Assembly: GCF_026768455.1 (NCBI RefSeq) | Contig: NZ_JAPPVQ010000003.1 | Location: forward strand, 1-32,631 | Length of the DNA: 32,631 bases | Direction of reading: 5' to 3' | Source of the DNA: Candidatus Nitrosotenuis cloacae | Lineage (GTDB): Archaea > Thermoproteota > Nitrososphaeria > Nitrososphaerales > Nitrosopumilaceae | Shown here: positions 1 to 32,631 of the stretch, in pieces | Numbering within the stretch: position 1 is the first letter of the stretch | How the letters are laid out: every line of letters starts with the position of its first letter | Position numbers and translations under genes: made by a program | The notes under the pieces: model-generated | The model's input: the letters and a program-made list of their open reading frames with translations, nothing else | Databases searched by the model: none | What the model was told of the DNA's origin: nothing

Positions 1-12
1 AAATAAAAAAGA

Positions 13-37
13 CATTCCTAGGCAGTAGCTAGGAATG
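13..37 (-). terminator. hairpin plus T-run at the 3' end of the small membrane gene
   Basis: A perfect 9-bp inverted repeat (CATTCCTAG at 13-21, CTAGGAATG at 29-37, 7-nt loop) overlaps the stop codon of the leftward gene. On the minus strand it is followed by a T-rich tract (complement of positions 1-10, six Ts then ATTT). Archaeal termination usually needs only the T-tract, so the stem may instead protect the 3' end. Confidence 0.5.
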
Positions 38-161
38 CCCCGATTCCGGCACCCACTCCTATTCCAAGGACGAAAAACAATGCGTCCCAGGCCATGACCT
101 TCTTGAATGGGGCTCTGATTTCATGCTGCCAATGATTTGGCTTTTCGATTTGTGCTTTCAT
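18..161 (-). CDS. small single-pass membrane protein, 47 aa
   Basis: This short ORF starts at ATG 161 and ends at TAG within the terminator hairpin. The first 22 residues are polar and basic with several His and Trp residues (MKAQIEKPNHWQHE...). Residues about 24-46 form one glycine-rich hydrophobic helix (FFVLGIGVGAGIGAFLA), so the protein probably sits in the membrane with its N-terminus in the cytoplasm. No family is recognised. The clean helix and the terminator-like hairpin at its end support a real gene; the lack of a clear TATA box at the usual distance weakens the call. Function unknown. Confidence 0.55.
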   Translation of the reverse strand: MKAQIEKPNHWQHEIRAPFKKVMAWDALFFVLGIGVGAGIGAFLATA

Positions 162-240
162 GACTATACTATACATGCGGCATTGATAGGGTATCGTCAG
201 CTGACATTATGATAACTAAGCTTTGATGCCAAGTTTGGCG

Positions 241-633
241 CTATTCCCGCCTTATTGCGTTCTGAATTTTGTGCGTATCAGCATACTGTCTGAACTTTGT
301 AATCTTGCCGCCGCTCACAACATATACGTGCGCAAACCTTGACTCAAACTTTTTGCCGGTATTTTTTGCCGTGCCAATGTACCTTCCAAGAACTATAGCC
401 CCTCCATCTGCTGCCAGAAACTCGTCTGCAACTGCATGGAAATCGCTGAAATTGGACAGCATGCTTGGAAAATATCCCTCAAAGACTGCCTTTTTGCCAA
501 CAAAGGTGCCGCCGCTCGGCATGCCGTCCATTACGGTCCATTCTATGTTGTCATCGCACATTCCGACGTAGGCTTGGCTGTCCTTTGCCTTGAATGCGGA
601 ATAAAACTCCCTGATCAGATCCAGACTGTCCAT
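241..633 (-). CDS. SnoaL/NTF2-like domain protein, 130 aa
   Basis: The protein begins MDSLDLIREFYSAFKAKD and continues with W49-type and FVGKKAVFEGYF motifs, then a strand-rich C-terminal half (AIVLGRYIGTAKNTGKKF, FAHVYVVSGGKITKFRQYAD). This is the order of a SnoaL-like/NTF2-fold single-domain protein (ketosteroid-isomerase-like cone). Family members are small hydrolases, isomerases or ligand-binding proteins; the substrate cannot be read here. The ATG at 633 was chosen over the longer open frame because a TATA-like element (TTTATACAG on the minus strand, about 651-660) lies about 25 nt upstream, giving a leaderless mRNA, and because the family starts here. It lies 46 bp downstream of a same-strand regulator. 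Confidence 0.8.
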   Translation of the reverse strand: MDSLDLIREFYSAFKAKDSQAYVGMCDDNIEWTVMDGMPSGGTFVGKKAVFEGYFPSMLSNFSDFHAVADEFLAADGGAIVLGRYIGTAKNTGKKFESRFAHVYVVSGGKITKFRQYADTHKIQNAIRRE

Positions 634-679
634 GGCATCAAATCCCCGTATTCTGTATAAATTCCATAATCGGCGAAGC

Positions 680-1480
680 CTATTCCCGAAGCTTGTTTTC
701 TTGGAATATCTCGGATTCGTACCAGGTGTATCTGAAATAGTCAAGACACCACTCGTGGAACATCGGATCCGTGCTGTAGAACATCTCTGTCATCTCCGGC
801 TCCCCCTCGATGTTAGGAAACGAGACGCATGCCTCCTTTTCGTTGAGAACGACCAAGACTTGGACATTTTTTTGCATCTTTCTTTCTACTAGGCCCTTTT
901 CAATCAGCTTGTCGTAGTTTAGCTTTTGCAGCAGCTTCTTTCTCCCCTTGGGAATTATTGCGGACTCGGATAAAATGTAGTTAAATTTTACGCCCTTTTC
1001 AATCCGCTTGACTTTTGGCTCGATTATGTCAAGCGGTATCTCGGTGAGTATCTCATAGATGTACTTGTCTGCGTTCTTGTATATCGATTTCCATTGCTCA
1101 AGTATCTTTACCACACTCTTGATGTGGGTGGAATTCGCAAGCTGCCCTATTCTCATGATGAATTTGGAGGGGATGTTGCCGAAATTGTGATCCTCAAAGT
1201 ATTTTCTGTTCTGTGACAGAAATATTATGGACGGCATCTGCGAGCATATGGTCTTGCCGTAGGTGGTAAGGGAATAATACCCGTCCATGTCCTTTGTGAT
1301 GAATCCGCCGTCTTCCAGGCGCGCAAAGTTCCTGTGTACCTCCTGTACCGTAGCCCCCAGATCCTTTGCCATCGAGGTCACCTTTGACTTTTTTTCCAGT
1401 AATCGAAATATTATGTGCAGCCTCTGCTGGCTGGATAGTTCCAGAAAATTGTTTGCCGCCTCCTCATAGTGATCTGTCAT
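680..1480 (-). CDS. winged-helix transcriptional regulator, DUF1724/COG4742-like, 266 aa
   Basis: The N-terminal 90 residues carry a winged helix-turn-helix (LSSQQRLHIIFRLL, VTSMAKDLGATVQEVHRNFARLEDGGFI, DGYYSLTTYGKTI). The rest matches the layout of the archaeal DUF1724-type regulators, with the hallmark stretch LSQNRKYFEDHNFGNIPSKF after the wing and a C-terminal alpha/beta domain thought to sense an unknown signal. Start at ATG 1480; the longer frame to 1594 would run into the upstream SDR gene. An AT-rich element near 1505-1515 is a possible TATA box. It follows the SDR gene by 43 bp on the same strand, so the two may be cotranscribed. DNA target unknown. Confidence 0.75.
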   Translation of the reverse strand: MTDHYEEAANNFLELSSQQRLHIIFRLLEKKSKVTSMAKDLGATVQEVHRNFARLEDGGFITKDMDGYYSLTTYGKTICSQMPSIIFLSQNRKYFEDHNFGNIPSKFIMRIGQLANSTHIKSVVKILEQWKSIYKNADKYIYEILTEIPLDIIEPKVKRIEKGVKFNYILSESAIIPKGRKKLLQKLNYDKLIEKGLVERKMQKNVQVLVVLNEKEACVSFPNIEGEPEMTEMFYSTDPMFHEWCLDYFRYTWYESEIFQENKLRE

Positions 1481-1523
1481 GTACGAATATACTGTTTTGA
1501 ACCAAGTAAAAAATGATGTTGGT

Positions 1524-2879
1524 TTACGCAGGCCTTCCCCGAAACTGGTACGACTGTATCTTGTGAAACACGTTGTGAGATGCTGCAATTGCAATAATGG
1601 CTATGCCGACGCCGACAAAGTTTCTGATAGTCATCGGCAGGCTTGGCTGCCTTGCTAGAACAGAGTCATGGAACACCACATAAGAGTTGTCAAATAGCCA
1701 GAATCCAAGCGTGACCCAAGACAGTACTCCTGCCATCAGGTAGCCAAGCCGTGTCTTGTTACTCACGAATATTATTGAGATCATTATGACTGCAAACCAT
1801 GCGGCCGAAATGGCAATCCAGGCGGAATTGTACACGTCTGCACGGTCGTCAAGCCAGTAATAGGTAGTTCCGATCATCGACATTGCAACCATTGATAGCA
1901 CCAACAGGCGCTGATTTGCCACAAAGCTCGTCCTGCTTTCCCCAATCTCCTCAGGAGGGGGATTTTCTCTCATCTGCTCCGTAGCTATGTGGATTGCCTC
2001 CCGTACAGATTTAAGATTTAATGGAATTATTTTGGTTATAGAATCATCCTTTACTACAGTGTCATGAACTAGACTGTCGATAAGCGGCCTTGCAAGAGAT
2101 GCTTTGACTGGAGTGATCAGATCCACCCAATACGAGGACAGCCTTGTAGTGAGAAACGGAATATGCAGTACGAATAGTTTCTTGTCAAGATACGCCGAAT
2201 AGACACGCATTAGCTGTTCGTATGTCATCTTTTCCGTGCCCCCTATGTCAAATGTTCTGCCGGCGGTTTCCGGATGCTCCATGCATCCAATCAGATATTC
2301 TATTACGTCATCGACTGCAATTGGCTGAGCTACTGATTTTATCCATTTTGGGCACACCATTATCCTGAGTCGCTCAACGAGATACCGCAGCATAGCGTAC
2401 GAGCCTCCACCTGCACCGATGATAAGTGAGGCACGAAGCTGCGTCACAGGTATGTCTCCAGATGCAAGAATTTCTCCGACCTCCTTTCTGCTTTTCATGT
2501 GAGGTGAGAGATCCAGGCTTTCGTTGACCAGTCCGCCAAGGTAGATTATGCGTTTTACTTTGGCGTTGGTGGCGGCCTTTAGAAAATTCTGAGCTTGTTT
2601 TCGTTCCCTTGAGGCAAACTCTCTCCAGTGTTTTTTGTCACCCTCCATCGAATGTACCAGATAATACGCAGTGTTGATTCCAGCTAGGGCCGATTCAAGT
2701 TGTCTCTCGTCAAATAGATCCGCTCTTACAAACATGATGTTTTGTAGGTCGGGTTTGTTCCTTCGAGAGAGGGCCTTTACGGTGTATCCTCTGCCAATCA
2801 ATGAGTCAAGCAGTCTGGAGCCGATGAATCCAGTGGCTCCTGTAACCAGTATATCATAAGGCGATTTCTGAGGATTCAT
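1524..2879 (-). CDS. membrane-anchored NAD(P)-binding SDR-family protein (NmrA/YbjT-like), 451 aa
   Basis: Residues 1-300 are an atypical short-chain dehydrogenase: the Rossmann glycine motif VTGATGFIGSRLL at the N-terminus, the DTYYLVHSM-type strand (INTAYYLVHSMEG) and a late IGGTEKMTYEQLM segment. About 320-451 contains four predicted transmembrane helices (LLVLSMVAMSMIGTTYYWL; AWIAISAAWFAVIMISIIF; GYLMAGVLSWVTLGFWLF; RNFVGVGIAIIAIAA). Bacterial relatives of similar length (YbjT-like) instead carry DUF2867. The substrate is unknown; sugar, lipid or isoprenoid modification at the membrane is possible. ATG 2879 is used rather than GTG 2894. The promoter at 2965-3000 carries the same tandem repeat as the B12-sensor gene, from which this gene diverges, so it is probably controlled by that sensor. 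Confidence 0.85.
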   Translation of the reverse strand: MNPQKSPYDILVTGATGFIGSRLLDSLIGRGYTVKALSRRNKPDLQNIMFVRADLFDERQLESALAGINTAYYLVHSMEGDKKHWREFASRERKQAQNFLKAATNAKVKRIIYLGGLVNESLDLSPHMKSRKEVGEILASGDIPVTQLRASLIIGAGGGSYAMLRYLVERLRIMVCPKWIKSVAQPIAVDDVIEYLIGCMEHPETAGRTFDIGGTEKMTYEQLMRVYSAYLDKKLFVLHIPFLTTRLSSYWVDLITPVKASLARPLIDSLVHDTVVKDDSITKIIPLNLKSVREAIHIATEQMRENPPPEEIGESRTSFVANQRLLVLSMVAMSMIGTTYYWLDDRADVYNSAWIAISAAWFAVIMISIIFVSNKTRLGYLMAGVLSWVTLGFWLFDNSYVVFHDSVLARQPSLPMTIRNFVGVGIAIIAIAASHNVFHKIQSYQFRGRPA

Positions 2880-2964
2880 TTTACTCACAATCACAAGGTA
2901 ATGAGATTACGGGTCGTAGATAGACAGGTATGACGCTCACTGTTTGCAGTTGGTCCAAATTTCG

Positions 2965-3000
2965 ATATAAACTAGTGATAAGCAACTTGCCTAGTGCCAA
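2965..3000 (-). promoter_or_regulatory. promoter P1 of the SDR gene with tandem CACTAG repeats
   Basis: Read on the minus strand: TTGGCACTAG (3000-2991), 9 nt, TTATCACTAG (2981-2972), then directly the TATA box TTTATAT (2971-2965). The last 17 nt are identical to the promoter at 3972-3988 on the other strand. Half-sites are 19 nt apart start to start, near two helical turns on one DNA face. Transcription should begin near 2940, leaving a leader of about 60 nt before ATG 2879, unlike most genes here. Confidence 0.75.
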
Positions 3001-3043
3001 ATGTCAGGATGGTTGGCATTTCCCGCAAAACGCGTATAGTGTG

Positions 3044-3080
3044 TTAGCACTAGGCATCAAGGTTAGCATTATTTATTAAT
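3044..3080 (+). promoter_or_regulatory. promoter P2 of the B12-sensor gene with tandem repeats
   Basis: TTAGCACTAG (3044-3053), 9 nt, TTAGCATTAT (3063-3072), then an AT-rich box A (TTATTAA, about 3073-3079) some 25 nt before ATG 3101. Half-site spacing is 19 nt, as in P1 and P3; the second half-site is the most divergent of the set. The first half-site also forms a perfect 10-bp inverted repeat with 2988-2997 of P1. Suggests autoregulation. Confidence 0.65.
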
Positions 3081-3100
3081 TTCATGCTGGAAAATTACGC

Positions 3101-3934
3101 ATGGTTTACCTGCGTGCCAAGGTTGTCAAGGGCGAAAAGTACCTTTACCTAGTTAGGAGTGTCTGGGATGCAGAGAGGAGCACATCTAAACAAGAGACCG
3201 TAAAGTATCTGGGTAAGGCGTCAGACATTACCAAGGACGACATACCACATGAGTATAGGAACGATCCCAAGATAGTCTCGTTTCTTGCATCAGACGAGGC
3301 AATGGATCTCAAAAAGAGAGAAGAGATGCTCTCGGATCTAAGAGATCAGCTATTCCGTTGCTTTATGCGCGGAGATGTTGAGGATGCAAAAAAGGTATAT
3401 GACGATTACAGTGTGCATTCCGGCACTGCTAACTTTTTTGAGAGGATCTTGACCCCGGTCATGTACAAGGTAGGCGATCTCTGGGCCAGAAACAAGATCA
3501 GCATAGCAGACGAACATGTGTGTAGTAATGTTGCAAACACACTGGTCAAGACCATATTTGAGAGTAACATGACGCGCCCCACAAAAAAGAAGGTACTTGT
3601 GTGCACCCCAGAAGGCGAGCACCACAATTTGGGTGCAAATATTCTAGAGTCACACTTGTCGTGTCACGGATTCAAGGTATACAATCTGTCCCCGTCTGAG
3701 CCGCATGAATCCATCGTAAGATATATCGAGTCGACAAAACCGGATGCAGTGTTTGTTTCCATCACACTCACCGACAACATCAAGCCCGGCCAGAGGCTCG
3801 TAAAGAAGATCAGGGAGAGGACGGCTGTACCAGTTTTTGTTGGAGGCCAGGCAGTCAGAGAAGGCAGCGCCAAATTCGAAGCCGAGGTGATCCGAGATTC
3901 TAGCCTGAAAAGCCTCCAAAAGATCATTGCGTGA
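3101..3934 (+). CDS. cobalamin-binding sensor/regulator resembling CarH/LitR, 277 aa
   Basis: Residues 1-60 form a basic, strand-rich module (VYLRAKVVKGEKYLYLVRSV, ETVKYLGK) like the N-terminal domain of IS1634-type transposases; it replaces the MerR domain of bacterial CarH. Residues about 70-150 look like the four-helix cap of B12-binding proteins and hold W128-x9-E138-H139, the Wx9EH signature of CarH photoreceptors. Residues 163-277 are the Rossmann-like B12 domain with E173-x-H175-x2-G178, H175 being the expected lower cobalt ligand. A129 occupies the place of the CarH histidine that binds cobalt after photolysis, so light sensing by the exact CarH mechanism is uncertain; redox or B12-level sensing is an alternative. 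No methyltransferase or mutase partner is nearby. Leaderless ATG 3101 follows box A. Confidence 0.8.
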   Translation: MVYLRAKVVKGEKYLYLVRSVWDAERSTSKQETVKYLGKASDITKDDIPHEYRNDPKIVSFLASDEAMDLKKREEMLSDLRDQLFRCFMRGDVEDAKKVYDDYSVHSGTANFFERILTPVMYKVGDLWARNKISIADEHVCSNVANTLVKTIFESNMTRPTKKKVLVCTPEGEHHNLGANILESHLSCHGFKVYNLSPSEPHESIVRYIESTKPDAVFVSITLTDNIKPGQRLVKKIRERTAVPVFVGGQAVREGSAKFEAEVIRDSSLKSLQKIIA

Positions 3935-3952
3935 GTAAATCAAAACGCAAAA

Positions 3953-3988
3953 TTAGCACTAGTAAATAATTTTATCACTAGTTTATAT
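3953..3988 (+). promoter_or_regulatory. promoter P3 of the exported Lys-rich protein gene with tandem repeats
   Basis: TTAGCACTAG (3953-3962), 9 nt, TTATCACTAG (3972-3981), then directly TATA box TTTATAT (3982-3988), about 27 nt before ATG 4012. It is the cleanest copy of the motif. The position abutting box A suggests that a bound factor would block TBP/TFB, i.e. repression. Confidence 0.75.
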
Positions 3989-4011
3989 AATAAAAATGCC
4001 AGTATTCATCA

Positions 4012-4779
4012 ATGAAAAACAGTTCAACAACAAACAGTTCCAAGAGTAAAGACTTGAAACTTGTGTCACTTGTTGCAGCCACAGTATTGCTCTTCAGCGT
4101 TGTTGCAGTATCAAGCAGCATTGCCGTGTTTGCAGACACATCAAGTGACAAGGCAAAAGATGCAAAGGAAAAACCCAAGACCGGAAAGGACGAAAAAGCA
4201 AAGAAGCATGTCAAGGCAACAAAAGCCTCCAAGACAGAGACGAACAGGAAGGCAGTTCAGACGCCCAAACAAACTTCGACAAGTACGGTGGAGGCTGAGC
4301 TAAAGGCGTGCCAGCAGAAAGAAACAGGCAGGGAAAAGTACGAGTGTGAAAAAGCCGTAAAGGCAAAACAAGCTGCTTCAGACAGCATGACAGGATCGAC
4401 AAAATACGTCATAGGGCCAGTCACATTCTACTATGCTGGCGCCAAGGTCGAAAAGGGCGGACAGAAAGACATAGTCAACCTCAAGTTCACAGTAGAGAAC
4501 ACGGGATCAAAGGATAATGTGACGCTTTACTGCACAGGTCCGGCTGCCTGCAATTATTCCGTCTCAGACGGCAAGACCACCTACAGGTATTCAGCCCAGG
4601 ACTTTACAAATGGACAGATCGTACTAAAACCGGGAGCATCAAGGACGTTTAACATGCTGTTTGGCCCTGCAATCGGCTACGGCAGCTACGTTGACTTCAA
4701 GTTCGATGCCTCAAAGCAGTACACCTTCAACGTAAACGAGCCATGGGGAACCGGAAGCATTCCGCTGAACCTCAAATGA
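4012..4779 (+). CDS. exported lysine-rich protein with beta-sandwich domain, 255 aa
   Basis: Residues 15-42 form a signal peptide or N-terminal anchor (LVSLVAATVLLFSVVAV, ending AVFADT). Residues 43-95 are a low-complexity Lys/Thr/Ala linker. Residues 96-125 contain C100 and C112 in a helical segment. Residues 132-255 look like a beta-sandwich of CARDB/Ig type (IVNLKFTVENTGSKDNVTLY) with C174 and C180 probably disulfide-bonded. It should act outside the membrane; no catalytic motif is seen and the ligand is unknown. It follows the B12-sensor gene by 77 bp but has its own promoter P3 of the same design. It converges on the next gene, 14 bp away. Confidence 0.75.
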   Translation: MKNSSTTNSSKSKDLKLVSLVAATVLLFSVVAVSSSIAVFADTSSDKAKDAKEKPKTGKDEKAKKHVKATKASKTETNRKAVQTPKQTSTSTVEAELKACQQKETGREKYECEKAVKAKQAASDSMTGSTKYVIGPVTFYYAGAKVEKGGQKDIVNLKFTVENTGSKDNVTLYCTGPAACNYSVSDGKTTYRYSAQDFTNGQIVLKPGASRTFNMLFGPAIGYGSYVDFKFDASKQYTFNVNEPWGTGSIPLNLK

Positions 4780-4783
4780 CCTC

Positions 4784-4789
4784 TTTTTT
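4784..4789 (+). terminator. T6 tract ending the exported-protein transcript
   Basis: Six Ts lie 4 nt after the TGA stop, inside the 14-bp gap between two convergent genes. Such T-tracts are sufficient for archaeal termination. Confidence 0.5.
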
Positions 4790-4793
4790 CTAA

Positions 4794-5834
4794 TTAGAGT
4801 CGCTGCGACATCTTTTGCGCAAACTTTGCGCCAAATATGCCGCTAATTGCCCCAGCACATATCAGAACTGGCGATATTATTGGCACCATCTCAAAATATA
4901 CCTGCGAGGTGATGCTTGGCCACAACACCCTCTCAAAGAGGATCTCGTTGTAGGTGTAGGCTATTAGAGGATAATACATGAAGAAGAACGTACTTCCAAA
5001 TATGGCGCCTGCTATGTACTGGGATTTGGCAGTCTTTGCCTTTGAGATTAGCACGTCGCCCAGTACGATCGGCACCATGTTTATCCAGTAAAACGGAATG
5101 GTGTCAAGTAACGAGTCGTTGGGGATTATCGCGGTAAGGGACATTATTCCAAGATACAGTGCACCGACAATGCTTGCAACGCCGAATTTGCGCGACAGAG
5201 ATGATGCAAGAATTAGAATCACAGATACAAGAAACGGGTATGCAGATGCGGCAAATGCGGCTGCAAATACCGGATGCGGATTAAAATCAAAATAGTCAGT
5301 CTCAGAAAATGGAAGGGAGAACGAGTAGAAGAGGCCCGTGATGGAAAACCAGACGGGTACAAGTGACACAATCGTTAGTCCTGCTGTAATGGTGGAGTCT
5401 TTTGCATACCTTGCCGAGTTTACAAGTGTGCCTACAGACGACAGGATCATGCCGGAGATCAGCACCAGATGGGGTGGACTGAGAAGCCCATCCAAGCCGA
5501 AATTAGAGTGCCACAGATAGTCCGCGGGGCCCGCTGCAAGGAGCAGCGCGATTCCAAGGCCTGCCAGTTTGGTGCCTTTTTGAAATTCCGGCGGTCTGGA
5601 GCACTTTAGCCAGCCCACATACAGGATCAAAAATCCGAACAGTGCCGTCCCAACACCTGAATACAGCAATGCGTGCGGCGGGGCAAAAAACGTCTCAGGC
5701 TTGTTTAGAATGTGGTTGGTGATGTCCCAGCTTCCTGCTGCGGTCACCATGATGATTCCAAGACTGACTACAATGTTGCCCATTAGAGCAAGTTTTGAAT
5801 AATCCACACGTCCTGTTTCAATCTGCCTTTTCAT
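4794..5834 (-). CDS. polytopic membrane protein with duplicated His/PPH motif, 346 aa
   Basis: About nine hydrophobic segments span the protein. Two stretches repeat exactly: AAGSWDITNH (32-41) with PPH (52-54) and SG (59-60), and AAGPADYLWH (100-109) with PPH (120-122) and SG (127-128). The shared pattern AAG-x2-D-x3-H-x10-PPH-x-L-x2-SG has a period of 68 residues. A further membrane-edge FNPHP motif lies near residue 183. Paired Asp/His at membrane ends suggests metal or haem ligation, or proton handling, but no named family is recognised. It starts 4 bp after the stop of the upstream gene, with a GGT-type ribosome site, so the two genes form a unit and probably act together at the membrane. 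Confidence 0.75.
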   Translation of the reverse strand: MKRQIETGRVDYSKLALMGNIVVSLGIIMVTAAGSWDITNHILNKPETFFAPPHALLYSGVGTALFGFLILYVGWLKCSRPPEFQKGTKLAGLGIALLLAAGPADYLWHSNFGLDGLLSPPHLVLISGMILSSVGTLVNSARYAKDSTITAGLTIVSLVPVWFSITGLFYSFSLPFSETDYFDFNPHPVFAAAFAASAYPFLVSVILILASSLSRKFGVASIVGALYLGIMSLTAIIPNDSLLDTIPFYWINMVPIVLGDVLISKAKTAKSQYIAGAIFGSTFFFMYYPLIAYTYNEILFERVLWPSITSQVYFEMVPIISPVLICAGAISGIFGAKFAQKMSQRL

Positions 5835-5838
5835 GCGG

Positions 5839-6444
5839 TTACCTTTCCGATACCTCTACTGTATACTCTGCAACAAATTCATTTTGGTGATCCAAGAGTC
5901 CTCCGGAAGGAAAATGGGATGAGCCAGAGTGAGGCATTGCCACAGATTTTGCATATATCCGGAACTGTCCTGCCTCCTTTGGCGTGATTTCGAGCACCAT
6001 GCCAAACGTATCGCCGCTCTTTGAAGGCCTGCTGTATGCCTCAAGGAACGGATATTGCGAGATTGCTGTGCCTTCCCCGTATTGTGCCCCCACGTCGCGT
6101 CCTACTTCGATCATCTTTGGAGATTGTAGAAAGTCATACGATATGATTTTGACGCCATCAAGGTTTTCATTTTGCGGAAACGATACAGTTACTATCTGCA
6201 AGTCTGCCACATCCCCATCATTATACGATTTGATATCCACGCGGAATGATTCGCCGATCAGTATCTGCTCATCAGAAATACTCACCTCAAGGCGCGGTTG
6301 GGGAACGTTGGTATGCGAGTTTTCATACGACTTTGGGAGGACTATTACTGCGAGCACAAAATATGCGGCCATCACGCATGCCGCAACAGCGTATATTTTC
6401 TTCAATTCAGATACTTGCGTAATCAGCCGTGATTCTATAAACAT
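5839..6444 (-). CDS. membrane-anchored extracytoplasmic beta-sandwich protein, 201 aa
   Basis: One N-terminal helix (about residues 18-40, IYAVAACVMAAYFVLAVIVL) anchors the protein. The remainder is strand-rich and resembles a CARDB-like or CopC-like sandwich (LEVSISDEQILIGESFRVDIKSYNDGDVADLQIVTVSFP). It contains several histidines (MPHSGSSHFPSGGLLDHQ) towards the C-terminus that could bind a metal. ATG 6444 is preferred over an in-frame TTG 12 nt upstream because a TATA-like CTTATAGTC lies about 25-30 nt before it. It is the first gene of a two-gene unit with the PPH membrane protein. Function unknown; a periplasm-like partner of the membrane protein is a reasonable inference. Confidence 0.7.
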   Translation of the reverse strand: MFIESRLITQVSELKKIYAVAACVMAAYFVLAVIVLPKSYENSHTNVPQPRLEVSISDEQILIGESFRVDIKSYNDGDVADLQIVTVSFPQNENLDGVKIISYDFLQSPKMIEVGRDVGAQYGEGTAISQYPFLEAYSRPSKSGDTFGMVLEITPKEAGQFRIYAKSVAMPHSGSSHFPSGGLLDHQNEFVAEYTVEVSER

Positions 6445-6753
6445 GCTTGCCGCCAAAATAGACTATAAGATCTGTACATGAATCAAGACGTACTTGTTGT
6501 GACACATGCGCTGTACGCGATCAGTCGGCGGGACATACAGTAAATTGGAATATTGTGGCCAGATGAGATTATGTCTGTGTGTCACGGAGTGCAACAGGTT
6601 TATCAGATTCAGAGTTTGTTTTTATGAAATTTTTACAGGAAAATTGTACATACTCTCAAGGGACTTCATCAATTTAGTTTGATTCCCCCAGGTTTTGTAT
6701 TTAAGGAAAGAAATCTTGTGACTTGAGAGGTCATGATTATCAAGTTTTAATTC
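6445..6753. other. 309-nt intergenic region at the left border of the TA island
   Basis: No convincing gene is seen on either strand. The left part holds the promoter of the leftward gene; the right part (from about 6653) holds repeat copy R1 and the leader of the first toxin-like gene. Base composition turns AT-rich from about 6600 and stays so to about 9110. Confidence 0.6.
6653..6711 (+). repeat. island repeat copy R1
   Basis: Core at 6677-6706: GTTTGATTCCCCCA followed by GGTTTTGTATTTAAGG. Similarity to R2 extends some 24 nt to the left (CTCAAGGGACTTCA versus CTCGAGGAACCTCA). R1 and R2 form one subfamily and bracket the first toxin-antitoxin-like module. Confidence 0.75.
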
Positions 6754-7092
6754 ATGATGTTTGAATTACCAGTCATCTTGGAAGTTGCCGGAGATCCAAC
6801 TGACTTCATCCCTGTCTTTAATCGTCTTGACAAGAACGGTGCGTTATACAAGAAAGTCCAAGAGACGATAAAGAATTTGGAAAATGATCGTATTGTTGGC
6901 ATACGAATCAAGATCTCCCAAGTACCAGCATACTATACTTGGAAACACGACGTCAACGCAGTATTCAAAGTTGACTTGCCAGGAGCTTGGAGGCTCATCT
7001 ATGGTGTTTTGGCAATACACGACGAAATGAAGGCTCTTTTGATGGAATTATTCGATCACAAATCGTACAACAAGAGGTTTGGCTACAAGTAG
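6754..7092 (+). CDS. putative RelE-superfamily toxin-like protein, 112 aa (module A)
   Basis: A small protein with helical N-terminal half and a strand-rich C-terminal half: KISQVPAYYTWKHDVNAVF, LPGAWRLIYGV, LLMELFDHKSYNKRFGY. This order (paired helices, then strands with a WRLIY strand and a terminal D/NH-x2-YNKRFGY) resembles archaeal RelE/YoeB-fold mRNA interferases, which cleave mRNA on ribosomes; the assignment is by pattern only. A homologue (module C, 8238-8599) lies 1.5 kb away. The partner gene follows by 53 bp. Toxin-first order is as in HigBA. The start may be ATG 6754 or 6757. The only box A-like sequence upstream is inside R1, about 50 nt away. Confidence 0.6.
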   Translation: MMFELPVILEVAGDPTDFIPVFNRLDKNGALYKKVQETIKNLENDRIVGIRIKISQVPAYYTWKHDVNAVFKVDLPGAWRLIYGVLAIHDEMKALLMELFDHKSYNKRFGYK

Positions 7093-7145
7093 TATGTTTA
7101 TGTATGTACATATAATGTATATATACTTGGAATGTGTAATAATAT

Positions 7146-7466
7146 ATGGTGAAGCCAAAATCAGTTACGGTCAGCCGTTCAAACCAGTACACGGATGATG
7201 AGATTTTTGAGAGCACCCAAAAATACAATCCGACATTAAAGAACATTCTAAGAGTTGAACAAGTCCTTGCAAAATACAAAGAATTTGATTCCAAGGCACA
7301 GTTGACCAAAAAACTAGACATTACCATGAGACCTCCAGTTCTCAACATAATTCTGAGATACTTGGAGAAGTCAAACAAGATTCTAGTTGACAAGGATGGT
7401 TCCATGGTATGGATTTATGCCAGTCCAAAGGCAAAGAAGAGCTGGGAAAAAGCAGTCAGATTATAG
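7146..7466 (+). CDS. winged-helix antitoxin-like partner, 106 aa (module A)
   Basis: A short basic N-terminus (VKPKSVTVSRS) leads to a helix-rich domain with winged-helix appearance: TLKNILRVEQVLAKYKEFDSKAQLTKKLDITMRPPVLNIILRYLEKSNKILVDKDGSMVWI, where the last strands would form the wing. It is homologous to the protein at 8648-9016 and each follows a similar toxin-like gene, so the pair travels as a unit. A DNA-binding antitoxin or repressor is inferred. It has its own TATA box (GTATATATAC, about 7117-7126) some 25 nt before the ATG, so it can be made in excess over the upstream gene. Confidence 0.6.
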   Translation: MVKPKSVTVSRSNQYTDDEIFESTQKYNPTLKNILRVEQVLAKYKEFDSKAQLTKKLDITMRPPVLNIILRYLEKSNKILVDKDGSMVWIYASPKAKKSWEKAVRL

Positions 7467-7543
7467 TTAATTTTCAGATTTTGATAGAGCGACTAAAATT
7501 TACTGTAAGTTTACTTTAAAAAATCAAAATTATATTTAAGTGG

Positions 7544-7602
7544 CCCTCGAGGAACCTCACTAACTCGGTTTGATTCCCTCATGTTTTGTATTTAAAGAAA
7601 GA
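7544..7602 (+). repeat. island repeat copy R2 with 3' hairpin
   Basis: Core at 7568-7597: GTTTGATTCCCTCA then TGTTTTGTATTTAAAG. Directly after it a hairpin can form: AAGAAA (7595-7600) with TTTCTT (7615-7620), and inner GACT (7601-7604) with AGTC (7607-7610). The hairpin overlaps the stop codon of the leftward RelE gene. Same orientation as the other copies although the neighbouring genes point left. Confidence 0.75.
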
Positions 7603-7608
7603 CTTTAG

Positions 7609-7866
7609 TCAATATTTCTTGTAGATTTTGCTTCGATGATCCGTTTCCACTACAAAGATGATCATTCTGTTTTGTTGTAAATCCAAAATGACTCTATAAT
7701 TTCCTACCCGCATGCGGAAGAACGGTGAATTTTGTAATCTCACTACTGCTTTGAATGGGTCATCTACACAGCTCAATACCGAATCATAGATCTTTTGTGC
7801 ATCCTTTACATCGATTTTTTCTAGTTGTTTTACAGATTTCTCAGACCAGATGACTTGCCAGGCCAT
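7609..7866 (-). CDS. RelE/ParE-family toxin, 85 aa (module B)
   Basis: The length and motifs are those of type II RelE/ParE toxins: MAWQVIWSEKSVKQLEKID opening, then DDPFKAVVRLQNSPFFRMRVGNYRVILDLQQNRMIIFVVETDHRSKIYKKY with the RVGNYRVI core and the final His-Arg-x2-IYK segment typical of ribosome-dependent mRNA interferases of archaea. Its ATG directly abuts the TAG of the antitoxin gene (TAGATG), so translation is probably coupled. The toxin would be inhibited by wrapping of the antitoxin C-terminus. The 3' end overlaps the hairpin of repeat R2. Confidence 0.85.
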   Translation of the reverse strand: MAWQVIWSEKSVKQLEKIDVKDAQKIYDSVLSCVDDPFKAVVRLQNSPFFRMRVGNYRVILDLQQNRMIIFVVETDHRSKIYKKY

Positions 7867-8100
7867 CTACCTTAATCCTAATCTTTTCTTGACTTGTTCT
7901 GAGGTATAGACACGTCCCGCTTTAATGTCTGCAATGCCCTCCTCGATATTTTTGATCGCTTGCTTGCTAAGTACATCATCCTCTTGGATTATGTTGAGCA
8001 ATCGGGTTATGACGTCTTCATATGTTTCCCCTGGATAATTCATTTGTTTTTTTAGGTCATTTTTGATCTTTTTTGAGAGCTTGATCGTGCTTTGTTCCAT
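7867..8100 (-). CDS. RelB/VapB-like antitoxin, 77 aa (module B)
   Basis: The N-terminal half (STIKLSKKIKNDLKKQMNYPGETYEDVITRLLNII) looks like a ribbon-helix-helix antitoxin DNA-binding domain; the C-terminal half (ALKNIEEGIADIKAGRVYTSEQVKKRLG-type) is the helical toxin-binding tail common to archaeal antitoxins. It precedes its toxin, the usual order. A TATA box lies near 8123-8133 and a perfect 14-bp palindrome at 8113-8126 overlaps it, consistent with autorepression by the complex. Confidence 0.8.
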   Translation of the reverse strand: MEQSTIKLSKKIKNDLKKQMNYPGETYEDVITRLLNIIQEDDVLSKQAIKNIEEGIADIKAGRVYTSEQVKKRLGLR

Positions 8101-8133
8101 GGTATACCGTACTATACTATAGTATAATATAAA
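8101..8133 (-). promoter_or_regulatory. promoter and palindromic operator of the relBE-like pair
   Basis: TATACTATAGTATA (8113-8126) is a perfect 14-bp palindrome beside an 8-bp palindrome GGTATACC (8101-8108). The minus-strand TATA box (TTTATATTA) lies at about 8123-8133, some 27 nt from ATG 8100. Confidence 0.6.
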
Positions 8134-8185
8134 AGGTAGCCGTTATTTGGAATAGAATTCGATTTAAGCGAGCATGTTAGTAATG

Positions 8186-8247
8186 GTTTGATTCTCCCAA
8201 GTTTTGTTTAAAATAAGACAAAACTAATCAGTTTCTTTTGTCTTGTC
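8186..8247 (+). repeat. island repeat copy R3 with 3' hairpin
   Basis: The first 29 nt (8186-8214) are identical to R4 (9039-9067). A hairpin follows: AGACAAAA (8216-8223) pairs perfectly with TTTTGTCT (8236-8243) around a 12-nt loop. The core ends in TTTAAAAT, which could serve as box A for the toxin-like frame starting near 8238. Confidence 0.8.
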
Positions 8248-8599
8248 AGATTAGATTGAAAGTATTAGCCCATCCTGACGACTTTATGCCATTGTATCAG
8301 AAACTTAAATCTGAACGAGGGAAAAATAAGACAATGTTAGAAGCAATAGATGCAATCAAATCTCAATTAGAAAGATCTGATATTCCTCTTGGTATACACC
8401 ACAAACTGAAAAATATTCCCAAATATTACACACGTAGATACAATGTTCAAGTGTTATATCATTTTGAAATGCCATATTCACATAGATTATTTTACACGAT
8501 TAGAAGATCTAAGGATGAAAGGAAGCCTTACTTTTAGAACTTTTGAATCATGATGAATACAACAAACGATTTAACTATTATAAGAAAAAATCACATTAA
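8238..8599 (+). pseudogene. frameshifted homologue of the module A toxin-like gene (module C)
   Basis: The frame read from TTG 8238 stops at 8537, but the C-terminal motif of the module A protein continues in the next frame: ALLLELLNHDEYNKRFNYY at 8525-8581, ending with TAA at 8597-8599 (module A: ALLMELFDHKSYNKRFGY). Loss of a single A at 8523-8525 explains the break. The start is also poor: no ATG, only TTG in the arm of the R3 hairpin. Before the break, KNIPKYYTRRYNV aligns with SQVPAYYTWKHDV. It is either a decayed toxin gene or a product of programmed frameshifting or a sequencing error. The partner gene downstream is intact. Confidence 0.65.
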
Positions 8600-8647
8600 T
8601 AAGCCTAATACGATTTCGTTATATACTGATTAGTATATAGTAAAGAT

Positions 8648-9016
8648 GTGTTAAAGACCAAGACCATCACACGAAAAACGTCAACAAAAGGAGATCATTA
8701 TTCCAAGATATTGATTGAAAGAAAAAAAGAAAAGATGGATAAATTCGTTCGTGATCTAGCCAAACGATATGATACAAGATTAACAACAATTCTAAAAGTA
8801 GAAGATCTTTTTAAAAAACACATAGAATTTGATTCGAGAAGTCATTTGGCACGTGAACTTCGTGGGAGTATAAAACCATCGGCGCTCAACACCATAATAG
8901 CTCGTTTGGTTTACGACAATAAGGTATTGTACAATGATGATCATTCGTTAACATGGATTGACACAAAAGGAAATACGAAGCTAAATAAAGAATTTAGAAA
9001 AGCTGTGGAAATCTAA
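8648..9016 (+). CDS. winged-helix antitoxin-like protein, 122 aa (module C)
   Basis: Homologue of the 7146-7466 protein. Matching segments are RLTTILKVEDLFKKHIEFDSRSHLARELRGSIKPSALNTIIARLVYDNKVLYNDDHSLTWID in this protein and TLKNILRVEQVLAKYKEFDSKAQLTKKL in the other, followed by the same putative wing. The N-terminus is longer and strongly basic (KTKTITRKTSTKGDHYSK). The start is GTG 8648, about 25 nt after TATA-like TTATATACT (8618-8628), so the gene has its own promoter and is probably expressed although its toxin-like neighbour is broken. A solitary antitoxin of this kind could still repress or neutralise the module A system. Confidence 0.6.
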   Translation: MLKTKTITRKTSTKGDHYSKILIERKKEKMDKFVRDLAKRYDTRLTTILKVEDLFKKHIEFDSRSHLARELRGSIKPSALNTIIARLVYDNKVLYNDDHSLTWIDTKGNTKLNKEFRKAVEI

Positions 9017-9038
9017 CGGATAGGGCGTTGTGCAATTA

Positions 9039-9104
9039 GTTTGATTCTCCCAAGTTTTGTTTAAAATGAGATCAAACGCTAATCGGTTTCCGTTGTTTTG
9101 ATAT
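9039..9104 (+). repeat. island repeat copy R4 at the right border
   Basis: Its first 29 nt equal those of R3, followed by a related but diverged stretch (GAGATCAAACGCTAATCGG) that can again fold back on TTGTTTTGAT. No rightward gene follows; the next gene is leftward and belongs to core metabolism. Confidence 0.75.
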
Positions 9105-9135
9105 TCCTATGAGTAATGCAAGAAATGTAATTGTG

Positions 9136-9990
9136 TCATTCTTTGACCAAGTCAAGAAGCGCCTTTGCCTGCTTGTAGTGTACCTCGTCAATCATTCTGC
9201 CGTCAACTACCGTGGCCCCTCTTCCCTTTTTGGTTGACTTAACATAGGTATCACATACCTTTTGTGCCCATTCCAGCTCAGACTTGTTTGGGGCAAACAG
9301 GTCATGCGCCACTGCAATTTGGTCAGGATGTATTATGCTCTTTCCGACGTATCCAAGTTGCTTTCCTATTACACAGTCCTGCTTTAGTCCCTCCTTGTCA
9401 TTTAGATCCTGCCATATTGCGTCGATTGCGTGTACTCCTGCGGCCCTTGCGTCTACTGGGACCTTTGCTCGCGAATATTTTGCGCCTTCTGGCTGTTTTG
9501 TGTATTCGATTCTCATGTCGTTTAGAAGGTCAAACACCCCAAATACGACTGCCTCCACCCTGTTACAGGATGCAATCTCGTACGTGTTCACGACGCCCTG
9601 AGCCGACTCTATTGACGGAATGACAGACAGCCGGCCTGTTTTGCGTTTTTTCTCCAGCGTGAGCATCATTTTTACAATTTTTTGCAGCTCCTTTGCGGTG
9701 TTTACCTTTGGTATGACGATTCCATCAATCCCCTTTTGGACCACTGCGTTCAGGTCGTCAGGTATCTTTCCCGATGCAGGCGAATTAGTCCTCACATAAA
9801 TGCTGGCAGCATATTGCGAGCGCGACTTTAGCGCCTCTCCAATTAGCTTGCGCGCGTTGTGTTTCTCAGAGTCCGGAACAGAGTCCTCAAGATCAAAGCA
9901 GACTATGTCGGCAGGGATGGACTTTGCCTTCTCTAGGAATCTTGGGTTGTTACCTGGAACAAATAGTAGGCTGCGAAAAAGCCTCGTCAT
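9136..9990 (-). CDS. HpcH/HpaI aldolase/citrate lyase (CitE-like) family protein, 284 aa
   Basis: A TIM-barrel lyase of the CitE/citramalyl-CoA or malyl-CoA lyase type. Visible motifs are RSLLFVPGN near the N-terminus, VCFDLEDSVP, the substrate arginine in YVRTNS, the metal-binding Glu in IPSIESAQGV and the metal Asp in VFGVFDLLNDM, then IHPDQI near the C-terminus. Such enzymes cleave or form acyl-CoA carboxylates using Mg2+. The length fits. It follows the MDR reductase by 8 bp, so the two form an operon; together they suggest CoA-thioester metabolism, possibly linked to the 3-hydroxypropionate/4-hydroxybutyrate network, which is inference. Confidence 0.85.
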   Translation of the reverse strand: MTRLFRSLLFVPGNNPRFLEKAKSIPADIVCFDLEDSVPDSEKHNARKLIGEALKSRSQYAASIYVRTNSPASGKIPDDLNAVVQKGIDGIVIPKVNTAKELQKIVKMMLTLEKKRKTGRLSVIPSIESAQGVVNTYEIASCNRVEAVVFGVFDLLNDMRIEYTKQPEGAKYSRAKVPVDARAAGVHAIDAIWQDLNDKEGLKQDCVIGKQLGYVGKSIIHPDQIAVAHDLFAPNKSELEWAQKVCDTYVKSTKKGRGATVVDGRMIDEVHYKQAKALLDLVKE

Positions 9991-9998
9991 AAAGCGGC

Positions 9999-11078
9999 TT
10001 AGACGCCTTCTGGTTTTAGCAGGATCTTTCCAAAGAGGCCCTTGCCTGTCAGCATTTTTGTGTGTGCCTCCGCTGCCTGCTCAAAGGAGTATGTAGAGTC
10101 GATGATTGACTTTATCTTTCCCTTACCCATCCAGTACAGACCGTCTTCAAGCTCTGCTCTTGTTCCCTGTGTCGAACCAAGGATGTTTGTTCCCTTGAAG
10201 AAGATGTGTCTGAGGTCGGTCTTTCCATCATAGCCAGTTGTTGCGCCGCATGACACCAGTGTTGCACCATACTTTAGCAACGTGAGTTGCTGGTTCCAGT
10301 GTGTCTGGCCGATGTGATCAAATGACACATCGATTCCGGGCACTCCGCCGGATGCCTTTGCAATATCTTTTGTAATCTTGAATACCTCTTTGCTCCAGTC
10401 CTCTTTTCGGTGGTCCACTGCATAATCTGCGCCAAGCTGGGTGCATTTGTCCAGTTTGTCGCCGCTTGCAGTTGCAATTACGGTGCAGCCGTACAGCTTG
10501 GCAATCTGGATTCCAAACGTGCCCACGCCAGAGCCTCCACCCATTATCAGGACGGTTTGGCCCGGCTTTATCTTGGCTCTGCCTACAAGCATGTGCCATG
10601 ATGTCAGCAGTGTCATTGATGCTGCGGCTGCCTGATCATAGCTTACATTGTCTGGAATCTTTAGAACGTTAACTTCTGGAAGATGGGTAATTTCTGAATA
10701 AGCGCCCCAAGTCGGACCTGTCTGGAATCCCCAGATGGTTCTCTTTGTGCAATCAAATTCGCGTCCGTCTGTGCAAGCCTTGCATACTCTGCAGGACATG
10801 TTGGAATGAGACACTACTCTGTCTCCGACCTTGATTGTGGTCACATCCTCACCTACTGCGATTACGTCGCCTGCTGCATCGGAGCCTGAAATGTGTGGTA
10901 ATGGTACTGCGACTGGTTGTCCGCGCATTCCCCAGATATCGTTATAGTTTAGGGCCGCCGCCTTTACCTTGAAGACTACCTCGTTTGGTTTTGGCTTTGG
11001 GTCTGCTACTTCCTTTACTTTGAGAATTCGTGCATAGTTATCGTCTGGTGCATATTCTTCATAGACAACGCCCTTCAT
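9999..11078 (-). CDS. zinc-containing MDR alcohol dehydrogenase/acyl-CoA reductase-like protein, 359 aa
   Basis: Medium-chain dehydrogenase/reductase with N-terminal GroES-like domain (AALNYNDIWGMRG, HISGSDAAGDVIAVG) and Rossmann domain (VLIMGGGSGVGTFGIQIAK). A structural zinc lobe is present: C-x2-C-x2-C-x7-C in SCRVCKACTDGREFDC. The catalytic zinc set of true alcohol dehydrogenases is not obvious, and NYNDIW is the signature of the quinone-oxidoreductase/crotonyl-CoA and acryloyl-CoA reductase branch. A role as an enoyl-CoA (for instance acryloyl-CoA) reductase in the autotrophic carbon cycle of these archaea is plausible but unproven. First gene of an operon with the CitE-like lyase. Confidence 0.85.
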   Translation of the reverse strand: MKGVVYEEYAPDDNYARILKVKEVADPKPKPNEVVFKVKAAALNYNDIWGMRGQPVAVPLPHISGSDAAGDVIAVGEDVTTIKVGDRVVSHSNMSCRVCKACTDGREFDCTKRTIWGFQTGPTWGAYSEITHLPEVNVLKIPDNVSYDQAAAASMTLLTSWHMLVGRAKIKPGQTVLIMGGGSGVGTFGIQIAKLYGCTVIATASGDKLDKCTQLGADYAVDHRKEDWSKEVFKITKDIAKASGGVPGIDVSFDHIGQTHWNQQLTLLKYGATLVSCGATTGYDGKTDLRHIFFKGTNILGSTQGTRAELEDGLYWMGKGKIKSIIDSTYSFEQAAEAHTKMLTGKGLFGKILLKPEGV

Positions 11079-11120
11079 GACTTGAATCCCAGATATCCCC
11101 TAATTATATTTTCTTGGGGG

Positions 11121-11396
11121 TTATCGCCTGTTTATTTTGAAATCGCGTTTTGGTTGCTGTACAGACATGAGGATCTGCTTTAGCTGATCGTCTGAGATCT
11201 GTGAGTTGAGCCTTCCCTGCGAGGCCATTCCAATCAGGTAGTTTTCCACCAGTGCGGCAAGATCAGGTTTTACCATTCGAACGTTGTTCAGTCTGAGCCT
11301 TGCTTCAGGGGACAACAGTTGTTTTAGAATGACTTCCTTTTGCGCGGCAATCTGTGCTTCTTGTTGAGGATTTGGCTCGTCTTGCTCATAGCTCAT
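11121..11396 (-). CDS. DNA-binding protein, PDCD5/TFAR19 family, 91 aa
   Basis: Short helical protein with the PDCD5 pattern: an acidic, Gln-rich N-terminal helix, KEVILKQLLSPEARLRLNNVRMVKPDLAALVENYLIGMASQG in the triple-helix core, and a disordered basic tail (QPKRDFKINRR). Archaeal homologues bind double-stranded DNA weakly; the eukaryotic protein works with chaperonin and apoptosis factors. It starts 9 bp after S19e, the usual archaeal arrangement, and ends the ribosomal operon. Its role here is probably nucleic-acid binding linked to translation. Confidence 0.93.
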   Translation of the reverse strand: MSYEQDEPNPQQEAQIAAQKEVILKQLLSPEARLRLNNVRMVKPDLAALVENYLIGMASQGRLNSQISDDQLKQILMSVQQPKRDFKINRR

Positions 11397-11405
11397 AGTG
11401 TCTCA

Positions 11406-11858
11406 CTATGAATAGATTTTCAGAAGTGGGTTTTGCACAGCAAGCTCGTCAAGTATTTCTGATGCGAGTCTGTCAAGCTTTTTCATTCCCTGGTGAGAGA
11501 TTACTCGTCCTTTTCCTGCAACTTTTTCAACATAACCTAATTTTTCAAGCTCGTGAATTGCATTTCGAATGATTGCTCCACCTGCATCTCTGTGATGGGA
11601 GAACGCGTATCCTACTGCCTTGGAGCCTCCGTATTCCGCTCTTAGATCGTTTATTCCGACAGGTCCATGAAGGTAGATCTTGCGAAGTACTGATGCGCAT
11701 CTGGTGTACCACCAGTCTTTTTCGTGTGGCGGCCTTTGCGCGTGAGAACCGGTCTTGACAAAGTTTGCCCATTCAGGCTTGCCGATGTTTTCGCCCTTCA
11801 GTATCTCGGCTAGCTTTGCTATCAGTATGTCCGCTGGAACGTCGTAGGCCTTTGCCAT
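11406..11858 (-). CDS. rps19e: 30S ribosomal protein S19e, 150 aa
   Basis: Full-length S19e: AYDVPADILIAKLAEILKGE at the N-terminus, the conserved PPHEKDWWYTRCASVLRKIYLHGPVGINDLRAEYGG, and the C-terminal IIRNAIHELEKLGYVEKVAGKGRVISHQGMKKLD. It is an archaeal/eukaryotic small-subunit protein needed for 40S-type head maturation. A TATA box (TTTATAAATAG on the minus strand, near 11881-11891) lies inside the 3' end of the RNase P gene about 27 nt before ATG 11858, so it has its own leaderless promoter as well as possible read-through. Confidence 0.96.
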   Translation of the reverse strand: MAKAYDVPADILIAKLAEILKGENIGKPEWANFVKTGSHAQRPPHEKDWWYTRCASVLRKIYLHGPVGINDLRAEYGGSKAVGYAFSHHRDAGGAIIRNAIHELEKLGYVEKVAGKGRVISHQGMKKLDRLASEILDELAVQNPLLKIYS

Positions 11859-11879
11859 GTGAAAGTCAGACTTTTTGTT

Positions 11880-12194
11880 CTATTTATAAATCATTTTAGG
11901 AATCACTTTGCGGTACGTGTGGTTGCAGTAGCTGCAGGTTATCCGTACCGACTTTAGCGTGGATCTGCCTAGTCTGACTCTGGAGGAGACACCGGGCACG
12001 ATGAACATCTTGCACTTTTTGCAGAAATTCATCCTTATTTCGTAGGGCATCTTTATCCGGTATTTGGTACTGATTCTTCTTGCCATCCCTGCTTGTCTCT
12101 GAGCAAGCTCCGGCTTTTGCCTGGCATTGGACAGCGCCTTCTTTACTAGGATGTGCATTCGCTCAAGTGCAATCTGCTTTGCGTCAGACTTCAA
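11880..12194 (-). CDS. rnp4: RNase P protein subunit 4 (Rpp21/Rpr2), 104 aa
   Basis: Zinc-ribbon subunit of archaeal RNase P, which trims tRNA 5' ends with RNase P RNA. The helical N-terminus (IALERMHILVKKALSNARQKPELAQRQAGMARRISTKYRIKMP) and the zinc site (FCKKCKMFIVPG ... TCSYCNHTYRK, four Cys) match Rpp21. No ATG is placed correctly. TTG 12194 is chosen because Rpp21 proteins begin just before this helix and a TATA-like TTTTAAG lies about 25 nt upstream; the open frame continues to another TTG at 12272, but that would overlap the divergent promoter region of sua5. It leads a gene cluster with S19e and PDCD5. Confidence 0.88.
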   Translation of the reverse strand: MKSDAKQIALERMHILVKKALSNARQKPELAQRQAGMARRISTKYRIKMPYEIRMNFCKKCKMFIVPGVSSRVRLGRSTLKSVRITCSYCNHTYRKVIPKMIYK

Positions 12195-12277
12195 TGATGA
12201 CGGAATGGAAAATTCCCTTAAAAGTTGATCAGATATTCTAATATGCCTGCTTAGGCTCCCCCTTAAAATCAAGCAAA

Positions 12278-13306
12278 ATGCGAACGGTGATTCTAAAAAT
12301 TAATGCAAAAAAGCCGCAGATCTCAGGGATAAGACGCGCCGCGAGCATAATCAGGCGCGGCAACCTTGTCGCATTCCCAACGGAGACTGTTTACGGACTA
12401 GGTGCAGACGCGCTGAATGCCAAGGCGGTAAAAAAGATCTTTGTGGCAAAGGGAAGGCCGGCGGACAATCCGCTCATAGTTCACGTTTCTGACAAGGAGA
12501 GTGTCAACGATCTTGCAGGGGATATTCCACAGTTGGCAGAAAAACTGATTTCAAGATTCTGGCCCGGACCGCTCACGATAGTGCTAAAAAAATCAAAGAC
12601 GGTTCCAAAGATTACTACCGGCGGATTGGATACGGTGGCAATCAGGATGCCAAAGAACAAGATCGCCCAGGCGCTCATCAGGGAGGCTGGGACTCCTATT
12701 GCTGCACCGTCTGCAAATTTTTTTGGCAGGCCCAGTCCGACTCTGGCAAAACATGTCTTAGACGATCTAGATGGGAGAATAAGTGCGATAATCGACGGGG
12801 GACAGACCAGGATTGGAATCGAGTCCACGGTAATAGATCTTACCAGAAAGACTCCGATGCTGCTGCGTCCGGGTAGAGTTACACTTGAGGAGCTGCAAAG
12901 TGCTATCGGTAGAGTGGATGTGCATCCGATTCTGAAAGGGAAAAAATCGGCACTGGTCCACCGCTCTCCCGGCATGAAATACAAGCATTATTCCCCCGAT
13001 GCGCACGTGATTCTAATCGAGGGCCAAAGTGCCCTTGTGCACAAGAAAATTCTCAAGCTGGTGCAACAGTTCGGCAAGCAGGGAAAGAAGGTAGGTGTAA
13101 TCACCATCCGGGGTGACAAATACACCAAAAACACAAGACGTGTCAGAACAGATTCAGAGTTTGCAGCTAATCTCTTCAAGATTTTCAGGGAGTGTGACTC
13201 TAAGAAAATCGACGTGATACTGGTGCAGGGAATACCAAGAAAAGGCATCGGTCTTGGAATAATGAACCGATTGAGTAAGGCAGCACGCACAAAGATCATG
13301 GCCTAA
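12278..13306 (+). CDS. sua5: threonylcarbamoyl-AMP synthase, Sua5 type, 342 aa
   Basis: Makes threonylcarbamoyl-AMP from Thr, bicarbonate and ATP for t6A37 of ANN-reading tRNAs. The YrdC domain (about 15-205) has GNLVAFPTETVYGLGADA, KGRPADNPLIVHV, SANFFGRPSPT and GIESTVIDL. A linker with the conserved SPGMKYKHYSPDA motif joins the C-terminal Rossmann-like Sua5 domain (about 235-342), which distinguishes Sua5 from TsaC. Length is normal. It is divergent from the RNase P subunit gene, placing two tRNA-processing functions back to back. Confidence 0.95.
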   Translation: MRTVILKINAKKPQISGIRRAASIIRRGNLVAFPTETVYGLGADALNAKAVKKIFVAKGRPADNPLIVHVSDKESVNDLAGDIPQLAEKLISRFWPGPLTIVLKKSKTVPKITTGGLDTVAIRMPKNKIAQALIREAGTPIAAPSANFFGRPSPTLAKHVLDDLDGRISAIIDGGQTRIGIESTVIDLTRKTPMLLRPGRVTLEELQSAIGRVDVHPILKGKKSALVHRSPGMKYKHYSPDAHVILIEGQSALVHKKILKLVQQFGKQGKKVGVITIRGDKYTKNTRRVRTDSEFAANLFKIFRECDSKKIDVILVQGIPRKGIGLGIMNRLSKAARTKIMA

Positions 13307-13484
13307 AGCGCGATTTTTGCTGCATGCTGACTAATTTGGCTACATGTACCACTATACAATACGGTAAGACACAGGGTGCGAGTTACTTACTCTCGCTCAT
13401 TTGTGAATACGGTGTGTTGGGATTAATTATCAAATTTGAGATCTTTTAAATCCATGAATTTGTCATTATTCCGTAGGCAAGCTC

Positions 13485-14072
13485 ATGGATACTTCTACCG
13501 TAAAGAGAAAACCACATCCAAACAAGAAAGAGACGACCCGTAGCATAACGTACAGGCTGCCTGAGAGAATGGTAGTGGAGCTAGACACGGAGGCAATGCA
13601 AAGAGGCATATCGCAGAATGTCCTAGTCAGGCAGATAATAGAGAAGTTCCTCCAGTGGGACAGATTTGCGTCAAAGATTGCGCTGATCCCAGTCCCAAGA
13701 AAGATCATGGAGACACTCGGAGTGGAGCTAGAGGGGGAGGACATCCACGAGATTATCAAGGTCATAAAGCCGGTCATCAAGGAATCTGTGATGTTCATGA
13801 AAGGAAAGTACGATCTCAGGCGCTGCATAGAAACCCTTGAGGACTACATGAGGGCATCCGGCATGGTCTCAGATCACAGAATAGAAGGATCAATTCACCA
13901 CTTTATAGTGCAGCACGAGCTTGGAATGAAGTGGTCGTTGTTTACAGAGCAGTTGCTAAAGGAGATATTCCACGAGTTTTTACCAGATCAGAGCATGAAG
14001 TTCCAGACTACGGAGACTACGGTAATTACGTCGATTGCTCTTGGCTCCGACTGGAGCGAGCACGAATATTAA
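13485..14072 (+). CDS. ribbon-helix-helix protein with conserved C-terminal domain, 195 aa
   Basis: Residues 15-65 look like a ribbon-helix-helix DNA-binding domain (TRSITYRLPERMVVELDTEAMQRGISQNVLVRQIIEKFLQW). Residues 70-195 form an alpha/beta domain ending with IHHFIVQHELGMKWSLFTEQLLKEIFHEF. The same architecture and the H-x-L-G-x-K-x-S signature recur in the protein at 17873-18400, so the two are paralogues. The C-terminal domain could be a small-molecule or protein sensor. The nearest AT-rich box (CTTTTAAATCC, about 13443-13453) lies about 35 nt before ATG. A GCGAG/CTCGC inverted repeat with a 9-nt loop at 13378-13396 lies further upstream; no gene is seen in 13307-13484. Confidence 0.7.
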   Translation: MDTSTVKRKPHPNKKETTRSITYRLPERMVVELDTEAMQRGISQNVLVRQIIEKFLQWDRFASKIALIPVPRKIMETLGVELEGEDIHEIIKVIKPVIKESVMFMKGKYDLRRCIETLEDYMRASGMVSDHRIEGSIHHFIVQHELGMKWSLFTEQLLKEIFHEFLPDQSMKFQTTETTVITSIALGSDWSEHEY

Positions 14073-14094
14073 AAATAAAAGATCCCAAGCTGAA

Positions 14095-14412
14095 CTAGTT
14101 TGGGACTACGGAGACGTCGATTGTGCTTCCGTTGAAGGATGTTTCAATCTGTCTGATTTTGCTTTTGTACATAAAGTATCTTTTTCCCTCGTCGCTGATG
14201 GAGCCAGAGATGGTAAGCAGTTTTGCGTCGTGTAGTGCCTGCAGTCTTCGGTACACCGTGGAGATCGGCACGTTTTGCTCCTTGCTTATCTCAAGCGCAG
14301 TCTTTGGGGCGTTCATTGTTGCCTCCAGGATTATTCTAGAATAACGGTCAGAAATGGCTCCCAGAATCGCATCCTTTTTTGTGTCTTCTTGTATTGTTAG
14401 CATTTGTTGCAT
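14095..14412 (-). CDS. winged-helix transcriptional regulator, 105 aa
   Basis: A single winged HTH of ArsR/TrmB-like type: KKDAILGAISDRYSRIILEATMNAPKTALEISKEQNVPISTVYRRLQALHDAKLLTISG, followed by wing strands (SDEGKRYFMYKSKI) and a short C-terminal strand pair. No cysteine metal site is visible, so redox- or metal-sensing is unlikely. It converges on the ribbon-helix-helix gene with a 22-bp gap. ATG 14412 lies about 25 nt after the TATA box and inside the first of two CATGGTAA direct repeats; palindromic DNA lies just upstream, so autoregulation is likely. Confidence 0.8.
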   Translation of the reverse strand: MQQMLTIQEDTKKDAILGAISDRYSRIILEATMNAPKTALEISKEQNVPISTVYRRLQALHDAKLLTISGSISDEGKRYFMYKSKIRQIETSFNGSTIDVSVVPN

Positions 14413-14443
14413 GGTAACACGACATGGTAATTTGATATAACAA
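14410..14443 (-). promoter_or_regulatory. promoter with CATGGTAA direct repeats
   Basis: CATGGTAA occurs at 14410-14417 (including the start codon) and 14423-14430, 13 nt apart, beside the minus-strand box A (GTTATATCAAA, about 14433-14443). A factor bound here would cover the start of transcription. Confidence 0.45.
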
Positions 14444-14461
14444 GTAGGACTACATTAAACG

Positions 14462-14479
14462 GCAGTGCACTGCAGTGCA
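14462..14479. promoter_or_regulatory. overlapping palindromes upstream of the winged-helix gene
   Basis: GCAGTGCACTGC (14462-14473) is a perfect 12-bp palindrome and CACTGCAGTG (14468-14477) a perfect 10-bp palindrome; together they hold TGCACTGCA in both orientations. The site is about 20 bp upstream of box A of the winged-helix gene. The same 9-mer occurs at 17817-17825. Confidence 0.45.
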
Positions 14480-14480
14480 A

Positions 14481-14585
14481 TCATGCTTTTATGCACAGTT
14501 TGATTCTGCAGGCAAGGCATATGCTGCCACTATCTGCGGAAAAGAAGCAGGTTTTGCATATTTTGCACTTGCATGATCTTGGCAT
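14481..14585 (-). CDS. putative Cys-rich mini zinc-binding protein, 34 aa
   Basis: A short frame from ATG 14585 to TGA 14481 encodes seven cysteines in 34 residues: C5-x-C7-x2-C10-x2-C13, then C23-x2-C26 and C31, with basic residues between (SCKCKICKTCFF, CLACRIKLCIKA). This is a plausible two-knuckle zinc-binding mini-protein; such proteins are common in this lineage (see 17595-17777 and 28381-28545). A weak AT-rich element (ATTATAA) lies 17-19 nt upstream. The cysteine pattern is unlikely by chance in a frame this short, but expression is unproven. Confidence 0.5.
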   Translation of the reverse strand: MPRSCKCKICKTCFFSADSGSICLACRIKLCIKA

Positions 14586-14676
14586 TGGTTTTCTGCGTTA
14601 TAATGGCGGCCTGTTCTAATAAACAGTCAGCACCAAAATCAAGGCTGAAAACATCATTAGTAATAAAAAAATGGGA

Positions 14677-14955
14677 TCAGAGTCCTCGAATAGACTGCAC
14701 AAGTCTTTCTTTGATCTTGGCATCAAACTCTGCAGATATTGTATCCCCAGGATTTGCATCGCATTTTCCTATTGGTACTAGGAAGTTGTCCTGCGTCTGT
14801 GCAACACATCTGCCTTGGTCGTCTTTGTATACCACCTGTACGGTTTCAGTAACGTAGCTTGGTATGAGATTGTAGAATGGCCACACAAACACTCCAAGTA
14901 TGGTCACGGCAAATCCGATTATGACTGCCGCAAATACAGCATTTTGGCCTACCAT
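14677..14955 (-). CDS. membrane-anchored small extracytoplasmic protein, 92 aa
   Basis: One N-terminal transmembrane helix (about 7-28, AVFAAVIIGFAVTILGVFVW) is followed by about 60 extracytoplasmic residues with two cysteines (GRCVAQ and GKCDANPGDTISAEFDA). The pattern V-x-C-V...P-[IV]-x2-C-[DN]-A-x-PGDTI is shared with the protein at 17202-17543, so the two are paralogues; the cysteines may form a disulfide. It is leaderless, with ATAAATCC about 25 nt upstream of ATG 14955. Function unknown. Confidence 0.7.
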   Translation of the reverse strand: MVGQNAVFAAVIIGFAVTILGVFVWPFYNLIPSYVTETVQVVYKDDQGRCVAQTQDNFLVPIGKCDANPGDTISAEFDAKIKERLVQSIRGL

Positions 14956-15050
14956 GCCCTAGTTTTGCGTCGGATGGATTTATCAGAGTACGACAATTTT
15001 CAGCACTAGTAATCGTGTTTAGCAAAAGTCTTGCAATAAAAAATGAAAGA

Positions 15051-16508
15051 TTAGGCGAGCGAATGTCGCTTCGTCAGTACTATTACACTCAATATGCTGG
15101 CTACCAGCACTATGACTGCAAGAGGGCCGAATTCAGGGATCACGTGGGTACCAGATATTGTAACACTCTCGGTGTTTTTTGGAACCTCTATTGTGACAAT
15201 CCTTGTTTTGTCGTCTCCTGTAATTTCATCTGTGCCTACCAGCTTGTCATCCGTGTATACCATGAACGCCGAGTCTGCAGAGCCCTGCTTTGAGTCAAGT
15301 ATGACGCGAGGTATGCTGAGAGTAATAGTGCCGCCATCTTTGGATTGCGCATTTATGATTAACGCCTTCTTTTCGATGTCCACTGTGGCCTCTGATACTT
15401 CTACATCCTGCCCGTGCACCATTATCTCACCCACATATGCCACAGGCGTCTGCATTGTCACTACAGGCAGTGTCATTGCGATAGATTGCGGGCTCATCAC
15501 AAACACCTTGTCCTCTCCCTTCATGGAGGAATAGATTTTGTGCGTCGCTGAATCCGCCACAAGATCCCATGCTAGTGCTCCGGTTTCTATTGTGGTGATT
15601 ATTTCGTTTGTTGCTCCGTTGATCTTTACTATCTTGTTCTGCTGTAGATACGAGACGTAAATCTCGCGCTCGCTTGTATCGACTGTTACTGCTTGCGTGT
15701 CGTCTCCAACAGGAATTGTCGCGACTATTGACTCGTCAAGTATGTTAAGAACTGTAATATGGTGTGCTCCTCTGTGTGTCACATATGCAAGATGTTCCAT
15801 GGAATCAATGCCGATTCCCCATGGAACCGTGCCCGTTGCCACGGTGCTTGATATGGTATGTGTCTTTCCGTCTTCAGATGGAACAATGAATGTTATCTCG
15901 TTTCCTGCCATGTTTGCCACCAGCACTTTGCCAGTGAACGGGTCGACTTTGAGTGCAAATGGGTGCCTCGATACAGGTATCTCTTCTAGTACCTGGTCGG
16001 TTGCAGTGTCAATCGTTGCGACATAGTCGGCGTTGTAGTTTGCCACGTACAATATTCCGTTGTTTGGATTATAGTCCAAGGCAGCACCGCCGGTCAGAAA
16101 CGTCTGGTATACCTGCTTGTCATCGCCTGGTGAGTACCACAATGTAATCTCGGAATTTGGAAGCTCGATTGTCTTGAGGTATGTTTTCGTCTCAAGATCG
16201 TATACGTCGATTCCTCCGCTCTCAAATGTTGCAGCATACACTACGTTTCTCTCAGGGATCGCCATTACTGCCACGACTCCTGATGATGTCTCGATCTTGC
16301 CTGTCACTTCCCCCTTTGTGGTGTCAATTATTGTAATCTCCCGCTGTCCAAGGTTTGAAACGAAGAGTTGGTTGTCCACTAGTGACATCTTCATCGGACT
16401 TGTGCTTACAGGTATCTCTTCAGATACATGATGTCCAAAAGCTGTGTTGGTGGAAAGCAAGAGTCCGGAGATCATAACTAGTGTCAAGATGATAGTTTTT
16501 GTTGTCAT
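15051..16508 (-). CDS. exported YVTN-type beta-propeller protein with PEFG-CTERM tail, 485 aa
   Basis: A signal peptide (TIILTLVMISGLLLSTNTAFG) is followed by seven or so YVTN/NHL-like blades (for example NGILYVANYNADYVATIDTATDQVLEEIPV, GKVLVANMAGNEITFIV), a beta-sandwich region (about 345-455) and a C-terminal sorting signal: PEFGPLAVIVLVASILSVIVLTK with PEFG, a helix and basic end. PEFG-CTERM is the thaumarchaeal counterpart of PEP-CTERM, probably processed by an archaeosortase and anchored at the cell surface. ATG 16508 is chosen over TTG 16514; a TATA box (TTTTTATTAA, about 16527-16537) lies 25 nt upstream. Role: surface adhesion or ligand binding, unknown partner. Confidence 0.9.
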   Translation of the reverse strand: MTTKTIILTLVMISGLLLSTNTAFGHHVSEEIPVSTSPMKMSLVDNQLFVSNLGQREITIIDTTKGEVTGKIETSSGVVAVMAIPERNVVYAATFESGGIDVYDLETKTYLKTIELPNSEITLWYSPGDDKQVYQTFLTGGAALDYNPNNGILYVANYNADYVATIDTATDQVLEEIPVSRHPFALKVDPFTGKVLVANMAGNEITFIVPSEDGKTHTISSTVATGTVPWGIGIDSMEHLAYVTHRGAHHITVLNILDESIVATIPVGDDTQAVTVDTSEREIYVSYLQQNKIVKINGATNEIITTIETGALAWDLVADSATHKIYSSMKGEDKVFVMSPQSIAMTLPVVTMQTPVAYVGEIMVHGQDVEVSEATVDIEKKALIINAQSKDGGTITLSIPRVILDSKQGSADSAFMVYTDDKLVGTDEITGDDKTRIVTIEVPKNTESVTISGTHVIPEFGPLAVIVLVASILSVIVLTKRHSLA

Positions 16509-16641
16509 TGACAAGATCCCGTGACATGTTAATAAAAAAAGATCAGTAGAATATCACGTCTGAATATCAGAATCGATGGCGATGTATCATTAGAAATCAG
16601 ATTGAAAATTGTAGAGTTTGATGTGTCGGTGTTTTGTACGC

Positions 16642-17106
16642 TTATCGCACCAGCAATACTGGACAAGCAGCCTGCTCTGATACCTTTCTGCTGATGCTGC
16701 CTATTGCCTTTATCCTTTTGATTCCGGACAGCCCCTGGCTTCCCATCACGATTAGGTCAATTTTTCTTTTTTTGGCAAACTGCAGTATTACTGACGCAGG
16801 AGAGCCTGCCAAGACCTCATAGTCAGCCGTGACGTCGTTGTCTTTGCACTTTATGACCTGGTCACGCAAAAGCAGATCCGTCTTGGATATTGCTGAATTT
16901 AGGTACTCTCCGAATCTGCTTATTCCCACCGCGGAGCCAGGCTTTAGGTAAAAGCTTGGCGGCGCAACGGTTGTGGGGTCTACTACCGCAAGCAGGTACA
17001 GATCCGAGTTGAATTTTTTTGCTATTTCAATTGCCTCTGTCAGGGACTTTTTAGAGTACGAGGATCCGTCGTATGGAACCAGAATGCTCCGGTACTTGTT
17101 GCCCAT
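16642..17106 (-). CDS. universal stress protein, ATP-binding type, 154 aa
   Basis: UspA fold: YRSILVPYDGSSYSKKSLTEAIEIAKKF at the N-terminus and the nucleotide motif G-x2-G-x9-G-S in GSQGLSGIKRIKAIGSIS, followed by CPVLLVR. The intact motif places it in the ATP-binding class, unlike the Usp protein at 20042-20476. The start MGNKYRS at 17106 is preferred to the longer frame because a TATA box (CTTATACC, about 17128-17135) is 25 nt upstream. Monocistronic. Such proteins serve in stress signalling; the stimulus is unknown. Confidence 0.9.
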   Translation of the reverse strand: MGNKYRSILVPYDGSSYSKKSLTEAIEIAKKFNSDLYLLAVVDPTTVAPPSFYLKPGSAVGISRFGEYLNSAISKTDLLLRDQVIKCKDNDVTADYEVLAGSPASVILQFAKKRKIDLIVMGSQGLSGIKRIKAIGSISRKVSEQAACPVLLVR

Positions 17107-17201
17107 GATTAAACAGATTCTATTTGGTATAAGAGAATTTAGGATGATATCACAACTGATAATCAATCATCAGTTTTTGATAATTTAGAAAAAAATTGAG
17201 C

Positions 17202-17543
17202 TCAGGGCTGTACAAAAGATGCCTTTTGCTGAACTCTTTTCATGTATTCACTTTGCACTATGGCAGGCATGTTGTATGTGGCCTGGATTGTGTCGCCCGG
17301 CTGAGCGTTGCAGTTGCTCACTATTACTGGATATCCGTAGCTTCCCTCAACTACGCATCCCTGTTCTGTGACTGCTACCACCGTAGCACTTTCTGTGACA
17401 GAGATCGGCACCCAGTGTGCGATTGGCACTATTGTTGTCAGCGCCAAGACAGAGAATCCTGTCAGTCCTAGTACGGTATACAACACCCACGGTGCTGCTT
17501 TTTGTTGGATTTGTTTTTGCATTTTTTTCTCCCTCGATATCAT
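17202..17543 (-). CDS. membrane-anchored small extracytoplasmic protein, 113 aa
   Basis: A basic cytoplasmic N-terminus and one transmembrane helix (about 20-44, WVLYTVLGLTGFSVLALTTI) precede an extracytoplasmic part with QGCVVEGSYGYPVIVSNCNAQPGDTIQATYN, matching the paralogue at 14677-14955 including both cysteines and the PGDTI motif. ATG 17543 has an AT-rich element (GATTAAATG) about 20-25 nt upstream; an internal ATG at 17522 preceded by GAGGGAG is an alternative. Function unknown; a disulfide-bonded surface or redox module is possible. Confidence 0.7.
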   Translation of the reverse strand: MISREKKMQKQIQQKAAPWVLYTVLGLTGFSVLALTTIVPIAHWVPISVTESATVVAVTEQGCVVEGSYGYPVIVSNCNAQPGDTIQATYNMPAIVQSEYMKRVQQKASFVQP

Positions 17544-17594
17544 ATTGGTCGGTTTTGCATTTAATCAAAAGGAATACTCTGCAAGCGAATGCAG

Positions 17595-17777
17595 TCATGC
17601 GCCTTTGTGCCGAGGTTTGGTCCTCAGTCTGCTGTTGCAGCAAGGACACCTGATTTCCTGCCATTCTAGAAACATCGAACAGTACGTGCACCGTTTTTGC
17701 CCATTTTCGTATCTCTTTCCATTATCGGTAGGTTGGCCCTTATAGCGGACGCATATGCCCTTGCACGATACCGACAT
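17595..17777 (-). CDS. small thaumarchaeal zinc-ribbon protein, 60 aa
   Basis: Six cysteines in the order C5, C9, C30, C33, C44, C47 with the typical sequence CKGICVRYKGQ, GQKRCTYCSMFLEW, IRCPCCNSRLRTKPRHK. This tiny family (RYxxGQKRCxxC...CPCCxxxLRTKPR) is frequent in ammonia-oxidizing archaea. Two CxxC-type pairs should bind zinc; nucleic-acid or protein binding is inferred. Leaderless: GATTTAATCC lies about 27 nt before ATG 17777. It diverges from the ribbon-helix-helix gene at 17873 across a region with a strong inverted repeat. Confidence 0.8.
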   Translation of the reverse strand: MSVSCKGICVRYKGQPTDNGKRYENGQKRCTYCSMFLEWQEIRCPCCNSRLRTKPRHKGA

Positions 17778-17816
17778 TGGCGGTTTTACGCACTTGCAGG
17801 ATTAAATCAGGACGTA

Positions 17817-17846
17817 TGCACTGCACGCAAGTGCAGTTAAACTGAA
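17817..17846 (+). promoter_or_regulatory. inverted repeat and box A before the second ribbon-helix-helix gene
   Basis: ACTGCAC (17820-17826) and GTGCAGT (17831-17837) form a 7-bp inverted repeat with a GCAA centre. An AT-rich box (GTTAAACTGAATAA, 17835-17848) follows, about 25-30 nt before ATG 17873. The repeat lies in the divergent promoter region shared with the zinc-ribbon gene and shares TGCACTGCA with 14466-14474. Confidence 0.45.
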
Positions 17847-17872
17847 TAAGCTACCACACCGATATTGGAGTG

Positions 17873-18400
17873 ATGAGTGCAAAGAAGACTGCCAGTATAA
17901 CGTTTCGAATCGATGAAAAATTCGAAAAGGTCCTTCGCAAGACGGCAAAGGATAGGAGGGTCAGTCTGAATACACTTGCAAATCAGATCTTTGGAAATTT
18001 TGCCGAGTTTGACACATACGCAGAAAGGTTCGGTACTTTGAAGATCAGTATCGATACTTTCCGAAGAATACTTGCTGCAATGCCACAGAAGGACCTGGTC
18101 CTAGTTTCGTCCAACTGCGGCAGCCAGGAAGCAAAGGAATTCATTTTGTTCAAATGGAAGGAGGTAAACCAGGACACGGTGATTGATTTTATCAGGACGT
18201 ACTTTGGCTATTGTGGATACGGGCAGTGCGATATAGAGTCAAGAGCAAGCAAGATCATGATTAGTGTGCACCACGATCTTGGTGAAAAAGGATCCATCTA
18301 TCTCAAGCACTTCCTTGAAGGATTGATTATGTCTACGCTAAACAGAACATGCAGCGTCATAACTACAAAGGACAGCGTCTCGTTAAATTTTTCAAGTTAA
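17873..18400 (+). CDS. ribbon-helix-helix protein, paralogue of 13485-14072, 175 aa
   Basis: N-terminal ribbon-helix-helix (TASITFRIDEKFEKVLRKTAKDRRVSLNTLANQIFGNFAEFD) and a C-terminal alpha/beta domain ending ISVHHDLGEKGSIYLKHFLEGLI, with the H-x-L-G-x-K-x-S signature of the paralogue. A CGYGQCD segment in the middle has cysteines not conserved in the paralogue. It probably binds DNA as a dimer and senses a signal through the C-terminal domain. ATG 17873 is used; GTG 17870 directly precedes it. The inverted repeat upstream is a candidate operator. Confidence 0.7.
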   Translation: MSAKKTASITFRIDEKFEKVLRKTAKDRRVSLNTLANQIFGNFAEFDTYAERFGTLKISIDTFRRILAAMPQKDLVLVSSNCGSQEAKEFILFKWKEVNQDTVIDFIRTYFGYCGYGQCDIESRASKIMISVHHDLGEKGSIYLKHFLEGLIMSTLNRTCSVITTKDSVSLNFSS

Positions 18401-18417
18401 TCTAAAAATAATTGTCT

Positions 18418-18463
18418 GCGAGCATGATGTGATGAATGGTTTGTTTTCTCTTGCTCTAAAACG
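18418..18463 (+). repeat. possible degenerate relic of the island repeat
   Basis: GCGAGCATG (18418-18426) is identical to 8168-8176 just before R3, and is followed, as in R3, by an AATGGTTTG and a TTCTC segment. The GTTTTGTTTAAA part is degraded. Could be chance. Confidence 0.25.
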
Positions 18464-18531
18464 ACTTCAACTGTCAGAGCACTACATGAGCAGATGTGAT
18501 TTTTTAAATAAGAAGACTGCCAAATGATATA

Positions 18532-19182
18532 ATGTCAAGAGATCCGGATAAATCTCAGGTAATAGTTCGCAATATTACTCAAAACGACATACTAAAAATA
18601 GTTGAATTACAAAAGGCGGCATTTCCTTACATGGCAGCGGAAGGGGTGATCTGGAAACCAGAACATCTAAAATCGCACATAGCCCTGTTCCCAGAGGGAC
18701 AGTTTTGCGCAGAATACAAAGATGCCATTATTGGGTCATGCAGCAGCCTAATGATTACATTGACACCAGAATACAAAGAGCATACTTGGAAGGAAGTGTG
18801 TGGAGACAGTTTTTTTAAAAATCATGACCCAAACGGTGACACGCTTTATGCTGCAGACGTCTCGACGCACCCAGATCATAGGCGACTTGGAGTTGCATCG
18901 AAACTGTATGAGGCAAGAAAGTCACTAGCAATTAGAAAAAACCTCAAAAGGATAATTGGTGGGGGCCGACTGTTCAACTATTGCGAACATGCAGAGATCA
19001 CTCCACATGACTATGTAATGAAGGTGAAAAGAGGGGAAATCCAAGAGCCGGTCTTGATGTTTCAACTCAGTAACGGATTTGAATTCATCAAGATACTTCC
19101 AAATTATCTGAAGGACGCCAGATCTCTAAACTATGCAACTTTTATTGAATGGAGAAACCCCCAATATCGGAGAGCTAATTGA
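18532..19182 (+). CDS. GNAT-family acetyltransferase, 216 aa
   Basis: N-acetyltransferase with the acetyl-CoA loop THPDHRRLGVASKLYEARKSL (motif A, R-x2-G-x-A). The C-terminal extension GGGRLFNYCEHAEITPHDYVMKVKRGEIQEPVLMFQLSNGFEFIKILPNYLKDARSLNYATFIEWRNP is the hallmark of a GNAT group that in bacteria is often fused to a nitrilase-type amidase. The substrate is unknown, probably a small amine or peptide-like molecule. Leaderless-like promoter TTTTTTAAATAAG near 18499-18511. Its TGA overlaps the TTG start of the following amidohydrolase, so the two are translationally coupled and probably act in one pathway. Confidence 0.85.
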   Translation: MSRDPDKSQVIVRNITQNDILKIVELQKAAFPYMAAEGVIWKPEHLKSHIALFPEGQFCAEYKDAIIGSCSSLMITLTPEYKEHTWKEVCGDSFFKNHDPNGDTLYAADVSTHPDHRRLGVASKLYEARKSLAIRKNLKRIIGGGRLFNYCEHAEITPHDYVMKVKRGEIQEPVLMFQLSNGFEFIKILPNYLKDARSLNYATFIEWRNPQYRRAN

Positions 19183-19976
19183 TCATCGACTGTCACGTAC
19201 ACATCAACCAATACGAGTTAATGCAGGATGTACCTACGCTTGAGGGCAGGCTCGAGGCACTCCAGATGGAAATGACTAACAATAACGTAGATTATGCGTT
19301 GATACTTTCTTCATACAAAACGGACGAGTACAGACCGTCCGCACGCCAGATAATGGAGGCCATAAGAAAATATGACAATCTGGGATTGGTTGCGGGGTTT
19401 TCAATAGATAATCACACAGATGAGGATCTCAAAGACTACAGAGGGTGGATCAAAGATGGGCACGTGAAAGGACTCAAGATTTACTCAGGATATGAGCACT
19501 ATTACCCGTACGATGAGCGGTACCAAAAAGTCTACGACATGTGTATCGAGTTTGACGTTCCAGTGATGGTCCATACCGGGGACACGCTTAGCAAGAAGAG
19601 TAAACTTCGCTATGCACAGCCACTCAATCTTGATGATGTGGCAGTAGACAATCCAGAGTTAAAGATAATCATGTGCCATGTAGGAAATCCCTGGATTGAG
19701 GACGCTCAGGAAGTCATCTATAAAAATAAAAACGTCTATGGTGACATTTCGGGGTTTGTGGTCGGAGACTTTGACCATTATTTTGAGAAGATGATGAGTG
19801 AAAAGATATCAGAGCTTATCAACTATGCAGGAGAGCCGAAATACCTTTTGTATGGAACCGATTGGCCGATTAGCACCATGGATTCATACCTTAATTTTGT
19901 CGCAAAATTGAAGATAAAGAAAGATTTTCGAGATCTGCTGATGTATAAAAATGCAAAAAAACTATTCAAAATCTAA
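19179..19976 (+). CDS. amidohydrolase-family (Amidohydro_2/ACMSD-like) metal-dependent hydrolase, 265 aa
   Basis: TIM-barrel hydrolase with the metal ligands in order: DCHVHIN (HxH at residues 5-7), the strand-5 and strand-6 histidines in VPVMVHTGDT and KIIMCHVGNP, and the catalytic Asp in LYGTDWPI. It begins directly with the first barrel strand, so the TTG at 19179, overlapping the TGA of the GNAT gene by 4 nt, is the likely start. Members hydrolyse or decarboxylate small molecules. Coupling with an acetyltransferase suggests turnover of an N-acylated compound, which is inference. Confidence 0.85.
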   Translation: MIIDCHVHINQYELMQDVPTLEGRLEALQMEMTNNNVDYALILSSYKTDEYRPSARQIMEAIRKYDNLGLVAGFSIDNHTDEDLKDYRGWIKDGHVKGLKIYSGYEHYYPYDERYQKVYDMCIEFDVPVMVHTGDTLSKKSKLRYAQPLNLDDVAVDNPELKIIMCHVGNPWIEDAQEVIYKNKNVYGDISGFVVGDFDHYFEKMMSEKISELINYAGEPKYLLYGTDWPISTMDSYLNFVAKLKIKKDFRDLLMYKNAKKLFKI

Positions 19977-19977
19977 A

Positions 19978-19983
19978 TTTTTT
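19978..19983 (+). terminator. T6 tract after the amidohydrolase gene
   Basis: Six Ts directly after the stop codon end the GNAT-amidohydrolase transcript. Confidence 0.45.
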
Positions 19984-20041
19984 GTATCTCAGGAGTAACG
20001 TAACAGATAGCCATTGGTTGCCAAACTCAAAATTATTTAGA

Positions 20042-20476
20042 TCAAGCTCTGAGCAAAAGTATTGGGACTTTGACCTTGTGTTTTATCGATTCCATGATGT
20101 AGTCATAATGATTTTCCTCAAATTGTGATAAATGAGGATGGTCAATGATTAGCAGATCCGTCCTGTGGTCCTTGACGTAATCTATTATCCAGTCAGATAT
20201 GGATTCTGTCAGGGCAATCTTTGTCTTTACTGGAATGCCTGCCTGTTGTGCAATTCTTTCAAATCTGTCCAAGGATTTTTGTGCAGTTTTCTTTTGCTGT
20301 TCTACTGCTTTTGTATCATTTTTTGTCTCAAAAAAGACAAATTTTGGTGGCTTTTTGTATACGCATTCGATTATCGTAACCTTTCCATGGAATGATTTTG
20401 CAAGTGCAAGTCCGACTAGAAATGGTTTTTCTTTTACTTTTTGAGTGATGAACGCGACTATGATATTTTTGAACAT
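20042..20476 (-). CDS. universal stress protein, non-ATP-binding type, 144 aa
   Basis: UspA-like fold: MFKNIIVAFITQKVKEKPFLVGLALAKSFHGKVTIIECV and SDWIIDYVKDHRTDLLIIDHPH, ending in VPILLLRA. The phosphate-binding G-x2-G-x9-G motif is absent; its place is taken by HPHLSQFEENHYDYIMES. Its ATG overlaps the TAA of the upstream membrane-protein gene (TAATG), implying coupled translation and a possible physical link with that protein, like Usp domains that regulate transporters or channels. Confidence 0.85.
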   Translation of the reverse strand: MFKNIIVAFITQKVKEKPFLVGLALAKSFHGKVTIIECVYKKPPKFVFFETKNDTKAVEQQKKTAQKSLDRFERIAQQAGIPVKTKIALTESISDWIIDYVKDHRTDLLIIDHPHLSQFEENHYDYIMESIKHKVKVPILLLRA

Positions 20477-21375
20477 TATACTGGGTGCTCCGAGTCAGAT
20501 ATTTTGCTCTTTTTTTCCTTGCGTCCAAGGAATCTGATCTTGATCAAATACAAGATACTAAGCGAGATTTCAACTGCGATTGCAACTACAATAAACGCCG
20601 CAATTTGGATTACAAAGTTAGGAATCTCAGATAAACGCTGCATAACCTCATCAAGTGAGAAGAACGTTGGACTGAGAAGAAATATACCCAACAGTGCAAA
20701 TGGAAGCAGCTTTGCCAGATCCTTTGAGAGATCTTCGTTATAGTATGCAGCAATTCTAATTGCTATGATCAACGAGCTTGAAACTAGGAAAACTGTGTCC
20801 ACAGTCATATCCTGAGCAAGGAAGAACATGAATGACGAATACCCCACAAACCAGAGGGATACAACTATTGGAAAAACAAAGATGTTTGTAGTTATGTATG
20901 CGGCAATTCTTGGTATTGCTGAGATCTTTTCACCACTTGCTTTGAACTTCCCACCAGTCAAGCGCTGCTCAATATGTAATGAAAACATGTCTCTTTTGGC
21001 AAGAAACCGGTAAAAATGAAAAATGAAGATGCCATAAGCCACCATCCCGATAGAAAAACCAATCAGATCATAGACTGACGATTCGTGTATTATGTTGCGT
21101 ACAATTTTGTCAAGATAATCAATAAAGATATCTTCAGATATGTTAGACATGCTAAAAGACGGCACTGCCTCATTTGTTGTCAGATCACCCAACAGTGATT
21201 TGCTTTCTGGAGATTCCAGTTTCTGTCCAATTCGATCGTCGGAGCCTTGAATTCCATTTTTGTCATCGTCAGACATTTGTGAGAAGGCGGGAACAAAGGT
21301 CACCATGGCAACAAATGTCAAAACAAGCAGTTTGTTCAAATTCAGATAATTATCCATGTGATTCCTATTAAACAT
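20476..21375 (-). CDS. membrane protein with signal peptide, five helices, 299 aa
   Basis: An N-terminal signal peptide (LLVLTFVAMVTFVPAFS) is followed by an acidic exported stretch (SDDDKNGIQGSDD...) and then by helices near 105-125, 155-180, 190-210, 225-240 and 260-285. The layout is like small ion channels or transporters, but no selectivity motif is recognised. The end is basic and cytoplasmic (GRKEKKSKISDS). ATG 21375 or 21357 may start it. It is translationally coupled to the Usp gene. Confidence 0.7.
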   Translation of the reverse strand: MFNRNHMDNYLNLNKLLVLTFVAMVTFVPAFSQMSDDDKNGIQGSDDRIGQKLESPESKSLLGDLTTNEAVPSFSMSNISEDIFIDYLDKIVRNIIHESSVYDLIGFSIGMVAYGIFIFHFYRFLAKRDMFSLHIEQRLTGGKFKASGEKISAIPRIAAYITTNIFVFPIVVSLWFVGYSSFMFFLAQDMTVDTVFLVSSSLIIAIRIAAYYNEDLSKDLAKLLPFALLGIFLLSPTFFSLDEVMQRLSEIPNFVIQIAAFIVVAIAVEISLSILYLIKIRFLGRKEKKSKISDSEHPV

Positions 21376-21422
21376 AGATTTCCGAATGGTTTCATCAACG
21401 TGTTAATGATTACGTCGATAGA

Positions 21423-21495
21423 TGCGGCCGCCGGGATTTGAACCCGGGTAACGGGCTTGGAAGGCCAGCGTACTACCAGACTATACTACGGCCGC
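21423..21495 (-). tRNA. tRNA-Gly (anticodon UCC)
   Basis: The minus strand gives a 73-nt cloverleaf: acceptor GCGGCCG paired with CGGCCGC and discriminator A, D-arm with GG in the loop, anticodon loop CTTCCAA (TCC), and T-arm CCGGG-TTCAAAT-CCCGG. No intron and no encoded CCA. One T-C mismatch occurs in the anticodon stem. It reads GGA/GGG glycine codons. Confidence 0.95.
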
Positions 21496-21517
21496 ACAAA
21501 ATTCAAACAATTCCAGC

Positions 21518-22186
21518 CTACATAAAAATCGTCTTTTCAAATTCGTACAAAGTTCGAGCGACCACCACATGCGCCTCAAGCGGACTTTGGTCAACGCTTA
21601 GAATCGAGTCGAGTCGTTTCCTAGTAGAGTCCTCAAATTCCCCCTTTGGAAACCCGCCGACTACAAGACACGACTCGTCAGTACACGCCTTTGCTGCCTC
21701 CTCGTAGCTGCTAGGCTTCCCATCAGACGAGAGTCCTATTACCCTGTCCGGGTTTATCTCGTCCACCAGTTCAGAAAACGTCATCTCGCTTAGTGACAAG
21801 AGTGTCTGTCCGTCCGCGGTTACCTTACCGTCAGAGTACAGCTTTTCCATCAGACCTGCGAATCGATGATATGATTTTGGTAGCCTGACCCTTCGGCCCA
21901 CCTCTATTACGAGATCATCTATGGTGTGCACGTACACGGAAAGCTCGTCCTCCTCGTACAGCGGTATGGTGCACGCCTCAAGCAGGCAAAAATGCACAAT
22001 GTCCGGCCTGCCGCGTTTGATTTCGTTTTTCATTCCCTTCATTGCTCCAAAGTGCCAAGAGTTGTCAAGTAGTATTTCGGAAGGTCTTTTGTCCATTTTC
22101 CTGCAGTATGAGGTGACTGCGTTGTGGTGCCACAGCTCCTTTGGGACCAGCTCCAGTGACGACTCTGCGATAATTATCGATACCAT
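21518..22186 (-). CDS. nep1: rRNA pseudouridine N1-methyltransferase Nep1 (Emg1), 222 aa
   Basis: SPOUT methyltransferase that modifies a pseudouridine in helix 35 of 16S rRNA and helps small-subunit assembly. Visible family motifs are ILLDNSWHFGAM, KRGRPDIVHFCLLEA, VYVHTIDDLVIEVGRRVRLPKSYHRFAGLMEKL, VIGLSSDGK and the knot region CLVVGGFPKGEF. Length is normal for archaeal Nep1. It lies 22 bp from the tRNA-Gly gene and 9 bp after the stop of the upstream gene on the same strand. Confidence 0.95.
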   Translation of the reverse strand: MVSIIIAESSLELVPKELWHHNAVTSYCRKMDKRPSEILLDNSWHFGAMKGMKNEIKRGRPDIVHFCLLEACTIPLYEEDELSVYVHTIDDLVIEVGRRVRLPKSYHRFAGLMEKLYSDGKVTADGQTLLSLSEMTFSELVDEINPDRVIGLSSDGKPSSYEEAAKACTDESCLVVGGFPKGEFEDSTRKRLDSILSVDQSPLEAHVVVARTLYEFEKTIFM

Positions 22187-22195
22187 CCGATACGA

Positions 22196-23293
22196 CTATC
22201 CGCTCGACTGTATTTGTTTTTTGATTTCAGACCAGCCTGACTTGAGGGAATGTTCCGTGGTTATCAGGCCGGCGTCGCATGTGTAGCTGCCAAGCCTTTG
22301 TCGGACAAACTGGTCGCCGCCCACCGACACCTGCGATTCCGCAAATTGCTGGTCTATTGTACAGGTTCCGTCCGGCCTGTCATACAGCCTGTACCACGTG
22401 AAAAACTCGATTTCTGAGCTGTTCTTGCGGTAAAACTCGTACGCAAGTCTGATGAACTCGGACTGATCCTCCTCGCTTCCGTTTACATAATCGGACGTGC
22501 TCCAGCTGATCTCAAATACTGCTATTTTTTTGCCGGGCGCCAGATCCACCATCTTCTGCAGGTCTTTTTGCGCGTCCTGCGGCGTCTTTGTTATGTCGTT
22601 TAGCTTGTCGACTGGAAGATAGGTAAACGCCACAAAGTCGCCCGAGTCGGCAAGCTCTGTCACATAGTTTTCCGTGTTTTTGTTAATTACTCCGTTTAGC
22701 GAGAATGCGTTTCCAAATTTGACGTCGGGATGTTTTTGCTTTAGCTCTCTGTATACGTTGTCAAAGTACTCCTTGTACAGGCCTACGCTGCCGTCTGCGT
22801 CCTTAAAGTACGAGTCAAGCTCGCCTCCGATGATTACCGAGTCTATGGCGTCATACCTAGACAGTATTGCGTCAAGCGTCCTTGTCGTCTTTTGCTCCAG
22901 GCTGGTGCCAAAGCCCGGCGTGCCCATCCAGTCAGGGTACGGGCCGACTATCCTCCCGTTGACCACCGAAAAGTAGAGCGTCACCTTGAGGTTGTTTTTC
23001 TTGTTCAGCTCCATCAGTATGTCGGCATCGCGCCAGTTGTACTGGCCCTGTTCCGGCTCTATTCTGTTCCAGAAAAGGTACAGGTTGCTCCTTCCTGCGC
23101 CCGTGGATGCTGCCTCGGAATACACCTGCTTTAGCTGATCAAGCGTCACCTCCTGCGTAGGCGTGTTGACTACGAGTCCCAGCTTTTCATTTTGTACCAC
23201 AATTGGGAACTGCGGTGTGGTAGGCAGTGCCGCCATGATGGCTACTGCCACAGCTATTGCAATGCCAATTGCCAAAAAGATTTTTTTTTCCAC
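22196..23293 (-). CDS. membrane-anchored glycoside-hydrolase-like TIM-barrel protein, 365 aa
   Basis: An N-terminal anchor helix (about 5-24) precedes a barrel with clan GH-A features: NLYLFWNRIEPEQGQYNWRDADILMEL (as in GH5/GH39/GH42 enzymes), a candidate acid/base Glu in VIIGGELDSY and a candidate nucleophile Glu in IAVFEISWS, then FFTWYRLYDRPDG. Two cysteines near the end (GTCTID, SYTCDAG) may form a disulfide. It may cleave or bind a surface glycan. The start is GTG 23293, followed by nine As, so slippage could alter expression. Upstream of nep1 on the same strand. Confidence 0.7.
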   Translation of the reverse strand: MEKKIFLAIGIAIAVAVAIMAALPTTPQFPIVVQNEKLGLVVNTPTQEVTLDQLKQVYSEAASTGAGRSNLYLFWNRIEPEQGQYNWRDADILMELNKKNNLKVTLYFSVVNGRIVGPYPDWMGTPGFGTSLEQKTTRTLDAILSRYDAIDSVIIGGELDSYFKDADGSVGLYKEYFDNVYRELKQKHPDVKFGNAFSLNGVINKNTENYVTELADSGDFVAFTYLPVDKLNDITKTPQDAQKDLQKMVDLAPGKKIAVFEISWSTSDYVNGSEEDQSEFIRLAYEFYRKNSSEIEFFTWYRLYDRPDGTCTIDQQFAESQVSVGGDQFVRQRLGSYTCDAGLITTEHSLKSGWSEIKKQIQSSG

Positions 23294-23337
23294 TAGAGTG
23301 GATTTTGAAAATGAGAGTAAAAAGATTTGTGATAGAT

Positions 23338-25992
23338 TTAGCCTGACGTACAGCCGCTAAATCCGCACTCTATGCAGATGCTACATCCCTCTACAAACAC
23401 AAGCTTGTTCTTGCACGACGGGCAGAGCATCTCTTCTGATATCTCTTCTTTTGCTTCGCTTTGCATGAGCGGCTCTTCTGGAATCTTTAGCTCAAGTGCG
23501 TTGTTTACCATGTTTCGAATGTACGGGTTCTTGATGCTCTTTGCAATGAACTCGTGCAGGTATGAGCTAGGCTCCACTTCGAAGAGTTTCTCTGCGTTGT
23601 CGCTGGTCATGTGCAGTACCTGGGTGTGTCTTGAGCCGTCACGGTACACCGTGATTCCCTTGAGCCCAAGTTCGTGCGCAAGAAGGTATGCTGCCTTTAC
23701 ATCATCTGCAGATACGTCGTGAGGCATGTTGATCGTCTTTGCGATTGCGTTACCAATCCAGTCCTGCCATACTGCCTGCGCCATCAGGTGATCTGACCAG
23801 TGAATGTCCATTGCTGTGACAAAGATGTTCTGAATCCATTCCGGCACCTCCTTGAGGCCCTTTACGGAGCCATAGTTGTCCGCAATCTTTGCCAGAAGCT
23901 CGTCACTGTACAGCCCGTTTTCTCGCAGCACCTGCTCGAAGATCTTGTTGGTATAGAAGAACCTTCCAACGGTTACGCGCTTTTCAAACACTAGTGCAAA
24001 TGTGGGTTCCATTCCGTTTGAGCAGTCCGCAATCATGGAAAGCGTTCCTGTCGGCGCTACAGTAGTGGTCAGCACGTTTCTGATTCCGTGCTTTTGGATG
24101 TTTGCAATGAGTGCGTCCCAGTCGTAATAGTGGCCGCCCTTTGGCTTTTCATAATATCCAGAAACTGGAATCTTGCCCTCTGGGTATTCGGTCCTTGAGC
24201 ACAGATCAAACTCGCCCCTTGAGCGTGCGAGCGCGATGCTTTCCTCCATGGAATAGTACGTGAGTGCCTCTGCAAGCTTTGATTGGAATTCGTATCCCTC
24301 CTTGGAGTTGTACGGGATCCTCAGCTTGTACAGAAGATCCGCCACGCCCATTACGCCCAGCCCGATTCTCCTTGACTCCTTTGATGCGGCGTCGATCTCT
24401 GGAACTGGATAGTGGTTCATGTCAATTACATTATCCAAGAATCGTGTCGTCTTGCGGATGGTCTCCTCGTACCTCTGCCAGTCAAACTCGTATTGGCCGT
24501 CGGCCTTTCTCTTGACAAGGTTTGCCAGATTGATTGAGCCGAGGTTACACGACTCGTATGGGTAGAGACTCTGCTCACCGCACGGGTTGGTAGCCCTCAG
24601 TGGCATACCCCTTGCCTTTGCAAAGACGTTGTACTTGTTGATGTTATCAAAGAAGATGAGTCCCGGCTCTGCGCTCTTCCATGCAGACAGTGCTATGATG
24701 TCAATCAGCTGGTGCGCGTTTATCTCGCGTACTGCAGACCTGTCTCTTGGGCTGCGCAGTGTGTATTTTCCGTCCGTGCTGTCAACTAGTGCGGACCAGA
24801 AGTCCTCCCAGATTCCAACGCTTACGTTAAAGTTCTCAAGTATGCCGGCCTGTGTCTTGTTGGTGATGAACTTTTCAACGTCCGGATGCCAGACCTCAAG
24901 TATGCCCATGTTGGCACCCCTTCTTTTTCCACCCTGCTTGACAACCTCCGTTACCGTGTTTATGATGTTCATAAACGAGACCGGTCCGGATGCCACGCCA
25001 GATGTGGATGCGACTATGTCGCCTTCATGTCTTAGATCAGAATAGTTGATCCCCACGCCGCCGCCTGATTTGAATATCAGTGCTGCGTCGGATGTTGACT
25101 TCATTATGTCTCCCATGTCGTCAGGCATGCCAAGAACAAAACATGCGGACAATTGCCCAAGTCTTGCTCCCGCATTCATCATGGTTGGCGAGTTTGGCAG
25201 GAAGTCCTGCTCTGTCATCAGGGTGTAGTATTCCTGGATGCGCTCTGCATAGTTGTCAAACTTTTTGGCTGCAAGCAGTGTTAGGATCTCCTTGAAGCTC
25301 TTCTTCATCTGTCCGCGCTTTGCAAGATAGATGTAGTGGTTGATGAGTCCCCTAAAGTGATATTTGTTTAGGTAATAGCTGCCAACTCTGAACTTGTATT
25401 CAAAGTCGTCAAGCTTTGTAAGATACCTTTTTGCCTCCTCGATGTCCTGCGGTGCACCCCTGTCCTTTGAGTACAGTTCGTTGTCGTACAGGATATCTCC
25501 GATTCCCACAAGTATTGCCACTCTCTCAAACATCTGGGTCGGGCTTTCTACGATCTCGTTCTTGTTGTTTCTGAGAAGGTATCTAGATGCCAGTACTCGC
25601 AGGCAGTTGAGGTCAAACGACTTTGCTACAGAGTCGAGTGATTTTGTGTTAAGCACCTTCATCTTGTCTTCGCGGACCTTGCGGCGCTCGTGTCGGTACA
25701 AAATGTAGGACTTTGCAATCTCTCCATAACCCTTTTCGATCAGGGTGGATTCCACCATATCCTGAACGTCCTCTACGCTCGGCGGATTTGCGGCGGAAAA
25801 TCCTTGTGATATTAGCTTACTTAAGACGCCTGATGTTAGATCATCGGCGATTCTTCGATCTGGGTTGCCGTTAGCAACCAAAGCCTTGTAGATCGCATTT
25901 GTTATTTTTTCTTTGTTAAAGTTCGTAATTCGGCCGTCTCTCTTCTTAACGTCAACGATTGAACTTTCAATTTGTGAAAAATCTGTTGTCAT
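23338..25992 (-). CDS. nrdJ: adenosylcobalamin-dependent ribonucleotide reductase (class II), 884 aa
   Basis: Reduces ribonucleotides to deoxyribonucleotides with an AdoCbl-generated thiyl radical, needing no oxygen. An ATP-cone (about 10-105, VKKRDGRITNFNKEKITNAIYKAL) is followed by the ten-stranded barrel with LSACFVLGMPD, the N-x-C-x-E active site in ATNPCGEQSLYPYESCNLGSINL, TTVAPTGTLSMIADCSNGMEP in the substrate loop, and a C-terminal CPSCKNK...CSICIECGFSGC zinc/redox tail that reduces the active-site disulfide. ATG 25992 is preferred to GTG 26007; GAGGGG precedes it. It lies next to an NrdD-like regulator candidate. Confidence 0.96.
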   Translation of the reverse strand: MTTDFSQIESSIVDVKKRDGRITNFNKEKITNAIYKALVANGNPDRRIADDLTSGVLSKLISQGFSAANPPSVEDVQDMVESTLIEKGYGEIAKSYILYRHERRKVREDKMKVLNTKSLDSVAKSFDLNCLRVLASRYLLRNNKNEIVESPTQMFERVAILVGIGDILYDNELYSKDRGAPQDIEEAKRYLTKLDDFEYKFRVGSYYLNKYHFRGLINHYIYLAKRGQMKKSFKEILTLLAAKKFDNYAERIQEYYTLMTEQDFLPNSPTMMNAGARLGQLSACFVLGMPDDMGDIMKSTSDAALIFKSGGGVGINYSDLRHEGDIVASTSGVASGPVSFMNIINTVTEVVKQGGKRRGANMGILEVWHPDVEKFITNKTQAGILENFNVSVGIWEDFWSALVDSTDGKYTLRSPRDRSAVREINAHQLIDIIALSAWKSAEPGLIFFDNINKYNVFAKARGMPLRATNPCGEQSLYPYESCNLGSINLANLVKRKADGQYEFDWQRYEETIRKTTRFLDNVIDMNHYPVPEIDAASKESRRIGLGVMGVADLLYKLRIPYNSKEGYEFQSKLAEALTYYSMEESIALARSRGEFDLCSRTEYPEGKIPVSGYYEKPKGGHYYDWDALIANIQKHGIRNVLTTTVAPTGTLSMIADCSNGMEPTFALVFEKRVTVGRFFYTNKIFEQVLRENGLYSDELLAKIADNYGSVKGLKEVPEWIQNIFVTAMDIHWSDHLMAQAVWQDWIGNAIAKTINMPHDVSADDVKAAYLLAHELGLKGITVYRDGSRHTQVLHMTSDNAEKLFEVEPSSYLHEFIAKSIKNPYIRNMVNNALELKIPEEPLMQSEAKEEISEEMLCPSCKNKLVFVEGCSICIECGFSGCTSG

Positions 25993-26214
25993 AATGTCTC
26001 CCCTCACTAGGTAAAATCAGATGAGATATAACTCTGACTGCCAAAGATTTCAGATTTTAGCTCAATAATGTTTACACCGCTACGGGAAATTTCGGAATAG
26101 TTGTTCGTGGCCTGGGAAACGAATTCGGTTAATTTGCCAGATGATCCATTTGCCAAGAGGCGTAATGTTTTATCTGACAAAAATGAATGTTGCGGATTTC
26201 GATGGCAGGCGCGA

Positions 26215-28317
26215 TCAGTTGAGGATGTACGGCGACTTGCAGTTGGGGCACTTGTCGAATAGCTTCTCGTCCTTGAAGCCGCAGTTGCCGCAGATCGGCA
26301 CGTCCTTGCTTGGCCTGAACGTGCCTACCAGATCGCCTGTCTTTTCTAGCGCCTTTTTGATCTCTTCTACCTTGGCGTCCTTTTCCAGTTTGAGCCTGAC
26401 TAGGAGGCCGCCGTTCAGTATCTTCGAGGTCTTGTTTGCCTCGACTATCTTCTCGGCTTTTGCGTTCATAGAGTCCAGTTCGGAGGCGCCAATTACGACC
26501 CCTTCTGAGTAGCCCTCGCCGTCAAGGGACTTTTGAACGGACATTTTGCCGTACTTTTCCCCGTCAAGCATGCTAAACCTGGACGTCCCGTCGCTTTCAG
26601 TCATTGTAACTATAACAGAGTCTCCCATCTCCTTTCCCTTCTTTTCGGCCACATCAACTGCAGTCTGGATTACCTTGTAGATTATCTCCTGTCCTTCCTT
26701 GTCGTTGTGGTAGCCAAGTATGCTAAATATCGCCTCTTTGAGGCCGACCAGATTTACTACCAGTCCGACTGAGCTTCGCTGCATGTACTGCGTATTTGCC
26801 GCCAGAACCGGATTAAGGCCGCGCCTTGTCAGATCAGAGATGTCTTTTTTGCGCAGCGACATTGCGGCAAGAGCAGGCTTCATGAGAAGTGCAAGTCTTG
26901 CCCTAAAGTATGTCTCGTCCTTGTTTGACTCAAATGCGAGTCGCGGCAGGTTGATTGTAAGCGATTGCAAGTTGATTGACGAGGTGCTGTTCTTGCCCTT
27001 GATTCGTATGATTCCACTGTACGATGTCTCGTCCTTTGAGAACAGGACCTTTCCTCCAATCGAGATTATTTCTGCAACTATATCGGACACGTCGGAGATC
27101 TTTCCGCCTGAGTGATCGATTATCAGCCCTATTTGCGGCACGGGCGTCATCTTGACGTACGCCTTGTATGCAGAAAGGATTGCCTGAACTACCTTGGCTT
27201 CTGCGCCAAGCTCAATCCTAAATGAGACAAGCGTGGATTCTTTTGTGTACTTTGATGTGGTAGATGCAGTCGCAAACGCCGATGCAAGCTTTTCCTCAAG
27301 CTCGGATGCATTTTTGGCGTGCTTTGAGCAGAGTTGGACCAGCCCGTCCATTACCACCTCCTTTGAGGCCTCCTTTGATGTAAGCGAGATTATCATGGAC
27401 AGGGACGCCATCAGGTTGTCAAGCGTCTTGATTGTCGGGATGCGGGTGACGCCCAGGTACTTGCCCTTTAGGTCGATTCCGTCGTCTACAAGCTCCTTTG
27501 CGTTAAAGAATATCGTATCTGGAAGCAGCGACCAGATTCCGGGGTTTGATATGTGGATGTCGCCTGACAGGTGCGAGTCGGCTACGTCCTTTGGAAGCGT
27601 GTTTAGCAATAGGTTTTCTGAGAATACTGTCTGGCCCGCCTTGAAGAACAGCCCCTGGGCGCCGTTGTCGATGTTGTCTACGTTTGTGAGCATCTCCTGG
27701 ACGTTAAATACGGGCATGCCCAGCCTTGCCAGCTTGTTTCTGTATTCCTCGTGCCCGTGCTCAAGCAGGACGGAGTTGACCATCTCACGAATGAGCGAGC
27801 CTGTAAGGTAGGTAGTCTGGTACTTGTAGATGCGGTTTTCCACCTCTTCTGTGATTTTTTGCGCAAGCTCAAGTGGGAGGCTTCCCTCTCTGACCAGTGA
27901 CTGGATGATTTTGTGCGAGTTAAATTCCTCAATTGACTCGTGCGAGGTTCGTACGTACATCTTGCCCGACTCTATTATGGAGCGCTCCTCTATTTGTCGC
28001 GCCAAGCTGAGGACCAGCTTTCCAAGGTTTGTGATTGTGTAGCGTCTCTCAGACTTGTTTAGTGCCACAAGCGACTGCCTTAGCAGCTTTCTTAGGTGAT
28101 AAGCGAACTTGCCGCTCTCTTTTTTTGATTTGAAACCGGCCAGCGACTTTAGTTCCGAATAGGTCAGAGGACCCTTGGAGTTTAAGATTCTCAAAATATC
28201 AATTCTGTTAGGACTTGCCATGACGGAGAAGATCATTCTCACGCGTTTTGACGTGGACTGTAGGATGCCGCCAGCCTTCTTCGGATCTATTGCTCCGGTG
28301 GCGATCTCCATACTCAT
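26215..28317 (-). CDS. HTH, ATP-cone and NrdD-like fusion, probably non-catalytic, 700 aa
   Basis: Residues 20-110 are an ArsR-like winged helix (VMASPNRIDILRILNSKGPLTYSELKSLAGFKSK, ERRYTITNLGKL). About 115-205 is an ATP-cone (MYVRTSHESIEEFNSHKIIQSLVREG). About 210-640 resembles class III ribonucleotide reductase NrdD (GDIHISNPG, LQSLTINLPRLAF, YFRARLALLMKPAL). The end is a four-Cys ribbon (C676, C679, C690, C693) and stops at residue 700. The glycyl-radical RVxGY tail after the ribbon is missing and only one other Cys exists, with none before the INLPRLAF segment, so radical catalysis looks impossible. A dNTP-sensing transcription factor is inferred, perhaps acting on the adjacent nrdJ. Leaderless: CTTATTTAG about 28 nt upstream. 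Confidence 0.8.
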   Translation of the reverse strand: MSMEIATGAIDPKKAGGILQSTSKRVRMIFSVMASPNRIDILRILNSKGPLTYSELKSLAGFKSKKESGKFAYHLRKLLRQSLVALNKSERRYTITNLGKLVLSLARQIEERSIIESGKMYVRTSHESIEEFNSHKIIQSLVREGSLPLELAQKITEEVENRIYKYQTTYLTGSLIREMVNSVLLEHGHEEYRNKLARLGMPVFNVQEMLTNVDNIDNGAQGLFFKAGQTVFSENLLLNTLPKDVADSHLSGDIHISNPGIWSLLPDTIFFNAKELVDDGIDLKGKYLGVTRIPTIKTLDNLMASLSMIISLTSKEASKEVVMDGLVQLCSKHAKNASELEEKLASAFATASTTSKYTKESTLVSFRIELGAEAKVVQAILSAYKAYVKMTPVPQIGLIIDHSGGKISDVSDIVAEIISIGGKVLFSKDETSYSGIIRIKGKNSTSSINLQSLTINLPRLAFESNKDETYFRARLALLMKPALAAMSLRKKDISDLTRRGLNPVLAANTQYMQRSSVGLVVNLVGLKEAIFSILGYHNDKEGQEIIYKVIQTAVDVAEKKGKEMGDSVIVTMTESDGTSRFSMLDGEKYGKMSVQKSLDGEGYSEGVVIGASELDSMNAKAEKIVEANKTSKILNGGLLVRLKLEKDAKVEEIKKALEKTGDLVGTFRPSKDVPICGNCGFKDEKLFDKCPNCKSPYILN

Positions 28318-28380
28318 GACTATGCGTAGAGATCAGGACTAAATAAGATTTGTGACGTGATTTTTAGTAAACTTTTTTGA

Positions 28381-28545
28381 TCAGTTTTTCTGCACTTCTA
28401 CTGAAAACTCTGATGTCGAGAGGTTCTGACCGCATGACGGGCACTTGTTGTTGTAGTGTTTCATCACATCTTTGATCGACTTTAGCATTTTCATGTTGGA
28501 GATCTTTGCTCCGCATTTGCCGCAAATTACGTCAACTGACAACAA
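28381..28545 (-). CDS. small zinc-ribbon protein, 54 aa
   Basis: A short frame ending at TGA 28381 encodes two CxxC knuckles: VICGKCGAKI and NNKCPSCGQNL, joined by a basic helix (MKMLKSIKDVMKHY), with the tail STSEFSVEVQKN. A typical treble-clef or zinc-ribbon mini-protein of this lineage. No ATG is available; TTG 28545 or 28542 starts it, about 25 nt after TTTTTAATAATTTTG. It lies between the NrdD-like gene and the thiolase operon. Function unknown, likely nucleic-acid or protein binding. Confidence 0.75.
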   Translation of the reverse strand: MLSVDVICGKCGAKISNMKMLKSIKDVMKHYNNKCPSCGQNLSTSEFSVEVQKN

Positions 28546-28613
28546 GGACAGGAGATTTTCAAAATTATTAAAAATCTTTTTTGAAAATTGTTAATTAACG
28601 CAGTAAAATTGAT

Positions 28614-28982
28614 TCACTGCTTTTCCAAGATGATCCCGCGATCGTCATATCCGACGATCTTCACCTTGGATCCTATAGGGAGCTGTGCCGGCGATCCGAT
28701 CCCTGCCAAAAAGCCAGAAATCCGGAGATCATGGCCGTCAATTATCATGACGACCCAGGCGTACGGCGTGTATTTTTCAAATCCTGCAGGCGGGACCGTG
28801 ATTATTGTATAGGTTGCAACCGTGCCTGTTCCAGGAAGGAACTGGTTCTCAAACTGCTTGTGGCCGCAGTTCTGGCAGAAGTAGACCGTTGCAAGGTGTT
28901 TGTGGCCGCACTTTGTGCACTTTTTGACAAGCACGTTGCCAAGCTTTACCGCATCTATGAACTCGTGTTTTTGTGATGACAA
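28614..28982 (-). CDS. DUF35 OB-fold/zinc-ribbon acyl-CoA-associated protein, 122 aa
   Basis: N-terminal rubredoxin-like zinc ribbon (KKCTKCGHKHLATVYFCQNCGHKQF, four Cys) followed by an OB fold (GTVATYTIITVPPAGFEKYTPYAWVVMI). This is the obligate partner of archaeal thiolase-like acyltransferases, binding acyl-CoA and bridging acetoacetyl-CoA thiolase and HMG-CoA synthase in mevalonate synthesis. It begins at TTG 28982, 2 nt after the thiolase stop codon, so the two are translated as a unit. Confidence 0.92.
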   Translation of the reverse strand: MSSQKHEFIDAVKLGNVLVKKCTKCGHKHLATVYFCQNCGHKQFENQFLPGTGTVATYTIITVPPAGFEKYTPYAWVVMIIDGHDLRISGFLAGIGSPAQLPIGSKVKIVGYDDRGIILEKQ

Positions 28983-28984
28983 GG

Positions 28985-30139
28985 TTACACGCTTTGGAAT
29001 ATGTGCACTGCACAGCTTGCGCCTGTTGCGCCGAAATTATGAGTTAAGCCGATTTTTGCGTCCTTTACCGTTCTCTCGCCTGCCTTTCCTGTGAGCTGAT
29101 CAAATGCCTCCACCACCTGGCCTACGCCTGTTGCGCCGATCGGGTGGCCTTTTGCCTTTAGTCCGCCTGACGGGTTGACTGAGATCTCTCCATTTAGTTT
29201 CGTTCTTCCCTCTCGTATTGCCTGAACGCCCTTGCCCTTTTCAAAGAATCCAAGATCTTCCGTGTCCACTATTTCCGCAATCGTAAAGCAATCATGCACT
29301 TCTGCAAAGTCGATGTCTTTTGGGGTGACTCCAGCCATCTTGTATGCAGCCTCTGCTGCAAGCTTGGTGCTTGGGATGGTAGTCATGTGATCCCTTCCAG
29401 CCAGTGTGGCAGGTGATCCACCCCTTCCTGATCCTATTACCTTCACATAGTCCTTGGAGTGCTCTTTGGCAAACTTTTCGCTGCACAATATTACCGCGCT
29501 TGCGCCGTCAGAGAACGGGCAGCAATCGTACAGTTTTAGAGGGCTTGCCACCACCGCGGACTTCATCACGTCGTCAATTGTAATTTTTTTTCTCAGGTGT
29601 GCCTTTGGGTTTAGCAGTCCGTTTTCGTGGTTTTTTACCGCGACTTGTGCGAGATCCTCCTCGGTTGCCTTGAACTCGTTAAGGTACGCTCGCGCCATGG
29701 ATGCAAATAGTCCGGGGAATGATGCACCTGCACCCCCCTCATAGAAGAAATCAGAACAGTATGAAAAGTACGTGGTGGTCCACTCTGTACCGGTGTGAGT
29801 TACTTTTTCCACGCCGGCAACTAGGACTGCGTCGTAAAATCCTGCAGCAACGTTTGCAAATGCCTCTCTAAATGAAACTGAGCCGCTGCCGCATGCAGAC
29901 TCGATTGACAGCGACGGCTTTTCTGGGATGCCAAGGTTGCTCATGATTACAGGGCCCAAGTGAACCTGCTTGTCTGCTATTCCAAACACGTTGGAGATGT
30001 ATCCTGCTTGGATCTCCCTTGGCTCTATTCCTGCGCTCTCTATTGCGCCTACGGATGCCTGAAGCGTGATATCGGTGATGCTGTCGTCAAGTTTTCCATA
30101 TTTTGTGCTTCCAGCACCAAGAACGCAGACCTTTTCCAC
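28985..30139 (-). CDS. acetyl-CoA C-acetyltransferase (SCP2-type thiolase), 384 aa
   Basis: Thiolase condensing two acetyl-CoA units, in archaea the first mevalonate step and, in these autotrophs, also the acetoacetyl-CoA-cleaving step of the 3HP/4HB cycle. Nucleophile Cys in LSIESACGSGSVSFREA, the EVHDCFTIAE and NPSGGLKAKGHPIGATG motifs are present. GTG 30139 (VEKVCVLGAGSTKYGK) is chosen over longer frames because the family begins here and a TATA box (TTTTATATGG) lies 22-29 nt upstream. This box is shared with the divergent gene at 30190. Confidence 0.92.
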   Translation of the reverse strand: MEKVCVLGAGSTKYGKLDDSITDITLQASVGAIESAGIEPREIQAGYISNVFGIADKQVHLGPVIMSNLGIPEKPSLSIESACGSGSVSFREAFANVAAGFYDAVLVAGVEKVTHTGTEWTTTYFSYCSDFFYEGGAGASFPGLFASMARAYLNEFKATEEDLAQVAVKNHENGLLNPKAHLRKKITIDDVMKSAVVASPLKLYDCCPFSDGASAVILCSEKFAKEHSKDYVKVIGSGRGGSPATLAGRDHMTTIPSTKLAAEAAYKMAGVTPKDIDFAEVHDCFTIAEIVDTEDLGFFEKGKGVQAIREGRTKLNGEISVNPSGGLKAKGHPIGATGVGQVVEAFDQLTGKAGERTVKDAKIGLTHNFGATGASCAVHIFQSV

Positions 30140-30158
30140 AAATCCCAGTGACCAAGTC

Positions 30159-30170
30159 CATATAAAATCC
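30159..30170. promoter_or_regulatory. one TATA element serving two divergent leaderless genes
   Basis: TATAAAAT at 30161-30168 is centred exactly between GTG 30139 (thiolase, leftward) and GTG 30190 (zinc-finger protein, rightward). Each start is about 22-29 nt from the element, so both genes can be leaderless from the same AT-rich box. Confidence 0.6.
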
Positions 30171-30189
30171 TTCAAGGGGTTATTCATCA

Positions 30190-30642
30190 GTGAAAAGATC
30201 ACCGGCGGTCCTACTGAAAAAAAAATCAAAGTCTCCAAGTAGTATCAGGGTGACAAAACGCAAAGTCGATTCATTGAGAACCGAGATCAGGCAGTACTAC
30301 GACAAGAACAGCTACCTGTCATGGTCTGAAAGCAAGAAAATGTACATAATTTTGGGTTCAAATGAGCCAAAAAACGGGCTCGTTGCGTGCCCCCAGTGCA
30401 AGATCGGCAAGCTTTTGATGATTCGATCAAGGAAAACTCGGAAGCGGTTCATCGGATGCTCCAACTATTACAACGGATGCACCGCATCGTCTCCGCTGCT
30501 GCAAAAGGCGATGCTAAAGGCAACTAGGATCCCCTGCCAGGTGTGCTCCTGGCCGATCATCATCTACAGATATTCCAGAAAGCAGAAATGGATGCGCCAG
30601 TGCGCCAACATGAAATGCGAGAGCAGAAAGCCTAAAGCTTGA
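30190..30642 (+). CDS. topoisomerase I-type zinc-finger protein, 150 aa
   Basis: A basic N-terminus (MKRSPAVLLKKKSKS) and a helical part precede two C4 zinc fingers of the bacterial topoisomerase I C-terminal type: ACPQCKIGKLLMIRSRKTRKRFIGCSNYYNGC and IPCQVCSWPIIIYRYSRKQKWMRQCANMKC. No catalytic topoisomerase domain is present, so it is a stand-alone nucleic-acid-binding protein. GTG 30190 is used with the shared TATA box. The 3' end overlaps the convergent nitrilase gene by 11 bp. Confidence 0.85.
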   Translation: MKRSPAVLLKKKSKSPSSIRVTKRKVDSLRTEIRQYYDKNSYLSWSESKKMYIILGSNEPKNGLVACPQCKIGKLLMIRSRKTRKRFIGCSNYYNGCTASSPLLQKAMLKATRIPCQVCSWPIIIYRYSRKQKWMRQCANMKCESRKPKA

Positions 30643-31441
30643 GATTTGTATAGACGTCGGTTCTCCGATTTCTCAGCAGCGGCAGCACCTTGCGCGTCTG
30701 CCTTACCACATCAAGCGAGATGTCAACAAGTCCGATTCCCTGTCTCTTTTTCATGTCAAGCAGGATTTTTCCGTACGGGTCTACCACCATGCTCCTCCCG
30801 CAGTAGATGTTTCCCACCTGATCCGGGGCGATCACGTAGCATCCGTTTTCGATTGCGCGCGCCTTGTTGATTGATATCCAGTGCTCCTCCTTCATCTTTC
30901 CCTGCACCCACGCAGAAGGCACGACGAGAACTTGCGAGCCCGACGACGCAAGGATGCGGGACATTTCCGGGAACCGCAGGTCGTAGCATATGAGCATGCC
31001 AGTCTTTCCCATGCTGGTATTTACTGGAACGGATATCTTGGATCCGGGCTCTAGTTTTGCAGATTCCCTAAATCCCAGCGCGTCATACAGGTGGATCTTT
31101 CTGTATGTTGCAGACATCTTGCCTGATTTTGAAACAACAAACGCCGTATCGTATACTCGGTCCCTCTTTTTGCTTTTTTCGTATATCGTTCCTATTACCT
31201 CAATTGAGTGCTTTTTTGCGGCAGCCGCAATAGTCCTGACAAAATTTCCGTCAATTGTTTCAGCGGAATCTGCAAGTTCCCTTGGGGACTGTTTTGACGT
31301 GGTATAGAACATCATGAACTCTGGAAAAGCGCACAGGCTTGCCCCCATGTCTGCCGCTTTTGAGATATAATTGAGAATCTTTTGCAGGTTTTCTTCTTTG
31401 TCAGTTGACGCGCGGAATTGCACCACTGCCACTTTGGTCAT
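30632..31441 (-). CDS. carbon-nitrogen hydrolase (nitrilase superfamily), 269 aa
   Basis: Complete catalytic triad: Glu in LCAFPEFMMF, Lys in TYRKIHLYDALGF and Cys in MLICYDLRFPEMSR, followed by LVVPSAWVQGKMKEEHWISINKARAIENGCYVIAPDQVG. The pattern and length are those of the Nit2/deaminated-glutathione or omega-amidase branch. It hydrolyses a small amide in the cytoplasm; the substrate is not fixed by sequence. Convergent with the zinc-finger gene, overlapping it by 11 bp. Confidence 0.93.
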   Translation of the reverse strand: MTKVAVVQFRASTDKEENLQKILNYISKAADMGASLCAFPEFMMFYTTSKQSPRELADSAETIDGNFVRTIAAAAKKHSIEVIGTIYEKSKKRDRVYDTAFVVSKSGKMSATYRKIHLYDALGFRESAKLEPGSKISVPVNTSMGKTGMLICYDLRFPEMSRILASSGSQVLVVPSAWVQGKMKEEHWISINKARAIENGCYVIAPDQVGNIYCGRSMVVDPYGKILLDMKKRQGIGLVDISLDVVRQTRKVLPLLRNRRTDVYTNLKL

Positions 31442-31474
31442 GCTGTGACTAGAAATGATGAAAATAAAAAGATG

Positions 31475-31651
31475 TTAGAGTGGGCTACCTGCCTGGTACC
31501 AGTTCTCTTTTGGATTGTCTTCAAAGACAACTATTACGTGGCTTTCCTTTGTCTTCAGGATGTCCACTGCCGATTTTGTTATCGCCTTTGCAAACTCTTC
31601 TTTTTGCTGCTGCGTTCTGCCAGGATACATCGATACTGTGATTATTGGCAT
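31475..31651 (-). CDS. 4-oxalocrotonate tautomerase family protein, 58 aa
   Basis: The short frame MPIITVSMYPGRTQQQKEEF...ESHVIVVFEDNPKENWYQAG is a clear 4-OT tautomerase: Pro after the initiator Met is the catalytic base, and the strand VIVVFED and NWYQAG are typical. It catalyses enol-keto tautomerisation; the natural substrate is unknown. Leaderless, with GATAAATCC about 28 nt before ATG 31651, overlapping the stop of the rhomboid gene upstream. Confidence 0.93.
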   Translation of the reverse strand: MPIITVSMYPGRTQQQKEEFAKAITKSAVDILKTKESHVIVVFEDNPKENWYQAGSPL

Positions 31652-31680
31652 GGAGTTGTTTTTTGCCCGTAGGATTTATC

Positions 31681-32454
31681 TCAATTGCCCTTCCAGCCGT
31701 ACCTGGAGCCGTATCTTGATCCATGGAGGTACTCAGAGCCGTGCGTCTTTTTGTAGAGGTATCCGGTTGCAAGTCCGATCACAAATCCGCCGATGTGCGC
31801 AAGGTACGCCACACCACCTCCACCAAAGCCGAATCCCCCTACCACAAACGGAAGTATGTTCTGGAAGACGAGCCAGAATGGCAGATACCACTTTGCTGGA
31901 ACGTGCGCCATTCTCGAAAAGAACCCCATCATGATGAATGTGGTGATCCTAGTACGCGGAAACATCACCAGGTATGCACCAAGCACTCCGGAGATTGCCC
32001 CCGAGGCACCCACTGCTGGAATTGGGCTGTTTACGTCTCCCATTACATGTGCAAGGCCTGCTACTATTCCCCACATCAGGTAGATCCCAAGGAACTTGAT
32101 TCTGCCGTACTTTAGCTCGATGTTGTCGCCAAAGATCCACAGGAACAGCATGTTGCCGCCAAGGTGCAGCAGTCCGCCGTGGAGAAAGGTTGAGCTCAAA
32201 AGGCCTAGTGCGGGCATGTCGGGGCACGATATACGAATCTGCTCTATTGAGATTGTCGACTCACCGGTTATGCACGCAGGCACCGCACCCCATTCATAGA
32301 ACATCATTGCTGCGCGGTCGTTGCTGAACTCAAAGAATTGGCCGGTGACTGCCACCTCAAAGAAGAATATTATCACGTTTAGTGCTATCAGGGCAATTGT
32401 GACTTTGGGCTTGTATCCAGGAGGTTTTGGGTTTTCGTCCCTGATCGGCAGCAC
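31681..32454 (-). CDS. rhomboid-family intramembrane serine protease, 257 aa
   Basis: Six or seven membrane helices with the rhomboid signature: LLHLGGNMLFLWIFGDNIE (HxxxN on helix 2), the catalytic Ser in VGASGAISGVLGAY and the catalytic His in VAYLAHIGGFVIGLATG. It cleaves single-pass membrane proteins within the bilayer. The C-terminus is Gly/Tyr/Ser-rich. The start is GTG 32454, preceded at about -28 by TTATTATAG. Confidence 0.93.
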   Translation of the reverse strand: MLPIRDENPKPPGYKPKVTIALIALNVIIFFFEVAVTGQFFEFSNDRAAMMFYEWGAVPACITGESTISIEQIRISCPDMPALGLLSSTFLHGGLLHLGGNMLFLWIFGDNIELKYGRIKFLGIYLMWGIVAGLAHVMGDVNSPIPAVGASGAISGVLGAYLVMFPRTRITTFIMMGFFSRMAHVPAKWYLPFWLVFQNILPFVVGGFGFGGGGVAYLAHIGGFVIGLATGYLYKKTHGSEYLHGSRYGSRYGWKGN

Positions 32455-32517
32455 GAATTAGTTCAGAACCACATTCTATAATAATCTAAATCCCGGAATA
32501 CTGCATCCGGCCTTTTG

Positions 32518-32631
32518 TCATACTTTGATTATGCCTTGGTTGATCAGATATTGAATGCCGTTGACAAAGTCCTTGTCGCCGATTGTCCCCTCGGCCCACC
32601 ACTTGGCGTTGTTTTTGATCCACGACGGTAT
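32518..32631 (-). CDS. 3' end of a gene with a WIKNNAKWWAEG-type C-terminal domain (partial)
   Basis: The last 37 codons of a leftward gene continue beyond the window. IPSWIKNNAKWWAEGTIGD and FVNGIQYLINQGIIKV are the motif found at the C-terminus of many exported proteins of ammonia-oxidizing archaea, probably a surface or protein-interaction domain. The N-terminal part, and so the function, is not visible. Confidence 0.8.
   Translation of the reverse strand: MPSWIKNNAKWWAEGTIGDKDFVNGIQYLINQGIIKV

Follow-up and report, generated by a model that had tools for sequence, protein, structure and literature searches.

A tandem operator and a CarH-like B12 sensor protein suggest a light-controlled promoter switch in ammonia-oxidizing archaea

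Three promoters lying close together in the ammonia-oxidizing archaeon Candidatus Nitrosotenuis cloacae carry the same pair of directly repeated half-sites immediately before box A, and the gene in their midst (3101–3934) encodes a protein in which the cobalamin-binding module of the bacterial photoreceptor CarH follows a novel N-terminal domain. We consider that this protein is probably a B12-based transcriptional switch, CarH-like in its working and with a different DNA-binding domain, which acts as a repressor in the dark and is released by light. The double tag shared by the promoters suggests a light-controlled on/off switch of a kind not yet described in archaea. A little more guardedly, we favour the wider reading that a CarH-type photosensor fused to an unrecognised DNA-binding domain is the first archaeal B12 light switch. 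It would hold TBP/TFB promoters shut in the dark and, on illumination, open a regulon for photoprotection that comprises photolyase, redox proteins and exported proteins, and would do so in ammonia-oxidizing archaea of both the sea and fresh water. Such archaea are numerous in the ocean, and it is known that light affects their activity. No light-sensing regulator of theirs is described in the literature searched, nor is any CarH, LitR or photoreceptor in thaumarchaeota, most subscription papers lying outside its coverage; the initial annotation of the locus likewise knew of no archaeal equivalent. If the reading is right, the CarH photosensor has been adapted to archaeal transcription by way of a different DNA-binding domain, and the protein becomes a candidate for switching TBP/TFB promoters by light. 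The sensor, the operator and the list of targets are concrete enough to be tested in cultures.

A tandem element at three promoters

The window, that is, the whole stretch of 32,631 nucleotides that was analysed, contains the following features at this locus (positions are those of the window).

680–1480, minus strand: winged-HTH protein gene, downstream of the SDR gene; weak HVO_A0261_N match, widespread elsewhere
1524–2879, minus strand: P1 target, NmrA/SDR-type NAD(P)-binding protein; C-terminal membrane helices judged from sequence only
2965–2971, minus strand: P1 box A, TTTATAT, abutting the P1 operator; read from the sequence
2972–3000, minus strand: P1 operator, TTGGCACTAG-GCAAGTTGC-TTATCACTAG, facing the SDR gene; exact pattern match and PWM
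3044–3072, plus strand: P2 operator, TTAGCACTAG-GCATCAAGG-TTAGCATTAT, upstream of the sensor gene; exact match and PWM
3073–3080, plus strand: P2 box A, TTATTAAT; read from the sequence
3101–3934, plus strand: gene of the CarH-like B12 sensor/regulator, 277 aa; novel N-terminal domain (residues 1–66), then two B12-module domains
3953–3981, plus strand: P3 operator, TTAGCACTAG-TAAATAATT-TTATCACTAG, upstream of the exported-protein gene; exact match and PWM
3982–3990, plus strand: P3 box A, TTTATATAA; read from the sequence
4012–4779, plus strand: P3 target, exported protein; its signal peptide was read from the sequence

The element TTRGCACTAG-N9-TTAKCAYTAK has three exact copies in the whole genome (1,677,461 b), all at this locus and each adjoining a box A, and allowing up to two mismatches returns the same three sites, all inside 1 kb. 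At up to three mismatches the window holds 4 matches, with 0.01 expected from dinucleotide shuffles. The PWM scores of the three sites are 31.0, 29.0 and 28.4, the next best match in the window scoring 15.8. The half-sites repeat with a period of 19 nt at P1, P2 and P3, and 17 nt (TTATCACTAGTTTATAT) are common to P1 and P3 on opposite strands. Both the bipartite element directly before box A at P1–P3 and this 17-nt identity had been read in the initial annotation, and both are exact. The operator lies 28 nt from the ATG at P2 and 30 nt at P3, a leaderless geometry, and about 93 nt from the ATG of the SDR gene at P1.

A fourth candidate, at 15000–15028 on the plus strand, was rejected. It is the one site with three mismatches in the genome, which is no more than the controls give; it lacks a box A, and no gene on its strand starts at a suitable distance. 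This degenerate copy has a small, leftward gene for an exported protein on one side and the neighbour of that gene on the other.

The sensor protein and its domains

The protein divides into three parts.

3101–3298, plus strand (residues 1–66): N-terminal domain, putative DNA-binding part, predicted beta-beta-beta-alpha
residues 80–150: helical upper-ligand-capping domain, PF02607 match
residues 164–253: B12-binding Rossmann domain, PF02310 match

Among solved structures, CarH of Thermus thermophilus (TtCarH) is the best match in both sequence and fold, and the CarH matches begin at residue 77–79; the score against the CarH equivalog NF052513 is 70.7 bits, below the curated cut-off of 400. A working CarH sensor is marked by the motifs Wx9EH, which is described as crucial for photoreceptor activity, and D/ExHx2G/P-x41-SxT/V-x22-27-GG (PMC9304148). 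The archaeal protein has both, the Ado-capping motif as W128-x9-E138-H139 and the B12-binding motif as E173-x-H175-x2-G178-x41-S220-x-T222-x25-G248-G249. Residues W128, E138, H139, E173, H175, S220, T222, G248 and G249 are invariant in 81 sequences and G178 is kept in 80 of them. The Arg–Asp pair that forms the dimer salt bridge of TtCarH is not kept, the equivalents, aligned by hand, being E, D, H or Q at position 174 and mostly S at 199. In light-state TtCarH, His132 is a cobalt ligand (bis-His adduct), and such a His is found in many, though not all, CarH proteins. The corresponding His after the Trp (position 129) is absent here, its place being taken by A, S, E, D, Q and others; it appears neither among the residues counted in the 81 sequences nor in a 17-row alignment. 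With this His and the Arg–Asp pair both missing, the light chemistry and the oligomer may differ from those of TtCarH. AdoCbl is probably available in the cell, since the genome encodes a cobalamin adenosyltransferase and the window (23338–26007) a ribonucleotide reductase that we take to be of the B12-dependent class. Seven genomes (G127, G162, G234, G224, G228, G226 and G115) have a second copy of the protein, more divergent than the first.

The N-terminal domain is predicted to form three long antiparallel strands and a helix (pLDDT 89). No MerR winged helix-turn-helix was matched in the sensor protein by Pfam or NCBIfam, and searches of Pfam, PDB sequences and PDB folds with the N-terminal domain gave nothing significant; its sheet may resemble the three-strand sheets of AP2/integrase type. 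No other part of the protein is as well conserved, the mean identity being 69% over residues 1–50 against 48% over residues 80–277, and in these archaea the domain occurs about once per genome, on the sensor protein. A weak relative is found on two proteins (L197:633–1520 and L198:652–1563, both minus strand) that, from their HPFGDGNGR motif, can be read as Fic-domain proteins. Their N-terminus, MVTIKKKRIKGQTYYYLEHS...YLG, weakly matches that of the regulator, and a domain common to the two kinds of protein is possibly a mobile archaeal domain.

Conservation of the operator and its target genes

Paired half-sites stand before the start codon of the carH-like gene in 79 of the 80 named loci, which come from Nitrosotenuis, Nitrosopumilus, Nitrosarchaeum, Nitrosopelagicus and others. 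The PWM was trained on 63 of these operator sites, so that for those loci the conservation test is partly circular; the shifted Nitrosopelagicus-type sites stood outside the training set. At a score of at least 10 it gives 242 matches, compared with 2 for the reversed PWM (1.29 Mb). Among 200 Nitrosopumilaceae genomes the strict motif is present in 59, and 56 of the 59 have a carH-like gene; put the other way, it is found in 56 of 90 genomes with the gene and in 3 of 110 without it (Fisher p = 5e-22), and the reversed strict pattern has no match in the 200. Relatedness inflates such co-occurrence tests, and the association was therefore also stratified by genus (CMH p = 5e-14). The initial annotation had proposed to look for the bipartite motif beside orthologues in related genomes, and on these counts its expectation is strongly upheld. 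Strict operators are found with no detectable carH in three genomes (G079, G147 and G230), two of which have a photolyase; a gap in the assembly, a recent loss of the gene or a different binder may lie behind these cases.

Most species have 27–30 nt between the end of the element and the start codon, with box A directly after the element, as in a leaderless archaeal promoter; this places half-site 2 on the BRE. In the Nitrosopelagicus-type loci (L124–L144) the operator lies ~ 15–44 nt before the carH start, that is, moved ~ 13 nt startward, with a 10-nt spacer and with box A (CTTATTA) at the border of the spacer and half-site 2; this is a natural variant of the promoter architecture. The carH orthologues from two further families retain the element as well, their half-sites separated by 8, 9 or 10 nt, and across orthologues the period at the sensor gene is 18–21 nt. 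The 19-nt period put forward in the initial annotation thus holds at P1–P3 but not as a rule, spacers being 8–11 nt among orthologues and 7–11 nt at other targets; it is the usual form and not the sole one.

The genes tagged by the operator extend beyond those of the window. An SDR homologue is present in 61 of the 80 loci and is preceded by the operator in 20 of the 61. Homologues of the P3 target occur in 49 of the 80; its C-terminal region is common to the ‘VPxWVKNNAGWW’ exported proteins, which are likewise tagged, and the exported-protein group as a whole is tagged in 19 of 64 cases. Also tagged are a CrtI/HpnE-superfamily flavoprotein (30 of 41, mostly at 28–29 nt), a family of 191-aa proteins (16 of 26), plastocyanin-like proteins (8 of 9) and some small proteins. 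An assignment of the flavoprotein to CrtI itself was rejected, its scores falling below every curated cut-off and supporting the HpnE/CrtI superfamily only. In two loci of another family, f2 (L173:9447, minus strand; L174:10789, plus strand), a second operator stands before the gene following carH, which is FAD/NAD(P) oxidoreductase-like (‘VVAGAGYAGxTASxxLDG’). A TFB paralogue, matched by Pfam, lies in the carH cluster of a Nitrosopumilus-type locus (L084:13800–14702), and TFB-like frames were seen by eye in other clusters of this type (for example L092:11378–12298).

In a genome of the same genus (L179:7245–9408) a DNA photolyase, identified by its family match, starts 2 nt behind the sensor gene on the same strand, with one operator upstream of the pair and another same-strand gene after it, and in several other genomes a photolyase lies within 3 kb of the sensor gene. 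Of the 40 photolyase genomes among the 200, 38 have the sensor gene (p = 1e-13; within-genus p = 5e-7). The window's own genome has no photolyase. Photolyases are known from thaumarchaeota of sunlit waters (PMC9239080), and the literature searched yielded no regulator of these enzymes.

Proposed switch and its relation to known B12 photoreceptors

Homology and geometry suggest B12 binding, a response to light, DNA binding by the sensor protein and the sign of the regulation. In the dark, AdoCbl would be held between the helical cap (W128, E138, H139) and the Rossmann domain, with H175 as the lower ligand, and would stabilise an oligomer whose N-terminal beta-sheet domains bind the pair of directly repeated 10-nt half-sites, usually with a 19-nt period. 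The second of these would coincide with the BRE and abut box A, so that TBP and TFB could not assemble and the promoter would be off. Light would break the Co–C bond, the oligomer would fall apart and the promoters would fire. In the genome of the window the regulator would repress its own gene, the SDR gene and the exported-protein gene, and in relatives the repressed set would also include the photolyase gene of its own operon and further genes for photoprotection or redox functions. An operator over the BRE/TATA region fits repression by occlusion, and from the geometry both operator layouts would block TBP/TFB; for an activator, a site lying across the TATA box would be awkward. The initial annotation had pictured a small autoregulated regulon under a CarH-like repressor that blocks TBP/TFB. 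The conservation of the motif at orthologues and the position of the sites over BRE/TATA are in keeping with this, but the protein has no MerR domain and the regulon is larger in relatives, photolyase included.

It is unlikely that the operator-binding protein senses the B12 level or redox state instead of light, as a cobalamin-sufficiency switch in a B12-making archaeon. The missing equivalent of His132, the presence of the adenosyltransferase and the lack of photolyase in the window genome would all suit such a sensor, but photolyase is among the targets in relatives and tracks carH across the 200 genomes, genes for making or transporting B12 were not noticed among the targets, and the capping motif on which CarH photoreceptor activity depends (PMC9304148) is invariant in the 81 sequences. 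Less probable again is an activator that binds upstream of the BRE and recruits TFB, perhaps in one light state only. Sites abutting the promoter from upstream are typical also of archaeal activators and the orientation of the operator towards its gene is always the same; against this, half-site 2 covers the BRE itself and the carH operators of Nitrosopelagicus type lie across box A. The bacterial CarH proteins, moreover, are repressors (PMC9304148).

We give very little credence to a scheme in which some other factor, such as a TFB paralogue or the product of the winged-HTH gene at 680–1480, binds the tandem element and the B12 protein is merely a target or works off the DNA. The TFB paralogue and TFB-like frames in carH clusters, the three genomes that have sites without carH and the winged-HTH gene that adjoins carH in this genus could be cited in its favour. 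Yet the winged-HTH gene, present in 120 of the 200 genomes, shows no association with the motif (p = 0.27), by which it was rejected as the binder, and five genomes of the same genus have it with neither carH nor the motif. The motif tracks carH within genera, and it is the N-terminal domain of the sensor protein that is most strongly conserved.

As a proposed light-released repressor, the archaeal protein finds its closest parallel in the CarH/LitR group, the MerR-type AdoCbl photoreceptor repressors of T. thermophilus, B. megaterium and Myxococcus. The two have in common a bipartite cobalamin-binding module that carries both Wx9EH and the entire B12 motif, a tag on the regulator's own promoter, a direct-repeat operator over core promoter elements, and photoprotection genes nearby. 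They differ in that CarH/LitR have a MerR winged helix where the archaeal protein, in an archaeal host and lacking the His after the Trp, has an unrelated beta-sheet domain. The bacterial operator consists of three or four contiguous 11-bp nnnnTnnACAn direct repeats (PMC9304148) and overlaps the −35/−10 elements, whereas the archaeal one has two 10-nt half-sites, usually 19 nt apart, and overlaps BRE/TATA; TnnACA is not present in the half-sites of TTRGCACTAG type, either in the window or at orthologues. The likeness to the bacterial operator drawn in the initial annotation therefore extends to the direct repeats but not to contiguous 11-bp units. With neither the MerR domain nor the 11-bp operator, the protein should not be filed as CarH.

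The helical cap and Rossmann B12 fold are shared also with the MtaC/MtbC/MtgC corrinoid proteins and the B12 modules of methionine synthase, but these matches leave the N-terminal domain uncovered and score far below the match to CarH; the separate B12-domain proteins of 820–850 aa in these genomes are other genes. In the photocobilins and other B12 photoreceptor fusions (8j2w, 8j2y) a CarH-type B12 domain has likewise been recombined with other output domains. Those two are described as photocobilins or GGDEF-domain proteins, whereas the archaeal protein has a putative DNA-binding domain and operators of its own. As judged from its sequence, it is a CarH-type B12 photosensor placed on an unrelated, putatively DNA-binding domain and adapted to archaeal promoters.
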